The notes beneath the pieces are model-generated. The model saw only the letters and a list, made by a program, of their open reading frames with translations. It did no database searches and had not been told where the DNA came from. This document shows positions 1 through 64,000 of a DNA stretch of 64,000 nucleotides, piece after piece. The position numbers and the translations under genes were made by a program. How positions within the stretch are numbered: the stretch's first letter is position 1; each line of letters opens with the position of its first letter. Source of the stretch: Pleurocapsa sp. FMAR1 (GTDB taxonomy: Bacteria > Cyanobacteriota > Cyanobacteriia > Cyanobacteriales > Xenococcaceae); the NCBI RefSeq assembly GCF_963665995.1, contig NZ_OY762512.1:4526001-4590000 (forward strand), given 5' to 3'.

Positions 1-2381
1 CAATTGTCATTTTGGTTATTAATTATTTTTACGCCGTCAATTAGCTCTAAATTTTCCGCAGGATGAGTTTCTACCAAATAACGCATCAAAGAGCCTTTAA
101 CCTTCCACGGACAGCGAACAGAACAGGATTTGTGACAGATATTGGGTAAATCACTACGAATATCAGCCAGCGATCGCTCTTGGATAGTTAACATTTCAAT
201 TAATTTGGCAATGCTAAACATTGCATCAAAGCCTGGATGGAGTTGGGGAAAAATAAATCCCATATCGCTATTACCTCCCAACACTACATTAGGATTATCT
301 TGAGAAGCTTCCATCAGGGCGGTAGGACTAACTTTTGTCCGAATTACGTTACCGTCATGACGACGGGCAATTTCCTCCACTGCACTAGACGCATGAACAG
401 GCACAACTACCGTACTTCGAGGATTGGCAGTAAAAATCGTGTTGACCATTAAAGCAGTCAAAGTTTCTCCGCGAATGGGCAAACCTGCTTCATCCACCAA
501 AATAAACTGCTCTCCATTGGCTGATACCTGGACTCCAAAATTAGCTTTAAGAGCCTCTACCACCTGACCAAGCTGATCGATTAGCACTTCTTTTTGGTCA
601 GCAACAACGGCGGTTTCCTTAAGACTGGCATTAAGCACTACCGCATCACAGCCAAACTTAATTAAAAGCTGGGGTAAGATTGCTCCTGATACGGCATAGA
701 CATAATCAATAATAATTTTTGAACTGCTATTTCGCACCGCCTCAATATTAATGTATCTTTCAAAGGTGCGACTGTAGGTATCTAAAATTCCACTAGGATA
801 ACTAACGCTGCCAATTTCTTGAATGCCAACTCGTCGCAAGTCTTCCTTAAAATAAGCCCCCTCAATTTTCTTTTCTTGAGACTTAGAAATACTAATTCCT
901 TTTCGATCAAAAAACTCAATTAATAAATAATCTGGTTTATCTGGTTCAAGACGAATATGAATTCCCCCTGCTACATCCATAAGATTTGTCACCATCATGG
1001 TGCGGGCGATAGGAATAGCAGTCGCCTCTAGGTTTTGCACATGAACTCCCGCTGACATCAACCCCGCGATCATGGCTCGACCAATCATCCGCGAAACGCT
1101 ACGCTGATCGCGAGAGACAATTACAGTTGAACCTAGCTTTAAGGTTGAGCCATAGGAAGCACCTAACTTAACTACAAATTCGGGAGTAAGGTCAACGTTT
1201 GCTAATCCTGTGACTCCTCTTTGCCCAAAAAGATTGCGTTGGGCAGTATTTCCCCAGATTAGATTGATATTAAGAATTGCACCAGATTCAATCCTTTTAC
1301 TGGGCCAAACCCTAACCCCAGGAGAAATTTGAGCTTCTTCGCCTACAATAGATAAAGACCCCACTACCGAACCTTCTAAAGCCTGCGCCCGACGCTCTAT
1401 TCTTGTCCCGCGAGAGATAATACAGGCACGTAAATGAGCTTCGTCTCCTATCGTAGCCCCATTCCATATAATAGGGCGTTTAAGGTCGGCATCTGCGCCA
1501 ATGGTTACGTTGTCGCCAATAACCGTTCCCGCTTCAATTTTTACCCGCGCCCCGATGCGACAGTTATCACCAATTAAGGCTGGTGATTCAATTACCGCGC
1601 TAGAGTCAATATGAGTGTTGTTGCCGATCCAAATTCCCGCGGACTTTTCCTGATAAGGAAAATTTAGCTCAACTTTCTTATCTAATCCGTCGTATTGTGC
1701 TTCTCGATAGGCTTCTAGATGACCAACATCGCACCAATAAGCATCAGCAACATAGCCATACATTGGTTCTCCTTTGGCTAGCAGCAGAGGAAACAAATCC
1801 TTGGAAAAATCAGACTCTTCGTTTTCTGGCAGGTAATCTAAAATTTCTGGTTCAAGAATATATGTACCTGTATTAACCGTATCCGAAAAAATTTCGCTTA
1901 GAGAAGGTTTTTCTAAAAAGCGTTTAATCTTGCCGTCCTTATCGGTAATTACCACCCCAAACTCAACTGGATTAGGCACACGAGTTAAAATTAGAGTAGC
2001 TTTAGATTTTTTCTCGCGGTGAAAAGCGATCGCAGCTTGCAAATCAAAATCTGTAATTGCATCACCGCTAATGGTCACAAAAGTGTCGTCTAACCACTGT
2101 TGAATATTTTTAACACAGCCCGCTGTGCCTAATGGTTGTTCTTCTTCTACAGCATAGGTCATCTGTACTCCAAAATCGCTACCATCCTGAAAATAGTCAC
2201 GCATAACGTCAGGAAGATAATACAAAGTAGCGATAATTTCAGTAATATGATGGCGTTTTAAAAGATTAATAATATGTTCGGCGATGGGACGATTGAGCAT
2301 CGGCACCATCGGCTTAGGCAAATCGCAGGTTAAAGGACGTAATCTCGTCCCTGACCCGCCAGCCATTAGCACTGCACGCAT
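1..2381 (-). CDS. Nucleotidyltransferase / phosphomannomutase-type fusion protein (3' end beyond window)
   Basis: The frame is open from an ATG at 2381 to the window edge, so only the first ~793 residues are visible. The N-terminus (MRAVLMAGGSGTRLRPLT, then LPKPMVP) is a sugar-phosphate nucleotidyltransferase domain. A left-handed beta-helix with hexapeptide repeats follows at about residues 245-380 (IGDN, IGAD, IGDEAHL). After that comes a phosphoglucomutase/phosphomannomutase-like region with SRDQRSVSRM at about residue 415. This architecture is known in cyanobacteria as a mannose-1-phosphate guanylyltransferase/phosphomannomutase-like fusion, presumably supplying activated sugars for polysaccharides. 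A strong Shine-Dalgarno (AAGGAGG) lies 4-5 nt before the ATG. The substrate cannot be read from sequence; the mutase-like half may be regulatory. Confidence 0.88.
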   Translation of the reverse strand, partial: MRAVLMAGGSGTRLRPLTCDLPKPMVPMLNRPIAEHIINLLKRHHITEIIATLYYLPDVMRDYFQDGSDFGVQMTYAVEEEQPLGTAGCVKNIQQWLDDTFVTISGDAITDFDLQAAIAFHREKKSKATLILTRVPNPVEFGVVITDKDGKIKRFLEKPSLSEIFSDTVNTGTYILEPEILDYLPENEESDFSKDLFPLLLAKGEPMYGYVADAYWCDVGHLEAYREAQYDGLDKKVELNFPYQEKSAGIWIGNNTHIDSSAVIESPALIGDNCRIGARVKIEAGTVIGDNVTIGADADLKRPIIWNGATIGDEAHLRACIISRGTRIERRAQALEGSVVGSLSIVGEEAQISPGVRVWPSKRIESGAILNINLIWGNTAQRNLFGQRGVTGLANVDLTPEFVVKLGASYGSTLKLGSTVIVSRDQRSVSRMIGRAMIAGLMSAGVHVQNLEATAIPIARTMMVTNLMDVAGGIHIRLEPDKPDYLLIEFFDRKGISISKSQEKKIEGAYFKEDLRRVGIQEIGSVSYPSGILDTYSRTFERYINIEAVRNSSSKIIIDYVYAVSGAILPQLLIKFGCDAVVLNASLKETAVVADQKEVLIDQLGQVVEALKANFGVQVSANGEQFILVDEAGLPIRGETLTALMVNTIFTANPRSTVVVPVHASSAVEEIARRHDGNVIRTKVSPTALMEASQDNPNVVLGGNSDMGFIFPQLHPGFDAMFSIAKLIEMLTIQERSLADIRSDLPNICHKSCSVRCPWKVKGSLMRYLVETHPAENLELIDGVKIINNQNDN

Positions 2382-2420
2382 GACACCTCCTTGCTTGTTA
2401 GTTGATTTTATGTTGACGGA

Positions 2421-2466
2421 AGGAAACGCGCCTTCGCAAGGCTCATGTTCCACTCTCGTGGCGTTT
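2421..2466. repeat. Two-hairpin interspersed repeat, family R1, copy 1
   Basis: A 46-bp stretch containing GGAAACGC, an inner hairpin GCCTT/AAGGC, the word TGTTCCACTCTC and a closing GCGTTT. A diverged copy lies at 19958-20009. The copy sits in the 325-bp gap 2382-2706, between the fusion gene and a small membrane protein; nothing else is recognisable in that gap. Confidence 0.6.
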
Positions 2467-2706
2467 ATATTTTTTGTATCTGGTAATTATTTAGTCTGCT
2501 AATCTTAACTTAAGTAGAAAGAAGCAGTTAATTAATATGACAGCAATATTATTTAGGTCACTCTCTCTGAGTATTCTAGAACAATGATCGGACAATTATA
2601 TTACTAATCATCAAAATCTAAGATTTGAGGGACGAAATTTTTACAATTGTTACAATCAATAATATAGTTTGATATTAATTTAGTTGTTTAATTAACGGGT
2701 ATTAAG

Positions 2707-2901
2707 ATGCTACAGTTGATTGGTTTAATTTTAGTTGTAGTTTACGCTGGTGGGATTTGGAAGTTTTGGTCTGGTTATCGCCGTACAAACTTCGATTCTA
2801 GTTTACCTGGAAAAGTTGGTCTAGCTTTATTATGGCCAGTGTTATTGGTAAGTAATAAATCCTATCGTCGTAACTTTCAAAAAGCCTTAAAAGGAAGATA
2901 A
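2707..2901 (+). CDS. Small conserved membrane protein, 64 aa
   Basis: A 64-residue protein with one hydrophobic N-terminal segment (about residues 2-20, LQLIGLILVVVYAGGIW) and a second, weaker one (GLALLWPVLLV, about residues 38-48), ending in a basic tail (SYRRNFQKALKGR). It probably sits in a membrane with its basic ends on the cytoplasmic side. I recognise no function; short proteins of this kind are common single genes in cyanobacteria. It stands alone between the divergent fusion gene and cobK. No strong Shine-Dalgarno is visible before the ATG. The reading frame is supported by its composition and by fitting cleanly between its neighbours. Confidence 0.6.
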   Translation: MLQLIGLILVVVYAGGIWKFWSGYRRTNFDSSLPGKVGLALLWPVLLVSNKSYRRNFQKALKGR

Positions 2902-2994
2902 TTATTGGTTACTTGGTGGGCATTGATTGAGTATATTTTTGGTAATGAACAAAATTTTATTTTCTGCCCACCCTACTAAGATCTTGTAGAGTCT

Positions 2995-3765
2995 ATGGTA
3001 GGGAAGGTTTGGCTGATTGGTGGAACAAGCGATAGTGCAGCGATCGCCAAAATCCTAATTACCTCTGAAATAGTATTTATTGTTACTGTTGTCACCCAGG
3101 TTGCTTTATCCTTATATTCTGTTGATTGTGAAACGGCAGTGGGATGTATGGATCGAGAAAAAATGCAGTCTTTTTGTCATGCAAATCAAGTAAAAGCCAT
3201 TGTTGATGCTTCTCATCCTTATGCTGTAGAGGTTTCTCATCAGGCGATCGCCATATCTAATCAACTAAATATTCCCTATCTACGCTACGAAAGAAATAAC
3301 TATCAAGCACAACCTGATGCGTTTACTAACACATCTGTAATTGAACTTGATAGCTTTGAAACTTTGCTGGCGACAGACTATTTAAAACAACAGCAAGTAT
3401 TGTTGACGGTGGGATGTAAAGCTTTGCCTTTATTTCAATCTTGGCACAATCGAGCTACCTTGTTTGCGAGAATTTTACCTAAAGTTGCTTCTATAGATAC
3501 AGCTTTGGTGGCTGGATTTACCAGCGATCGCTTAATTGCTATTCGTCCACCTTTTAACCTAGCTTGGGAAAAAGCCTTATGGCAACAATGGAATATATCT
3601 ATGGTAGTAACCAAAGCTTCAGGAAAAGCGGGAGGAGAAGATATTAAACGTCAGGTTGCAGCGGATTTGAACGTTCCTTTAATTATAATTACTCGTCCTC
3701 AAGTCGCTTATCCTCAACAAACACACTTAATATCAGAGGTGTTATCTTTTTGCCAGCAGCTTTAG
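2995..3765 (+). CDS. cobK: Precorrin-6A reductase (CobK/CbiJ family)
   Basis: A 256-aa protein matching the CobK/CbiJ family in length and layout. It starts with a Rossmann-like nucleotide site (VWLIGGTSDSAAIAK, residues 5-19), contains the family segment VDASHPYAVEVSHQAI near residues 70-85, and ends with a second nucleotide-binding half (VVTKASGKAGGEDIKRQVAADLNVPLIIITRP). The family reduces the macrocycle of (cobalt-)precorrin-6A with NADPH in corrinoid synthesis in the cytosol. Another corrin gene, cobH, lies 10 kb away on the other strand, so the pathway is dispersed. No cobalamin riboswitch is visible in the short upstream gap. Confidence 0.9.
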   Translation: MVGKVWLIGGTSDSAAIAKILITSEIVFIVTVVTQVALSLYSVDCETAVGCMDREKMQSFCHANQVKAIVDASHPYAVEVSHQAIAISNQLNIPYLRYERNNYQAQPDAFTNTSVIELDSFETLLATDYLKQQQVLLTVGCKALPLFQSWHNRATLFARILPKVASIDTALVAGFTSDRLIAIRPPFNLAWEKALWQQWNISMVVTKASGKAGGEDIKRQVAADLNVPLIIITRPQVAYPQQTHLISEVLSFCQQL

Positions 3766-3972
3766 GCACTTGCTGTATTTATTTGAAAACAGTCAGGCTG
3801 GAATATTCAGAATAGAACAGATAATCAAAACGGCTGCGCTAACAAAACTTCGTAAAAAGTCCCATAATAACAACTGGTTAGAAAAGAGCGAACCTGTGAA
3901 CTAGACTCTAGTAATCAACTCCGCTTCACCGTTTCTAACCTCAGTTAATTTCGCAAATCTTAAACGAGATTA

Positions 3973-5205
3973 TTAATCGGCAGAAATTACGTTACCTTCT
4001 GGCTCAACTAAGCGCATTAATTTTTGTTTGATTTGAGTATCAAATACTTCCCATTTGAGCTTGGTGAATTCTGAATGATCGTTAAAGCCGTTAAGAAATC
4101 CTACAGGAATTTCAAATCCTCCCGCCATGTAACGACCACCACCAAAGAATCTTCCTTGAGCATCTTGACCCAATGTTTCTTTGATAAATTCGTCGGGGTC
4201 TAGAGTTATCTTGGTTGTTCTCAATGAGCCAATCACTAATTCTTTGTCATTGTCTTCATTATGGACAACGCCATAAACTACGGCAGTGTGAATATCTTCT
4301 TCGGTAACTAAGAAATCTGCTGCTTGAGGGATAGCGTCGCGGTCATCATAGCGCAAATAGCCAACTCCTGCGATGGAGAAGTTCTTTTTGATGATCCGGT
4401 TTCTCAGCGCACGTTCAATTACATCCATAACACGACGCGATCGCGCTGACTGTAATACGGCATTTAGTAGCTGAGAATCATAAAAACGACTTAAATAGGC
4501 AGCAGCAACAAAGTCTTCTTCTTTTGCCTGCATCAAGCGATTAGTATCAGAGCGCAAACCGTGCATCAAAGCAGTAGCGCATTTGACATGAACATCGCTG
4601 CTATTATCTAAGTCTAACATTCCCGCCTGAATATACTGAGTTAGAATAGTTGCAGTTGCTCTAGTCTGGGGACGTAAATCAATAAATTCAGCGTTTAGCT
4701 CTTTTTGTTTTGTGTGGTGATCGATCACTACAGCTAAGGGAATACCAGCCTCTTCTACCACAGGATAAAGCTGGCTGTTTGTTCCTTGACTATCAACCAA
4801 AACACACCCTTGATATGCAGATAAATCTTTTTCCTTTAAGGTTTGTTCGGTCAATCTTTGGGCTGATAAACCTGTTAATCTAACTAAAGCAATATTTTCT
4901 TGGTGGGATAGAGTGCCACCATAGACAATTTCGCAGCTAATATCATATTCAGCAGCAATGAGTTCATAAGCCCACGCACTTGATAGAGCATCGGGATCGG
5001 GAAAATCCTGAATGACTATGATTTGGTTTTCGCCCCTATGTTGGTCTAAAGTTTGACGTAACTTCTGTACTTTATTTTCTAAAACACTGTCCTTCTTATT
5101 TTCTGGCTGAAACTCAGTTTTTGTGACTGCTTCTAGCTGCTGTTTATTAGCTACCTGTTTATCAGCGAGACGACGTTCTAGAGAAGTATTAAGGTTTGAG
5201 GACAT
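3973..5205 (-). CDS. DHH-family phosphoesterase (NrnA-like, long N-terminus)
   Basis: A 410-aa protein. The first ~55 residues are polar and coiled-coil-like. A DHH phosphoesterase core follows: IIVIQDFPDPDALSSA (metal-binding DxD, about residues 62-77), VLVDSQGTN, then the signature VVIDHHTK at about residue 160. The C-terminal half carries the DHHA1 nucleic-acid-binding motif FFGGGRYMAGGFEIP. The family includes nanoRNases, pAp phosphatases and RecJ-like exonucleases that use Mn2+. Which small substrate this one hydrolyses cannot be decided from sequence. It is a single gene, divergent from none of its neighbours. The ATG at 5205 precedes a sensible N-terminus. Confidence 0.85.
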   Translation of the reverse strand: MSSNLNTSLERRLADKQVANKQQLEAVTKTEFQPENKKDSVLENKVQKLRQTLDQHRGENQIIVIQDFPDPDALSSAWAYELIAAEYDISCEIVYGGTLSHQENIALVRLTGLSAQRLTEQTLKEKDLSAYQGCVLVDSQGTNSQLYPVVEEAGIPLAVVIDHHTKQKELNAEFIDLRPQTRATATILTQYIQAGMLDLDNSSDVHVKCATALMHGLRSDTNRLMQAKEEDFVAAAYLSRFYDSQLLNAVLQSARSRRVMDVIERALRNRIIKKNFSIAGVGYLRYDDRDAIPQAADFLVTEEDIHTAVVYGVVHNEDNDKELVIGSLRTTKITLDPDEFIKETLGQDAQGRFFGGGRYMAGGFEIPVGFLNGFNDHSEFTKLKWEVFDTQIKQKLMRLVEPEGNVISAD

Positions 5206-5318
5206 ATTTTTGTGTTTATGGTAACTACGAAATCACCAAGTAAAAGAATATATATATTTCTTTGTATCCAGAGTTTTGAGTTTATCATCAACCGATATAT
5301 TTAGCGATTGACCAACGG

Positions 5319-5370
5319 TCACAGCCAGCTCGATCCGTTTATATCGGACGTGGCGAAGTAATCTGTGACT
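5319..5370. repeat. Dispersed repeat bounded by TCACAG / CTGTGA, copy 1
   Basis: Inverted ends TCACAG and CTGTGA enclose about 40 bp, with GGCGAAGTAAT just inside the right end. A related sequence at 43195-43259 has the same left end and GGCGGAGTAATTTGTGACT at the right end. It lies in the gap between the DHH gene and the HNH gene. Confidence 0.4.
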
Positions 5371-5376
5371 TAAGAA

Positions 5377-5874
5377 CTATATGCCAATCACATATTTTTT
5401 CCATTCTTGATTTGATTCGCCTCTGGTATACTTAACTAACTCAAAATGTAGGCTACTGTAGGGACGGCGAGGCTTAGTTTGTAGTAGCATATCTGCCTCC
5501 TTGGGGGTTCGGCTGCCTTTTTTGACATTACATCTAACACAGGCTGCTACTAGGTTTTCCCAGGTATCTACTCCGCCACGAGACTTAGGAATTACATGAT
5601 CAATAGTTAATTGATCTCCTTTGGCTTTACAGTATTGACAAGTCTGACAATCTCTTTCTAGAATGTTACGGCGGGTTAAAGGAATCTCTTTATAAGGTAC
5701 TCTTACATAGTAGCGTAGGCGAATCACCGTGGGTAAAGGAAAGTCTGCATAGATAACCGTACCCTTGTGTTCAAGCTGCTCTGCTTTGCCTTTGATCAGT
5801 AATACTACTGCTCTACGCCAACTAGTAATATTTAGGGGTTCGTAGGAGGCATTAAGTACTAAAACCTTACCCAT
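5377..5874 (-). CDS. HNH endonuclease family protein, 165 aa
   Basis: The protein has a zinc-binding HNH core in the second half: CQTCQYC (about residues 76-82), the catalytic segment LTIDHVIPKSRGG (about 88-100) and NLVAACVRCNVKKG. The first half (MGKVLVLNASYEPLNITSWRRAVVLLIKGKAE) is the conserved N-terminus of a widespread bacterial HNH family that is not linked to a particular mobile element. The cellular role of this stand-alone family is not established as far as I know. The gene is divergent from alr across a 349-bp gap (5875-6223) in which I see no repeat, RNA or terminator; it probably holds the two promoters. Confidence 0.85.
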   Translation of the reverse strand: MGKVLVLNASYEPLNITSWRRAVVLLIKGKAEQLEHKGTVIYADFPLPTVIRLRYYVRVPYKEIPLTRRNILERDCQTCQYCKAKGDQLTIDHVIPKSRGGVDTWENLVAACVRCNVKKGSRTPKEADMLLQTKPRRPYSSLHFELVKYTRGESNQEWKKYVIGI

Positions 5875-6223
5875 AATAACAACTGATATTATTTATTAAG
5901 AAATAGTAACACAGACAAACTAATTAGTGTAGTTTGGTAATGATTATTTAATCCTTAGTGTTAATTAGGCTAGCTGATATTTCAGTTAGAAACTGTTTGT
6001 AAAGTAAACATTAAGGACAGGGGAGATGATGGAGATGGTGGAGATTGATTATTAACCTACTTTAAATACATCACTACCCTAAATACCCCAATATCTATAA
6101 TCAATAGAAGAATTTTGTCCTTTGTTTCACCAACAATCTCTTAAAGTCTTGACCTTATCTATTTTTCGACTAACATTTGTGCATTATAGCAAGCAATAAT
6201 TAGGTTTTAAAACCAATTTAAAT

Positions 6224-7414
6224 ATGGTGGGTTGGCAACAGCAAAGCAAAGCTTATTCGGCAGAAAAACAATTTAATTCCTTATCTCTGTTGGTAAGTCG
6301 TCAACGTGCCTGGATCGAGATAAATTTGTCAGCCTTAGCTCATAATGTCAGGACTCTAAAAGACTTTCTTGCTCCTCAGACAAGATTAATGGCGGTGGTA
6401 AAAGCCGATGCCTATGGTCATGGTGCGGTTACCGTGGCTAAAACAGCATTAGCCAACGGCGCAGATTGTCTAGCGATCGCCACTCTCTCTGAAGGTGTGG
6501 AATTACGCCAGGCAGGAATTACATCTCCTATTTTAATTTTAGGTGCAGTTAACGCCCCCGAAGATATTAAAGCGATCGCCGCCTGGGAATTAGAGCCTAC
6601 TATTTGTAACCCAGAACAGGCACTAGCATTTGCTTCGACGATGACTGGCTTAGGTAAGTCTTTATTGGTTCATCTCAAGCTAGATACAGGGATGTCTCGT
6701 TTGGGTACTAACTGGCAAGAAGCAACCCCCTTTGTGCAGTTTGTACAAAAATTACCTAATCTAGAGATAGCCAGTATCTATTCTCATTTTGCCACGGCTG
6801 AAGAAAGCGATCGCAGGATCATGAACTTGCAGCATCAACGTTTTCGTCAGGTGATTGAACAATTAAAGGTAGAAGGTTTTGTGTCACCCTCAATCCACCT
6901 AGCCAATTCCGCAGCCACTTTAAGCGATCGCACTACCCATTACGATCGGGTTCGAGTAGGACTTGCTCTTTATGGTTTGTATCCTGCCGATCATTTACAG
7001 CAGGTGATTGAGCTTAAACCAGTTTTGCAGCTAAAAGCCAAAATTGCTCAGGTAAAAACGATTCCCGCAGGCGAAGGAGTAAGTTATGGTCGTAAATTTA
7101 TAACGCAAAAAGATACTAAAGTGGCGGTTGTCGGTATTGGTTATGCTGATGGCATTCCTCGTAATTTATCTAATCGTTTACGGGCAATTGTATCTGGTCA
7201 ATTAGTCTCACAAATCGGCTCAATTACGATGGATCAGCTAATGCTAAACGTCGATCATCTCACCGATGTTCAGCCAGGAGACACTGTTACTTTAATTGGA
7301 CAACAAAACAAATTAAGCATTACAGCAGACGATTGGGCAAATGCTTTAGATACTATATCTTGGGAAATTCTTTGTGGTTTTAAACATCGATTGCCTAGAA
7401 TAAATGTAAATTGA
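6224..7414 (+). CDS. alr: Alanine racemase
   Basis: A 396-aa fold-type III PLP enzyme that interconverts L- and D-alanine for peptidoglycan synthesis. The PLP lysine is in VVKADAYGHG (Lys60). The catalytic-tyrosine region is GEGVSYGRKF near residue 285, followed by GIGYADGIPR and GSITMDQLM, all family signatures. The first ~27 residues are an unconserved extension before RAWIEINLSALAHN, so initiation slightly downstream is possible, but no other ATG lies there. A small membrane protein begins 24 bp after the stop and may be co-transcribed. Confidence 0.95.
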   Translation: MVGWQQQSKAYSAEKQFNSLSLLVSRQRAWIEINLSALAHNVRTLKDFLAPQTRLMAVVKADAYGHGAVTVAKTALANGADCLAIATLSEGVELRQAGITSPILILGAVNAPEDIKAIAAWELEPTICNPEQALAFASTMTGLGKSLLVHLKLDTGMSRLGTNWQEATPFVQFVQKLPNLEIASIYSHFATAEESDRRIMNLQHQRFRQVIEQLKVEGFVSPSIHLANSAATLSDRTTHYDRVRVGLALYGLYPADHLQQVIELKPVLQLKAKIAQVKTIPAGEGVSYGRKFITQKDTKVAVVGIGYADGIPRNLSNRLRAIVSGQLVSQIGSITMDQLMLNVDHLTDVQPGDTVTLIGQQNKLSITADDWANALDTISWEILCGFKHRLPRINVN

Positions 7415-7438
7415 ACTTATTCAACTCTTTAAATTACT

Positions 7439-7957
7439 ATGCTCTCAAGACAGCTAGTTGCATTTGCTTTTCAGGATGCTATGGACAAAGTAACTTCTTG
7501 GGATGATCGCCTAGTAAATAACCTTGGCAGATCTGTAACCTCTTCTGTAAATAGCTGGTTAGTCAATCATCCTTTTTTTTACTGGCTGGTTAATCATCCT
7601 CTAATTAGCTTGCTCATTACTTTGGTCAGCATTGTCCTAATTGTTCGCTTAGCGATCACCATTTATCGAGCGATCGCCTCGATGATAGATCGGATGTGGT
7701 TATGGATTCTGCGATCGCCTTTTCTCTTGCTAAAGTTTCTATTTGGTTGGGAAGTAAAACCTAAAAACGTTCCCGTTAACTCTACTATCACTAATTACGA
7801 AATAACTAATAATCCCGAACAGCTACAGGAGATTATGACTCGTTTGGATACAATCCAGCAGCAACAGCAACAGATATTAGAGGATATTGCTCAACTCAAA
7901 GATTCTCAGGCTATTCCTAAACAGATTAAGTTAGTCGATCAAAAGCTAATAAGTTAG
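7439..7957 (+). CDS. Membrane protein with C-terminal coiled coil, 172 aa
   Basis: The middle of the protein is hydrophobic (WLVNHPLISLLITLVSIVLIVRLAITIYRAIA, about residues 54-87), with further apolar stretches up to residue 107. The C-terminal third is glutamine-rich and heptad-like (IMTRLDTIQQQQQQILEDIAQLKDSQ), so it is probably a membrane-anchored coiled coil. No enzymatic motif is visible and I do not recognise a named family. It follows alr closely on the same strand (24 bp). Confidence 0.7.
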   Translation: MLSRQLVAFAFQDAMDKVTSWDDRLVNNLGRSVTSSVNSWLVNHPFFYWLVNHPLISLLITLVSIVLIVRLAITIYRAIASMIDRMWLWILRSPFLLLKFLFGWEVKPKNVPVNSTITNYEITNNPEQLQEIMTRLDTIQQQQQQILEDIAQLKDSQAIPKQIKLVDQKLIS

Positions 7958-8114
7958 GACTTATTAAAGAGGCAAAATTTCTCCTAGGTGTTTAAAATAG
8001 GATTGGTTGGATATGCGATCGCCCAGTTCTCTTTACATTTTGAACAAACCTACCTTGCTATAATAGGATAATAATTTACTAAACTTTACATTTTAAGAGT
8101 ATTAACTCAGTAGT

Positions 8115-8990
8115 ATGAAATGCACTATTAATCGTCGCGCTCAGTTTTCCGCGAGTCATCGCTACTGGTTGCCAGAATTAGACGAAGCAGAAAACCAACG
8201 CCTTTTTGGTGCTTGTAGCCGTTTTCCTGGACACGGACATAATTATGTTTTATACGTATCTTTAGAGGGCGATTTAGACAGGTACGGCATGGTAGAAAAC
8301 TTGTCCGTAGTTAAACAGGTAATCAAACGAGAAGTTACTAGCCAGCTACAATACTCTCATCTAAATGATGCCTGGTCAGAAGAATTTAAGCAAACATTAC
8401 CTACCACAGAAAATATTGCTAGGGTAATTTGGAATAAGCTTAAGCCTCATCTACCTTTAGTTAATATTCAATTATTTGAACATCCAGAACTTTGGGCAGA
8501 TTATCAAGGAAATAATATGGAAGCAACTTTAACAGTCAAAACTCACTTTAGCGCAGCGCATCGTTTAGCAATTCCTAGCCTCAGCTTTGAAGAAAACCAG
8601 GAAATTTATGGAAAATGCGCTCGTCCCAATGGACACGGACACAATTATCATTTAGAAGTTACCGTAGCAGGTGAGATTGATAATCGCACTGGGATGTTAG
8701 TGGATTTAGGTGCGCTACAGAATGCCATTGATGAATATGTAGTTGAACCTTTTGACCACACGTTCTTAAATAAAGATATTCCTTATTTTGCTGAAGTTGT
8801 CCCAACTGCGGAGAATATTGCCGTAAGAATTGCGGATTTATTGCGATCGCCGATTAAAGAACTTGGTGCCGAATTAGACAAAATAAAATTAATCGAAAGT
8901 CCTAACAACTCTTGTGAGATCGATTGTCGTTCAAGCAAAGAAGATGCTGAAACGACTAAATCAAAAAAGCCAGCAATGGTTTCACAGTAA
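8115..8990 (+). CDS. Tandem 6-pyruvoyl-tetrahydropterin-synthase / 6-carboxy-tetrahydropterin-synthase-like protein
   Basis: A 291-aa protein made of two copies of the PTPS/QueD fold. Domain 1 (about residues 1-125) has the zinc histidines in FSASH and GHGHNY (H15, H40, H42) and a cysteine at position 34. Domain 2 (from about residue 135) repeats this as FSAAH, GKCARPNGHGHNYHLEV and ends with FDHTFLN and PTAENIAVRI. Single-domain relatives convert dihydroneopterin triphosphate to 6-carboxy- or 6-pyruvoyl-tetrahydropterin, feeding queuosine or pterin synthesis. Both domains keep metal ligands. The duplicated form is known in cyanobacteria; its exact product is uncertain. QueG is encoded at 30.7 kb. 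Confidence 0.85.
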   Translation: MKCTINRRAQFSASHRYWLPELDEAENQRLFGACSRFPGHGHNYVLYVSLEGDLDRYGMVENLSVVKQVIKREVTSQLQYSHLNDAWSEEFKQTLPTTENIARVIWNKLKPHLPLVNIQLFEHPELWADYQGNNMEATLTVKTHFSAAHRLAIPSLSFEENQEIYGKCARPNGHGHNYHLEVTVAGEIDNRTGMLVDLGALQNAIDEYVVEPFDHTFLNKDIPYFAEVVPTAENIAVRIADLLRSPIKELGAELDKIKLIESPNNSCEIDCRSSKEDAETTKSKKPAMVSQ

Positions 8991-9419
8991 GCAGTAGTTT
9001 TTGAGAAAATATTTAAATAGTTCTTTTGACTGATTTAAGCCGAAATCAAAATCGATATATTGTTTCTTAAGGTGAGGTATCCTTTTTAGATTAAAGTTAA
9101 ACACTGGGCGGAGAGATACTGGTTTCGACTAAGTTATTATAAGCTCAATCTAAAGCGGGTGATTAAGATTAACCGAGCAGGTTGGGCTAAATAATCCTCG
9201 TAATCTGTTTAAAACCTGAAATATATCCTATTAATGCCTATAGACTGACCTAATATTAGGAATGATACTGTGTGAAGATTGTCGGGACTGTTAATTGCCT
9301 ACGTAGTTTTTAGCTCAAGACTAAAAGCGTTTGGTACTATTAGCAGAAGTATAGTCATCACAGCAAATCTAAAGTAATAACAGACCAATACTCATTTAAA
9401 CCTTAGGAGAGCATAAAAT
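8991..9419. other. 429-bp gap upstream of the CAAD gene; no gene recognised
   Basis: No convincing ORF. The segment 9105-9360 is richer in G and C than the surrounding spacer and contains GGTTTCGAC at about 9120. It shows no tag-peptide frame and no tRNA-like 3' end, so I do not call tmRNA. It could be a 5' leader or an unidentified RNA. A good Shine-Dalgarno (TTAGGAGAG) ends the gap just before the CAAD start. Confidence 0.4.
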
Positions 9420-9854
9420 ATGGAATCTAATACTACTCCAGAAGTTACAACCGATCCTCAGACAGCTACAGTAGATTTAAGAAGCGAAACCCCTGGTAAA
9501 ATAACCGCGACCAAAACACCTCCAGCAGATGGACAGGTTCAAGAATATTTGAATGTAGGCTCAAAATTCTTAAGCAGAATTTTTGAATATATCAAAGAGT
9601 TTGTAGATAATAATCAAAAATCTCTAGTTAATCTGTTGCTGATTTTTCTAGGCATTATAGCAGTAAAAGTAACTTTAGCGGTTATTGCAGCTGTTAATGA
9701 TATTCCTTTGCTCGCACCTACGTTTGAATTGGTAGGGTTGAGCTATAGTGGCTGGTTTGTTTATCGCTATTTACTAACGAAATCATCTCGCCAAGAATTG
9801 GTACAGGAGTTTGAATCTCTCAAGACTCAAGTTGTTGGTCAAGATGAATCATAG
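9420..9854 (+). CDS. CAAD-domain membrane protein (CurT/CURT1-like)
   Basis: A 144-aa protein. Residues 1-40 are polar and Thr/Pro-rich; an amphipathic helix follows (FLSRIFEYIKEFVDNNQKSL), then two hydrophobic helices (LVNLLLIFLGIIAVKVTLAVIAAV and LVGLSYSGWFVYRYLL) and a charged C-terminal helix. This is the cyanobacterial aminoacyl-tRNA-synthetase-appended domain. The same fold occurs in CurT/CURT1 proteins, which curve thylakoid membranes. Here it is free-standing; the window's IleRS does not carry it. The Shine-Dalgarno lies 8-9 nt before the ATG. Thylakoid location is inferred from the family. Confidence 0.85.
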   Translation: MESNTTPEVTTDPQTATVDLRSETPGKITATKTPPADGQVQEYLNVGSKFLSRIFEYIKEFVDNNQKSLVNLLLIFLGIIAVKVTLAVIAAVNDIPLLAPTFELVGLSYSGWFVYRYLLTKSSRQELVQEFESLKTQVVGQDES

Positions 9855-9875
9855 TTTTAATTAATTTGGTTCGTT

Positions 9876-9910
9876 AAATTCCTCAGAATAATCTTCTGGG
9901 GAATTTTATT
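9876..9910. terminator. Bidirectional stem-loop terminator
   Basis: A 13-bp stem (arms 9876-9888 and 9894-9906, one G-T pair) with a 5-nt loop sits between two convergent genes and is followed by a T-rich stretch on the plus strand. It could serve both genes. Confidence 0.65.
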
Positions 9911-9925
9911 TACAATTATTAGGTT

Positions 9926-11230
9926 TTAAATTTTATCCAATAGTCTTAGCTGATGATTAATTCTGCTTTGGACTGTTTGCAATTCTCTGAGGTTAGTTAA
10001 TTCGGCAGAATCAAAACAAGCCTGAATTTTTCTGAGGGTTTTTTCCAACTGTTGGGCAAGCTGTAAAGCCTGTTCACTAATTCGATCCATCTGCTTTTGC
10101 TCATAGATTTGTAAAGAGCGATCGCGTAAAATTTGGACTATAATTATTTCGTCTTCACCTTCAACTAGAAACTCTAAGCGTAGCAAAATGCGCTCTTCTT
10201 CATAGATTCTTTCTAGGACAACTTTTTGGGGATGACTAGATGTATTTTGCGGCAGTCTTGCCATCCGTTTTATTTCGTCGATTAAAGAGCAAAAAGTTGG
10301 CAGGGGTAGCCGCTTGATACTAGATTGAGTCTTTTCATCTTTTTGAGCTACAATACCACCGCGATCGCTATGGCGAGTCAATTTAAGGCGATCGCTGTAG
10401 TGTCGAAAAGCTGACTCCAACAATTTTTGCCATGATAGCTGAGACTGTAACTGCGGTAGAAAATCAACGGTTTCTGGTGCTGCTCTTTCAATATCTTCAA
10501 TTAAATCGGCAATTTCTATTTCAGCATCAGCAATTTGAGCCTGAGATTTTTCTAATGCTGATTGAGCCAAAAGTTCGGCGGGATTACCGTCGATAATGGT
10601 AGGTCGATCGTCAAGACGATTAGAAGTTTTTTGCTGGAGAAACTCTGGAGGAATTTCATAAAGAGTTGCTGCTAAATCCACCTGTGATTTTGCTGGTTTA
10701 GCTGGTGATGGAGACTCTAAATCTAAGTCTCTCAAAAAGTCTAAATCTGGAGGTAAATCTTCTAATCCAGCAGGCATATTTGATTTGGGAGAAAATGAAT
10801 CTGATTCAGAATCGGCAAGTTTTCTTCTGTTAAGCTGCGCCTCATTCAAAGGGATTGCTCCGCCACTAAAATTAGTATCAATCACAGTCTTGTTTTGATC
10901 TTGTGGTGATTGCGACTGTTGCTGAGAATTTTGAGGATAGCTATTTAGAATTATTTCATGGGTTTGTATATCAATTACATTAAGAGTGAGATTGTAATGA
11001 AAAACCTTGGCGATCGACTTGACAAACTGTAATGATTCCTCGTCGCTAGGGTCTAACATACCCAAAGTTAAGTTATTATCTTCTAACTTTAAGGGTAAGA
11101 CTTGGTAGTGCCGACATGAATCTACGGGAAACACGGTATCTATTAGCTGAAAAATTTCTTTACTATTGGCAAGACAATCAGCAAACATTGCTGCTTGAAT
11201 ATCATTAGAGAAGTAGGAATCATTATTCAT
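9926..11230 (-). CDS. PilB/GspE N-terminal-domain protein without ATPase domain, 434 aa
   Basis: Residues 20-110 (IFQLIDTVFPVDSCRHYQVLPLK, then TLGMLDPSDEESLQFVKSI) resemble the N-terminal domain of type II secretion/type IV pilus ATPases (GspE/PilB). No Walker motif follows, so this is not a motor ATPase. The middle (about 110-215) is low-complexity and Ser/Pro/Asp-rich, and the C-terminal half is helical. A role binding cyclic nucleotides or pilus or motility components is possible because GspE-N domains do so in other proteins, but this is inference. Single gene, convergent with the CAAD gene. Confidence 0.65.
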   Translation of the reverse strand: MNNDSYFSNDIQAAMFADCLANSKEIFQLIDTVFPVDSCRHYQVLPLKLEDNNLTLGMLDPSDEESLQFVKSIAKVFHYNLTLNVIDIQTHEIILNSYPQNSQQQSQSPQDQNKTVIDTNFSGGAIPLNEAQLNRRKLADSESDSFSPKSNMPAGLEDLPPDLDFLRDLDLESPSPAKPAKSQVDLAATLYEIPPEFLQQKTSNRLDDRPTIIDGNPAELLAQSALEKSQAQIADAEIEIADLIEDIERAAPETVDFLPQLQSQLSWQKLLESAFRHYSDRLKLTRHSDRGGIVAQKDEKTQSSIKRLPLPTFCSLIDEIKRMARLPQNTSSHPQKVVLERIYEEERILLRLEFLVEGEDEIIIVQILRDRSLQIYEQKQMDRISEQALQLAQQLEKTLRKIQACFDSAELTNLRELQTVQSRINHQLRLLDKI

Positions 11231-11391
11231 AGGTGAGAGCCTGCCTAGCTTAAAAATTTGTTTAAATAATATTGTGTGTATTTAAAAATCCTAATAATCT
11301 TAAGTTACCCAAATCAGCCAGCAAGATTAGCAAAAACGATCAATTTACTGACCTCTGACCTCATTCGGTTTTCTGATTCGTGCAGGAGGTC

Positions 11392-11955
11392 TTATGAATC
11401 CATCTTCAACCAACTAAAAACTGTAGTCACCTCAAGTTGCAAATCAATATTTTCTAAGACAGACAGGCGATCTCTTTCGTACAACAAAACAGGTTGTCGA
11501 TTAGGAAAGAAGATGAGAATTGAACGATCTTCTGGATCGATTAACCAACCTAACTGACAACCATGCTGTAAACAATAGAGAATATTACCTGTTACTCTAT
11601 TTGCTCTTTGTTTGGGAGAAAGAATTTCAATTGTCCAATCTGGAGAAAGTAGAAAATCATTTGGTATTTCTCCATCAGCATCAAAGGGGATTCGCGACCA
11701 GAGAAATATTGCTATGTCAGGGACAAGGGAAGGATTATCAAAACTACAGCGTAGCTTTGGCAAAGCATAGGCTACTTTTGCGCTTTCTACCGCTTGATTA
11801 ATACGATTACAAAGCTTTAGCTGCAATCGACTATGTTTGCCTTTTGGCATTGGCTTACAGATAATTTTGCCATCAATATATTCCTGAACAGGCTTTCCTT
11901 CTGGCAACAAAAGAAATTCATCTAGACTTATCGCTTTATTAGGAGAAGTAGTCAT
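11392..11955 (-). CDS. Uma2-family (DUF820) PD-(D/E)xK nuclease-like protein
   Basis: A 187-aa protein with the full Uma2 pattern: an N-terminal LDEFLLLPEGKPVQEYIDGKI, the acidic residue in VPDIAIF (about residue 79), WTIEILSP, then the LGWLIDPEDRSILIF strand pair. These proteins belong to the PD-(D/E)xK nuclease superfamily and are strongly amplified in cyanobacteria; their biological role is unclear. The gene is isolated between the PilB-N-like gene and dapB, divergent from dapB. Confidence 0.85.
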   Translation of the reverse strand: MTTSPNKAISLDEFLLLPEGKPVQEYIDGKIICKPMPKGKHSRLQLKLCNRINQAVESAKVAYALPKLRCSFDNPSLVPDIAIFLWSRIPFDADGEIPNDFLLSPDWTIEILSPKQRANRVTGNILYCLQHGCQLGWLIDPEDRSILIFFPNRQPVLLYERDRLSVLENIDLQLEVTTVFSWLKMDS

Positions 11956-12066
11956 AATCTTTAAATCCTGCTTGGCGGGATAATTTCAGTGTAACAAAAC
12001 GATTTTATTGTCCTTGATTTGATCTAAAATTACTTTTCTGAGGACTTTTGCTAAAAATAAATACAA

Positions 12067-12894
12067 ATGACAGATAAATCGCCGATTCCCGTAGTTGTTA
12101 ATGGTGCTTTGGGTCAAATGGGCAGAGAGGTAATCAAAGCTATATCTCAGGCTGAGGACATGATGTTAGTCGGCGCAGTAGATCTCAATCCTGATTATTT
12201 TGGTCAAGATATAGGAGAAATCATTGGTGTTGGGGCGTTAGAAGTTCCTATTTTGAATGATTTGCAGAGTGTTTTGGTCTTAGCCACTCAAGAAAAAGTA
12301 CAGGGGGTAATGGTAGACTTTACCCATCCCGATAGCGTTTATGAAAATACTCGCAGCGCGATCGCCTATGGAGTGCGTCCAGTTGTGGGGACTACAGGTT
12401 TAACGGATAAACAATTACAAGATCTCACCGAATTCGCCGACAAAGCCAGTACAGGCGCACTAATTATTCCTAATTTTTCGATTGGCATGGTGTTGCTTCA
12501 ACAAGCAGCCATTACCGCCTCTAAATATTTTGACCACGTAGAAATTATTGAACTGCATCACGATCGCAAAGCCGATGCCCCTAGTGGTACAGCAATCAAA
12601 ACCGCTCAAATGATGGGGGAAATGGGTAAAGCCTATAATCCCCCAAAAGTTGAATCAAAAGAGACTATGGCTGGTGCTAGAGGTGGCACAGCAGAAGGTA
12701 ATATTCCCATTCACAGCATTCGTTTACCTGGCTTAATTGCTCATCAAGAGGTGTTATTTGGTGCGCCTGGTGAACTTTATACCCTACGTCATGATACCAG
12801 CGATCGCTCTTGCTATATGCCAGGGGTGTTACTTGCCATTCGCAAGGTGACTGAACTGGCTTCTTTGGTATATGGTTTAGAAAAAATAGTGTAG
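12067..12894 (+). CDS. dapB: 4-hydroxy-tetrahydrodipicolinate reductase
   Basis: A 275-aa protein of normal length for DapB. The N-terminal nucleotide site is [18 protein letters not shown] (residues 8-25). The substrate region contains [21 protein letters not shown], the signature [19 protein letters not shown] (about residues 158-176) and the C-terminal [14 protein letters not shown]. It reduces the cyclic dipicolinate precursor in the lysine and meso-diaminopimelate pathway, linking to peptidoglycan like alr. A membrane protein begins 30 bp after the stop. Confidence 0.96.
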
Positions 12895-12924
12895 CGTTGA
12901 TTTAGATCTAGTTGAAAATTCCTT

Positions 12925-13626
12925 ATGCTTAAGCCTATAACCAGGGAAAAAATGGAACAGTTAATTCCCTTGATTGCTACAGGAGAACAATATAAATATT
13001 ATTGGGGTAAATGGTCAGATGTCTTAAATCGGCTACTAATTTCGGTGGTGGCTGTAGTTGTAGTTTTGATTTTAGGCTTGCTATTGGGAGATCAGGGACA
13101 AGCCTTGGTTTTGCTATTGGGTGGTGCTGCTTCTATATATTGGTTATGGTTTCCTGTATATCAGGCAAGTTTGCGTAATTCTGCCAACCGACGCTTCAAA
13201 TACGCTGGTTTTTGGCGTGGTAAAGTTCTAGATGTTTTTTTGACGGAGGAATTAATTGGTGAAGAGGAAACAGTTAACAAAAGAGGCGAACTAGTAATTA
13301 TTGAAAATCGCGAACGCTGGATAAACCTGATCTTGGGGGATAAAACAGGGTTTGAAGTCGCAGTTCAAGCACCTTTACAGCGGATTTACAAAGGCATAAA
13401 ACCTGGAGAAACAGTTGAGTTATTACTGCTGTCCAATCAGCCAGATTTAGGTCGTATCAATAAGATTTCTGATGCCTATATTCCTAGACAAAATCTTTGG
13501 GTAGGACAATATCCTTATATCCAAAGAGATGTTTTTACTGAGGTTAGCCGTCAGTTGGGCGGTGTAACTCCCACAAGAGTAGATAAAAGAAACCGCAGTC
13601 GCAATATTAAACGTCGCGATCGCTAA
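12925..13626 (+). CDS. Conserved cyanobacterial membrane protein, 233 aa
   Basis: Two hydrophobic helices lie near the N-terminus (LLISVVAVVVVLILGLLLG, about residues 38-56, and ALVLLLGGAASIYWLWFPVY, about 61-80). A soluble part follows with a beta-rich segment (WINLILGDKTGFEVAVQAPL) and a basic tail. There is no catalytic motif and I do not recognise a named family; relatives with this two-helix plus cytosolic domain plan are widespread in cyanobacteria. It follows dapB by 30 bp on the same strand and may share its transcript. Confidence 0.7.
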   Translation: MLKPITREKMEQLIPLIATGEQYKYYWGKWSDVLNRLLISVVAVVVVLILGLLLGDQGQALVLLLGGAASIYWLWFPVYQASLRNSANRRFKYAGFWRGKVLDVFLTEELIGEEETVNKRGELVIIENRERWINLILGDKTGFEVAVQAPLQRIYKGIKPGETVELLLLSNQPDLGRINKISDAYIPRQNLWVGQYPYIQRDVFTEVSRQLGGVTPTRVDKRNRSRNIKRRDR

Positions 13627-13633
13627 AATGAGT

Positions 13634-13662
13634 ACTCCCTGCGGGGGATACCCCTTGGCTAC
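13634..13662 (-). repeat. Dispersed repeat R4 overlapping the cobH stop codon
   Basis: Read in the sense of cobH, this reads TAGCCAAGGGGTATCCCC followed by CGCAGGGAGT; the TAG is the cobH stop codon. The same sequence with small changes occurs at 33422-33450, again directly after a stop codon and in the same sense. Confidence 0.7.
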
Positions 13663-14276
13663 TTATCCTGCCCATATGCCCGCCAAGTCAGATCGACTAA
13701 GCTATTTAAAATTGCTGAAGCTACTGTAGCACTACCTTTAGAACCATCAACGTAAATACGAGGAAAAGAAGAGCCTGAGAACTTTTTCCTCTCTGGTTTA
13801 GTAAATACTGGCGCAGTTGCGATCGCTAAACTAGGATTAATTGTTTTACTCTCGATCAAATTTATTAAGGTTGTCAAAGCAATTTCACTTTGTCCGATGA
13901 TAAAAATACCCTGGGGATGTTGTCTAGCTAATGCTTCTAATCCAGAAGCAATTTGGCTTTTATCATTTCGAGTTTCGCTGTTGATAGTGGCACAGCAATA
14001 AACAGGATTATAAAAAGTTTTCTGTAGCTCAGGAACAATACTAACTTGAATCTCTGGAACATCCACCACAATTGGAGTAGAAACTTTTAATGATGCTGCC
14101 CCTTTTGATAGTGCATCTTCAGAAAACTTCAATAAGGAAATATACTCAAAATCAGCCGTGTGGTAAATAACCTGACGAATTATTTCATATTGAGCAGGTG
14201 AAATATTTTGGTTATTACCGTTAACTTGGCGATCGATGGCTGCCAAAGAAGAAGCTTCTGTAAAATGTGGATTCAT
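13659..14276 (-). CDS. cobH: Precorrin-8X methylmutase (CobH/CbiC)
   Basis: A 205-aa protein of the CobH/CbiC family, which moves a methyl group from C-11 to C-12 to give hydrogenobyrinate or its cobalt form. The catalytic histidine is in VIYHTADFEY (about residue 40). The C-terminal half contains IFIIGQSEIALTTLINLIE and the glycine-rich segment DGSKGSATVASAILNSLVDL. Together with cobK at 3 kb it shows a corrin route in this organism. The stop codon lies inside an interspersed repeat (13634-13662), so the natural C-terminus may have been altered by its insertion. Confidence 0.88.
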   Translation of the reverse strand: MNPHFTEASSLAAIDRQVNGNNQNISPAQYEIIRQVIYHTADFEYISLLKFSEDALSKGAASLKVSTPIVVDVPEIQVSIVPELQKTFYNPVYCCATINSETRNDKSQIASGLEALARQHPQGIFIIGQSEIALTTLINLIESKTINPSLAIATAPVFTKPERKKFSGSSFPRIYVDGSKGSATVASAILNSLVDLTWRAYGQDK

Positions 14277-14502
14277 TTGTTTTGAGTTAGTTTTCAGTCA
14301 GCGCTACACTGCCGTGAAACGACGAAACCTACTGTAACGGTTGGTCAATACTTTAATCTAAAAAGTATTTTAAGTAGAATATTCTATTAGATTAGCTGAA
14401 TTAAACTGTAAACAGCTAAATTTTATATTCAAACGACTCTGCTAAATTACAAAATAAACGCTACCAGGAAAAACAGACGATCGCAATATGTTGTTTTTTA
14501 GC

Positions 14503-15000
14503 TTATAGTTTTTCTCCCCCTGGAAGCTTTTGTAGCAAAGTATTCACTTTTTCCGACAACTGTTTTCCCGACACATCATAAGTCAATTCAAGTAAGTCAA
14601 GTACGATTGCTGAGATTTGTTCTTGATTCACCCTAGCTGAGACTGTTGAAGGCTTTAATGTACCGCCAAAAACCTCAATAGCTGCATCGTCAATAGCTGC
14701 CTCTAGTGCCTCTTCTAAATATTGCTGCCAATCTTGTTTCTTGATGTAGTAAGAGTTTTTGCTCATTAGATTGAGCTTTCTTATTTGTCTAATTGAGTCG
14801 CGAATTGAGGCAATCCAAGAATTAGTCAACTTTTCTTCCAACTGATTCTTAATTAAATGAGCAATTAGACGTACTAAGTAAGACTCTATTTTTCTAATTA
14901 CATCTCGTCTGCTTATTTCTTCAAGTTCATCGATTATTGTTAACGCATCACTGTATTTACCTGTAATGATGTTATTTCTCAATTCGGTTAACTCTTCCAT
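14503..15000 (-). CDS. DUF29-like helical protein, 165 aa
   Basis: An all-helical protein with MEELTELRNNIITGKYSDALTIIDELEEI at the N-terminus and YLVRLIAHLIKNQLEEKLTNSWIASIRDSIRQI, matching the pattern of the DUF29 family that is abundant in cyanobacteria. Function unknown; no catalytic residues stand out. The gene is single, with a 226-bp spacer to cobH and a 255-bp spacer to the phosphotransferase, neither of which shows a recognisable element. Confidence 0.65.
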   Translation of the reverse strand: MEELTELRNNIITGKYSDALTIIDELEEISRRDVIRKIESYLVRLIAHLIKNQLEEKLTNSWIASIRDSIRQIRKLNLMSKNSYYIKKQDWQQYLEEALEAAIDDAAIEVFGGTLKPSTVSARVNQEQISAIVLDLLELTYDVSGKQLSEKVNTLLQKLPGGEKL

Positions 15001-15255
15001 AGAGGTCTTATGCTCACTTGGTGTAACAATGCCAAGAAAAACCGATCAATCGGCTAGAGATAAGCCTAATCATAATCACTTTGTTTATTCTAGTTTAGCT
15101 ACTCGTGAATATCTCGAAACACTTTTTTAATCGAAGCCTTCTGCTAAATTAGCATGATCATGATAGAAAAACGCGATCGCCAGAGGATTAAAAGGAAAAT
15201 TTTTGAGCTTTGTTAAAAAAAAGGAAGAATATAAATAAAGCGTCGGATGTAAATC

Positions 15256-16248
15256 TTAGAACAATTGCCATTCGCCACTACCCAATCTTTTTAACTGATG
15301 CAGACGTTTATTCGTATAGAAATCATCTAGTCTAGACCAATTATGAATTGCAGCAGCATTAATACTGATTGCCCAATTCCATATATGAGCCATTTGAGTC
15401 AAAGCTTGCAAAGAAAACATTTCTGCATCAGTAAGCTCTTGCACTGACTGGTATCCCTTAAAAAAGGCATCTCTTACCTGGCAATTGATGCCCGCATTTA
15501 GAGAAACCTGTAAAAATTTAGCCAGATCGAAGACTCGCCACCCATAACCACACTGATCGAAATCAAATAGAGTTATCTGATTGTCCGCAGTAAAATGAAC
15601 GTTGCCACTATGAGGATCGCCCCAGCAAACGCTCCAAAGAGGTGGCACTTGTTCAAGACAAGTCAACTGTTGTTTAATTTTATAGATCGCCTTGTTTAAG
15701 TAATGCAAATCGCTTACTCTATGACGTAAGTAAGGGCTTATTACAGCTAGTGAATCATTCAGCAAATATTTAATATCTAGAGGCTGACGAGGAGTCGAGT
15801 TATGAAAGTGTAAAGATGTTTGATGTATTTTGCCTAAAGTTTGACCTAAGATTTGGCTTTGAGCTAAATTTAGATCTCCTTGAGGCACTTCTCCTGGAGC
15901 GTAGGGAAAAAGAGCCGCATAGCGATCGCCTTCAACGGCATGAATAGTAACAAAGAGCTTGCCATCTGTAGTCTTCAAAGGATTAGCAACAGGAATTTCC
16001 TGCTCATGGAGAAAATCAAGAAACTCAAGCTCAAATTGAATTTCAGACTGAGAACGCCAATGATGGTGAGAAATTTTGAGGATATAGGATTGATTTTTAG
16101 CGTCTATCAAATAGATATCGCTTAAACCACGATTCCAAAATAAACACCGCTCAACCGCTCCTAACTCATATCTAGCTAGCACTTCCTCTATCAAAGCTTC
16201 AGGAGAAAGAGTAGAGTAGATAGCTGGAAAAACACCCATCGCTACCAT
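15256..16248 (-). CDS. APH/SrkA-like phosphotransferase, 330 aa
   Basis: A protein-kinase-fold phosphotransferase of the aminoglycoside/choline/homoserine-kinase group. Nucleotide-binding N-lobe at about residues 25-70 (with the lysine in SYILKISHHHW). The catalytic loop reads CWGDPHSGNVHF near residue 210, where the usual HGD histidine is Trp, and the metal-binding DFD occurs in ITLFDFDQCGYGWRVFDLAKF. The substrate cannot be assigned. Convergent with no neighbour; the 347-bp gap 16249-16595 upstream shows no recognisable element. Confidence 0.8.
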   Translation of the reverse strand: MVAMGVFPAIYSTLSPEALIEEVLARYELGAVERCLFWNRGLSDIYLIDAKNQSYILKISHHHWRSQSEIQFELEFLDFLHEQEIPVANPLKTTDGKLFVTIHAVEGDRYAALFPYAPGEVPQGDLNLAQSQILGQTLGKIHQTSLHFHNSTPRQPLDIKYLLNDSLAVISPYLRHRVSDLHYLNKAIYKIKQQLTCLEQVPPLWSVCWGDPHSGNVHFTADNQITLFDFDQCGYGWRVFDLAKFLQVSLNAGINCQVRDAFFKGYQSVQELTDAEMFSLQALTQMAHIWNWAISINAAAIHNWSRLDDFYTNKRLHQLKRLGSGEWQLF

Positions 16249-16595
16249 TAGGAATTATGCCTTTTACTGAGTATAAGTTGACCTATCCTCAGTAGTGGTT
16301 GATTCAGGAGACAAAAGATTAAAAGTATGCGCTTTTTATCTAGCTAGATTCCTGCTGTTTACCAAAACTTTGTGGACAGATATACTAAGATTATCTGCTA
16401 TCTGCCATGGTTTAAGTAGCCTTTGATACCAAAAGCTACAAATTACGAGCAGCGCAAATTGCATTAATGCACTCAGAAAATTACAGTCACCCCTATTTAA
16501 AATAGAAATACATTTTGGTTATTTTTAGCAAAAGAGAAAAGAGTCAGGGGAAAGATAAGCTTTTTACCCGCTCTTCTCTCCTCATCCCTCATCTC

Positions 16596-16823
16596 TTACT
16601 GCGGTGTTTTTTGGAGTTCTGGTCGTTCTTCAGGCAGTATTGCACCCTCAATGGGACAGACTTGTAAACAGATACCACAGTCGATACAGGTGGCAAAATC
16701 TATCCAATACCAGTCCGATCCTTGGCTATTTTTGCCAGGACCATCGTGAATACAGGCAACAGGGCAAGCGTCAACGCAATCAGCAACCCCTTCGCAAATT
16801 TCTGTAACTATAGTATGAGACAA
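16596..16823 (-). CDS. Two-cluster bacterial-type ferredoxin, 75 aa
   Basis: Eight cysteines in two sets: C10, C16, C20 and C24 in ICEGVADCVDACPVACIH, and a classical CxxCxxCxxxCP in CIDCGICLQVCP. The protein should hold two iron-sulfur clusters and carry electrons in the cytosol. The spacing of the first set resembles 7Fe/8Fe ferredoxins. It lies 44 bp downstream of the S66-peptidase homologue on the same strand. A Shine-Dalgarno (AAGGAGAATT) precedes the start. Confidence 0.9.
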   Translation of the reverse strand: MSHTIVTEICEGVADCVDACPVACIHDGPGKNSQGSDWYWIDFATCIDCGICLQVCPIEGAILPEERPELQKTPQ

Positions 16824-16867
16824 AATGAATTCTCCTTTGAGTTCTGTTACATATTAGATTAGTCTGT

Positions 16868-17911
16868 TTATTTTGTGTCGGAAATTTCAGCCGAATTTAT
16901 TTTCCAGCTTAAGACACCCGTATCGCCATCTATTTCGACAGGCTGTCCTACTGGCAAGGCTGCATTTGCCCCATCATGTCCAAACGGCAAATCATAAATC
17001 AAAGGAATATTTAAGTCTCCCAGGCGATCGCGCAATACTTCTTCAACTGTCCAACTACTAGCCCCTGGATAAGGTTCACAACGGCTAAAGCGACCTAAAG
17101 CAATGCCGCCAATTTTCTTTAGCACTCCCATCATGCGCCATTGGGTTAACATTCTATCAATACGATAAGGATACTCAGTAACATCTTCCAAGGCTAATAT
17201 AGCCCCAGCAAAGTCTGGCTGAAGAGGCGTTTGAAGTAGATGGGTGGCTACGGTTAAATTTGCTGGCAGTAATCTGCCTAAAGCCTTGCCTCCCACATAT
17301 CCTTTGCCCTGTAACTCATCAAGCTGACCTGTTTCTAGATAATCAAACATCCTAGCGATCGCCCATTCTGGTTCGCTTGCCAAACTTGTCAGTACTGGTG
17401 CATGAAGACCAGAAATACCTACTGTAGCTAAACTCCATAACAGGGTAGTAACGTCGGAAAATCCAATCAGCCACTTAATTTTTGATTGTGATTGTTGCCA
17501 ACTCCAATCTTCTAATAATCTTGCCCCACCATAGCCACCTCTTATACAAAGAATGGCTTTACATTCAGGATTATGCCAAGCTGCTTTTAAATCTTCTCGA
17601 CGTTGGCGATCGCTTCCTGCTAAATAACCAGAATAAGATTGATAATTGCTGCCTAATTCTACTCGATAACCGCGCTGTTGCCAGATTTCGATACCTTTGG
17701 CTAAAGCATCGGTTGTTTTTAGCGCACCAGAAGGCGCGATCGCCATAACTAAATCTCCAGGCTTAAGTAAGGGTGGTAGCTGACAGGATTTAATCAATGA
17801 CTTTGGTGATGTTTCCATGACTAAACTAAACACATCTGCTTTAGTTTTAGCTTGCAAGATGTAAAACAAATTAGCCAAGCCAAGATATTTTGTAGTATTT
17901 TTATCCCTCAT
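16868..17911 (-). CDS. LD-carboxypeptidase (S66, LdcA-like) with altered nucleophile site
   Basis: Peptidase family S66 cleaves the L,D-bond of tetrapeptides during murein recycling. The family frame is clear: GDLVMAIAPSG, a long helical region, IRGGYGGARLLEDW, GFSDVTTLLWS, the Glu in LALEDVTEYPYRIDRM and the His in PFGHDGANAALPVG. In E. coli LdcA the equivalent of GYGGAR is GYGASR, with Ser the nucleophile; here that position is Ala. Activity is therefore doubtful or uses another residue. The chosen start (17911) has AGAGG just upstream; the internal ATG at 17818 (METSPKS) gives the more usual N-terminal length and may be the true start. Confidence 0.85.
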   Translation of the reverse strand: MRDKNTTKYLGLANLFYILQAKTKADVFSLVMETSPKSLIKSCQLPPLLKPGDLVMAIAPSGALKTTDALAKGIEIWQQRGYRVELGSNYQSYSGYLAGSDRQRREDLKAAWHNPECKAILCIRGGYGGARLLEDWSWQQSQSKIKWLIGFSDVTTLLWSLATVGISGLHAPVLTSLASEPEWAIARMFDYLETGQLDELQGKGYVGGKALGRLLPANLTVATHLLQTPLQPDFAGAILALEDVTEYPYRIDRMLTQWRMMGVLKKIGGIALGRFSRCEPYPGASSWTVEEVLRDRLGDLNIPLIYDLPFGHDGANAALPVGQPVEIDGDTGVLSWKINSAEISDTK

Positions 17912-18047
17912 GCCTCTTGCAGAGCATTTTATGATCTAAGCAAATTCAGCCAAATAACTTTTAGTAGTCAATAGCTTTATAAAGTTACTATATGTTAAGT
18001 TGAATTTTATTAAAATTGAAGCTTATTTGAGTTAAAAGGAGAACACA

Positions 18048-18527
18048 ATGGCATTAGAAGCTATTCCTGATGGGATTAAAACCTGGTCGCAGTTCGGTCA
18101 TCCTATACTAATGTGGGTGTTGTTGGGTACTAGTGTTTACGCTTTGTACTTAGGAGTTCAAAGTTCTAAAATTCGTAGTGCTGACAAAGAAGTTAGAAAA
18201 GAATTAGTCAAGAAAAACTTTACTCAACGACACCACAGAATGGGGTCGATTCTTCTGGCTTTCATGATTTTGGGCAGTTTAGGTGCTATGGCAGTCACCT
18301 ATATCAATAATGGCAAACTGTTTGTTGGTCCTCATCTGCTAACAGGATTGGGTATGACTGGCTTGATTGCTGTGTCTGCATCACTAGTTCCCTATATGCA
18401 AAAGGGTAATAGTCTGGCTCGCAATACCCATGTTTCGCTTAATATTGTGCTGTTGGGATTATTTGGTTGGCAAGCCATTAGCGGAATGCAAATTGTCCAA
18501 AAGATTTTAGACCGTATGATGTCATAA
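18048..18527 (+). CDS. DUF4079 four-helix membrane protein
   Basis: A 159-aa protein with four hydrophobic helices: PILMWVLLGTSVYALYLGV, GSILLAFMILGSLGAMAVTYI, LLTGLGMTGLIAVSASLVPYM and LNIVLLGLFGWQAISGMQI. His residues near helix ends (FGHP, RHHRMG, VGPHLL, NTHVSLN) would suit haem binding in a cytochrome-b561-like manner, but that is inference. DUF4079 proteins are found in cyanobacteria and plastids. An excellent Shine-Dalgarno (AAAAGGAG) lies before the ATG and a terminator follows. Confidence 0.85.
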   Translation: MALEAIPDGIKTWSQFGHPILMWVLLGTSVYALYLGVQSSKIRSADKEVRKELVKKNFTQRHHRMGSILLAFMILGSLGAMAVTYINNGKLFVGPHLLTGLGMTGLIAVSASLVPYMQKGNSLARNTHVSLNIVLLGLFGWQAISGMQIVQKILDRMMS

Positions 18528-18551
18528 ATAAAGCAGTAAATATTACTTCCG

Positions 18552-18583
18552 AGACGTAGAATTTATTTTACGTCTATTTTTTA
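18552..18583 (+). terminator. Rho-independent terminator after the DUF4079 gene
   Basis: Arms AGACGTA (18552-18558) and TACGTCT (18569-18575) with a 10-nt loop, followed by ATTTTTT. It lies 25 bp after the stop codon. Confidence 0.75.
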
Positions 18584-18706
18584 TTTAATAAAAGAATTTG
18601 ATTGAAGGTAAAGATAGTTTAGCAGTATATTTTTCAAGGTAGCCCCAATGTTATTCTACGATCTAGCCAAAGAAATTTTAGTAAAAGATTAGAGAGAATT
18701 TATAAA

Positions 18707-19768
18707 ATGAGCGAAGTAAATGAAACGCCATTGTTGTTAAGGGCAGCCCGTGGCGAAGTATTAGAACGTCCGCCTGTATGGATGATGCGTCAGGCGGGTA
18801 GATATATGAAAGCATATCGAGATATTAGAGAAAAATATCCCAGCTTTCGCGATCGCTCAGAAATTCCTGAAGTAGCCATTGAAATTTCTTTACAACCTTG
18901 GAAAGCTTTTCAGCCTGACGGGGTAATTATGTTTTCAGATATTGTTACTCCTTTGCCAGGCTTAGGGATCGATATGGATATTGCTGAAGGCAAAGGTCCA
19001 ATTATAACTTCGCCGATTCGTAGCCAGAAACAGATAGATGAGCTACATCCTTTGCAGCCAGAAGAATCGTTACCTTTTATCAAAACTATCCTAGAAAGTT
19101 TGCGCTCTGAAGTAGGTAACAAATCCACTGTACTTGGCTTTGTTGGCGCGCCCTGGACGCTGGCTGCCTATACCGTAGAAGGGAAAGGTTCTAAAACATA
19201 CTCCAACATTAAGGGGATGGCGTTTTCCGACCCGACTATTTTGCATCAACTATTGAGCAAGCTGGCTGATGCGATCGCTACTTATATCTGCTATCAAATT
19301 GACTGTGGCGCCCAGGCAGTACAAATGTTTGACTCTTGGGCTGGTCAACTATGTCCTCAAGACTATGAAATCTTTGCGCTGCCTTATCAACAGCAGGTAT
19401 TTCGTAAGGTGAAAGAAACTCATCCTGACACCCCTTTGATTCTTTTAGTCAGCGGTAGTGCTGGTTTATTAGAGCGCATGACCAATTCTGGTGCAGATAT
19501 CATTAGCGTTGACTGGACAGTAGATATGGCAGAAGCCAGACAAAGACTAGGAAAAGATATGAAGGTGCAGGGCAATATTGACCCTGGGGTGCTATATGGT
19601 TCTCACGATCTGATTCGCGATCGCATTTTAGACACTATCCGTAAAGCAGGCAACCAAGGACACATTCTAAATTTGGGACATGGTGTACTAGTTGGCACAC
19701 CTGAAGATAATGTGCGTCATTTCTTTGAAACAGCTAAACAAGCAGATCAATTACTAACTCATGCTTAG
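18707..19768 (+). CDS. hemE: Uroporphyrinogen decarboxylase
   Basis: A 353-aa enzyme removing four carboxyl groups from uroporphyrinogen III to give coproporphyrinogen III, on the path to haem and chlorophyll. Signatures present: the N-terminal [17 protein letters not shown], the catalytic-aspartate region [60 protein letters not shown] and the C-terminal [19 protein letters not shown]. Length is normal. It stands alone, with a terminator after its stop. Confidence 0.97.
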
Positions 19769-19818
19769 TAGTTATCAGCGATCGGCATAAATTATTAGAA
19801 GTATTAGATTAGACAAAG

Positions 19819-19870
19819 ACAGGCAAGAGAAATCTTTTAATTATAAAGACTCTTGCTTGTTTTAATTTTT
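19819..19870 (+). terminator. Rho-independent terminator after hemE
   Basis: An 11-bp stem with one mismatch or wobble (19819-19829 with 19850-19860), a smaller nested pairing inside, and a T-rich tail. It lies 50 bp after the hemE stop. Confidence 0.7.
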
Positions 19871-19957
19871 AGCACTGAGTCTTATTTCTAACTGCTCCCC
19901 TCGCGCATTCCCTTGCTAGGTCAGCATTCCCTTGCGGAAAAGTGTGGTCTTTGTGAG

Positions 19958-20009
19958 AGGAAACGCCCCCGTTTAGGGGGCTTGTTCCACTCTCACGGCG
20001 GGGGTTTCC
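19958..20009. repeat. Two-hairpin interspersed repeat, family R1, copy 2
   Basis: Outer stem between GGAAAC..CCCC and GGGGGTTTCC, inner hairpin CCCCC/GGGGG, and the conserved word TTGTTCCACTCTC between them. Copy 1 (2421-2466) has the same plan but different paired bases. Confidence 0.6.
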
Positions 20010-20128
20010 CCCATGAACAACTTTTTCAAGACGCGCCTTGCGTCGACGCGGGGTCTTCTCTCATTTCCGTGCAGCAAAGACCGCCTCGCTTCGCTCTTCG
20101 CGCTTGCCCGCATGTATCGCGCTGTTGA

Positions 20129-20151
20129 AACAAAGGGCCTGTCCGCATGTA
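20129..20151 (+). repeat. Interspersed repeat R2, copy 1
   Basis: AACAAAGGGCCTGTCCGCAT followed by GTA. Other copies are at 30259-30284 (inside a coding sequence), 35089-35115 and 36271-36297. Confidence 0.65.
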
Positions 20152-20156
20152 CTGTC

Positions 20157-20174
20157 GAACCATGCGCGGGGGTC
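20157..20174 (-). repeat. Interspersed repeat R3, copy 1
   Basis: GAACCATGCGCGGGGGTC; the exact 18-bp reverse complement is at 43210-43227. Confidence 0.55.
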
Positions 20175-20402
20175 GCTCGTCTAACTGTCCCAACTGCCCT
20201 GAGTGTTCCAACTATACTAAATTCTATTCTCAAAGAGAGCGCACTAAAAAGTCTCTATCTATTTGGAGTTAGACGCTTTCACTTAGGTTATTTAATTAGT
20301 ATTTAGATAGAATAGTAAGCAAGACGATCGCTTTTAGAGAGAAAAATTTATCGCAGTAGATAATAATCAAGAAACATTGACCGATTAAGTCGATTCTAAT
20401 TT

Positions 20403-20424
20403 GAATTACTCCTGGGAGTAATTC
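20403..20424. promoter_or_regulatory. Perfect palindrome upstream of katG, possible operator
   Basis: GAATTACTCC, a 2-nt spacer (TG) and its exact reverse complement, about 180 bp before the katG start. A 10-bp perfect inverted repeat with a short spacer is what a dimeric regulator would bind. There is no T-run, so a terminator is unlikely. The regulator is unknown. Confidence 0.45.
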
Positions 20425-20603
20425 TTACGACGAACCGCAGACGATAAATACGCCCGAAAAATGTGTCCTTAGAAAGGAGTAGCAGCAGATCTAGCGATTG
20501 CTAAGACTTTAGCTATGAAGGCGCACTCGCCGTTCAAACCGGCGCAAATGGCGGCGCTCAATGCAATTTGACTAAAGAAAACTATTAGAAAGGATTGAAC
20601 CTA

Positions 20604-22892
20604 ATGAATAATGACCCTTCCACCGCTTCTGAACAATGTCCCTTCCGTGGAACCCGCATTGGCGGTGCGCTAGGCTCCAAGCCGCAAACTGATGATTGGT
20701 GGCCGAACCGACTTCAGGTCGAGCTGCTTCACCAAAATTCGCCCCAAGCCAACCCGCTGCAAGATTTTGATGGCAAGGAAGCCTTCAAGAAGATTGACTT
20801 CAAACAGCTAAAGAGCGACATTAAAGCGTTGCTAACCGATTCAAAGGAATGGTGGCCAGCCGACTATGGCAACTATGGACCTCAGATGGTTCGCATGGCG
20901 TGGCACGCCGCAGGCACCTACCGAATCGCAGACGGTCGTGGTGGCGCAGCGCGGGGTATGCAGCGTTTCGCACCTATTAATTCCTGGTGGGATAACGGCA
21001 ACACCGATAAATCACGACGGTTGCTTTGGCCCATCAAGCAGAAATACGGTGCGGCACTAAGCTGGGCTGATTTAATGGTTCTAACTGGCAACTGCGCGCT
21101 TGAGATCATGGGTCTGAAGACCTTCGGCTTTGGCGGCGGTCGCATTGATGCTTGGGAAGCAGATCGCTCTACCTACTGGGGATCCGAGTTCTGGAACGGC
21201 AAGCCGATTGAAGAAGTTAAAGAACTGGTACATGCTGGTCATCCCGATCAGATGGTCACTCGCGAGATTCGCTGGGTTGGAAAGCCCGACGAAGAATACT
21301 ACGACCTCGAGAACCCTCTAGCGGCCTCGCACCAAGCACTAATTTACGTCAATCCAGAAGGACCAAACGGCGAAGGTGACCCTCACGGTTCGGCGCGAGA
21401 TATTCGCGAGACGTTTGCGCGGATGGCTATGAATGACGAGGAAACGGTAGCGTTAATCGCAGGCGGTCATGCCTTTGGTAAAAGTCACGGCATGGTTTCG
21501 TCGGACAAGATCGGTCCAGCACCAGAAGGTGCGCCAATTCAGGCGATGGGCATGGGGTGGCAAAACCCCGAAGGCACTGGGTTTGCCGAATATACGATGA
21601 CGAATGGGATTGAAGGATCGTGGACGCCAAACCCAACCCAGTGGGATAACAATTACCTGATAAATCTTTTTAAATACGACTGGAAACAGACAAAGAGTCC
21701 ATCTGGTGCTGTTCAGTGGACGCCGAGCAATCTTGATGCGCCGAAGACGCCAGACGCTCACAAGCCAGGCGTTGAACACGCATTAATGATGATGACTTCG
21801 GACATTGCGCTAAAAGTCGATTCAGCCTACAACGAGGTCTGTCAGCGTTTTTTAAATGACTTTGATTACTTTGGCGATGCCTTCTCTCGCGCCTGGTATA
21901 AGCTGACCCATCGAGACATGGGACCAAAAACGCGCTATCTTGGCCCGGAAGTCGCAGCGGAAGATCTGCCCTGGCAAGATCCGATTCCGGCGCTCGACCA
22001 CGACGTCGTTGACGACGCTGATATCAAGTCTCTTAAGGACAAGATTTTGGCGAGTGGGCTTTCTGTTTCGGCGTTCGTATCGGCTGCTTGGGCATCGGCA
22101 TCGAACTACCGCGACTCCGACAAGCGTGGTGGTGCAAATGGGGCGCGCGTTGGCTTAGATCCTCAGAAAGACTGGAAGGTGAACCGCCCGCAGGAACTTG
22201 GCGAAGTTCTATCGACCCTCGAGCAAATTCAGGCGGACTTTAACGGCGCTCAGTCAGGCAGCAAAAAAGTCTCGATGGCGGATCTGATTATCCTTGGAGG
22301 CTGTGCTGCGATTGAGAAAGCCGCGCAAGACGCTGGGCTTTCTGTTGCTGTCCCCTTCACTCCGGGTCGGATGGATACAACTCAAGAGCTAACAGATGTT
22401 GAAAGCTTTGAATGGCTGAAGCCAGTCTCGGACGGCTTCAGAAATTATCACAATGAGGCCGTTGGCTATAAAGTAAAGGCGGAGCGTATCTTCCTCGATC
22501 GCGCGCAGCTCCTCACGCTGACCGCGCCTGAATGGACAGTTCTTGTCGGCGGACTTCGCGCTCTCGATCAGAATTGGGATCATTCAAAGCACGGTATCTT
22601 CACCGATCGCCCTGGTGTCTTGACCAACGATTTTTTCCGTGTCCTGACTAGCATGGACTACGAGTGGAAGCCGATTGACAATCGCGAGATGCTCTTTGAC
22701 ATCTGCGATCGCCAAACGGGCGAAACGAAGTTCACGGCGACACGCTGCGATCTCATCTTCGGTTCGAACGCGGAGCTTCGTCAAGTCGCTGAAGTCTATG
22801 GCGCTGATGACGGTCACGAGCTTATGGTCAAGGACTTCGTTGCAGCCTGGAACAAGGTGATGATGCTCGATCGCTTCGACGTTCGCGGTTAA
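20604..22892 (+). CDS. katG: Catalase-peroxidase
   Basis: Bifunctional haem enzyme removing hydrogen peroxide. The ATG at 20604 ([16 protein letters not shown]) is preferred over a TTG nine bases upstream because AAAGGA lies at Shine-Dalgarno distance; this gives 762 aa. Distal-site motif [11 protein letters not shown] (Arg, Trp, His), the crosslink tyrosine region [10 protein letters not shown] and the proximal haem histidine in [11 protein letters not shown] are all present. The second, degenerate peroxidase domain fills the C-terminal half. Codons are richer in G and C than in neighbouring genes (many CTC, GCG, GGC, CGC), suggesting acquisition from a higher-GC donor. Confidence 0.96.
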
Positions 22893-22933
22893 GCTGCGAT
22901 TGTTGTATTGGTTGTTACATTAAGGGAAGTATC

Positions 22934-24001
22934 ATGTCAGTTTTGCTGTTAATTTTGGGTTTTGCTTTATTAGCAGTTACATCTTCAGATGTATTATTAA
23001 CCACCCTTACTTTAAAGGGTGGTGGTTTTTTGACTAATCGCTTTTCTTCTTGGATATGGCATTGGGCAATTAAGCTGCACAAAGCTAAACAAAATCACAA
23101 GTTATTAGCAGGGGTTGGATTGCTAATAATTGTTGGTATGGCTGTTTCCTGGTTCTTCTTGACTTGGGTATCTTGGTCGCTAGTTTTTTGTTCTTTTGAC
23201 AATGCTGTACTCACTTCCTCGAACAAAGAACCAGCAAGTACTTGGGGTAGGATTTATTTTACTATTTATACTATTACTACTTTGGGACGAGGGGACTACC
23301 TGGCTGGAGGTTTAGTCTGGCATCTTTTTACAGGTTTGGCAGCAGCTAACGGATTTTTCTTAGTAACTCTATCGATCGCCTATTTCTTCCCTGTAGTTTC
23401 GGCTTTGACTGAGCAAAGAACTTTAGCAGTTTACATTTCCTCTTTAGGAGGTACAGCAGATGAAATACTGACTAAAGCCTGGAATGGTAGTGATTTTGGA
23501 AATTTAGATCAACATCTGATTTCTCTTACGCCCATGATTGCTGAAATGGGAGAAAAACATCTAACCTACCCAATTTTATATTATTTTCACACCAGTGAGC
23601 GATCGCGCTGTCTTCCTTTGAGTATTGCAGCTTTTGATGAGGCGATGACCTTGTTGCAGTATGCTTTACCAGCCAATTGTAAACCAGATCCCGCAGCGTT
23701 AAGCCCTGCTCGTCGTGCTAGTGCAGCTTTCCTAAACACCCTAAAGTCGGCATATCTCGAACCCAGTAACCACGAACCTGCTTCAACTCCTCTAGAATTA
23801 CTCCGAGATCGAGGTATTCCTACGGTGAGCGATCGCAATTTTATCGAAGCTACTAGCCATATCAATCATCGACGTAGATTACTGGTGGCTTTAATCAAAA
23901 ATGATGGCTGGACTTGGGATGCTATAGCTTCTAGTCTTACAACCAATAGAGCTACAAACTTAGATGATGAAACCGAAATGAATGATTTAGTTTTACATTA
24001 A
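22934..24001 (+). CDS. Two-TM ion-channel family protein with unusual filter
   Basis: A 355-aa protein. N-terminal helix (LLLILGFALLAVTSSDVLLTTL), a second helix (LLIIVGMAVSWFFLTWVSWSLVF), a pore loop ending in TITTLGRGDYLAGG (about residues 112-125), and a further helix (GLAAANGFFLVTLSIAYFFP). This is the layout of the KcsA/Kir-like potassium-channel superfamily, but the usual TVGYGD filter reads TLGRGD, so ion selectivity is uncertain. A cytosolic helical domain of about 200 residues follows. It begins 42 bp after katG on the same strand, so co-transcription is possible, though its composition is like the native genes. Confidence 0.75.
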   Translation: MSVLLLILGFALLAVTSSDVLLTTLTLKGGGFLTNRFSSWIWHWAIKLHKAKQNHKLLAGVGLLIIVGMAVSWFFLTWVSWSLVFCSFDNAVLTSSNKEPASTWGRIYFTIYTITTLGRGDYLAGGLVWHLFTGLAAANGFFLVTLSIAYFFPVVSALTEQRTLAVYISSLGGTADEILTKAWNGSDFGNLDQHLISLTPMIAEMGEKHLTYPILYYFHTSERSRCLPLSIAAFDEAMTLLQYALPANCKPDPAALSPARRASAAFLNTLKSAYLEPSNHEPASTPLELLRDRGIPTVSDRNFIEATSHINHRRRLLVALIKNDGWTWDAIASSLTTNRATNLDDETEMNDLVLH

Positions 24002-24029
24002 ATGATAACTCTCAAACATAAACCAAACT

Positions 24030-24671
24030 ATGAGCAAATCAAATAGCTGGATTGATATTTCTTTAAGCATTCATCCAGGAATGCCTTACTGGCCCGACAA
24101 TCCGCCTATAAATATTGAACCTAGCCAATGTTTGGCTCATGGAGATGTATGCAATGTTTCTAAGCTGACGATTGGGACGCATACAGGAACGCACGTAGAC
24201 GGTATTAATCACTTCATTAAAGGCGGGATGGGTATCGATCAAATGCCTCTGGACGCTACCATTGGTAAAGCCAGAGTGATTGAGATTAAAGATCCTCAAC
24301 AAATTAAGGTAGCAGAAATCGAGCCTCACAATATTCAGGCGGGAGAAAGAATATTATTTAAAACTATAAATAGCGATCGCGCTCTCAAATCCGATCGATT
24401 TGTAGAAGACTTTGTGCATATCTCCACGGGCGCAGCACAATATTTAGCTGAGAAAAAAGTTCGCACTGTTGGAGTAGACTATCTTTCTGTTGGTGGCTAT
24501 CAAGGTAATGTAATTGAGGTGCATCACGCTTTATTAGGTTCTGGTATCTGGGCAATTGAAGGGCTGGATTTATCTCAGGTAGAACCTGGAGAATATGAGC
24601 TTATTTGTTTACCTATTAAGCTAAAAGATGGGGATGGTGGTTTGGCTAGGGCAATCTTGCGACCCATATGA
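24030..24671 (+). CDS. Cyclase-family metal hydrolase (kynurenine-formamidase-like)
   Basis: A 213-aa protein. The family signature HTGTHVDGINHF (about residues 48-59) supplies metal ligands; the N-terminal SWIDISLSIHPGMPYWPDNPP and the later VRTVGVDYLSVGGYQ and EGLDLSQVEPGEYELICLPIKL are also typical. Members hydrolyse formylkynurenine, isatin or other cyclic amides; the substrate here is not determinable. It starts 28 bp after the ion-channel gene and is followed by a strong terminator. Confidence 0.85.
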   Translation: MSKSNSWIDISLSIHPGMPYWPDNPPINIEPSQCLAHGDVCNVSKLTIGTHTGTHVDGINHFIKGGMGIDQMPLDATIGKARVIEIKDPQQIKVAEIEPHNIQAGERILFKTINSDRALKSDRFVEDFVHISTGAAQYLAEKKVRTVGVDYLSVGGYQGNVIEVHHALLGSGIWAIEGLDLSQVEPGEYELICLPIKLKDGDGGLARAILRPI

Positions 24672-24697
24672 ACATTTAAAAATTTTTAATGTTAAAA

Positions 24698-24736
24698 AAA
24701 AAGCGATCGCTAGTTAGTTTTAAGCGATCGCTTTTT
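24698..24736. terminator. Bidirectional terminator built on HIP1 palindromes
   Basis: Perfect 14-bp arms AAAAAGCGATCGCT (24698-24711) and AGCGATCGCTTTTT (24723-24736), an 11-nt loop, and A/T runs on both sides, between convergent genes. The stem contains two HIP1 sites. Confidence 0.8.
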
Positions 24737-24754
24737 CTATTCAATCATTCTTAC

Positions 24755-27700
24755 CTAAAAAACAAGCAAATCGCTGTTATAAGCAACTTCAGCAATGCTA
24801 CTTTGAACGTCAAAGTTATTTGAGGAAAACAGATCTTGACCATAGTTTTCCAAAAAAGAACCAATTTGTTGTCCGTTGATTAGCATCCCATCCTTCAAAT
24901 TATCGATAATAATATCTTTTCCTGAGCTATCAACAATTGTGTTGTTACCGCCTCCTCCAAAAATAATATCTTTACCTGCGCCACCGTCGATAGTGTCGTT
25001 TCCTTCTCCACCAAAGAGCAAATCACTGCCGTTACCACCACAAATTAAGTCATCTCCCCCGTCCCCAAAAATAATATCTTTACCATCATTACCATTAAGA
25101 GAATCATGACCATCCTTGCCAAGAATTAAATCGTCTCCTCCTAAACCACTAATAAGATCGTTGCCATCTGTACCTATGAGAGTATCGTTACCCTCGGTTG
25201 CAGAATTGTCTACTACCTCTTGAACTTCATAAGCACCAATATCAGTACCGTTGCCGACAGTGCGATTAAAGCCTTCTCCCCGCTGATCGGTTTCTAGATT
25301 ATTAGGATTACTACCTGCATCAATTGCAGAACTACCATTTAGTAAAGCAAAAGTCTCAGTTGCACCGCCGTTATTTTGTAGTTCTCCTAATTGTGGATTG
25401 ATAGGGTTATCGAGAGTACCTACAATATCGCTATCAACAAAACCTGTGGCATCATCACCGTTGCTAATTAAATTATTGCCACCACTAGTAAACTTTCCAT
25501 TGCCAGATACATCTCCAATAGGAGTACTCTTAAGATTGCTGTTGCCGATAATACTACTAGTTACCGTAGCATTAGCATCATTGAAGTTAATCAAACCCCC
25601 TGCTCCTAAACCACCAGTATTGTTGGCTATAGTAGTGTTGGAAATCTCAGCCGTACCAGCATTCTCGATACCTGCGTTAGATCTGCCTTGGTTGTTGGCA
25701 ATTGTACTGTTGCTAACATTTACCGTGGCATCACTACGAACAATAATTCCTGATTGAGCTTGAACGGCTTGATTATTAGCAATTGTACTGCGTTCAATGT
25801 TAGTTGTTCCTGATTCAACCAAAATGCCGACATTACCACCGCCATTATTATCACTTATAGTAGAGTCGCTGATAGTGGTTGTGCCTCGACTAATAATCGC
25901 GCTATTGTCTGAAGAACCAGGACGGCTAATTGTATGACTAATAGTGCTGTCAGCCAGAGTTAAATTACCAGAGCTGTCAATTTTACCGCCAGTGAGATTT
26001 AAACCATCAATAGCAACATTAGTATCAGCATTAGCAATATCAAAGATAAAGCCACCGTCTAAAGTTAGATTATCTTGACCCAAACCGTCAATGGAAACCG
26101 AGTCACTGATATTTAGATCGCGCTCTTGAGATTCTGCCAAAGCAATTGTGCCACCGCTTAATCCTGAGTCAAAGATAATCGTATCTTTGCCTTCTTGTTT
26201 ATTGGATAATGCGATTGCTTCTCTTAAAGATAGATCTCCTGCGCTAAAATCCCCATCGTTTTCATCGACTAAGGTTGAGACAACTAGATCTGTAGGAGTT
26301 TGTCCACCATTACCATCTTGCACTTCATAAGCACCAATGTCAGTACCGTTGCCGACAGTACGGTTAAAGCCTTCTCCTCGCTGATCTGTTTCTAAGTTGT
26401 TAGGATTACTACCTGCATCAATAGCTGGAGAACCTTTTTGCAGTGCTTGAGTGGGAGTAGCACCACCATTGTTTTGTAATTCTCCGAGTTGTGGATCGAT
26501 GGAATTATCTGCTGTACCTACAATGTCGCTATCTTCAATATTAGCTAAACCTCCCACCTGACCAATATCCAGGGATGATGTAGCTTCGCCACCAATCAGG
26601 TTATTACCACCACTGATAATATCGTCTCCTTGTAGATCGCTATTATTAGAATTACCTGCAACTATAGTACTGACAAGTGTAGCTTCACCATTATTGTCAA
26701 TACCATCGCTATTACCACTAACAGTACTGTTACTAACAGTCAAATTTCCTTCATTACAGATTCCACCGCCAGGTGAACGCGCGTCAACATTATTATTGGC
26801 GATCGTGCTTTGAACGATCGTTGCCGTACCAGCGTTGGCAATTCCTCCACCAGGAGCACCACGACGTTGAGCAGAGTTATTATAGATAGCAGAGTTCTTA
26901 ACGGTTAGTGTACCTTCAGAGAAGATTCCTCCGCCCCTAAGATCGGCAGTATTATCACGGATAATAGCGTTGTTAATTTCTAAATTTTCCGTATTATATA
27001 TACCAGCACCAGATGGTTTATCAGTTCTACCTACAAAAGCACCACCTCCCGTGATGGTCAAGTCGTTAATCACAACTTGTGACTCAGCATCAGAATTATC
27101 ATTGATGTTAAAGACGCGAATACCATCAAAAAAATTGTCAGAACCGCCTCCATCAATAATGATGTTCTCTGCACCCAAACCATTAATAGTTAGGCTTTTA
27201 TCGATCGCCAATTCACCCTGGGTTAAGGTAATTGTGCCACCGCTTAGACTTTGATCGAAGGTAATAGTATTACCTAATTTAGCTTGCGCGATCGCTTCTC
27301 TTAAAGATAGATCGCCCGCGCTAAAATCTCCATCGTTCTCATCGACTAAGGTTGAAACAACTAAATCGATAGGAACTTCTCCGCCATCGTTTTCTTGAAC
27401 TTCAAAAGCACCAATATCAGGACTACTGCCTACTCTGCGTGGAAAACCCCCTCCTCGCTGATCTGTGCTTAAATTAGTCGGGTCGCTGCCTGCATCGAGC
27501 GCAGGAGAACCATCAAGTAGTGCCAGTGTTTCAGTTGAACCGCCGTTGTCTTGTAGTTCGCCTAGTTGTGGGTCGATTAATAACTCGGTTTGTGGGTTAC
27601 CAGGATCGTCACCGTTACTACCAACCAGATCGCCATTGACTCCATCGACAAAACCAGTAGCGTCATCGCCATTACTAATTAAGTTATTACCGCCACTGAT

Positions 27701-28513
27701 GAATTCACCATCACCAAAAATATCGCCAATAAAACCACCACCAGTATTATTAGCCAGGACGGTGCTGGTTACGGTGACTGTACCTGAAGAATTCTGGATG
27801 CCTCCACTACCCAAACCGCCATTATTATCGGTTATGGTACTGCTAAGAATATTAACTCTGTCACTACCACCAGCATTAGCAATACCGCCCACAAATCTGT
27901 TTTGATTGTTAACAATCGTGCTATTTCTAATGTTTACCGTATCGTCGGTAAGTATGAGAATTCCCGAACCGCCTAATACGCCCTCATTGTTAGCGATCGT
28001 ACTACGTTCGATGTTGGCTATTCCCGATTCAATCAAAATTCCAATGTTGTCACCACCACTATTATCTTTAATAGTAGAATCGCTAATAAATAGTGTTCCT
28101 CTACTTATAATCGAACTATTGTCCGAAGAACCCGAACGAGCAATGGTTTGACTAATAGCGCTATCGGTCAAACTTAAGTCGCCAAAGCTGTCTATTTTGC
28201 CTCCAACTAAGTTCAATCCATCAATTTCTAGATCGATATCTGATTCGGCAACGTCAAAGATAAAGCCACCGTTTAGAGTCAAGCTGTCTTGACCCAAGCC
28301 ATCGATCGTAACCGAATCATTTATATTTAAATCACGTTCTAAAGATTCATCGATCGCAATTGTGCCACCGCTTAAACTAGAGTCGAAAGAGATCGTGTCT
28401 TCACCTTCATTGTCATTAGCTCGTGCGATCGCTTCTCTTAAGGACAGATCACCCGCGCTAAAATCACCATCATTTTCATCGACTAAGGTTGAAACTATAA
28501 AATCTTGATTCAT
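24755..28513 (-). CDS. Secreted protein with three CSLREA modules and C-terminal RTX repeats
   Basis: The ATG at 28513 (MNQDFIVSTL) has GGAG 9-10 nt upstream, giving 1252 aa; an earlier in-frame TTG is unlikely. Three similar modules of about 350-380 residues begin near residues 5, 382 and 741, each with STLVDENDGDFSAGDLSLREAI (CSLREA-type), right-handed beta-helix-like turns (NSTIANN, ISDSTI) and a closing GSPAIDAGSNPNN...DIGAYEVQ segment. From about residue 1106 there are RTX nonapeptides (GGDD, GGEGNDTIDGGAGKD) that bind calcium. No signal peptide; secretion by a type I system through the C-terminus is inferred. Probably a surface or extracellular protein. Confidence 0.85.
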   Translation of the reverse strand: MNQDFIVSTLVDENDGDFSAGDLSLREAIARANDNEGEDTISFDSSLSGGTIAIDESLERDLNINDSVTIDGLGQDSLTLNGGFIFDVAESDIDLEIDGLNLVGGKIDSFGDLSLTDSAISQTIARSGSSDNSSIISRGTLFISDSTIKDNSGGDNIGILIESGIANIERSTIANNEGVLGGSGILILTDDTVNIRNSTIVNNQNRFVGGIANAGGSDRVNILSSTITDNNGGLGSGGIQNSSGTVTVTSTVLANNTGGGFIGDIFGDGEFISGGNNLISNGDDATGFVDGVNGDLVGSNGDDPGNPQTELLIDPQLGELQDNGGSTETLALLDGSPALDAGSDPTNLSTDQRGGGFPRRVGSSPDIGAFEVQENDGGEVPIDLVVSTLVDENDGDFSAGDLSLREAIAQAKLGNTITFDQSLSGGTITLTQGELAIDKSLTINGLGAENIIIDGGGSDNFFDGIRVFNINDNSDAESQVVINDLTITGGGAFVGRTDKPSGAGIYNTENLEINNAIIRDNTADLRGGGIFSEGTLTVKNSAIYNNSAQRRGAPGGGIANAGTATIVQSTIANNNVDARSPGGGICNEGNLTVSNSTVSGNSDGIDNNGEATLVSTIVAGNSNNSDLQGDDIISGGNNLIGGEATSSLDIGQVGGLANIEDSDIVGTADNSIDPQLGELQNNGGATPTQALQKGSPAIDAGSNPNNLETDQRGEGFNRTVGNGTDIGAYEVQDGNGGQTPTDLVVSTLVDENDGDFSAGDLSLREAIALSNKQEGKDTIIFDSGLSGGTIALAESQERDLNISDSVSIDGLGQDNLTLDGGFIFDIANADTNVAIDGLNLTGGKIDSSGNLTLADSTISHTISRPGSSDNSAIISRGTTTISDSTISDNNGGGNVGILVESGTTNIERSTIANNQAVQAQSGIIVRSDATVNVSNSTIANNQGRSNAGIENAGTAEISNTTIANNTGGLGAGGLINFNDANATVTSSIIGNSNLKSTPIGDVSGNGKFTSGGNNLISNGDDATGFVDSDIVGTLDNPINPQLGELQNNGGATETFALLNGSSAIDAGSNPNNLETDQRGEGFNRTVGNGTDIGAYEVQEVVDNSATEGNDTLIGTDGNDLISGLGGDDLILGKDGHDSLNGNDGKDIIFGDGGDDLICGGNGSDLLFGGEGNDTIDGGAGKDIIFGGGGNNTIVDSSGKDIIIDNLKDGMLINGQQIGSFLENYGQDLFSSNNFDVQSSIAEVAYNSDLLVF

Positions 28514-28802
28514 GGCTTTTATTCTCCAAAAATTCAACAGTAAACTTGCCTATTGAAGTATCAATAGAGCAAGGAAAAGTAATCGAACTCACTAAATAGC
28601 AAATAGAAACGGCATTATTATTTGTTCCCTATGCTATCAATTTAAGCGTAATTCGATTGTAGCGCAAACTAATCTTAAAGACATGAAGTTTTAATGAAGT
28701 ACAATTTGATTTATCAAGTTTTGATGAAGCATTAGAGAAGGAAAAGTTATATGCTGAAAGTTGTCGAGATAATAATTATGTGCAGCTCTGCCACTATTCA
28801 TA

Positions 28803-29423
28803 ATGCCAAACATCGAAGCTATTTCTGCCATGCCCAATGGCGAAAGACCAATTTATCTACTAGTTGTGCTGCACGGCTGGGGAGCTAATTATCAAGATTT
28901 TGTTCCTTTTGCCAAAGTGCTTAATTTGCCTGATTTTGGCTATATGTTTCCCAATGCTCCTTTCGATCATTTTCAAGTGCCTGGAGGGAAATCTTGGTAT
29001 GCCTTAGAAAATAAAGAATTTACTGGTTTAGCTGAAAGTAGAAAGCTATTGCGTGAATGGCTTCTGTCTCTAGAAGTTTCTACGGGAGTACCTTTAAATA
29101 GAACAATTCTGGCGGGCTTTTCTCAAGGAGGAGCAATGACTTTAGATGTGGGCTTAACTCTTCCTTTTGCTGCCTTGTGTAGCTTTAGCGGTTATTTACA
29201 CTATCAGCCTCAACCTCAAGAAAACAAGATTTTTCCGCCAACGATGATTATTCACGGCAGTCAAGATCTTGTTGTCCCAGTTGAAGCCGCCATAAAAGCT
29301 AAGGAGGAGTTAACTAAGATTGGTGTTTTGGTGCAGTATCAAGAGTTTGATATGGCTCACGAAGTTAAAGATGAGGCGATCGCTTTATTTAAACAGTTCA
29401 TTACTAACGAGGTTTTAAAATAA
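28803..29423 (+). CDS. Phospholipase/carboxylesterase-type alpha/beta hydrolase
   Basis: A 206-aa serine hydrolase. Oxyanion region LLVVLHGWGAN near residue 21, nucleophile elbow GFSQGGAMT (Ser near residue 107), acid in IIHGSQDLVVPVEAA and the catalytic His in FDMAHEVKDEA. The size and motifs fit the YpfH/EstB-like carboxylesterase group; the natural ester is unknown. It is divergent from the CSLREA protein across a 289-bp spacer that shows nothing recognisable, and convergent with the next small gene (1 bp between stops). Confidence 0.85.
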   Translation: MPNIEAISAMPNGERPIYLLVVLHGWGANYQDFVPFAKVLNLPDFGYMFPNAPFDHFQVPGGKSWYALENKEFTGLAESRKLLREWLLSLEVSTGVPLNRTILAGFSQGGAMTLDVGLTLPFAALCSFSGYLHYQPQPQENKIFPPTMIIHGSQDLVVPVEAAIKAKEELTKIGVLVQYQEFDMAHEVKDEAIALFKQFITNEVLK

Positions 29424-29424
29424 A

Positions 29425-29766
29425 CTACTGTTGCTCATATAAAATCTTTTCAAAACAAAGTTGTCCAACCTCAACCAAAGCAGTCTCTGCGGTTTGATCC
29501 TTTGCCGAGTTGTTAGTCAACTGTATAAACTCTGCTTGGCTATACTGTCGCTGAAACTCCTTGATGGTGCAGTTGCAAAGTTGTTTGGCTTCTGGCTTTT
29601 CTAATCCTTGTCCTTGAGAAGTTTGCAGACATTCCTGATTATAATTCTGGATAAATTCAGGGGAATATTTATTTTCTGGTTGAGGAGATATCTTGCCATA
29701 GGCAACTGCCACATTGCCTATGGCAAGTAAAGATAAGGTTAATAAAGAGGAGTAAAAATACTGCAT
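29425..29766 (-). CDS. Small secreted protein, 113 aa
   Basis: An N-terminal signal peptide (MQYFYSSLLTLSLLAIGNVAVAYG, cleavage likely near residue 22) followed by a polar mature part with four cysteines (CLQTS, LCNCTIKEFQRQY, LCFEKI). The CNCxxKEF pattern occurs in small exported cyanobacterial proteins of unknown role. Disulfide bonding in the periplasm is plausible. The gene overlaps nothing and is convergent with the esterase. Confidence 0.65.
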   Translation of the reverse strand: MQYFYSSLLTLSLLAIGNVAVAYGKISPQPENKYSPEFIQNYNQECLQTSQGQGLEKPEAKQLCNCTIKEFQRQYSQAEFIQLTNNSAKDQTAETALVEVGQLCFEKILYEQQ

Positions 29767-30072
29767 AGCGATCGCGATATGATTAGATAAGACTGCAAGA
29801 GAAATAATAGATGTTTTTTGTCTTAAATATGTTCCTTTTTGAGCAAGTTTAAATATTTAATTTGTAGTTCGTAGTTCAATACCGTTCGGTTAAGCCCCCC
29901 AGCCCCCAACAGCAAGACTTGCTTTAGGCGAGGAAACCTCGCCAAGCTTCCTTGCTCAACTTTGGGGGAGCTAGATTTGTGAAAGTCCCCCAGAATTGGT
30001 AGGGCTGTTTCATTCTCAGAATTATTCTAAAATAATGGGGAATTGGGGAGATAGGGGAATAGGGAAATAAAA

Positions 30073-30489
30073 ATGCAGCAAAATAAACCAAGATTCATTA
30101 GTAATCATGAAGATTTAGAAGTCTATAAAATTGCTTTCGATGCTGCTATGGAAATATTTAAGCTATCTAAAAATTTCCCCAAAGGGGAGAAATATTCTCT
30201 AATCGATCAAATTCGACGTTCTTCTCGTTCAGTATGTGCCAATTTAGCCGAAGCATGGACAAAGGGCTTGCCCGCATGTAGGAGACGCTATAAAGGTTCT
30301 TTTTTATCTAAACTCAATGATGCCGAAGCTGAAGCAGCCGAAACTCAAGTCTGGCTGAAGTTTGCGGTTAAATGCCAATACTTGGATTTAGATAAGGGAA
30401 GAGAACTTTATAGCCAATATAATCAGATTTTAGGATTAATTGTCGTTATGACGAATAGTGCTGATAAATGGTTATTAAAGAAGAACTAA
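30073..30489 (+). CDS. Four-helix-bundle protein (S23/23S-rRNA intervening-sequence type)
   Basis: A 138-aa all-helical protein: FISNHEDLEVYKIAFDAAMEIF, SLIDQIRRSSRSVCANLAEAW and SKLNDAEAEAAETQVWLKFA are the family landmarks. Related proteins are encoded in 23S rRNA intervening sequences and in diversity-generating retroelements as Avd, but no rRNA or reverse transcriptase is nearby. Compared with the usual EAWRKRRY junction this protein has extra residues TKGLPACR, encoded by interspersed repeat R2. The gene lies inside an inverted-repeat cassette. Function unknown; nucleic-acid binding is plausible. Confidence 0.8.
   Translation: MQQNKPRFISNHEDLEVYKIAFDAAMEIFKLSKNFPKGEKYSLIDQIRRSSRSVCANLAEAWTKGLPACRRRYKGSFLSKLNDAEAEAAETQVWLKFAVKCQYLDLDKGRELYSQYNQILGLIVVMTNSADKWLLKKN
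30259..30284 (+). repeat. Interspersed repeat R2, copy 2, inside a coding sequence
   Basis: ACAAAGGGCTTGCCCGCATG followed by TAGGAG, in the middle of the four-helix-bundle gene. It keeps the reading frame and adds about 7-8 residues. Confidence 0.7.
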
Positions 30490-30720
30490 ATTATTAGTAT
30501 TTTCTCTTTTCCCCAATCCCCTATTTCCCTAACTCCCTATTTCTCTTTATTTAACAAGAATGAAACAGCCCTACCCCAAAGTTGGGGGATTTAGGGGGCG
30601 GATGAAATAACTTAAAAGACTGACCGAACAGTATTGGTTCGTAGTTAGTCGTTTGTAGTCAAAGAAAACTACCCACCACCTAATAGTTAAGTAATCTACT
30701 TGAACAGGATTTAGTATGAA

Positions 30721-31653
30721 ATGCCCTTAGATAGCTCCCAAATTAAAGCTGCCGCCATGGAGATCGGATTTCATTTGGTGGGTATTGCCTCGATAGACAA
30801 CCATCAAGATAATGCGGTGGCACATCTTAAAAACTGGTTAGATTTGGGCTATCAAGCTGACATGGCATGGATGGCAAGCCCAAAAAGAGAAGATATTCGT
30901 TGCTGTCTGCCCCAGGTAAAATCGCTTATTGCTGTTGCTCTTAATTACTATACTCCTCATCAACACTCTAACGATCCACAGGTAGGCAAGATTTCTCGCT
31001 ATGGCTGGGGTCGAGACTATCACAAGGTTATGGGCAAAAAGCTTAAGGCTTTAAACAACTGGTTGCGATCGCAAGATGAGTCGATTATTACTCGCTACTA
31101 TGTAGATACTGCCCCTGTACAGGATAAGGTTTGGGCGCAACGGGCGGGCTTGGGTTGGATTGCTAAAAATGGTAATCTAATCAGCCCAAAATACGGTAGC
31201 TGGATGTTTTTGGGTGAAGTGTTAACTAATTTAGAATTAACTCCAGATACAGCCCATACCAATCATTGTGGTACCTGTACTCGCTGCTTAGAAGCTTGTC
31301 CCACTCAGGCTATTGTTACACCTTATGTAGTAGACGCTAATCGCTGTATTGCTTATCATACAATTGAAAACCGTGAGCCAGAATTACCTCAGGCGATCGC
31401 TAATAATTTATCAGGTTGGGTAGCTGGTTGTGATATCTGTCAAGATGTTTGTCCCTGGAATCAGCGTTTTGCTCAGTCAACAAACATTAATGATTTTCAG
31501 CCTTATCCTGATAATATTCGACCTCAATTAAATGAATTAGCATCTATTTCTGAAGTAGAATGGGATCGGCGATTTCGTGCTTCTGCCTTGAGAAGAATTA
31601 AGCCTAATATGTGGCGACGGAATGCCCGTGCTAATCTAAATGAAGAAAGTTAA
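30721..31653 (+). CDS. queG: Epoxyqueuosine reductase
   Basis: A 310-aa cobalamin-dependent iron-sulfur enzyme that performs the last step of queuosine synthesis in tRNA. Landmarks: the N-terminal [14 protein letters not shown], the active-site segment [27 protein letters not shown], a first cluster [16 protein letters not shown] (about residue 180) and a second [14 protein letters not shown] (about 236). Length is slightly short but complete. The corrin genes elsewhere in the window could supply its cofactor. It is followed closely by a HAD hydrolase gene. Confidence 0.95.
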
Positions 31654-31704
31654 TTGTTTCTTGAAAATCACCTAATACAATATATTTTTAATAATTTTAA
31701 TTTA

Positions 31705-32370
31705 ATGTCTGCTAAGGTAATTTTATTTGATTTTGACGGTACGATCGCTGATACATATCAGGCAATTGTTGATATTACCAACAACTTGTCTACGGAATTT
31801 GGTTATAAAGCTTTAGCTCAAGAAGAGTTGTTATTAATTAAAAACTTAAGCTCTCGCGAAATAGTTAAGCGTTCAGAAATATCTATATTTAAACTACCTT
31901 TTTTGGTTAGAAGAATTAGAGCCGAATTAAGCAAAGAAATTGCCGAACTATTGCCAATTACCGATATGACCCAGACATTATTTGAACTACAAGACAGAGG
32001 ATATATTTTAGGTATTGTAACTTCAAATATCAAAGAAAATGTCGAGACGTTTTTAGACAAGAACAAATTAAATTCTCTTTTTAGCTATATTTATTCCAGC
32101 ACCTCTATCTTTGGTAAACATCGAATAATTAACCAAGTAATTAAAGCTAATAATTTGGATAGATCTAAGGTGATTTATGTGGGAGATGAAACCAGAGATA
32201 TTAGATCGGCTCGCAAAAGTCATATTGGTATAATATCTGTTGGTTGGGGCTTTAATTCTAGAGAAATACTTCTAGACTATCAACCTGACTGTTTAGTCGA
32301 TAGCCCTCAAGAATTGCTTAAAGCGATCGAGCTATATCATTTTCAAGGTACAAAAATTATTGCTAAATAG
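31705..32370 (+). CDS. HAD-superfamily phosphatase (PGP/PPase-like)
   Basis: The first ATG in frame (31705) begins MSAKVILFDFDGTIADTY, exactly the catalytic DxDGT motif of HAD hydrolases, giving 221 aa; the frame extends upstream only through a TTG. Cap domain follows; motif II is GIVTSN, motif III the Lys in FGKHRII, and motif IV VIYVGDETRDIRSA. This fits the phosphoglycolate-phosphatase-like subgroup, but the substrate is unknown. It begins 51 bp after the queG stop and may be co-transcribed. Confidence 0.85.
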   Translation: MSAKVILFDFDGTIADTYQAIVDITNNLSTEFGYKALAQEELLLIKNLSSREIVKRSEISIFKLPFLVRRIRAELSKEIAELLPITDMTQTLFELQDRGYILGIVTSNIKENVETFLDKNKLNSLFSYIYSSTSIFGKHRIINQVIKANNLDRSKVIYVGDETRDIRSARKSHIGIISVGWGFNSREILLDYQPDCLVDSPQELLKAIELYHFQGTKIIAK

Positions 32371-32390
32371 CTGTTGTGGGCAAGAATAAC

Positions 32391-32795
32391 TTAAAGATTA
32401 GTGGAGATGGCAGCTACAGGACAAGTAGGAATGCACTGTTCACAAACGATGCAGCGCGATCGCTTGAATTCTAATCTAAATGTCTCTGGATTTAATACCA
32501 AAGCCTGGGTAGGACATACTCCCGTACATAAACCACAGTCTACACAGCTTTTTTCATCTATTATAATCTCGCCAATGGCAGAAAATACATTGATGTCTCG
32601 CATTCTCATCCACTCGATGGCAGCGTCAATTTGGTCGATGTCTCCCTGCAATTCAACAACTAACTTACCCATTTGGTTAGGGGCAACCTGAGCGCGGATA
32701 ATATTGGCAGCCACATTAAAGTCCTTGGCTAAACGATAGGTAATGGGAATTTGCACCGCCGTTTTAGGAAAAGTTATCGTTACCCGTTTTTTCAT
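32391..32795 (-). CDS. NIL-domain ferredoxin, 134 aa
   Basis: Residues 1-75 form a NIL domain (KRVTITFPKTAVQIPITYRLAKDF, VELQGDIDQIDAAIEWMR), a small fold found at the C-terminus of methionine ABC importers. The second half has two classical 4Fe-4S motifs: CVDCGLCTGVCPTQAL and CIVCEQCIPTCPVAAI. This fusion is common in cyanobacteria and in archaea; it is thought to act in electron transfer with a ligand-sensing domain. It is convergent with the HAD gene and divergent from the thioredoxin gene. Confidence 0.88.
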   Translation of the reverse strand: MKKRVTITFPKTAVQIPITYRLAKDFNVAANIIRAQVAPNQMGKLVVELQGDIDQIDAAIEWMRMRDINVFSAIGEIIIDEKSCVDCGLCTGVCPTQALVLNPETFRLEFKRSRCIVCEQCIPTCPVAAISTNL

Positions 32796-32857
32796 GGAGA
32801 GTTATAGATTATAGATAGAATAAGAAACGCGAATATATAATATCTCTGAGTTTAATA

Positions 32858-33421
32858 ATGAGCGAAACACAGCTAGAACCAAATACTAACAATTCTGTCA
32901 GAAATATAGTCATAGCGATCGCAGCAGTGGTCTTGAGCGTTGCTTTGTTCTTCGGTTTGCAAACTGAAACTAGTTCTTTATCTTTAGAGTCCCAGGTGAA
33001 AAAATCTACTTCTTTAGACGTGGCTCTAAACAATAATAAACCTACCCTGACGGAGTTTTACGCAGATTGGTGTACTAGTTGTCAGGCGATGGCCTCGGAT
33101 TTGGGACAAATAAAACAGGCTTATGGCGATCGCGTTAATTTTGTGATGCTTAATGTAGATAATACCAAATGGCTGCCAGAAATGCTCCGTTACCGAATTG
33201 ATGGTATTCCTCACTTTGTATTTATGGATAATGAGGGAAAAGCGATCGCCGAATCTATAGGAGAACAACCCCGCGGAATTTTAGAGGCTGATTTAGATGC
33301 TCTAATTGCTAACAATCCTATTCCTTACGCTAATAACCGAGGTCAAATTTCGCAAGTAGAATCAAAAGTTACGGTTACCGACAATAGCGATCCTCGCAGT
33401 CATGGTGCGGATGTTAAATAG
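32858..33421 (+). CDS. txlA: Membrane-anchored thioredoxin (TxlA/HCF164-like)
   Basis: A 187-aa protein with one N-terminal membrane helix (NIVIAIAAVVLSVALFFGLQ, about residues 15-35) and a thioredoxin domain with active site YADWCTSCQAMA (about residues 68-79) and the cis-proline in GIPHFVFMD. In chloroplasts the homologue HCF164 faces the thylakoid lumen and reduces apocytochromes during cytochrome b6f assembly. The C-terminal 40 residues are polar. Its TAG stop is followed directly by interspersed repeat R4. Confidence 0.87.
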   Translation: MSETQLEPNTNNSVRNIVIAIAAVVLSVALFFGLQTETSSLSLESQVKKSTSLDVALNNNKPTLTEFYADWCTSCQAMASDLGQIKQAYGDRVNFVMLNVDNTKWLPEMLRYRIDGIPHFVFMDNEGKAIAESIGEQPRGILEADLDALIANNPIPYANNRGQISQVESKVTVTDNSDPRSHGADVK

Positions 33422-33450
33422 GTAGCCAAGGGGTACCCCCCGCAGGGAGT
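33422..33450 (+). repeat. Dispersed repeat R4 directly after the thioredoxin stop codon
   Basis: GTAGCCAAGGGGTACCCCCC followed by GCAGGGAGT. It matches the repeat over the cobH stop (13634-13662) in the same sense with small differences. Confidence 0.7.
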
Positions 33451-33536
33451 AATAAGTAGATATTTAAAAGCTCAGAGCCTAGAGCCTAGAAATAATCTCA
33501 ACTCAGATTTTAATAATAATAATAATTGCCAAAAAA

Positions 33537-33971
33537 ATGACCACAATTGTTAAGCATAGAAGAACAGGAAATGAGTATATTTTGTTGGGCATAAATGGGG
33601 AAGTTGATAAAGTTAATCCGTCTCGTTTTATTAGTGAACTATTTGCCCAAGAAAAATCCAAATCTGAGGTATCCTGTTCAGCAACGGTTTGTGATGTTCA
33701 AGGGAATATCTTCTTGACTTATATTGACGATTTGACTGTTGTGGAAATAGACGGCAATAAGCCAGCAGATCTACTGCCAGAGCCTACTTTTAAGTCAGTT
33801 GATAATGATGTATATCAGCAGCAAACAGATGATTTTGATGATGAAGATTTAGAAGCAGAAAACTTTGATAACCCTGAAGATACATCGGCACAAACCCCAA
33901 TATCTTCTACCTACAGTCAAAGTTCATCTCAACAAAGCGATCTTGATAATGACGATGAGGATTGGATCTAA
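33537..33971 (+). CDS. Conserved hypothetical protein with acidic tail, 144 aa
   Basis: The first ~85 residues form a compact beta-rich domain (TTIVKHRRTGNEYILLGINGE, VQGNIFLTYIDDLTVVEIDG). The last ~50 residues are strongly acidic and serine-rich (DDFDDEDLEAENFD, SDLDNDDEDWI), like a flexible partner-binding tail. I do not recognise the family; similar proteins occur in cyanobacteria. It is the last native gene before the disturbed dynamin region. Confidence 0.65.
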   Translation: MTTIVKHRRTGNEYILLGINGEVDKVNPSRFISELFAQEKSKSEVSCSATVCDVQGNIFLTYIDDLTVVEIDGNKPADLLPEPTFKSVDNDVYQQQTDDFDDEDLEAENFDNPEDTSAQTPISSTYSQSSSQQSDLDNDDEDWI

Positions 33972-33998
33972 AAGTTGGCTAGTAGCGTTTGTGTGACT

Positions 33999-34120
33999 AG
34001 AAGGATAACTTTGCCATAAGCGGAAGCATAACTCTGCCACAATAAGCTCGGAGAATGCCTATTATTACGTTGAGCAATTTTTATGACTTCACTTCATGAG
34101 GAAGCATAATATTGCCGTGA
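33999..34120. repeat. Three imperfect repeats resembling a transposon end
   Basis: AGAAGGATAACTTTGCCA (from 33999), CGGAAGCATAACTCTGCCA (from 34021) and AGGAAGCATAATATTGCCG (from 34099) share GGAAGCATAA(C/T)(T/A)(C/T)TGCC, in the same orientation. Arrays of spaced transposase-binding sites of this sort mark ends of Tn7/Tn5053/Mu-like elements. No matching inverted end was seen in the window, so this may be a remnant. It occupies the 325-bp gap before the dynamin operon. Confidence 0.5.
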
Positions 34121-34296
34121 GTAATTCATAATGTTTTGTTTGCTGTAAGCACTGCTGTTGCATAGTTATATAATTATTACTTTTTGCCATATCTTCACTA
34201 TCTAACAATGTAGCTTTTAATTTTCACTAGTTGTTTGGGAAGAATATAAATATAGCCTTTGGGTAAGGCTGTGTTCAATTCTCGCACCATAAATAC

Positions 34297-34617
34297 ATGA
34301 CAACAGAAATTAACGGTATTTTTGAGCAAGTTCGCGATCGCTTGAAACAATTAGGCAACGGTATTGCTGACTTGGCTCAAAATCACGCAGATATTTTAGA
34401 GAGTCCGAATATTCAAGATTCTTTATCAAAGTTTAGACAGGCTTACGAAGAATCAGTAACTAGATTAGCCAATCCTAATTTTACTATTGCAACTATTGGT
34501 ACAATTTCTTCGGGCAAATCAACCATTGTTAATGCTCTAATTGGACGTAAAATTGCCCCTATTGAAGCAGGAGAAATGAGTGGGGGAATACTAACTATTA
34601 GGCATCTGGTTGACTGA
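34297..34617 (+). pseudogene. Dynamin-like GTPase, 5' fragment, interrupted by IS
   Basis: Native coding sequence runs from ATG 34297 to 34605 (103 codons, ending LTIRH); the remaining codons to the stop at 34615-34617 belong to the IS end. It contains the N-terminal helical neck and the GTPase P-loop GTISSGKST (residues 68-76), followed by a G2-like AGEMSGGILT. The continuation of the gene is at 37193-39307. The reading frame is restored exactly if the IS and one 9-bp target copy are removed (ATT AGG CAT TCC AAA, Ile-Arg-His-Ser-Lys), giving an ancestral protein of 807 aa. Confidence 0.9.
34597..34605. repeat. 9-bp target-site duplication, left copy
   Basis: ATTAGGCAT, repeated at 37184-37192 immediately outside the other end of the IS. 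Confidence 0.92.
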
Positions 34618-34962
34618 CAAAAGATGAAGAGAAAAACCTGAGAATAGAGATTCAGTAAAGAGTTGAGGGATTGACACAAAGCAAGGGGAGTCAGCACTCT
34701 GAGATTAGATACCACTCATAATTTCAGAATACTGTGAATCAAAACTCCCGTCTCTACAATGCCTTGAATCAATGGATGAGTCAATAGAAGTTTGAAGACA
34801 GAAGTATGAAGGCGCGAAGTTTCAAGTTTGTTCGAGGGCTTGTACCTCATACGAAGTTTGAAGTTTGAAGTTTGAAGGAAGAAGGAAGAATTCGGAATTC
34901 GGGAAGGATTTTTTGTAGCTCATACCTCACACCTCATACTTCGCGCCTTCATACCTCATACA

Positions 34963-35035
34963 CAGGGCTATCGCCCAGATCGTCCGTCCTTCGGACGACT
35001 TCGATGCTTCGCATCGTGTAGGGCGAAGCCCTGGT
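34963..35035. repeat. 73-bp nested palindrome, copy A
   Basis: An outer stem pairs CAGGGC..TCGCCC with GGGCGAAGCCCTG; inner hairpins are GTCC..TTCGGAC and CGATGCTTCGCATCG. Identical or nearly identical copies are at 35339-35411, 36145-36217 and 36521-36593. Confidence 0.8.
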
Positions 35036-35088
35036 ACCTCTACCAAACTAAGAGCGATCGTGAACGACGGGGCTTGCAACTATAGTGG

Positions 35089-35115
35089 AACAAAGGACTT
35101 GTCCGCATGTAGGAG
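35089..35115 (+). repeat. Interspersed repeat R2, copy 3
   Basis: AACAAAGGACTTGTCCGCAT followed by GTAGGAG, part of the hairpin-rich element copy 1. Confidence 0.7.
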
Positions 35116-35338
35116 GAAGTAGCTGTTTACGAAGTTTGAAGGAAGAAGTTTGAAGGAAGAAGGAAGAAAGATTTTTTGTACCTCATACGAAGGAAGAAGT
35201 AGCTGTTTTACTTCATACTTCATACCTCATACTTCATACTTCATGCAGCTGTTTTACTTCATACACGGACTCTCTGTCCGTCGCCGTTCCCGAGGAGACG
35301 TCGGAACGCAGAGAGCGTTCACCTCACACTTCGCGCCA

Positions 35339-35411
35339 CAGGGCTATCGCCCAGATCGTCCGTCCTTCGGACGACTTCGATGCTTCGCATCGTGTAGGGC
35401 GAAGCCCTGGT
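35339..35411. repeat. 73-bp nested palindrome, copy B
   Basis: Same sequence as copy A; it forms the right-hand end of element copy 1. Confidence 0.8.
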
Positions 35412-36144
35412 CAAGCTACTGACTGGTTACATTTATGTCATCTTCAAACTTGTATTTGGATGATAATTGCTTTAATACACACGGGCAATGTCAACCTGAC
35501 AAAATGGTCGATGTACATCCCTGGTCGAGGGAAGTTGGCTGGGGGTAGACAGAGACGTATTCAGCGTTGGCTAAACAATCCTCGAATCAATGTCCATCGA
35601 ATCAGAAAGTCCTTGGTCAAAGCAGCACTTGATGATTGGTCAGAATCAAAAATATTTTTGGCATTAGACACTTCACTGTTCTGGGATGAGTATTGCCTTG
35701 TGCGGCTTTGGGTTATTCATCGAGGGAGAGCTTTACCGTTGGTGTGGAGAGTGATGAACCATGAAAGTGCTAGTATTTCAGTTACCGATTATCGAGAGAT
35801 GATTAAGCAGGCACAAGTTAGGCTACGAGAATCAGTTAAGGTAATTTTACTCGCGGAGCGAGGATTTATACATACCGAATTGATGACCATGCTGACAACT
35901 CAACTAGGATGGCATTATCGTCTCCGAATTAAGAGTAATACCTGGATTTGGCGTGGAAGTTGGTGTCAACAGAAGTTTGAAGACAGAAGTATGAAGGCGC
36001 GAAGTTTCAAGTTTGTTCGAGGGCTTGTACCTCATACGAAGGAAGAAGTTTGAAGTTTGAAGGAAGAAGGAATTCGGAATTCGGGAAGGATTTTTTGTAG
36101 CTCATACCTCACACCTCATACTTCGCGCCTTCATACCTCATACA

Positions 36145-36217
36145 CAGGGCTATCGCCCAGATCGTCCGTCCTTCGGACGACTTCGATGCTTCGCATCGTG
36201 TAGGGCGAAGCCCTGGT
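36145..36217. repeat. 73-bp nested palindrome, copy C
   Basis: Same sequence as copy A, in the left half of element copy 2. Confidence 0.8.
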
Positions 36218-36270
36218 ACCTCTACCAAACTAAGAGCGATCGTGAACGACGGGGCTTGCAACTATAGTGG

Positions 36271-36297
36271 AACAAAGGACTTGTCCGCATGTAGGAG
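36271..36297 (+). repeat. Interspersed repeat R2, copy 4
   Basis: Same as copy 3, within element copy 2. Confidence 0.7.
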
Positions 36298-36520
36298 GAA
36301 GTAGCTGTTTACGAAGTTTGAAGGAAGAAGTTTGAAGGAAGAAGGAAGAAAGATTTTTTGTACCTCATACGAAGGAAGAAGTAGCTGTTTTACTTCATAC
36401 TTCATACCTCATACTTCATACTTCATGCAGCTGTTTTACTTCATACACGGACTCTCTGTCCGTCGCCGTTCCCGAGGAGACGTCGGAACGCAGAGAGCGT
36501 TCACCTCACACTTCGCGCCA

Positions 36521-36593
36521 CAGGGCTATCGCCCAGATCGTCCGTCCTTCGGACGACTTCGATGCTTCGCATCGTGTAGGGCGAAGCCCTGGT
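36521..36593. repeat. 73-bp nested palindrome, copy D
   Basis: Same sequence as copy B, at the right end of element copy 2. Confidence 0.8.
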
Positions 36594-37159
36594 CAACCTA
36601 AAAACTTTCACTTTCATTTAGCAGAGGCAATTTGCTTACACAACGTACAGATTCACAAAGGTGAATTTTCTGGCAAAGTTCATGTGATTCTTGGTCGCAA
36701 CAACGTTAACGGCGAACTATGGGCAATTGTCAGTAATGAAAAAACTACTCTACAAACCTTTGCTGAATATGGATTACGTTTTGATATCGAAGCGAATTTT
36801 TTAGATGACCAATCTGGTGGTTGGAATGTTCAACGCTCGATGATTCGAGATGTATGCGCTTTGTCCCGTTTGTGGTTTATCTTATCTGTGGCTACTCTCT
36901 ACGTTAGTGCCCAAGGTGTTGAGGTAGTTCGTATTGGCAAACGAAGATGGGTTGATACTCATTGGTTTCGTGGTAATAGCTATTTTAGGATTGGTTGGGA
37001 TTGGGTCAAAGCTGCACTCATTAATGGTTGGAATTTACTTCATTGCGTGACTTTCTCTAGTAATCAAGATCCCTCACCTGCAATGGCATCACGATCGCAA
37101 TATCAAAAACGAGCAGATCAGTTGGAGTTCAAAGTTTTAACTTATTCCTACAATATTTC

Positions 37160-39307
37160 TTGAAAGTTTTGTCAGTCAATCAGATTAGGCATTCCAAAGA
37201 GTTCAAATTATTAATAGAAGAAACAGAGGGAGCGCAATGGTTAGCGGGAGAGTGGAATAATATAGGTGAAAAGGAAATATACGCTCGTATTCGTAACGGG
37301 GTGATGTTTCCCTATCATCAAGCTCGACAAAAACAAGAATTGATTGCGCCACAAGTTACGGCTTATGTGCCGATTTTACCAGCCGAAGATTCTAGTTTAT
37401 TAGGCTTACCCAAAGGGATAGGTATTGAATTTATCGATCTACCAGGATTAAAGTCGATTCAAGATCGAGACAATCTTAAGGTTATTCAACAACAGGTTCA
37501 TAAAGCTTTTAGTTTAGTTGCCTTAGATTATTTACAAGTTGACGACCGCCATCGTAAGTGTCTGTTAGAAGAATTGAAAAAAGTAGTCGAGTATTTACAA
37601 GGACGTACTGACTCGATGATATTTATTTTAAATCGAGTAGATTCAAGGGGACAAGACGATATTACGCTCGCCGAAAGAATTGAACAATTGCAGTTAGAGA
37701 TACAGGCAACTTTAAACTTAGATCGTTTACCTGACATTATTCCCTTAAGCGGCAGATTTCTTTATTATGCTCAGTGTGCTTGGGGAACAAATGCTAACAG
37801 CAGCAATTCTGCTGTAGATGCTGCTACTCGCCGTCATTACTTAAGCGGAATGCTTAAAGATTGTTCTAATTTGATTCACTCTCATGTTTGCGAAGATAAA
37901 ACGTTAAAAAAGCGGTTTAGAGATATAGAAGATCGGGTGGGTAATGGCGAAACTATCGATGACGAAACTATGCGAAAAATTCTCTATCACGTCAATGATT
38001 GGAGTGGTGGCGATCGCCTTTGGAAGTGTATGCGCGATCGCGTCCAAGAGTCTTTTTCAGAATTGGTTATATTACCCGCACTATTCGATGTCCTCGAAAG
38101 CTACAGGTTGTTAGTCAACACAATCGATGTAGAAGTCAACATCAAAAAGATTGGTAAGAAAGAAGAACTAAAAAGCAAACAGCAAAACATTATCGATGGT
38201 AGCGAAAGACTAGCCAGAGAGGTTGAAAATATCCGCGATCGGTTTCAGCAAGAAATAAGAACAATTATCAACCTGCTAAAACAAGATAGTCAAAGCGATC
38301 GCAACAATCTCGATCAAATGGGTATTGAAAGCTTTGATTCTTTTTACGATACTGTCAGACAAGTTGAAGAAGATTTAGTAGTAGAACTCATTTTCCCTGT
38401 GACAAATGCTTTTGAACAAGATAAAGGAACTTACGAACTAGAAGAAGAATTAACTGAAGTTATTACTCCCCCTAAAGCTAAAGCGATCGCCAAAGCTTAT
38501 GACTTAGTTAATCGTAAATTGAATGAATTTAAGCTAGATGATTCTGGTTATTTTATTAGACAAGTTCGCCACGACGATAAAGAAGAATTGCGTAGTACGG
38601 AACACGCTGAAAAAGCGATTCGTTCCCTCTACTATGCAATGCGTAAAGCCATTACCACTAGAGCAGAATTTACTTTACAAGGACAAACTAAACAATTTGA
38701 AACAGGACTGTTATCGTTGGTCAATAAATTAATTAAAGAACTAAAAATTGCTTGTGAGCAAGAACTTCCCGCTCTCGATCTCGATAAAGTAATCATCTCT
38801 GATTTTGAAAATCATATTGCTCAAAATCCGCCTCAATTACCAAAAGAACTATTTAACTTCTCAGATACTATTAAACAAAATACTACCAGCAAACGGGAAG
38901 TAGTAGGCAAGAAAAAAGAAACCCAACATTACACAGAAGGTAGTTGTTTTAAGCAGGAAAAAACTAGAACTGTTACTAAAAATGTCTATGAAGATATTGA
39001 GTATCAAGAATTAAAGCTACCAGATTACAAAAATATGGCGCGACAATGGGCAGAGGGAATTACCCAAGAAAAGCAAAAACTTTGGGATATTCTTGATCGT
39101 TGGATTAGTAATTATTTGGAGCAAATCGTTAAAGAGTGCGATCGCGCTATCGATAAGGCAACTAAGTCTACAGAACGAGCTTTTGATAAACAATTACAAG
39201 AGATTGAAAAAGATGGGGTTAAGCAAGAAGAATATTGGCAGCAATTTGAAAGAGAACTAAATGCTGTTACAGAAACTCATCAGCAATTACAACAGGAGTC
39301 TACCTAA
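37160..39307 (+). pseudogene. Dynamin-like GTPase, 3' fragment
   Basis: The open frame begins in the IS end; native sequence starts at 37184 (target duplicate) and contributes 704 residues after the 5' part. It holds the G3 motif in IEFIDLPGLKSI (DLPG at ancestral residues 185-188) and the G4 motif NRVD (250-253). Long helical, partly coiled-coil regions follow, as in bacterial dynamin-like proteins, and Gln/Glu-rich helices close it (KQLQEIEKDGVKQEEYWQQF). Dynamin-like proteins remodel membranes, and some bacterial ones act against phages. Without the P-loop half this fragment should not bind GTP. The next gene begins 2 bp after the stop. Confidence 0.88.
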
Positions 39308-39309
39308 AG

Positions 39310-40203
39310 ATGAATCCTATTAATCGCCAAAATCCATTGACTCTTATAGATGAATTCATTCAAAGTTTAGACGAACTTGCAGGAAATGAAAATAATCGAG
39401 ATCTAAATTGTGCTATTGATTCTTGGTGTAGGGAACTGTCTATTAATCAACACTTTCCTCAAGCATCTACAGAAATAATCAAAAATAAGAATCAATGGAT
39501 ACAAGATAATCGAATTTATCGCGAATTTCTGCCACTGTACCAAAATCTTCTAGTAACAACAGATAAAAAAATAATGGGAGGAATAGGAAATTCGTTTAAC
39601 AGGCTGAAGAATATTTCCAATAAAGACTTTTATCACAATGTTCAGGAGACTAAAGAAGAAATGAATGTTAAATCAATCGTATTAATTGCATTTGTACTCA
39701 CAGGAATAGGTTTATTACTTTATTTATTCAATAAAAAAGAAGATAGCAATAAATCTCAATATAATAATCAGTTAAATAATGATTTAGCTTATCAACCTTC
39801 GGTTGAAGAAAAGCAGGTCTTAGCTTTGTTAATTAAAAGCGATCGCTATCAAGAGTTAATTCATTCCTTAAACAAAAACAATGAGAAATTCTGGCAAACA
39901 GAAGATGCTTCTAAACTATATGGCGCAACTCAAGGTTTATGGATTGGAGCAAAAAGTAAGTTCGATCAGTCGAGAATCAAGCAAAAACTAAACAATTGCA
40001 ATCCAGTTACCTCTACATCTGAATACGATGTTCATTTTGTCAAAATAGAACTAGATAAAAACGATTCTAGATTCCATTCTGATGTTAATCCAATGGATCG
40101 TCGGGATGCTTTTATGGAATTAGGAAATAAGTCGCCTCAAATCACAGTCTCTCCTAGATTGTCATGTAAAGCTTATGAAAATACAGAGTTTTACAGTCGC
40201 TAA
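39310..40203 (+). CDS. Dynamin-operon protein with single membrane helix, 297 aa
   Basis: I do not recognise this family. The first ~115 residues are soluble and helical, one membrane helix lies at about residues 121-140 (KSIVLIAFVLTGIGLLLYLF), and a ~155-residue domain follows with short beta/loop segments. It starts 2 bp after the GTPase stop, which implies translational coupling, so it probably works with that GTPase at a membrane. The IS upstream may reduce its expression unless the IS provides outward transcription. No frameshift or stop interrupts it. Confidence 0.75.
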   Translation: MNPINRQNPLTLIDEFIQSLDELAGNENNRDLNCAIDSWCRELSINQHFPQASTEIIKNKNQWIQDNRIYREFLPLYQNLLVTTDKKIMGGIGNSFNRLKNISNKDFYHNVQETKEEMNVKSIVLIAFVLTGIGLLLYLFNKKEDSNKSQYNNQLNNDLAYQPSVEEKQVLALLIKSDRYQELIHSLNKNNEKFWQTEDASKLYGATQGLWIGAKSKFDQSRIKQKLNNCNPVTSTSEYDVHFVKIELDKNDSRFHSDVNPMDRRDAFMELGNKSPQITVSPRLSCKAYENTEFYSR

Positions 40204-40218
40204 TTTGAGATAATTCCT

Positions 40219-41451
40219 ATGATTATTAATCCTACTTTTTTAATTAAAGACCCTGCAATAATTCAAGGTTTAATTAATGCTACGATGACACGACATGGTG
40301 GTGTAATTAGGGAGGCTGCAACGGGTCAAATTGTCCGTCACTTAGTAGAATCTCCCGCACTAACGAGTAATTTAATGACTTTTGCTGCAAACCCATTATT
40401 AGGCGCAGTAAAAGTTGTTTCGGATACTGCTGGTCACGGTATTACTATTCACAAGCTGAATCAAGTCCAACAAATGCTGTCTCCTATATTAGGATTATCT
40501 CAGATAGCAGCAGGTGCTAGCGTACTTAATGTCGGTATTAGCCTCGCTGGGTTTGCTTATATGGGTTATAAACTCAATCAAATCCAAACTTCCTTGGGTA
40601 AAATGCAGCAGTCAATGGAAGCTGGTTTTAAAAATATTGACGAACGTTTTGATGTCTTATCTGGACAATTAGCATACCTGCATTTATTAGTGCAAGCAAA
40701 TCGTCAAGGACAAATTCATCTCGCGGATGCGATTAATCAACTTCATCGGACAATTCTAATTAAAGAAATAGCCGAACTACGCGCCGAATTAATAGCGAAA
40801 GATCGCTTCCCAGATACATCCATTCAATCTGCTTTAAAAGTTGCTTCTAAAGTTCGGATGATAATGTCTGACCAAGTATTACAAATCACCCCTGAATTAG
40901 AACCTCAGAAGATGCTGTTAGCCGATGTTGCTACTCAAGGATGGGCGGTAGCTACAGCGACCGAAGCATATTTATTATTAGAAGTTGGGATGTTTGAGGA
41001 AGCACAAGAATTACTCAGTTTAGAAGTTCCCAAATTCAAACAAAATGCCGAACAATGGACAGACAACTTGTTAAATACTGAACGTCCCGAACTAAACACA
41101 GGTTATCGATTTACAGCACCAGTATTCAAACAGCACATTAGTCCAGAGAGAGTAGAGAGAATCGTTAATGTTTCTTCAGGCGATCGCAATTTATCTCTAG
41201 AGAAAAAACAAGAAAAGCAGGATGATATTGCTGTTGAGTTTCAGATGTCCTATACTTCACAGTATGATCGCAGTTGGATTTATCAGCAAGTAGCAGTAGC
41301 AGAATATCTAGATGCTTTTAGCGAATTATCTGCCAGATTAGAAACCTTACAAAATTTTGCTACCCTGTGCCAAGAAACTGGAGTCAAAAGTAGTCTTGAG
41401 CTACTATCGAGTGAACAAGAAGAGAATACTTGGTATACACTACCTTGTTGA
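40219..41451 (+). CDS. Dynamin-operon protein with hydrophobic hairpin, 410 aa
   Basis: Unrecognised family. Residues ~85-118 are apolar and glycine-rich (ILGLSQIAAGASVLNVGISLAGFAYMGYKLNQIQ), like a membrane-inserting hairpin. A coiled-coil stretch (SLGKMQQSMEAGFKNIDERFDVLSGQLAYLHLLVQ) and helical repeats with ELRAELIAKDRF and LLLEVGMFEEAQELL follow. The layout recalls pore-forming or membrane-perturbing effectors, but that is only a resemblance. It begins 15 bp after the preceding gene and completes a three-gene operon with the dynamin-like GTPase. It is intact. Confidence 0.75.
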   Translation: MIINPTFLIKDPAIIQGLINATMTRHGGVIREAATGQIVRHLVESPALTSNLMTFAANPLLGAVKVVSDTAGHGITIHKLNQVQQMLSPILGLSQIAAGASVLNVGISLAGFAYMGYKLNQIQTSLGKMQQSMEAGFKNIDERFDVLSGQLAYLHLLVQANRQGQIHLADAINQLHRTILIKEIAELRAELIAKDRFPDTSIQSALKVASKVRMIMSDQVLQITPELEPQKMLLADVATQGWAVATATEAYLLLEVGMFEEAQELLSLEVPKFKQNAEQWTDNLLNTERPELNTGYRFTAPVFKQHISPERVERIVNVSSGDRNLSLEKKQEKQDDIAVEFQMSYTSQYDRSWIYQQVAVAEYLDAFSELSARLETLQNFATLCQETGVKSSLELLSSEQEENTWYTLPC

Positions 41452-41564
41452 GCAAAAAAAATAAGATCGAGTCAATACTGTTAGTTTTTACAGACTTTAA
41501 AGCTGATTAGCCATAAATATCATCATTGGTGGAAAGTCCTTTTAGACTGACACGTTAGTGGAAG

Positions 41565-41636
41565 TGGGCGATACTGGACTTGAACCAGTGACGTCCTGCT
41601 TGTAAGGCAGGCGCTCTACCACTGAGCTAATCGCCC
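41565..41636 (-). tRNA. tRNA-Val (anticodon TAC)
   Basis: Read on the minus strand, the 7-bp acceptor arms GGGCGAT/ATCGCCC pair perfectly. The D-arm is GCTCAGTGGTAGAGC. The anticodon stem CCTGC/GCAGG encloses CTTACAA, so the anticodon is TAC. The T-arm is ACTGGTTCAAGTCCAGT, and the discriminator is A. Total length 72 nt; CCA is not encoded. Confidence 0.96.
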
Positions 41637-41804
41637 TCAGTTACCTAATTTACAGATGCCCTTGAGAAAAGCTTTAAAATACCTGAAAACTCAGTACTTA
41701 GAAAATATAACAGTCTTTTGGTTTTTTAGCAAACTTTCAATTAAATCAATACAGCAACAAATTATAAATAACAATGCACCTCAGCCTATTCTTGTCTTGA
41801 TAAG

Positions 41805-42986
41805 TTAAAAAGGAATTTCTAGACCAATTTTAGATTTAAAACTGCCATCTTGTTGAAGATCGGCATTTAAACCAATCGAACCCAATTTTGTCTGGGCTTT
41901 CCAGAAAGCACTGCCACCAGTAAAAGCAGTTTCTCGATCAACATTAGCTTTAACTCCCAGCAAACCCAAAGCTGTTTTAGCTGCAATTTTAATACTGCCA
42001 CCAGCAAAAGTAGTATCATCATCAAACTCTCCACTTACTCCAACTCCAATATCAGAACCCAATAAACGATTTGTATTCCAAGAAGCATTGCCACCATTAA
42101 ATCTAGATTGCTCATCAATTTTGACATTGGCAGTTAAAGAGCCAATCAAGGTATTGGTAGCAACATTAACGTTACCGCCAGCAAAGGTAGTATGGTTAAA
42201 TTTACCCTTGACTGCTAGTGAACCTAACTTGGTTTTGGCATTCCAGGCAGCGTTTGCACCGCTAAATTGAGTTTGATCGTTAAAGTTGCTTTGTACTGCT
42301 AGTGAACCTAACTTGGTTTTGGCATTCCAAGCAGCGTTTGCACCGCTAAATTGAGTTCGATTATTAAAGTTGCTCTGTACTGCTATTGAACCTAACTTGG
42401 TTTTGGCATTCCAGGCAGCGTTTGCACCGCTAAATTGAGTTCGAGCGTTAAAGTTGCTTTGTACTGCCAACGAACCTAATTTGGTCTTAGTCTGCCAAGC
42501 AACAGTACTTTTAATCGGTTTAATTTGATTACTAATATTGATAGCTAAATTTATTGAGCCTAAATCTGTTTTAGTTTGCCAAAAAGCTTTGCCTTTTCTT
42601 AAATTTGCTTGAGAATCAAAATTGCCGTCGAATTTCAAAGAACCAATCTTGGTATCTGTTTTCCAAGATGCTACACCAGATTTAAAAGCAGATGCTCGAT
42701 CCTCAGAAAAATCATCCTGAACTTCATTTAAATCAATACTATTTTTATTTACAGTGAAAGTACTGACGGCAGCAGGGAAAGTATTGTTTGCCTTTTTTTC
42801 AGCATTCAATACATAATTAGAAGATATTTTGCTAGTTCCTAAAATTTTAGCAGCCGAAAAAAGCTCTAAATTGCCTCGCATTACTTTGTTGTTAGTTGAT
42901 GATTGTTTAAAATCACTTGGAAGTACAATTGGCTCTAAAAAATTGATCGATGTGACTAAAAACATCCCTGCTGCGGTTAACCACAT
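41805..42986 (-). CDS. Secreted tandem-repeat protein (28-residue units), 393 aa
   Basis: A hydrophobic N-terminus (MWLTAAGMFLVTSINFLEP) looks like a signal peptide. From about residue 105 to the end the protein is a series of ~28-residue units of the form FSGANAAWNAKTKLGSLAVQ, then SNFNDRTQ, alternating short strands with Gly/Asn turns. Three central units are nearly identical in DNA (84-bp period). Such units could stack as a beta-solenoid or long fibre on the cell surface. No known adhesin family is recognised. The units diverge toward both ends. Confidence 0.7.
   Translation of the reverse strand: MWLTAAGMFLVTSINFLEPIVLPSDFKQSSTNNKVMRGNLELFSAAKILGTSKISSNYVLNAEKKANNTFPAAVSTFTVNKNSIDLNEVQDDFSEDRASAFKSGVASWKTDTKIGSLKFDGNFDSQANLRKGKAFWQTKTDLGSINLAINISNQIKPIKSTVAWQTKTKLGSLAVQSNFNARTQFSGANAAWNAKTKLGSIAVQSNFNNRTQFSGANAAWNAKTKLGSLAVQSNFNDQTQFSGANAAWNAKTKLGSLAVKGKFNHTTFAGGNVNVATNTLIGSLTANVKIDEQSRFNGGNASWNTNRLLGSDIGVGVSGEFDDDTTFAGGSIKIAAKTALGLLGVKANVDRETAFTGGSAFWKAQTKLGSIGLNADLQQDGSFKSKIGLEIPF
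42221..42472. repeat. 84-bp tandem coding repeat, three units
   Basis: The word AACCTAACTTGGTTTTGGCA recurs at 42221, 42305 and 42389, and a close variant at 42473, exactly 84 bp apart. It encodes the 28-residue units of the surrounding protein. Confidence 0.85.
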
Positions 42987-43194
42987 AAATATATCTCTGA
43001 AATTTAAAAGGTTTTACGGCTGATCTCTAGTTTAAATTTCAGAGATATGAAAAGGGTGTGATCTGCAAACGAAGTTTTGATAAAATTCTTGTTTTGCGCT
43101 TAATATAGATTGTTTGGGACTTTTTGTGGCGATTGTAATTCTAATTGTAATTTTAAAATTGATTCTCTAAATATAAAAAAGAAGATGCGATCGC

Positions 43195-43259
43195 TCACAG
43201 CAGCGGACAGACCCCCGCGCATGGTTCAGCATCGGTTTAGGGCGGAGTAATTTGTGACT
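43195..43259. repeat. Dispersed repeat bounded by TCACAG / TGTGA, copy 2, containing R3
   Basis: TCACAG at 43195 and GGCGGAGTAATTTGTGACT at the right end match the 5319-5370 repeat. The centre holds R3 (43210-43227, GACCCCCGCGCATGGTTC), exact complement of 20157-20174. It lies in the 507-bp gap 42987-43493, where nothing else is recognisable. Confidence 0.5.
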
Positions 43260-43493
43260 ATTTTTTAATAATTGAAACAATTTCAAATAATTACAGTTAG
43301 GTTCAATGTTGATTTTTGCTTCAATTATTTCCGCATTTTCATTGACTATTAGCATTACTTATGTGTAAGATGATACTTATATATAATTAATCTTTAGTTA
43401 TTTTCCGTAATCTAGTGCAGCGGAATTTTAATCTAAAAGTAATTATCAACATCATTAAATAATTATCAATAGAACAGGAGATATTTAAATATC

Positions 43494-43919
43494 ATGGGAG
43501 ATAAAGATTTTTTCTTAAGTACTGATGATGCTCAGAGTATGGGCGACATCAACTACATGAGAACTAGCAAAAGAACCAGAAGAACTTTCCCTAAAACCCT
43601 CAAGAACAAAGATGGTTTTTCGTTTGACAACGACGTTTCTTCGATGGATAACAGAAACAAACTTCCTAAAAATAGCAATACTAATCAGAATATAACTGAA
43701 AATACCGTTTTTAATCCTACTCCTAGCTCTCAGAATCAGGCTGGAACTGGCGTTTCAGCAGCTATCCAAAATAGTCAGGATAAGACTCAGTATGATTTTA
43801 AACCATCTCTATCCGCACCTGCACCTGCACCAACTCAACAATCTCCTGAGAAGCGTCGTCAGTCAGATAGTAGTATGGATATGTTCCGTAACATGGCTAA
43901 GAACATCGGTAAAAGATAG
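43494..43919 (+). CDS. Polar low-complexity protein, 141 aa
   Basis: A hydrophilic, probably disordered protein rich in Asn, Ser, Lys and Pro (NKLPKNSNTNQNITENTVFN; SAPAPAPTQQSPEKRRQS), with a conserved-looking N-terminus MGDKDFFLSTDDAQSMGDINYMRTSKRTRRTF and C-terminus DMFRNMAKNIGKR. Function unknown. An AACAGGAGAT Shine-Dalgarno precedes the ATG and a very strong terminator follows, so it is likely a well-expressed single gene. Confidence 0.7.
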   Translation: MGDKDFFLSTDDAQSMGDINYMRTSKRTRRTFPKTLKNKDGFSFDNDVSSMDNRNKLPKNSNTNQNITENTVFNPTPSSQNQAGTGVSAAIQNSQDKTQYDFKPSLSAPAPAPTQQSPEKRRQSDSSMDMFRNMAKNIGKR

Positions 43920-43958
43920 TAAATTAGTTCAAAACTAAAAGTTCCAGTTTAGATAACA

Positions 43959-44008
43959 AGAATACTTGAGGTAAATTATTACAGCTTACCTCAAGTATTC
44001 TGTTTTTT
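43959..44008 (+). terminator. Strong rho-independent terminator
   Basis: A perfect 16-bp stem (43959-43974 with 43986-44001, AGAATACTTGAGGTAA and complement), an 11-nt loop and a GTTTTTT tail, 40 bp after the stop at 43919. Confidence 0.85.
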
Positions 44009-44108
44009 ACTGTAAGATAATATTGCAAAAAGTAAATTACGATGTGTCTGGGACAGGCAAGAATAAGCCTACTAAACGTAAATTTATTTATTAGGGAGTT
44101 AAAAATTG

Positions 44109-45137
44109 ATGACCAATACGCAAACTAGGAAAGCCGATCATCTGCGTATTTGTCTGGAGGACGACGTTCAGTTTCGTAATTTAACTAATGGATTAGATAA
44201 ATATCGTTTTGAACACTCCTGTTTACCTGAAATCAACCTAAGTGAAGTTGATTTAAATATAAAGTTTCTTGATAAAACTTTAAATGCACCCATACTAATT
44301 TCTTCCATGACGGGAGGAACAGAACAAGCAAAAATGATTAACTCTCGTTTAGCTGTAGCAGCCCAAAAGCACGGTTTGGCGATGGGGGTAGGTTCACAAC
44401 GGATTGCAGTAGAAAATCCTGATGTAGCGCATACTTTCGACGTGCGATCGCTTGCTCCTGATGCTATATTGTTCGCTAATCTGGGGGCGGTACAGCTCAA
44501 CTATACCTATGGCATTGAGCAGTGTTTAAGAGTTGTAGATATTTTAAAAGCCGATGCTTTAATTTTGCATCTTAACCCTTTACAAGAATGTATCCAACCC
44601 AACGGCGATACAAAATTCAAAGGTTTGTTAGCTAAAATCAAACAGCTATGTCAGCAAATAAATGTACCTGTAATTGCTAAAGAAGTCGGCAACGGTATAT
44701 CTGCAACCATGACAACTAAGCTAATCGAAGCAGGGGTAAATGTCATTGATGTAGCAGGTGCAGGAGGAACATCCTGGGCAAAAGTAGAAAGCGAAAGGGC
44801 AGAAACCAATTTACAGCGTAGATTAGGCAAAACTTTTGCAGATTGGGGAATTTCTACAGCCGATTGTATTGTCCAAATTCGCCAACAATATCCAGACTTA
44901 CCTTTAATTGCATCTGGAGGCTTACGGGATGGTATGGAAGTGGCAAAAGCGATCGCCCTAGGTGCAGATTTAGCAGGATTGGCTTTTCCTTTTCTTCAGG
45001 CTGCATCAGAATCAGAATCAGCCATAGACGAGTTGATTGAGTTACTAATAGCCGAAATTAAAACAGTTATGTTTTGTACGGGAAATGTTAATTTATCCCA
45101 GTTAAAGCGATCGTCTTCTTTGCTCAAGGTTAAGTAA
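44109..45137 (+). CDS. fni: Type 2 isopentenyl-diphosphate delta-isomerase
   Basis: A 342-aa FMN-dependent isomerase interconverting IPP and DMAPP, feeding carotenoid, phytol and quinone synthesis. Motifs: [34 protein letters not shown] (FMN site), [47 protein letters not shown] and [21 protein letters not shown]. The ATG at 44109 is preferred over an adjacent TTG. It is convergent with the restriction-modification gene (17 bp between ends). Confidence 0.95.
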
Positions 45138-45154
45138 GGTGATTAGGTAAAAAC

Positions 45155-47131
45155 TCAAAACCTTAACTGTAAATTGAGTTTGAAATATAGTTTATTATTA
45201 CTTTCCATAATTATCTTGCCATATCTATGTCTAGTCGTAGAAGGAGTATCTAGTTTAATATTATTAAACAAGTATGACTTTAAACTTTCTATATCTATAA
45301 TATGGAATGCAACTTGATCGCCAGATTGTTTAACTACTATAATTCCATTAGCTTCGTAAGTACCATCCCATTTGCTACCTGCAAAAAATCCTAATAAAAC
45401 ATCTACCAAAAGCTTCTTAACTTTACTAACCAGAAAAATTTTATCTTCATACTTTATTTGCTCGATTAAATCAGTATTATTATGAATATAATCAATAATA
45501 TCTGAGATAGAATTTTTTCTATGTTTGTAAAAAGTAAGTAAAATACTACCGATAATTTCGGGCATCAAAGAGTCAACCATTTTCAAGTTATATTCCATAG
45601 TTTTCTTTTCTGGAGCAACATATTTAAATATTCCTCCATATTGTTCAATCAACTTAATACGATCTGTTAATTTAGTTCTAGTATCAATAGCATTTATTTC
45701 ATCTACTTTATCTTTAGCTAGATTTTTGATTTCAAATATAAAATTGGTATTTCCCGAAGCATTGAGCAAGGTTGGTTTACTTCCCAAATAAGACTTTATA
45801 CCAAAGCCTTCATTCTCTTTTGCTAAAATGTTATTTTGAATATTTAAAATAATATCAGCTTTTTGAAAGCTGGTTCCACCTTTAACAATAGTCAAACCTA
45901 AAATATCTTGAATAACTTGAAAGTCACCAATTATAAAAGTACCTTTTCCTGCTTTGATTTTAGCAACCAAACTTTTTATTGTATTACTATTTATTAGTTC
46001 GTTTATCTCAACTATTTTAATTGTATTATTATCTTTATTTAATACTTCTATTTGATTTTTGTTTTTTAATAAAAACTCTAAGTTAATATTTTGACCAGTG
46101 ACTTTTGTGACTCGAAAATAATCACCCGTAGGATTAAGATTTTCATCTGATAGTAAAATTTGTTGCTCTGCTAAAATTTTGACAAAGGTTAATAGTTCTG
46201 ACCATTCCCCTTTATTTTTAGTTTTTTTCATTGTTATTTTTTTACTATCTAAAGTGTTCATGTAGGCAATAATGTTTCTACCAACAGCTTTCACTGCATT
46301 AACTGCTACGCTATTACCTAATTGCTTGATAGCCTGGGTAGGACTTACTGGAAATTCAAAATTATCGGGAAATCCCTGCATTTTCTTTGCTTGAATATAA
46401 GTTAGTTGCCTAACTTCTCCGTTAACCAAATACGAATCCCAGTTACGACGATCATTAATATTTGAACCACGACCACCAACTCTCAAAGTAAACCCTATTT
46501 CACGACTACAAACCCCGCCCCAAACATCACTCATGTTAAATCTTAAGGGTAGTTTTTCAGGAAAATTAAATCCTTTGAAAAAATTTTCATCGCGAAATCC
46601 TACCATAAATATTCTTGGTCTTAATTGGGGTAAACCATAATCTGATGCTTTGACAACCTGATAATAGAATGAGTAGTCTAAATCTAGTTCTAAGATTTCT
46701 CGAATTACTTTAAAAGTTTTACCTTGGTCATGATTGACTAAACCTCTAACATTTTCTAAAAAAAAAGCTTTTGGTCGCTTAACTTTTATAATGTCGGCAA
46801 TATTAAAAAACAAGTTACCTCGTTCTGAGTTATGAAAGTCATTAAATCCTCTTTTATAACCTGCTTGACTAAAAGGTTGGCAAGGAAAACCTGCACATAA
46901 TAAATCAAAATCTGGAATTTCGTCGGCAACAATATGTCTTATGTCACTATTAAAAAGATCTTCTTGAAATAATTGAGGAGAAATATTTTTGAAGTTATGA
47001 ATATATGTTTTTCTCGCATATGAATCAATTTCCGAAGCAAAAATGCATTTTCCCCCAAGCTCATGCATTGCCAGGTGAAATCCGCCAATTCCTGCAAATA
47101 GGTCAATGAATGTAAATCTTTTTTGCTCCAT
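45155..47131 (-). CDS. Single-chain cytosine-5 methyltransferase fused to HpaII-type restriction endonuclease
   Basis: A 658-aa protein. Residues 1-295 are a C5-cytosine DNA methyltransferase: motif I DLFAGIGGFHLAM, the catalytic Cys in CAGFPCQPFSQAG, ENVRGL, RPRIFMVGFR, a short recognition region (GGRGSNINDRRNWDSY) and the closing QLGNSVAVNAV. From about residue 300 (MKKTKNKGEWSELLTFVKIL) the second half resembles R.HpaII: GFGIKSYLGSKPTLLNASGNTNF is a hallmark, and the total length of ~355 residues also fits. Both activities would thus be on one chain, probably with a CCGG-like target (inference). It starts 30 bp after ychJ on the same strand. The base composition is AT-rich, unlike its neighbours. 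Confidence 0.88.
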   Translation of the reverse strand: MEQKRFTFIDLFAGIGGFHLAMHELGGKCIFASEIDSYARKTYIHNFKNISPQLFQEDLFNSDIRHIVADEIPDFDLLCAGFPCQPFSQAGYKRGFNDFHNSERGNLFFNIADIIKVKRPKAFFLENVRGLVNHDQGKTFKVIREILELDLDYSFYYQVVKASDYGLPQLRPRIFMVGFRDENFFKGFNFPEKLPLRFNMSDVWGGVCSREIGFTLRVGGRGSNINDRRNWDSYLVNGEVRQLTYIQAKKMQGFPDNFEFPVSPTQAIKQLGNSVAVNAVKAVGRNIIAYMNTLDSKKITMKKTKNKGEWSELLTFVKILAEQQILLSDENLNPTGDYFRVTKVTGQNINLEFLLKNKNQIEVLNKDNNTIKIVEINELINSNTIKSLVAKIKAGKGTFIIGDFQVIQDILGLTIVKGGTSFQKADIILNIQNNILAKENEGFGIKSYLGSKPTLLNASGNTNFIFEIKNLAKDKVDEINAIDTRTKLTDRIKLIEQYGGIFKYVAPEKKTMEYNLKMVDSLMPEIIGSILLTFYKHRKNSISDIIDYIHNNTDLIEQIKYEDKIFLVSKVKKLLVDVLLGFFAGSKWDGTYEANGIIVVKQSGDQVAFHIIDIESLKSYLFNNIKLDTPSTTRHRYGKIIMESNNKLYFKLNLQLRF

Positions 47132-47161
47132 ATCACTCTACCCATCCTACTTATTAAACCA

Positions 47162-47632
47162 TCAAACTTGGTGGCAATCTTTATACTTTTTGCCACTACC
47201 ACACCAACAAGCTTCGTTACGCTTGGGTACTGTTCCTGGTAAGATATCCCCTTCTACATAAAACCATTGACCATCAGTTTTAATAAACCTTGAACGTTCG
47301 TGGAGTTGTCCTGGTTCATTTACCTGATAAATTGCTTCAAACTCAACATACCCAGTCACGTCATTCTTTTTGCCTTTCTGGGTATCAATAACGGTCAAGC
47401 TTAACCACTGGGTATTGTTGATACTTTTGGTTAATTCTTGCTTGTCGCCAAGTTTTCTTTTGTCTGGATGCAGAGTAGCAAGGAGATAATCAACCTTACC
47501 TTGACTAAAAGCAGTATAGCGCGATCGCATTAATTTCTCAGCCGTCTCTGGTTTCTTTTTCCCAGATAGATACACCCCACAACAGTATGAATATTGCTTT
47601 TTGCTTCCACAAGGACATAGTTCTTTGGACAT
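47162..47632 (-). CDS. YchJ-family SEC-C motif protein
   Basis: A 156-aa protein with SEC-C zinc motifs at both ends: CPCGSKKQYSYCCG (residues 6-19) and CWCGSGKKYKDCH (about 141-153). The central YchJ domain is recognisable from AEKLMRSRYTAFSQGKVDYLLATLHP and VEFEAIYQV. SEC-C modules bind zinc and often mediate contact with SecB or other partners; the role of YchJ is not established. The restriction-modification fusion follows 30 bp downstream. Confidence 0.9.
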   Translation of the reverse strand: MSKELCPCGSKKQYSYCCGVYLSGKKKPETAEKLMRSRYTAFSQGKVDYLLATLHPDKRKLGDKQELTKSINNTQWLSLTVIDTQKGKKNDVTGYVEFEAIYQVNEPGQLHERSRFIKTDGQWFYVEGDILPGTVPKRNEACWCGSGKKYKDCHQV

Positions 47633-47777
47633 TTTGAAGTTAGCAAACCTTTTGTAGCTAAATATATTAGATATTATCTCAGATGGAAAAAATCTGAAAT
47701 TGGTGGTGCGATCGGGTAATAATATACAGATGAGAAGATGAGCAAACCTCTAACTAAATTTAGATAGTTATATTACT

Positions 47778-50696
47778 GTGACAGAAGCAAAAAGCTACAA
47801 AGAAACCGTAAATCTGCCCCAAACAGCATTTAATATGCGGGCGAATGCCGTGCAGCGTGAACCAGAATTACAGCAATTTTGGGCGGAAAACAAAATTTAC
47901 GAGCAACTGTCACAGAATAATCCCCAAGACTCTTTTATTCTCCACGATGGCCCTCCCTACGCTAATGGTGCATTGCACATGGGTCATGCGCTGAATAAAG
48001 TGTTAAAAGACATAATCAATAAATATAAGTTATTGCAAGGACACAAGATAGACTATATCCCTGGCTGGGATTGTCACGGGCTACCGATTGAGCTAAAAGT
48101 TTTACAGAAAATTAAGTCTAAAGAGAGACAAGAGTTAACTCCGCTTAAACTGCGCCAAAAAGCTAAAGAATTTGCACTCCAGGCGCAACAAGAACAGTGT
48201 GAAAGTTTTAAACGTTATGGCATCTGGGGAGATTGGTCACATCCTTATTTAACTCTCAAGCCTGAATACGAAGCAGCACAAATCGATGTTTTTGGACAAA
48301 TGGTGCTTAAAGGGCATATTTATCGAGGTTTAAAGCCCGTTCACTGGAGTCCTAGTTCTCGAACTGCGTTAGCTGAGGCAGAATTGGAATATCCTGAAGG
48401 ACATACTTCTCCTAGTATCTATGTGGCTTTTCCTGTAACTAAATTAGGCGAGGGCGCAGCAGAATTAGAAGAATATTTGCCTAACTTAAGCGTAGCTATC
48501 TGGACAACTACTCCCTGGACTATTCCTGGTAACTTAGCAGTGGCTGTTAACGGAGAATTAGAATATGCGGTGGTGGGGATAGATCCCCCCGCCTTCGGAA
48601 CCCCCCTTGATAAGGGGGGTTGGGGGGTATCTAATTTAATAGTTGCTAAAGATTTAGTCGAGAAACTATCAACAACTTTAGGAGTAGAGTTAAAGGTTAA
48701 AACTACCCTGACAGGTAAAGCTTTAGAAAATACTGTTTATCGCCATTCTCTATACGATCGCGAAAGCAAAGTAGTAATTGGTGGTGACTATATTACGACC
48801 GAATCTGGTACAGGATTAGTACATACTGCCCCTGGACATGGACAGGAAGACTATATCACAGGACAAAAGTATGGTTTGCCAATTCTTTCGCCTGTGGATG
48901 ATGGAGGAAAGTTTACCGAGGAAGCTGGTAAGTTTGCAGGGTTGCAGGTAGTAGCAAAAGGCAATGAAAAAGTAAGCGCAGGTAATCAGGCGATTATTGA
49001 TGCGTTAACAGAAGCAGGTTCATTACTCAAGCATGAGGAATATGCTCATAAATATCCCTATGACTGGCGTACAGGAAAGCCTACTATTTTCCGCGCCACC
49101 GAACAATGGTTTGCTTCGGTAGAAGGCTTCCGCGATCAGGCATTAAAGGCTATTTCTGATGTAACTTGGATTCCTGCACAGGGAGAAAAACGTATTACGC
49201 CGATGGTGAGCGATCGCTCTGACTGGTGTATTTCTCGTCAACGGGCTTGGGGTGTACCAATTCCTGCCTTTTTTGATGAGGAAACAAACGAGCCTCTATT
49301 AACCGAAGAGACTATTAATCATGTTAAGGCGATCGTTGCTGAAAAAGGTTCTGATGCTTGGTGGGAATTATCGGTAGAAGAGTTATTACCCGAACAATAT
49401 CGCCATAACGGACGCACCTATCGCAAAGGTACAGATACGATGGATGTCTGGTTTGATTCTGGTTCGTCTTGGGCTGCGGTAGCCAAGGGAAGATTGAAAT
49501 ATCCCGTAGATATGTACCTAGAAGGCAGCGATCAGCATCGAGGCTGGTTTCAATCTAGCTTACTTACCAGCGTGGCGACTAACGGTATTGCACCCTACAA
49601 GACTGTTCTCACTCACGGCTATGTGGTAGATGAAAAAGGCTTTAAGATGAGTAAGTCTAAGGGTAATGGTATCGCCCCCGAATTGATTATTGAAGGAGGC
49701 AATAACCAAAAACAAGAACCCGCTTATGGTGCTGATGTGCTGCGTCTTTGGGTGTCTTCAGTTGATTATACTTCAGATGTTCGTGTCGGCAAAAATATCA
49801 TCAAGCAGACTTCTGATATGTACCGTAAGGTGCGCAATACGGCTCGTTTCTTGCTGGGTAACTTACACGATTTCGAGCCGAAAAAAGATGCAATTCCTTA
49901 TGCAGACTTACCAGAATTGGATAAGTATATGCTGCACCGCATGACCGAAGTATTTGCTGAAGTTACCGAAGCTTATGAAAGTTATCAATTCTTCCGCTTC
50001 TTCCAAGCAATTCAAAACTTTTGTGTCGTGGATCTATCTAACTTCTATTTAGATATTGCTAAAGATAGACTTTATATCAGCAGCCTTGATTCTTTCCGTC
50101 GTCGTAGCTGTCAGACAGTATTGTCAATTGCCATTGAAAACATTGCCAAAGCGATCGCACCTGTACTGTGTCACATGGCAGAAGATATCTGGCAAGCCTT
50201 GCCTTACGATACGGGTTATAAATCTGTGTTTGAATCTGGTTGGGTGGAAACTAAAGAAGAATGGCGCGTAGGGGCAAACGGTCGTTCGCCCCTACAATGG
50301 GATACGATCCGTAACCTGCGGGATGAAGTAAACAAGGTAATGGAACAGGCAAGAACAGCCAAAGCGATCGGTTCTTCTCTTGATGCTAAAGTGTTGCTTA
50401 ATGTTCCTGATGCAGAATTAAAAAACAAACTGGCTTCTTATAATTCATCTGATACTTTAAGTGAGAAAAACGTTGACGAACTACGTTATTTCTTTTTAGC
50501 TTCTCAAGTTGAGTTAGTCGATTCTCTTCCTGATGCGGAATATAAGAGTGAATCAAATATTGCCAATATTGCTGTAGTCAAAGCTGACGGTGAAAAGTGC
50601 GAAAGATGTTGGAATTATTCTTTGTCTGTTGGTAGTTTTGCCGAAGATCCGACAATATGCGATCGCTGTAACGCTGCGTTAAAAGGCAAGTTTTAA
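47778..50696 (+). CDS. ileS: Isoleucyl-tRNA synthetase
   Basis: A 972-aa class I synthetase starting with GTG. HIGH-type motif GPPYANGALHMGH at about residues 58-70, GWDCHGLPIELKV, the editing domain with TTTPWTIPGNLA, KMSKS in GFKMSKSKGNG and a C-terminal zinc motif CERCWNYS...CDRC. Two short segments unlike other IleRS, about residues 269-284 (DPPAFGTPLDKGGWG) and 831-840 (VGANGRSPLQ), coincide with palindromic interspersed repeats at 48583-48629 and 50268-50296 that keep the frame. No CAAD domain. Confidence 0.96.
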   Translation: MTEAKSYKETVNLPQTAFNMRANAVQREPELQQFWAENKIYEQLSQNNPQDSFILHDGPPYANGALHMGHALNKVLKDIINKYKLLQGHKIDYIPGWDCHGLPIELKVLQKIKSKERQELTPLKLRQKAKEFALQAQQEQCESFKRYGIWGDWSHPYLTLKPEYEAAQIDVFGQMVLKGHIYRGLKPVHWSPSSRTALAEAELEYPEGHTSPSIYVAFPVTKLGEGAAELEEYLPNLSVAIWTTTPWTIPGNLAVAVNGELEYAVVGIDPPAFGTPLDKGGWGVSNLIVAKDLVEKLSTTLGVELKVKTTLTGKALENTVYRHSLYDRESKVVIGGDYITTESGTGLVHTAPGHGQEDYITGQKYGLPILSPVDDGGKFTEEAGKFAGLQVVAKGNEKVSAGNQAIIDALTEAGSLLKHEEYAHKYPYDWRTGKPTIFRATEQWFASVEGFRDQALKAISDVTWIPAQGEKRITPMVSDRSDWCISRQRAWGVPIPAFFDEETNEPLLTEETINHVKAIVAEKGSDAWWELSVEELLPEQYRHNGRTYRKGTDTMDVWFDSGSSWAAVAKGRLKYPVDMYLEGSDQHRGWFQSSLLTSVATNGIAPYKTVLTHGYVVDEKGFKMSKSKGNGIAPELIIEGGNNQKQEPAYGADVLRLWVSSVDYTSDVRVGKNIIKQTSDMYRKVRNTARFLLGNLHDFEPKKDAIPYADLPELDKYMLHRMTEVFAEVTEAYESYQFFRFFQAIQNFCVVDLSNFYLDIAKDRLYISSLDSFRRRSCQTVLSIAIENIAKAIAPVLCHMAEDIWQALPYDTGYKSVFESGWVETKEEWRVGANGRSPLQWDTIRNLRDEVNKVMEQARTAKAIGSSLDAKVLLNVPDAELKNKLASYNSSDTLSEKNVDELRYFFLASQVELVDSLPDAEYKSESNIANIAVVKADGEKCERCWNYSLSVGSFAEDPTICDRCNAALKGKF
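48583..48629. repeat. Palindromic repeat inserted in frame in ileS (1)
   Basis: Nested palindrome: core CCCCCCTTGATAAGGGGGG at 48601-48619, with an outer pairing of ATCCCCCC and GGGGGGTAT. It encodes about 16 residues in the editing-domain region. Confidence 0.8.
50268..50296. repeat. Palindromic repeat inserted in frame in ileS (2)
   Basis: GTAGGGGC, a loop containing AAACGGTCGTTC, and GCCCCTAC; a palindrome type common in cyanobacterial intergenic DNA. Here it encodes about 10 residues in the anticodon-binding region. Confidence 0.8.
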
Positions 50697-50825
50697 TTCT
50701 TATTAGCTGTAGGGGTAATTAGTTTTATCCCTAGAATTATTGTATCGAGCAATTGAACAAGCCGATTTAACTATTAATGCTTTAGAAGTAAGTATTAAAA
50801 AGATTAAGAATAACTGGAATCTATC

Positions 50826-51029
50826 ATGAATAGTAGAATACCTGACATTAAGACTAGAGAAAAATCAGTATCACGACTTAAAGAAGCTTGTTTGATGTTA
50901 GATGCACTTAACATGACCTTAGATGAAGCGATCGCTAGTGCTGAGTTTGATATTCGCAACAATGATATCAATCGTCGTCGTCAAAAAGCAGAAAATTTGT
51001 TTGCTAATTATAAAAAAGAAATTAGTTAA
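50826..51029 (+). CDS. Small hypothetical protein, 67 aa
   Basis: A 67-residue, helix-rich, charged protein (MNSRIPDIKTREKSVSRLKEACLMLDALNMTLDEAIASAEFDI) with no membrane segment. Its ATG overlaps the TGA of a short upstream open frame (ATGA) that ends LTINALEVSIKKIKNNWNLS and lacks a clear start; this suggests coupled translation or decay of a longer gene. Function unknown; size and charge would fit an antitoxin-like or DNA-binding protein, but no partner is visible. Confidence 0.5.
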   Translation: MNSRIPDIKTREKSVSRLKEACLMLDALNMTLDEAIASAEFDIRNNDINRRRQKAENLFANYKKEIS

Positions 51030-51275
51030 ATAATGCGATCGCAGTTGGAATTATTCTCTTTCTGTTATTAGTTTTACTAACTCTAGATAAAGCGATCGCT
51101 TTTGGTTTACTAAGCTTCGTTTGTATAATAAGACAGCTTTTGATCTAGTCTTTGTTGAGCTTCTATCAACGACTCAAAAACTTCACATCCATTCACATTG
51201 CGATCGCCGGTCTACGAAAATTTATTCAAGGTGAGCAAGATTAAAATTGTCGTTTCTAAAGCAAATCAGGAGTTA

Positions 51276-51767
51276 TTAAAACTTCTTATTTCGTTTATTA
51301 TTCTTACTCCAATTACATACCTCTCTAGCAATAGCTTCTCCTGTTTTAGCTGCTTCTTTAGCTTGATATAAAAATAAGTCAATAGATTGAGTGGGTTCAC
51401 TTGGTTTTGATTTAACTATGGCGTGTATGATTTGGTTTCTTGAAAGTCTCCATTGATCTACTTCATCTATCAGATTAGAATAATTACCTGATGACAGTCC
51501 ACTGGAAAATTTTGAACGCCATTTTTTAATTAGTTTATTGAATGAAGGAAAGTTTTTATCATGTACCGAAAAGGTTGCTTCTTGTTTACTGTGTAAATAG
51601 CTTATAAGGCGGTCTGAAATAATACTCTCCTGAATTGCAATAGCCTCCAAATAGAAACCATGTTCTTGAGCCAATTTAATTCGTGACCATGCTTCACGAT
51701 ATGAATTATACTTTTCTGTATTTCCAGCTACTTCTTTTTGTAAGACTTGGCTTTTTCTCATAATCAT
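51276..51767 (-). CDS. HEPN-like protein, 163 aa
   Basis: All-helical, with YREAWSRIKLAQEHGFYLEAIAIQESIISDRLISYLH in the first half and the HEPN-type motif RNQIIH (R-N-x3-H) in WRLSRNQIIHAIV at about residues 108-120. HEPN proteins with this motif are often ribonucleases in toxin-antitoxin or defence systems, but no adjacent MNT-type nucleotidyltransferase is seen. The ATG at 51767 may be preceded by a better one at 51761 (MRKSQVL). The gaps on both sides (51030-51275, 51768-52061) hold no recognised gene. Confidence 0.6.
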   Translation of the reverse strand: MIMRKSQVLQKEVAGNTEKYNSYREAWSRIKLAQEHGFYLEAIAIQESIISDRLISYLHSKQEATFSVHDKNFPSFNKLIKKWRSKFSSGLSSGNYSNLIDEVDQWRLSRNQIIHAIVKSKPSEPTQSIDLFLYQAKEAAKTGEAIAREVCNWSKNNKRNKKF

Positions 51768-52061
51768 GAGTTGTTGAATCTAATTTATTTCAAAATATTT
51801 AAAGTTAGAATAACTATTTGTTTAAGAATTGAGTGTGATTGTAGTCACACTCAATTCCTAGAGTAATTTTACTTTCGTAGCAATCAGCTTAACTTTTAAA
51901 TTATCTATTACAAACATAAGCAAAATACAAATCGCAATCGTTACTTTAGTTTATTAGGCTTGCTTAAATGTGTTGTTTTAATGTGACATGAATCATAGTC
52001 AATAAAAATTTTCAATGTTAACTTAGTTACTTAATCATTTTACCGAACTTAATATATTATA

Positions 52062-52517
52062 ATGAAAATTTTATTAACGGTTTTGAGTCTCATTTCTTTA
52101 GGCTTAGTAAGCTGTGGTCATAAAAAAATTACTAATAAAGACGTAATCCTTGCTAAGGAGAACCTTGAAGTGGCACAAAGCCTAGTTGAAGGATCTTTGT
52201 TCACCCCTCAAACTCTAAAACCTGGCTATTTAAAAAAATCTGAAAAATTATTGGCTTTATATGAGGAAAATGACTGTTATATTGATAGCTTAGGTGGATT
52301 TGAAAAGATTCATGAAAATGTAGATTGTCAAAAATTAGTTCCACAAATGGTTAAAGCTGATAAAGAGCTATGGAACATTTCTAAGAAATACCATAACGAA
52401 AAAAATATATGTAACAATCATTTGGACACAATAGGTGTAAAAACTAAAAAAGAGTGCAAAACTTATCTTAAGCAAAAAGAAGAAGGAATGAAAGAAGGGT
52501 TGAATAAAACAGACTAA
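52062..52517 (+). CDS. Small lipoprotein, 151 aa
   Basis: The N-terminus MKILLTVLSLISLGLVSCGHKK is a lipoprotein signal with lipobox LVSC (lipidated Cys18). The mature part is charged and helical, with cysteines in NDCYIDSLGGF, VDCQKL, NICNNHL and KKECKTYLKQKEEG. No family recognised. It is a single gene with AT-rich flanks; the 272-bp gap 52518-52789 after it shows nothing recognisable. Confidence 0.7.
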   Translation: MKILLTVLSLISLGLVSCGHKKITNKDVILAKENLEVAQSLVEGSLFTPQTLKPGYLKKSEKLLALYEENDCYIDSLGGFEKIHENVDCQKLVPQMVKADKELWNISKKYHNEKNICNNHLDTIGVKTKKECKTYLKQKEEGMKEGLNKTD

Positions 52518-52789
52518 TTAATTAAAAGATTAAAGAAATAGATAATAAATGATCGCTGCGACTTTGATTGTTTAAATAGTGTCTTTTTCAATTTAGAACA
52601 GAAAAAACTAAACGAAACAGTCTTATTTTGCCGATATTCCAATTACTTTATAATTAGCTACTTATGAAAAAATTAGTGTAAGGATAAAATTGCTTTTTTG
52701 CTCAAATCGAGTTCGCATTATTAAATTGTTTAAATTAAAATTGAGTCTAATTTTAAAGCAATTATCTTGAGTTACTATTTATATAACCG

Positions 52790-54511
52790 ATGACTATATC
52801 AGTGCCTTCTCGCACTCGCGCCCAAGAATCTAGAGCAGCGATCGAGCGAATTTATGTAATTATGCGCCATTTGTTTGTGCGTGGACACTATAAGCCTGGT
52901 GGTGTTTCGGGTTCGGCTTTGAGTGAGGCTTTACTAACTTTGCAGCCCGAAATTTATGGATCAATGGCTGACGGGGAAAAAGTAGAGCTAGACGGACTGG
53001 CTTATGTAACTGCTCGTTTACCAAAAGGGATTGAAAGGTGTCGTTTCATTAAGCTAATTGCAGCCGAAGGCTATAACAATTCCAGTTTTGAAAAAATTGT
53101 TCCTGCTAAACGTCGTCGCAACTGCTATCAAGTCGATGAAGAAACAATGTTGATTGAGGTGACTAGAGGGCGTAGCGAGATTTATGATATTCTTACTCAT
53201 CTTACTTTTATTTATATCGAAGCCGACAAAATTAGGGCGCACGCTTTAGATGATGGTCATCCTACTCAAGAGTGGCTCAAGTTAGAAAAAATAGTTTTAG
53301 AGCATTCAGCAGGTTCTTCTATTGAGGAGGCTGAAATTAGAGAACAGGCTATTTCTTACACCAGCACTTTATTAGGTCGCACTTTTGAAGAGACGCTAGC
53401 AGCAGAGCGTCGGTTTTTTCAAGGCGAACCCTATAATAATAGTTTATTTCAAATAGTTTACTGGTTGGGAAGAGTCGCGATTGAAGAAATGCAGCATAAT
53501 TGCGATCGCCAAGTTACCTTTAGTTCAGCATTACGAGAACGAATTGGTAATCATATCCATGGCGAAAAATGGGCAACGGAGGTAAAGAAGTTTCTCTGGT
53601 TACATAATTTATGGCAGCGTCCTTTACATATTATTAGTGCTAATTTGCACAGTATTCTTAATTGTCTTTATGCCTTTCCCGCATTAAAATACAGGCTAGA
53701 AAAGGAAGAAACCATCGAAAAAATTGCTCGTGAGCTTAGTCTGCCCGAAAATGCTACTCTCAATCAAGAAGTACTGGAATTTGCGCTACAGAAGGGAATG
53801 TATTTTCTTGAAGATCGAGCGGGGACAAATATTCATGTGCAGATTTTTGATATTTCTTTATTACCTCTAGATCTGCTTTCCCCTGAATTAAAAGTAAATC
53901 GAGCCTTGGTAGAAGCAGAACCAGTAATTCTAGTGATGGATTATGCTTTTGGCGAACAAGCCTTTGAGCTTTTTGATGAGTTGCTTAAGCCTTATAAAAC
54001 TGAGGGAATATCTCAAAAACTAAATCTTTACTCAATTTCCGTGATGGGTAAAGCAGGAACTTTAGTCGGCAACAGGGGAGATTTAATGTTGCCAACAGCT
54101 CATATTTTTGAAGGTACAGCCGACAATTATCCTTTTAATAATGACATGAGCCAGTCAGACTTTGAACAAGTAGAAATCCCTGTTCACGAAGGAGCTTTGT
54201 TGACCGTTTTGGGAACTTCCCTGCAAAATGCCGATGTCTTAGAATATTTTAGAAGTTCTTCTTGGAATGTTGTCGGCTTGGAAATGGAAGGAGCGCATTT
54301 ACAAAAGGCAATTCAAGCAGCAGCAAAAATTCGTAAGAGCATTAATGAAAATGTCATCTTGCGCTATGTTTACTATGCTTCGGATAATCCCTTGATGACT
54401 AACGCTACATTAGCATCAGGAAGCCTGGGACAAAGCGGAGTCAAGCCGACTTATGCGATCGCTCTAAAATTCCTGCAAAAGATTTTAGGTCATTCAAAGT
54501 CATGTTTATGA
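52790..54511 (+). CDS. Conserved protein with phosphorylase-like C-terminus (DUF6909-like), 573 aa
   Basis: A 573-aa soluble protein. The N-terminal ~370 residues are helical (SRAAIERIYVIMRHLFVRGHYKPGGVSGSALSEAL; FIYIEADKIRAHALDD). The last ~200 residues resemble a nucleoside-phosphorylase fold: PVILVMDYAFGEQAFE, YSISVMGKAGTLVGNRGDLMLPTAHIFEGT and WNVVGLEMEGAHLQKAI, where LEMEGAH matches the phosphorylase purine-binding signature. I believe relatives are annotated as DUF6909, but am not certain. The role is unknown; nucleotide binding or salvage is an inference. Confidence 0.6.
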   Translation: MTISVPSRTRAQESRAAIERIYVIMRHLFVRGHYKPGGVSGSALSEALLTLQPEIYGSMADGEKVELDGLAYVTARLPKGIERCRFIKLIAAEGYNNSSFEKIVPAKRRRNCYQVDEETMLIEVTRGRSEIYDILTHLTFIYIEADKIRAHALDDGHPTQEWLKLEKIVLEHSAGSSIEEAEIREQAISYTSTLLGRTFEETLAAERRFFQGEPYNNSLFQIVYWLGRVAIEEMQHNCDRQVTFSSALRERIGNHIHGEKWATEVKKFLWLHNLWQRPLHIISANLHSILNCLYAFPALKYRLEKEETIEKIARELSLPENATLNQEVLEFALQKGMYFLEDRAGTNIHVQIFDISLLPLDLLSPELKVNRALVEAEPVILVMDYAFGEQAFELFDELLKPYKTEGISQKLNLYSISVMGKAGTLVGNRGDLMLPTAHIFEGTADNYPFNNDMSQSDFEQVEIPVHEGALLTVLGTSLQNADVLEYFRSSSWNVVGLEMEGAHLQKAIQAAAKIRKSINENVILRYVYYASDNPLMTNATLASGSLGQSGVKPTYAIALKFLQKILGHSKSCL

Positions 54512-54566
54512 ACTAGCTATTGTGAGAAAAGATTAATATAATAATATCCAAGTCAAACACTTTTCC

Positions 54567-54923
54567 ATGCAGATAACTCTCGATCTCTCAGAAGAATTAG
54601 TATCTCGTCTTAATTTTATTGAAGATAAACTACCACAGGTCATAGAATTAGGATTGCGAGAGCTAAATGCCAGTTCACGAGATGGATTTAATGGTATTGC
54701 TGAAGTTTTAGAGTTTTTGGCTACTTTACCTACGCCAGAAGAAATCATTGCTTTACGTCCTTCAAAAGCATTGCAAACTCAAATTACTAGCTTATTAGAA
54801 AAGCATCGCGATCATGATCTTACTAGTGCAGAAGTTCAAATTTGGGAGCAATATCAATATCTCGAACATTTGATGCGAAAAGCTAAAGCTAAAGCTTATC
54901 TAAAACTCAAAACGCAATCATAA
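54567..54923 (+). CDS. Small helical protein preceding an HNH gene, 118 aa
   Basis: The N-terminus MQITLDLSEELVSRLNFIEDKLPQVIELGLRELNAS looks like a ribbon-helix-helix-type antitoxin or DNA-binding segment; the rest is helical with a basic tail (LMRKAKAKAYLKLKTQS). It is separated by a single base from the HNH nuclease gene that follows, so the two are translated as a pair. This organisation recalls toxin-antitoxin or regulator-nuclease pairs. Function not established. Confidence 0.65.
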   Translation: MQITLDLSEELVSRLNFIEDKLPQVIELGLRELNASSRDGFNGIAEVLEFLATLPTPEEIIALRPSKALQTQITSLLEKHRDHDLTSAEVQIWEQYQYLEHLMRKAKAKAYLKLKTQS

Positions 54924-54924
54924 A

Positions 54925-55350
54925 ATGAGCAGTAATTATATTCCTGCTGGATTAAAACGGGAGGTATGTAAGCGAGCTAATCATAGTTGCGAATATTGTT
55001 TGATTCCTGAAGCCTTTTCTTTTGCAGCCCACGAAATCGATCATATCATTGCCAAAAAGCATGGGGGTCAAACTACCTTAGAAAACTTGGCTCTTTCTTG
55101 CTCAATTTGTAATAAACATAAAGGAAGCGATCTAGCTTCTATCGATCCAGCCACAAATAAACTTACTGCTCTTTATAATCCCCGTAAAAATGAGTGGCAG
55201 AAACATTTTCATCTACAAGATATCAAAATAACCCCTTTAACTCCTCAAGCTAGAGTAACAGTTCGTTTACTACAGTTGAATCGCCAGGAAAGAATTGAAG
55301 AACGTAAATTATTGATAGAAGCAGGAATTTTAAAATCATTAGGAATCTAA
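54925..55350 (+). CDS. HNH endonuclease, 141 aa
   Basis: A compact HNH protein: CEYC (about residues 21-24), catalytic HEIDHIIAKKHGGQT (about 37-51) and LALSCSICNKHKGSD. The C-terminal half (LYNPRKNEWQKHFHLQDIKITPLTPQARVTVRLLQLNR) is conserved in a cyanobacteria-rich HNH subgroup. It starts 1 bp after its partner gene. It differs from the 165-aa HNH protein at 5.4 kb in both size and flanking sequence. Confidence 0.85.
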   Translation: MSSNYIPAGLKREVCKRANHSCEYCLIPEAFSFAAHEIDHIIAKKHGGQTTLENLALSCSICNKHKGSDLASIDPATNKLTALYNPRKNEWQKHFHLQDIKITPLTPQARVTVRLLQLNRQERIEERKLLIEAGILKSLGI

Positions 55351-55401
55351 AAGGGCGATCGCTCTAAAATTTCTGCAAAAGATCTTGGGTCAGAAAAATA
55401 A

Positions 55402-56910
55402 TCACTTCATGTCGTAACCAAATAAATTAGCATCCACTTCTGTTAAATCAATATCTCCTAAACCGTATTCTTGCCAGCGTCTAGTTACCATCGCTCCCGT
55501 ATCGGCATCAGATTCAAGTGGTTCACCCCATTCATGGTCAGTTTCAGGAGGAATTTTAGTAGTGGCATCTATACCCATGCGTCCGCCTAAACCTATTTTT
55601 TCACTGGCAAAATCTAGGGTGTCAAAGGGGGTATCTGGCAAAATAAAGACATCGCGGACAGGATCGACTTTAGAACTAATTGCCCAAACTACCTGACGAG
55701 GATCGCGGACATTAATATCTTTATCGACCACAATCACAAACTTAGTATAGGTAAATTGAGGCAAGGCACTCCAGAATGCTAGGGCTGCCCTGCGGGCTTG
55801 TCCTGGATATGCTTTATCAATAGAGATAATCGCTGCTTTGTAGCTTAAAGCCTCCATGGGTAGAAAGAAATCTACTATTTCTGAGACTTGCTGGCGCAAA
55901 ATAGGAGTATAAATCCGATTAAGCGCGATCGCCATCATTGCTTCTTCTTTGGGGGGACGACCACTAAAGGTTGTTAAATAGATCGGATCTTTACGGTGAG
56001 TCATACAGTGGAAACGCACCAGGGGCGAATCTTCCACACCGCCGTAATAGCCCATGTGATCGCCAAAAGGACCATCAGGCAACATTTCTCCTGGGGTAAT
56101 TGTGCCTTCTAAGACAAATTCTGAATCTGCTGGCACTTCTAAATCGACAGTTTTACATTTAGCTAGCTTGACCCCGCTACCGCCATACAACCCTGCAAAC
56201 AACCACTCAGATAGATCGACAGGAATGGGTGTGGCTGCTGCCATGATAATCATCGGATCGACTCCCAAGGCGATCGCAACTTCTAATTTTTTACCTGCTT
56301 CGGCTGCTTTACGCAGGTGTCTTGCCCCACCCCGCACCGATAGCCAATGAACCGTCATGGTAGTTTTAGACTGTAGCTGGAGTCGATACACGCCCACGTT
56401 AGGCGTACCAGTTTCTATATCTTTGGTAATTACCAACCCCAAGGTGATAATTTTGCCTCCATCTCCACTATAAGGACGGATCATCGGCACTTTATTTAGG
56501 TCTACTTCTTCTCCTTCTAAAACTACCTGATGGCAGGGAGGAAAGAAATCTCGTCCTGGTTTAGCTTTTAAAACATCGAACAGCACCTTGCCAAAATCCA
56601 CGGCTTGTTTAATTTTCTTAGGTGGCTTGGGTTGCTGTAGCATGGCTAGTTTTGACCCCAAAGTTTCTAATTCTTCTGGGGCTTCCATATTCATTGACCA
56701 GCAGATTCGCTCTACTGTACCCATAAGGTTTACTGCTACGGGAAAGGGAGAGCCTTTCACATTCTCGAACAGTAATCCAGGTCCACCAGCCTGTAACATT
56801 CGATTAGAAATCTCGGCAATTTCTAAATCTGGATCGACCAACGCTGAGATGCGTCTAAGCTGTCCTTTCGATTCTAAAATTTTAATAAATCCCCGTAAGT
56901 CTCTAGCCAT
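55402..56910 (-). CDS. UbiD-family (de)carboxylase
   Basis: A 502-aa enzyme of the UbiD family, which uses prenylated FMN to decarboxylate aromatic acids; in ubiquinone or plastoquinone routes the substrate is a prenylated hydroxybenzoate. Landmarks: RDLRGFIKILESKGQLRRI, LLFENVKGSPFPVAVNL, the prFMN-site segment NVGVYRLQLQSKTTMTVHW, EFVLEGTITPGEMLPDGPFGDHMGYY with the catalytic glutamate region, and SKVDPVRDVFILPDTPFDTLD. The length is normal. A matching UbiX is not in the window. A likely target in this organism is a plastoquinone-type precursor, by inference. Confidence 0.9.
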   Translation of the reverse strand: MARDLRGFIKILESKGQLRRISALVDPDLEIAEISNRMLQAGGPGLLFENVKGSPFPVAVNLMGTVERICWSMNMEAPEELETLGSKLAMLQQPKPPKKIKQAVDFGKVLFDVLKAKPGRDFFPPCHQVVLEGEEVDLNKVPMIRPYSGDGGKIITLGLVITKDIETGTPNVGVYRLQLQSKTTMTVHWLSVRGGARHLRKAAEAGKKLEVAIALGVDPMIIMAAATPIPVDLSEWLFAGLYGGSGVKLAKCKTVDLEVPADSEFVLEGTITPGEMLPDGPFGDHMGYYGGVEDSPLVRFHCMTHRKDPIYLTTFSGRPPKEEAMMAIALNRIYTPILRQQVSEIVDFFLPMEALSYKAAIISIDKAYPGQARRAALAFWSALPQFTYTKFVIVVDKDINVRDPRQVVWAISSKVDPVRDVFILPDTPFDTLDFASEKIGLGGRMGIDATTKIPPETDHEWGEPLESDADTGAMVTRRWQEYGLGDIDLTEVDANLFGYDMK

Positions 56911-56977
56911 GTTAAGAAATATAAAGTATTTACTATTAGTCTAGAAGAGTTAGGGATTAATCTCCAATTTCTTTGGG

Positions 56978-57145
56978 CTAGAGATTGGGTGCTATTTCTT
57001 TATTCATCGCATCAATGATGTTGTGTAGAGCTTCAATAAAAATTCGTTCAGATTTAGAATTCAAAGCGTTGAGTAAATAAATTCTGCCACCTTTAGGCTT
57101 GCAGAGAAACTGAAGCACTTGTTTTTCATTGCTTTGCTTGTGCAT
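56978..57145 (-). CDS. Possible small protein, 55 aa
   Basis: An open frame from ATG 57145 (MHKQSNEKQVLQFLCKPKGG) to TAG at 56978, with a balanced composition and an amphipathic helix (SERIFIEALHNIIDAMNKEI). It is too short for firm assignment and its family is unknown. It lies upstream of the UbiD-family gene on the same strand. The remaining gap 57146-57675 (530 bp, AT-rich) shows no recognised element. Confidence 0.4.
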   Translation of the reverse strand: MHKQSNEKQVLQFLCKPKGGRIYLLNALNSKSERIFIEALHNIIDAMNKEIAPNL

Positions 57146-57675
57146 GAGAAAAGTTAACTTTAGTAAATGTTATTAATAATTTAGATAGTCTCAAATTATC
57201 TACTTTTATGAGTCATATTTCGTCAGCCATTTGGCTGAAATAAATCTCCAGTCAAAGCTACATTTTTTTATGTTATCTAACCCATAATAGGTGTTTAAAC
57301 GAGCATTTTGCAATTTTGATTTAGCTGGCTTAATAAATTTATTAATGCTGCAAGATAATATCTGAATAATTTACTATAAATATGTGTCTTTAAGTTATAA
57401 ATAAATACTATCGTTTGTTTTTAATAATGATTAATAGTATCTTAATCAAAAAAAAGCGATCGCAGCTTGCCTTCTAAAGCTTGATATTAAATAGATTGAG
57501 GCGACGATTCCTTTTAAGGCGATCGCTCTAATCATGGATACATTTTTGCCTCATTGGTATTGTCTTGCTAATATAAGAAACGCTATGGTGCAATAAAATC
57601 TAGTCTTTATATTCATTTTTAGCCAAACATACCTTATAACTACTTAATTATGGATACAATTTGATTTTGACGTTA

Positions 57676-58725
57676 ATGAATCTGCGCTTAATTAAATTTT
57701 TCTTGCCCTTAGCTGAAGAAAAAAATATAAAACAATTGCTGTCTTCTTATCCTTGGTTAGAAACAGAATCTATTTTTAGATCGCAACATCAACTTTTGGT
57801 CAACATCTTGCTTGAGGAAGAACAGGTTGAGACGGTAGTTGCCGATTTGAAGCAAAAATTAGCACACCTTCCAGACCTTGAACTACTTCTATTGCCAGCA
57901 GAAACCATACCAAGTCAAGCAAATATTCAATCGCCGAAATCCTCCGACAAACATCAAGACAAGCCTATCTATCAGCACGAAGTTTACACTCAAATATTTG
58001 AAAGCACTTATCTTAACAGCACCGAAGTTTCACTAGTTATTCTGTCTACGGCGATCGCTGCTATCGGTTTAGTGGAGGGAAATCAAGTAGTAATTATTGG
58101 GGCTATGGTCATCGCCCCTTTGCTCAAACCCAACATGGCATTAGGCGTAGCTACTACTTTTGGCGATTTATCCTTGGCAGTTAGAACCATACGAGTTGGT
58201 TTGACACAAATTCTAATATCTCTGGTACTGTCAATTTTATTAGGTATGTTTGTGTCAGTGGATCTGGGGATGGAGGAAATTGCCATCAGAACTAGCGTAA
58301 ATCTTTCTGATGTTGTTTTAGCTTTTGCTTCAGGAGTAGCTGGAGCAATTTCTTTGACAGCAGGAGAGCAAAAAGCAGTAGTAGGAGTTATGGTTTCAGT
58401 AGCACTGTTGCCTCCTCTAGTAGTTTTAGGAATGCTAATTGGCTCTGGGCTATGGGGATCTGCTATTGAAACATTTGTTTTGGTGTCTACTAATATTGTT
58501 TGTCTAAATTTAGCTGCGATCGCAACTTTTTGGGTACGGGATGTTCGTCCCCAGCAATGGTGGCAAAAATTTCAGGCTAATAAAATAACTGGAATTGCTA
58601 CTGCTTTTTGGTTAATTATTCTAGCTTTATTAATTAGCGTTATTTTTATGTTTCAGTTTAACGAAGTAAATGCAAGTTCTTTTTTTTCTGAGCAAAGTAC
58701 TGTTTACTATACGAACATTAAGTAG
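57676..58725 (+). CDS. DUF389 membrane protein
   Basis: Starting at ATG 57676 (MNLRLIKFFLPLAEEKNI; an in-frame TTG lies 15 bp earlier) the protein has 349 residues. The first ~105 residues form a soluble domain. Then come about six membrane helices typical of DUF389/TIGR00341 proteins: STEVSLVILSTAIAAIGLV, VVIIGAMVIAPLLKPNMALG, ILISLVLSILLGMFVSV, VVLAFASGVAGAISLTAG, AVVGVMVSVALLPPLVVLGML and IVCLNLAAIATFWV. The function of the family is unknown. It is convergent with the carbonic anhydrase gene. Confidence 0.85.
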   Translation: MNLRLIKFFLPLAEEKNIKQLLSSYPWLETESIFRSQHQLLVNILLEEEQVETVVADLKQKLAHLPDLELLLLPAETIPSQANIQSPKSSDKHQDKPIYQHEVYTQIFESTYLNSTEVSLVILSTAIAAIGLVEGNQVVIIGAMVIAPLLKPNMALGVATTFGDLSLAVRTIRVGLTQILISLVLSILLGMFVSVDLGMEEIAIRTSVNLSDVVLAFASGVAGAISLTAGEQKAVVGVMVSVALLPPLVVLGMLIGSGLWGSAIETFVLVSTNIVCLNLAAIATFWVRDVRPQQWWQKFQANKITGIATAFWLIILALLISVIFMFQFNEVNASSFFSEQSTVYYTNIK

Positions 58726-58874
58726 AAATTTATGAATTTATTTAATGCAATTTCTCAGCAAGACAAACTCGATCTTGAGAGTTGCTAACTTTTGCAATAA
58801 ACAGACGATTTAGTCTACAAAATCATTGACAATCACCTACGGCATTACACAGTTACATAAATTGTGGGAATGAT

Positions 58875-58923
58875 AGGGTGTGTTTTAGTCTAATAATATT
58901 TGTTAGTTACTAAAACACACCCT
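58875..58923. terminator. Perfect inverted repeat between convergent genes
   Basis: 15-bp arms AGGGTGTGTTTTAGT (58875-58889) and complement (58909-58923) with a 19-nt loop, just beyond the stop of the carbonic anhydrase gene. It lacks a clear T-run on either strand, so it may be a terminator or a small palindromic element. Confidence 0.5.
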
Positions 58924-58934
58924 GCATATACTAC

Positions 58935-59720
58935 TTAATCCTCATGTAGTTCTACTGAACGACCATTCAACGGTTGAATAGGTCTGGCATTGTAGGAATA
59001 AATGCTTTCAAAAGTTTCGATTTGTTCTGACGAAACTTCTATAGGCTTTGACAATATATTCCAGCTTACCTGTTCACTACAGGGGGGAGTTGTTAGCGAA
59101 CCAGAATAACTGACAAAGGTTTTATCTTTTGGCAAGAGTTTGGCAGCATCAAGGGTGATTTTATTGCCTTTTTCTGCTTTATTATCGGTAGGTATGTCAT
59201 CCCAAACGCTGGCAATTAGAGGATTTTCTGCTCCTGCATCCATCATTACACCGACTACAGCCAGTTTTCCCGCTTTATTTTTATGGACAAAGTGCAGTTC
59301 CATAGCAGCAGACTTGCCTTCAATTTCGTGTTCACTAGGAGTATGGAAATGAAACTGTAGTAAGTCGTAAACTTGTCCGTCGATTTTAACAGTACTACCA
59401 GGTTCGTAGTTGGCTTGAATAGTATGACCATTATTAATTACTTCTACAGTACTGGGGTGATAGTCAAATTCAATTGCAGCAGCTTTTCCTTTTTGAGTCG
59501 TGGTTATATTAATAGGAGACTGATTGCTACCTAATTCACAAGATTTGAATTCAGATGATAGTTCACTCCAGTGGGTTGGGTTATTAGATCCTCCGTATTC
59601 CCAATCTGGTTTATTTTCGTCTGCTAATGATAAACCAGGATTGACAATAATCATTAATGTAGCAGTTAGAAATATCGCACCAGCCAAAAGCTGACGTTGC
59701 CACAATTTACTCTTTTTCAT
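58935..59720 (-). CDS. Alpha-type carbonic anhydrase, exported
   Basis: A 261-aa protein with a signal peptide (LLAGAIFLTATLMIIVNPGLSLA). It then shows the alpha-carbonic-anhydrase pattern: GGSNNPTHWSEL, NQSPINI, the zinc histidines in LLQFHFHTPSEHEI and MELHFVHKN, and SGSLTTPPCSEQVSWNIL near the C-terminus. It should interconvert bicarbonate and CO2 in the periplasm, like EcaA of other cyanobacteria. All catalytic ligands seem present. Confidence 0.93.
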   Translation of the reverse strand: MKKSKLWQRQLLAGAIFLTATLMIIVNPGLSLADENKPDWEYGGSNNPTHWSELSSEFKSCELGSNQSPINITTTQKGKAAAIEFDYHPSTVEVINNGHTIQANYEPGSTVKIDGQVYDLLQFHFHTPSEHEIEGKSAAMELHFVHKNKAGKLAVVGVMMDAGAENPLIASVWDDIPTDNKAEKGNKITLDAAKLLPKDKTFVSYSGSLTTPPCSEQVSWNILSKPIEVSSEQIETFESIYSYNARPIQPLNGRSVELHED

Positions 59721-59880
59721 CAGCTTACTTAATAGATTTGAATTAGTATTGACAATAATTTTTAAGTCAAAAATATCATAAAAAGTAGCATCAGAATCAA
59801 TCGGTATTTCCTAGCCTTTGAGATACAGCTATTTCTAAAACTTATGTAACAATTATTTACAAGGCTAAATTATTAATAAT

Positions 59881-60924
59881 ATGCAGACGAGCGAAAATTT
59901 CAACATAGCAAAATTATTACCTGGTGGTAGTGACTCTACTGTTTTTGATCCGCAAGAAGCATGGTATCCCATTTACTATGGTTCAGATTTGGATAAGCAT
60001 AAACTCACTCGATTTACTTTGCTAGAAAAAGATCTAGTAATTTGGTGGGATAAGTCGGCGCAGACATGGCAGGTATTTGAAGATAAATGTCCTCATCGTC
60101 TTGCACCGTTGAGTGAAGGGAGAGTAAATGAACAGGGACTACTAGAATGTCCTTATCATGGCTGGGCATTTGCGGGAGATGGTGAATGTAAAGTGATTCC
60201 GCAACAGCAGCCAAGAGGAGAGGCACATACTTCTGCTAGAGCTTGCGTTAGATCTTATCCTAGTGCGATCGCCCAAGGATTATTGTTTGTTTATCCTGGC
60301 ATCAAAGAAAATGCACTTCATACCCCCGTACCAATTATCGAACCTATAGAAGAAGATAAAGATGATTGGGTTTGCTTAAATATTTTCCGCGATCTTTTCT
60401 ATGATGCTCTAACTCTGCTAGAAAACGTAATTGATGCCAGTCATATTCCCTATACTCATCATAAAACCGTTGGCAATCGTTCTAATGTTGCGCCTGTGGA
60501 ATTAGAGGTGACTGAATCGGGCAAACAGGGTTTTAAAGGTGTTTGGCAAGAAGGACCTCGTAAGGGTAAGTTAGGCACGCAATATACAACTTTTACTGCA
60601 CCCTGCTTAATATGGCACGATCTTACTTCAAAACAGTTTGGACGTACTCTAACGGTAGTTTATGCAACACCAATTAGTAAGGGTAAATGTCGTCTGTTTG
60701 CTCGTTTTCCGTTCAAGTTTGCTTCTCCTTTTCCTCGCTTTTTTATTAAGCTTGCGCCTCAGTGGTATTCTCACATTAATCAAAATGGAGTTTTGGAAGA
60801 CGATCAGATTTTTCTGCATCATCAGGAGCGTTATTTAGCAGCCTTGGGTGGGGTTGAAAAATATAGTCAGGCTTTTTATCTCCCTACCAAAGCAGACTTA
60901 TACGTCTCGGAATTGCGTCAGTGA
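59881..60924 (+). CDS. Rieske oxygenase (pheophorbide a oxygenase-like), ends at in-frame TGA
   Basis: 347 aa up to a TGA. Rieske cluster ligands are C70/H72 (DKCPHRLAPLSEG) and C90/H93 (ECPYHGWAF). The mononuclear iron site is in LLENVIDASHIPYTHHKTVG near residue 190. The sequence resembles the PaO/Tic55 group of chloroplast and cyanobacterial oxygenases, which act on chlorophyll breakdown products or related substrates at a membrane. The TGA at 60922-60924 falls after SELRQ, where relatives have Trp; the same frame continues for 115 more codons with the expected tail. Confidence 0.88.
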   Translation: MQTSENFNIAKLLPGGSDSTVFDPQEAWYPIYYGSDLDKHKLTRFTLLEKDLVIWWDKSAQTWQVFEDKCPHRLAPLSEGRVNEQGLLECPYHGWAFAGDGECKVIPQQQPRGEAHTSARACVRSYPSAIAQGLLFVYPGIKENALHTPVPIIEPIEEDKDDWVCLNIFRDLFYDALTLLENVIDASHIPYTHHKTVGNRSNVAPVELEVTESGKQGFKGVWQEGPRKGKLGTQYTTFTAPCLIWHDLTSKQFGRTLTVVYATPISKGKCRLFARFPFKFASPFPRFFIKLAPQWYSHINQNGVLEDDQIFLHHQERYLAALGGVEKYSQAFYLPTKADLYVSELRQ

Positions 60925-61272
60925 GTTAACTTATATCATAGCGATCCTTTTCCCAATCAAGATTTAGCGATCGCCTTATCAAAAGAACAATTACTAGACC
61001 GTTATTATTCCCACACTAAAAACTGCGCTAGCTGTAGTCAGGCTTTGAAGAATATCAAAAAGATTAAAATAATTGCGATCGCACTTGTCATATTAATTTG
61101 GGCAACTATTCCCCCGATCTCTTTATTTGTTGAGATACCTTCAACTTGGAGCGCAATAAGTTTATCTGCAAGCTTACTTATCTCCAGCCTAGCTTGGTGG
61201 CAACTCAATAAGTTGGAAAACAAATTTTATCATGGCGTAGAAACTCCACCACGTAATTTACCAGGAAGTTAA
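60925..61272 (+). pseudogene. C-terminal part of the Rieske oxygenase, separated by TGA
   Basis: The in-frame continuation of the preceding gene: VNLYHSDPFPNQDLAIALSK, then EQLLDRYYSHTKNCASCSQALKNI, followed by two membrane helices (IIAIALVILIWATIPPISLFV and ISLSASLLISSLAWWQL) and a short tail. The CxxC (CASC) and the helices are the normal C-terminus of PaO-like proteins, where they anchor and redox-regulate the enzyme. Only one stop codon separates the parts; joined they give 463 aa. The first ATG in this part is at 61045, which would drop the CxxC. Confidence 0.85.
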
Positions 61273-61293
61273 CAATTGTTCATTGTTAATCGT

Positions 61294-62328
61294 TTAAAGG
61301 CTGATTCCTCGTAGACTGTCACGGGGTTTGTCGCTACGAATATCGCGAATTTTTTGATAATATTCTCTTTCTTGGTTAGTAATTTGTTTTGGAGTAGCAA
61401 TAACAATACGTACTAGCTGATCGGTACGACTGCCTTGAGGAGAAGACCAACCCTTGCCTTTTAGTCGCAATACCTGACCTGAACGAATTCCCGCAGGAAC
61501 TTTCATCCTGACTATGCCATCGGGGGTAGGAATGCTAATAGATGCACCTAAAACTGCCTCATCGGGGGCAATAGGTACTTCGCAAACTAAGTTATCGCCC
61601 TCAAAGCCAAAGAAGGGATGGGAATTTAACTTAACGTTGAGATACAAATCTCCTCTTTGTTGACCATAAGTACTCTTTTGTCCTTTTCCCGCTAAACGTA
61701 TACGAGTACCTGGTTTAACACCAGCAGGAATCCGAGCCTCTAAAGACTCTGTGCCTAAGTTTAGACGTTTAATAGTACCTCTAAATGCTTCAGAGAAGGT
61801 TAGATTAATACTAGCTTCGCTATTGACTGGTTTAGATTGCTGATTGAAATCGTTAATGTCTTGATAAGTGCTATCAAAATTGCTGTTGGAATATGACCCC
61901 GTGGTATTACTTTTGTTAGAAGTTCGATAAGAATAAGTTTGATTGCCATTGTCTGTACCAGGAGTAGAAAAACGTCCCAAAAGCTCATTAATAAACTCTT
62001 CAAAGTTACCGTATTGGCTAAAATCTGTGCCACCAAAGTCAACTTGAGTATTAGTAGTGGATGTAGTGTTGCTAGAATACCCTGTAGCCGCACTATGTTC
62101 CCAATACTTGCCAAAGCGATCGTATTTGGCGCGTTTATCAGCATCAGAAAGCACTTCATAAGCTTCGCTGACTTCCTTGAATTTAGCTTCGGCTACTTTG
62201 TTTCCTTGATTGCGATCGGGATGATATTTTAAAGCTAGCTTACGAAACTTTTTTTTGATTTCATCTGCACTTGCTGTTTTTTGGATTCCCAAAATAGCAT
62301 AGTAATCTTTAAATTCAGTGGAAGACAT
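61294..62328 (-). CDS. DnaJ-type co-chaperone without zinc finger (CbpA-like)
   Basis: A 344-aa type II Hsp40. J-domain at residues 5-75 ([13 protein letters not shown] in [12 protein letters not shown]). A Gly/Ser/Thr/Asn-rich linker with aromatic residues follows (about 80-165). The C-terminal substrate-binding domains begin at [20 protein letters not shown] and include [20 protein letters not shown] and [19 protein letters not shown]. No CxxCxGxG repeats. It should deliver clients to DnaK and stimulate its ATPase. It is convergent with the Rieske gene. Confidence 0.92.
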
Positions 62329-62567
62329 TAATGGCTATCTCCTGATAAAACTTTCTAGTCTGAATATCCTGGGCAATATATAGAAAAATAGTAATTTCAA
62401 ATGATCTTACTTTAAAAGTTTAGCTTTATAATTACACATCAAAAAAAGAGTGTAGCTAATATAACTACACCCTCGCCAATATTTTAAAATTTTGCTAGCA
62501 GACTAATTACAGCAATTGTTGATTTCAAAACTAACTTTTCAAAAGTTGATGACTGCATTTTAAGTTC

Positions 62568-63857
62568 TTAGATAACCGTGTTATCTGCGATCGTTGCATT
62601 TTTGAGAATGACAACAATACCGCTACGAATATAAAAGCCTTCATCTTCTTTTTGAGATTCTTCAACCCGATCTTTGTTGATAATCTGCACATTACGACCA
62701 ATACGTGCGTTCTTATCGACGATCGCATGACGCACCGTTGTTCCTTCGCCAATTCCTACAGGAACTCCTCCGCTTTGCAAACCAGAATTTCTTTCTGCAA
62801 AAGGCTCATAAAAATCAGCCCCCATAATCAGAGTATCTTCAATGGTGCAATTGCCCTCAATCCTAGTTCTCACACCAATTACAGAATGGTTAACATGACA
62901 GTTTTTAAGGATACATCCTTCGCCAATCATGGATTCGCTAATTTGACAATCAAGGAGCTTAGTTGGTGGCAAATAGCGAGAACGGGTGTAGATAGGATAT
63001 TTCTCATCATAAAAGCTAAAATCAGGATGAGGCTGCTTGGTAAGAGCCAAATTAGCTTCGTAAAAAGATTCAATTGTTCCAATATCTTCCCAATATCCCT
63101 TAAATAAGTAAGCCTGAAGATTGTGGTCTTTAGCTGCACCAGGAATAATTTCGTTACCAAAGTCAGTTTGGTCTAAGTTACTTTCTAATAAATCGATTAA
63201 AACGTCTTTTTTGAAGACATAAATCCCCATAGAAGCAATATAAGGACTTTGTTTAGCTTTTTCAGATGTCAGACCTAATACGGTTGTATCTACCTGCATT
63301 TTTTTGAGGTCTTCCCCTTTGGGTTTCTCGGCAAAATCGATAATCCTACCCTGATCATCGATTTTCATCAAACCAAAACTAGAAGCTCTGCGATCGTCTA
63401 TTGGCACTACGGATAAGGTAATATCCGCTTTGGTTTGCCGATGATGCTGGATAAAATGGCTGTAGTCCATACGATAGAGATGATCGCCTGAAAGAATGAT
63501 TATTTCGTCAACATCCCAAGCCTTGATCGAATCAATATATTGACGAACAGCATCAGCAGTACCTTGAAACCAACCAGAATTGTCTTTGGTTTGTTGTGCT
63601 GATAATACCTCTACAAAGCCTTCTCTAAACCCAGAAACATTATAACTGCGGTTTAAATGTCGATTAAGAGAAGCTGAATTAAATTGAGTCAGAACATAAA
63701 TTTTGAGAATCTCTGAATTTATACAGTTACTGACGGGAATGTCGATTAAACGATATTTACTGGCTAGAGGTACTGCTGGTTTTGCCCTTAACTTGGTCAG
63801 GGGATATAAACGAGTACCTGCACCGCCTCCAAGAATAATACCTAATACTCTTTTCAC
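62568..63857 (-). CDS. glgC: Glucose-1-phosphate adenylyltransferase
   Basis: A 429-aa ADP-glucose pyrophosphorylase, the committed step of glycogen synthesis, in cyanobacteria activated by 3-phosphoglycerate. Motifs: [27 protein letters not shown] (catalytic loop), [32 protein letters not shown] (glucose-1-P site), [10 protein letters not shown], and a beta-helix C-terminus ending [17 protein letters not shown]...[11 protein letters not shown] with the regulatory lysine region. Length and order are normal. The remaining ~140 bp to the window edge hold no gene. Confidence 0.97.
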
Positions 63858-64000
63858 TTCTTATAACCTCTTGACTGCCTGTGCCTATCCAAATAAAGTT
63901 TATCCGAATGGGGGACAAATTCGGCAAAATGAAGTGGAAAACGATCTGTTTTGCTAAAGTAATAAGTGAATGTAATATAAGCGATGCCGACAGTTAACTA

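Follow-up and report, generated by a model that had tools for sequence, protein, structure and literature searches.

A mobile dynamin-type GTPase operon with a JukB-related protein: a candidate membrane-breaking anti-phage system

A dynamin-like GTPase gene (A), a gene for a one-helix membrane protein (B) and an effector candidate gene (C) form a mobile unit in cyanobacteria; by sequence, C begins with a part related to JukB. A-B-C is new as a combination, and its kinds of parts are already known. We propose that it is a mobile, GTPase-controlled, membrane-breaking anti-phage system; there are no phage-protection data, and we regard this reading, the best of those considered, as about as likely to be right as wrong. 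Bacterial dynamins have already been linked to phage resistance, but the means by which they might halt an infection are unclear. A-B-C ties a dynamin to lipases and to an effector family of which one member is known to break membranes, and thereby offers a direct, testable mechanism.

Genes A and B and the insertion sequence in Pleurocapsa

The window, the whole 64,000-nt stretch analysed here (Pleurocapsa sp. FMAR1, assembly GCF_963665995.1, contig NZ_OY762512.1, positions 4,526,001-4,590,000), carries the three genes on its plus strand; coordinates of genes, insertion sequence (IS) and tRNA are counted from window position 1. The first 103 codons of A (34297-34605), which include the P-loop GTISSGKST, match residues 1-103 in the intact L023 and L024 copies at 89% and 86% identity; their reading frame continues into the IS and stops at 34617. 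The rest of A, with DLPG, NRVD and the C-terminal part (37185-39307), is defined by the ORF list and by alignment with relatives, and its listed ORF, which is without the P-loop, begins at 37160 within the IS. Gene B (39310-40203; 297 aa) lies 2 bp beyond the end of A's second part at 39307, and gene C (40219-41451; 410 aa) 15 bp beyond B, both as given by the ORF list. The minus strand carries a tRNA-Val (tac) at 41564-41636, 112 bp past the end of C. A single-ORF restriction-modification protein joining a C5 methylase to an HpaII endonuclease (45155-47131, minus strand) is a neighbour outside the unit.

By sequence, A is a dynamin-type GTPase; there are no data on a stalk fold, a membrane-binding tip or assembly-stimulated GTPase activity. 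The three motifs, corresponding to the GTPase motifs G1, G3 and G4, are read directly in the window's A. All 14 aligned relatives keep the P-loop (in the form GTTSSGKST) and DLPG, and 13 of them keep the third motif as NR(V/I)D, with NKCD in L040. Against the Pfam Dynamin_N cut-off of 27 bits, L023 scores 51.6 (E 1.5e-13), L033 55.5 and L040 54.5, and the first piece of A in the window alone scores 33.3. A profile search of solved structures with A returned chiefly G-domain matches, plus coiled-coil ones. Intact A proteins of the same genus (L023 and L024) are 803 and 807 aa long.

The IS (about 34606-37184) has imperfect inverted ends, 95% identical over 19 nt, and is flanked by an 8-bp target repeat, TTAGGCAT, read directly at 34598-34605 and 37185-37192. 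A repeat element in turn interrupts the transposase of the IS, which is recognised by a weak DDE-type match in 35460-36053 and has another ORF at 36684-37163. Because the IS has cut the GTPase gene, A-B-C is expected to be off in Pleurocapsa sp. FMAR1, a prediction from sequence alone.

The sequence of B predicts helices in its N-terminal part and a single membrane helix, followed by a conserved C-terminal domain (about residues 165-297). The membrane helix, at residues 122-140, has a mean hydropathy of 2.55, and 31 of 43 B homologues pass a hydropathy of 1.6 (four duplicate contigs being counted twice). A B profile gave only chance-level matches to solved structures, and a Foldseek search with a B model (pLDDT 84.9) returned no match at E 0.001 or better and thus no recognisable fold relative.

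Most of what the first-pass annotation had claimed for this locus held: the three genes with gaps of 2 and 15 bp, the nearby tRNA-Val, the motifs of A (with small changes in relatives), the single membrane helix of B (by hydropathy in the window and in homologues) and the IS hit on A (by inverted ends and target repeat). Its ancestral A of 807 aa fits the intact lengths found in the genus. Its transposon-end-like repeats were not confirmed above chance, the pair nearest the region ends being 25 nt at 84%.

The JukB-like module and the lipase domains of gene C

Sequence comparison relates C's N-terminal part to JukB; its C-terminal part is found with A. The PADLOC JukB model matches residues 10-134 of the window's C at E 3.6e-7 and the C of a plasmid copy at 1.1e-13, and the C family matches a stand-alone JukB-like family by hhalign at 99.8% (E 1.5e-29). 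JukB is in turn matched by 14 of 14 members of that stand-alone family, at best with 4.2e-20. On these grounds residues 1-140 (40219-40638) were delimited as a JukB-like module. The model match spans only the first half of JukB, and the second half of C is left uncovered by it; in the samples searched, the helical domain at residues 150-410 (40666-41448) was found with A or in remnants.

Structural searches did not extend this relationship. Neither profile searches with C and the stand-alone family nor single-sequence searches with two JukB-like proteins gave a sequence match to the solved JukB, and against solved structures in general both profiles gave only chance-level matches. Foldseek with a poor C model (pLDDT 62.8) found no match at E 0.001 or better, with 9jht appearing only at E 1.0; the weak rows for PII, ClyA, Hbl and 9jht were set aside as evidence. 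No conserved JukA-like neighbour of the stand-alone JukB-like proteins was seen by eye.

The first-pass annotation had also placed a hydrophobic segment in C. It held but is weaker than the helix of B: residues 96-114, IAAGASVLNVGISLAGFAY, reach a hydropathy of 1.54 in the window's C, and only 6 of 39 C homologues exceed 1.6 anywhere, most lying below the usual membrane-helix threshold. Pore formation by C is put forward from sequence alone and has no structural or experimental confirmation.

Four C proteins carry a Lipase_3 domain (L040, 1.2e-31; L083, 4e-29; L094, 3.6e-28; L098, 1e-25), and GHSLGG is present in all four. We read this as effector exchange. In the A tree the lipase-bearing loci fall in two places, and the supported branches require just one origin; rows L078, L085 and L097 of that tree are labelled 'C' although their contigs stop before C. 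As a separate observation, the second half of C in L040 weakly matches a type II restriction enzyme model (E 4.6e-4), which we have not placed.

Distribution, mobility and defence neighbours

A-B-C occurs in the same order on one strand in 35 of 96 distinct loci examined. The first-pass annotation had taken B and C for dedicated partners of a dynamin operon, a view that would fail if the partners were widespread without the GTPase. Among 386 cyanobacterial genomes, A is present in 16, C in 16 and both in 15, so that A and C are together 15 times in 16 each way, which supports dedicated partners. For whole C the refuting pattern was not met; outside A-B-C only its N-terminal module was found, in stand-alone JukB-like proteins. 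A search with A only gave 37 loci of this A family, comprising 24 with A-B-C, 6 on contigs that ended just after A and 7 arranged otherwise. B is present in 39 of the 51 loci holding this A family, B or C, and adjoins A in all 39, there having been no separate search with B. C is not obligatory, since loci in Ruminiclostridium, Oscillospiraceae and Competibacteraceae have A-B alone.

Across 31 loci the pairwise distances of the genes correlate (A-B 0.83, A-C 0.88, B-C 0.68; 0 of 2000 permutations as high), and the genes therefore travel together. All three are under purifying selection, with dN/dS of about 0.11-0.21 for A and C and 0.27-0.50 for B. L085 and L089, both contigs from the same organism, may represent one gene.

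The unit moves, as differing flanks and a plasmid copy show. None of 14 flanking window genes adjoins A-B-C in the loci of seven relatives, and close relatives carry the unit at different sites. Within the genus, C is found at E below 1e-200 in 4 of 13 genomes; the upstream neighbour gene is present in all 13, and A-B-C is an insert beside it, in which sense the accessory island proposed by the first-pass annotation held. Because no tRNA appears in any of the 13 loci surrounding the upstream gene, the empty site was judged by the absence of A. One copy lies on the conjugative plasmid pTCL26-01_C, near ArdA, ParM-type and VapC genes, another adjoins a relaxase in Nostoc calcicola, and several copies have decayed. 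C was found in none of 50,697 phage records, nor by a pattern scan of viral contigs.

Some copies sit among defence genes. In G016, brxA-, brxB- and brxC-like pieces, a pglX-like gene, pglZ and brxL are followed after 393 bp by A-B-C, all on one strand. In Nodosilinea LEGE 07298 the order is a pglX-like end, A-B-C, pglZ and brxL, and on pTCL26-01_C the unit is followed by Hma-like genes. Neither G016 nor the L103 genome gave a hit to the BrxC/BrxD Pfam model, and the BREX assignments therefore depend on BrxL, PglZ, gene order and a protein of PglX size that has an NPPY-type motif.

Neighbours were read for 30 of 36 A-B-C contexts, of which 3 have BREX or Hma-like genes and 27 do not; by eye most are ordinary genes. 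These neighbours were found by reading lists and tested singly, and the count was not blind. The BREX and Hma query genes had no matches in the remaining loci of the set, nor in 20 control stretches. A PADLOC scan at E 1e-15 compared 143 neighbour proteins from 30 loci (29 A-B-C and one A-C, from 168 candidates listed) with 143 control proteins from 20 hand-picked stretches: the neighbours match 56 families, against 8 for the controls. Many of the matching families are models that we take to be of Ser/Thr-kinase type, with 3 members each, so the scan is not decisive. From the neighbour lists, no fourth gene recurs beside A-B-C except among close relatives, and no delivery gene was recognised by eye.

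Proposed function, rival readings and known systems

In the anti-phage reading, GTP-bound A would assemble where an incoming phage disturbs the membrane, or on a vesicle that the phage makes. B would anchor the complex and link A to C. Assembly would free C, whose N-terminal module would insert into and perforate the membrane; alternatively, the lipase of C may digest it. Either the infection or the infected cell would thus be ended. The first-pass annotation had inferred a defence role, which is supported by the JukB homology, the lipase on C and the BREX and Hma-like neighbours, with no experiment behind it. Several observations weigh against the reading: the 27 of 30 contexts without such neighbours, the JukB match limited to one half of that protein, the weak hydrophobic stretch of C, the restriction enzyme match in L040, the lack of a fold relative for B, the A-B loci that have no C, and the absence of C from the phage records and viral contigs searched. 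If the reading is true, it would suggest that the JukB-type module is a common membrane weapon behind more than one kind of sensor.

A bolder version, which we lean slightly against, is that of an undescribed immunity class in which a single dynamin-family GTPase would both sense infection and act as the switch of exchangeable effectors that break membranes (either a JukB-like perforator alone or one combined with a lipase), with at least two cases next to or within BREX operons. In animals, its counterpart would be the dynamin-family GTPases of cell-autonomous immunity.

The strongest rival, which remains possible, is membrane maintenance: under stress, the GTPase and two membrane partners would repair or remodel the thylakoid or the cytoplasmic membrane. 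Cyanobacteria are reported to have dynamins very commonly, and a role for these proteins in membrane dynamics has been discussed (PMC5827413, PMC9950537); A, B and C are all under purifying selection, and the neighbours read are mostly ordinary genes. However, maintenance fits poorly with patchy presence (16 of 386 genomes; C in 4 of 13 of the genus), with differing sites in close relatives, the plasmid copy and decayed copies, and with the lipase-bearing C and the BREX and Hma neighbours.

It is unlikely that A-B-C instead serves mobile elements as a conflict or addiction module, acting on plasmids, neighbouring cells or other elements and not on phages. The copy on a conjugative plasmid with ArdA, ParM-type and VapC genes and the Nostoc calcicola copy by a relaxase speak for it; BREX association is what phage defence would lead one to expect, and neither a recurrent fourth gene (except among close relatives) nor a delivery gene recognisable by eye accompanies the unit. 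We also doubt that C acts like JukB on the phage-made early infection vesicle and not on the host membrane, with A sensing or reshaping the vesicle and the cell surviving: JukB works there (PMC13282480), C is related to it and dynamins act on curved membranes, but no JukA was found in the unit.

Of the known systems, Juk is close to the proposed anti-phage unit. Tetrameric JukB pores are reported on the early infection vesicle that nucleus-forming jumbo phages make, and phospholipases are reported among the Juk effectors (PMC13282480), as some C proteins carry a lipase domain. C's N-terminal part matches the JukB model, and both systems would have membrane-active effectors, an inference on the A-B-C side. 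Unlike Juk, A-B-C has a dynamin GTPase and a membrane-anchored protein in place of JukA; JukA models had no match to A or B at limits of E 1 (window), 0.1 (L023) and 1e-5 (plasmid).

The GTPase-centred conflict systems of Kaur et al. 2020 (PMC7159879) share an NTP-dependent switch and exchangeable effectors, which include a pore-forming domain and an alpha/beta-hydrolase, and are found mainly in multicellular prokaryotes; they use other GTPases, and the words dynamin and lipase are absent from the main text. B. subtilis DynA, a bacterial dynamin with a measured anti-phage effect, delays lysis, and no B- or C-like partner is named in the abstract (PMC8844932), whereas A-B-C has a candidate membrane-breaking effector. 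A also matches the PADLOC LeoA and LeoBC models, which we take to stand for Eleos, a bacterial dynamin defence, in the GTPase region (E 1.5e-5 to 8e-12). The Leo genes encode two dynamins, LeoA with LeoBC (PMC4159319), whereas A-B-C has one dynamin and two proteins that do not match dynamins; searching the fetched flanks of 35 A-B-C loci with the A profile turned up no further dynamin next to the unit, apart from an A-like piece of 363 aa in L029. For annotators, A-B-C provides a unit where the plasmid record labels only a 'dynamin family protein' and two hypothetical proteins.

A conserved three-gene unit

The window lies at G000:C1:4526001-4590000 of a 5.43-Mb, single-contig cyanobacterial genome. 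Its plus strand carries three consecutive genes at 34297-41451: a dynamin-like GTPase (A), a 297-aa protein with one membrane helix (B) and a 410-aa effector candidate (C). The operon proposed in the first-pass annotation is a real gene unit. The comparison covered 96 distinct loci, 20 selected in relatives through C or its N-terminal module and 80 located in genome contigs through A, less 4 merged duplicates. This A family, B or C is held by 51 of them. The full A-B-C order on a single strand is seen in 35, of which 30 combine a single A frame of ≥780 aa with a C of ≥360 aa. Because 20 loci had been chosen by C, those found by A alone give the fairer count. This A family is present at 37 of them: 24 are A-B-C and 6 are truncated by the contig end right after A; the remaining 7 comprise 1 A-C, 1 decayed locus, 3 A-B without C, 1 cut-off B-A and 1 with neither B nor C. 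The other 43 A-found loci hold weaker relatives whose similarity lies chiefly in the GTPase domain; neither the B nor the C profile had a match in them. In five of these (L118, L121, L133, L150 and L153), at least one further dynamin-like GTPase is encoded nearby downstream, and neither B nor C was found.

In a phylum-wide sample of 386 cyanobacterial genomes, A (≥490 bits) and C (≥250 bits) each occur in 16, and 15 genomes are common to both. Fewer than one shared genome would be expected by chance (16 × 16/386), with the caveat that related genomes are not independent. The genomes outside this overlap appear to hold remnants: one (G066) has only a piece of C with three stops, and in the other (G313) a short piece of C follows A. 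Pairwise distances across 31 loci correlate at 0.83 (A-B), 0.88 (A-C) and 0.68 (B-C), and 0 of 2000 permutations were as high. B and C, like A, are under purifying selection, with dN/dS for C of 0.11-0.15 between the window and relatives and 0.12-0.19 among intact pairs, and for B of 0.29-0.34 and 0.27-0.50, respectively.

A-B without C occurs in a few other bacteria, which suggests a core of A and B with a variable third part. Such pairs are seen in Ruminiclostridium and Oscillospiraceae (L106 6521-7921; L109 644-1459). There, a gene without a Pfam match sits directly upstream of A and is a candidate further exchanged effector.

Mobility and the interrupted window copy

The unit moves between genomic sites. 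None of the 14 genes around the window copy was found (E 1e-5) in 12-18 kb unit-bearing stretches at seven loci of six relatives, four with intact and three with decayed copies. The gene upstream of the unit (33537-33971) is present in 13 of 13 genomes of the genus. In the 12 genomes besides that of the window, no A was found next to this gene; one of them (L189) is uninformative because its contig ends. A-B-C occurs at another site in two of those 12, ∼650 kb away in G008 and 18.5 kb away on the same contig in G002; the latter is a local displacement, not a distant one. Two decayed copies with internal deletions are present in G012. A complete A-B-C is also carried by a conjugative plasmid of Nostoc sp. 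TCL26-01, the sole match among 72,556 plasmid records, where it is annotated as a ‘dynamin family protein’ and two hypothetical proteins. In Nostoc calcicola, a lipase-type copy adjoins a relaxase.

In the window, an insertion sequence (IS) of ∼2.6 kb, flanked by an 8-bp target repeat, interrupts A after codon 103, leaving the 3′ portion without the P-loop; the reading frames of B and C are open. The insertion appears recent because dN/dS of the part of A after the IS (0.14-0.19 against relatives) about equals that of intact pairs (0.15-0.21). The IS has two near-identical ∼630-bp repeat elements (34780-35411 and 35965-36593), and itself appears dead because one such element splits its transposase.

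Protein architecture and the candidate JukB-like effector

A matches Pfam Dynamin_N over the cut-off and conserves the P-loop, DLPG and NR(V/I)D motifs. In B, the N-terminal part varies and is followed by a membrane helix (residues 122-140 in the window copy; found in 31 of 43 homologues) and a conserved C-terminal domain with the pattern SEYDV..V.IEL....DAF....VSPRL. AlphaFold models this domain with high confidence, at block means of 90-97 over most of residues 171-297 and one block at 74; no fold relative was found with this model, and window B had no over-cut-off match in the Pfam, PADLOC and NCBIfam copies used.

Residues 10-134 of C match the PADLOC model of JukB, the pore-forming effector of the Juk anti-phage system (E 3.6e-7 for the window copy and 1.1e-13 for that on the plasmid). 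Beyond this first part, window C had no over-cut-off match in the same database copies. A review describes JukB as assembling tetrameric pores on the early phage infection vesicle and counts phospholipases among the other Juk effectors (PMC13282480). A stand-alone JukB-like family of ∼400-480 aa is scattered in cyanobacteria (L039, L041, L168-L171, L173-L177 and L179-L181), with a relative in the window's genome at G000:C1:2492407. It matches JukB more strongly than C does (14 of 14, best 4.2e-20) and can be aligned with C along almost all of its length (hhalign, 99.8%, E 1.5e-29). No conserved neighbour of the stand-alone genes was seen by eye, and it is possible that they encode single-gene defence proteins.

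At four loci (L040, L083, L094 and L098), C bears an N-terminal class-3 lipase domain (Lipase_3, 1e-25 to 1.2e-31) that keeps the GHSLGG motif and adjoining residues. In three of the four, a complete or shortened JukB-like module comes after the lipase; L040 has lost both the match to the JukB-like profile and the hydrophobic stretch. The A tree places the four loci at two positions, but its supported branches require only a single origin. We read this as effector exchange; by our own inference, a constant C-terminal half joined to changing membrane-active N-termini would be expected if C were an effector controlled by the other two proteins.

Possible defence context and proposed mechanism

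Neighbours were read in 30 of the 36 A-B-C contexts (35 loci and the plasmid), and BREX-type or Hma-like genes adjoin the unit in three. In G016, the unit lies 393 bp downstream of a BREX-type row with the same orientation. This row begins with pieces that we take, by size, order and P-loop and without a model test, to be brxA-, brxB- and brxC-like. Next come a pglX-like gene (1149 aa, NPPY-type motif), pglZ and brxL. Matches to BrxL (3.8e-133) and PglZ (1.9e-62) are the sole ones in that genome, and nothing was found there with the BrxC/BrxD model. The copy of Nodosilinea sp. LEGE 07298, whose A occupies two frames, sits between a pglX-like end (27% against the G016 gene, E 3e-10) and pglZ (1.3e-10), 12 bp after C, then brxL (3.8e-119). 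On the Nostoc plasmid, HmaC-, HmaB- and HmaA-like genes (1.8e-97, 2.3e-72 and 2.6e-54) lie 560 bp past the unit; the HmaA-like gene is a helicase that other models match better. A VapC toxin gene and its partner also follow. These BREX and Hma genes were absent from 20 control stretches and from all other A-B-C loci of the set. Most other contexts read hold ordinary genes, and a bulk neighbour scan gave no decision.

A-B-C differs from Eleos/Leo in that no second dynamin was found in the flanks fetched around it, apart from a 363-aa A-like piece in L029, and from Juk in that no JukA was found with it. No description of the unit, and no paper joining BREX, dynamin and cyanobacteria, was found in the open-access literature searched; subscription papers were mostly outside the search. 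The case that A-B-C is a dynamin-linked defence with a JukB-type effector, new as a combination of familiar parts, is finely balanced. In the most likely course, A in its GTP form would assemble where infection disturbs the membrane, B would tether the complex there, and C, once set free, would perforate the membrane or, when lipase-bearing, digest it. What the sequences show is the gene unit together with its mobility, domain relations and context; that A-B-C senses infection, in which order the events run and which membrane is the target are inferences.

The window also encodes, 3.7 kb downstream of the unit, a single-ORF fusion of a C5 cytosine methylase and an HpaII-type restriction endonuclease (45155-47131, minus strand; ∼658 aa; Pfam 8.8e-76 and 1.8e-97), a single-protein restriction-modification arrangement. 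A 393-aa protein with repeated ‘WNAKTKLGSLAVQSNF’ units (41805-42986, minus strand; no Pfam match at E 0.01) adjoins tRNA-Val, and a 1260-aa protein with a beta-helix and RTX calcium-binding repeats is encoded at 24755-28537 (minus strand).
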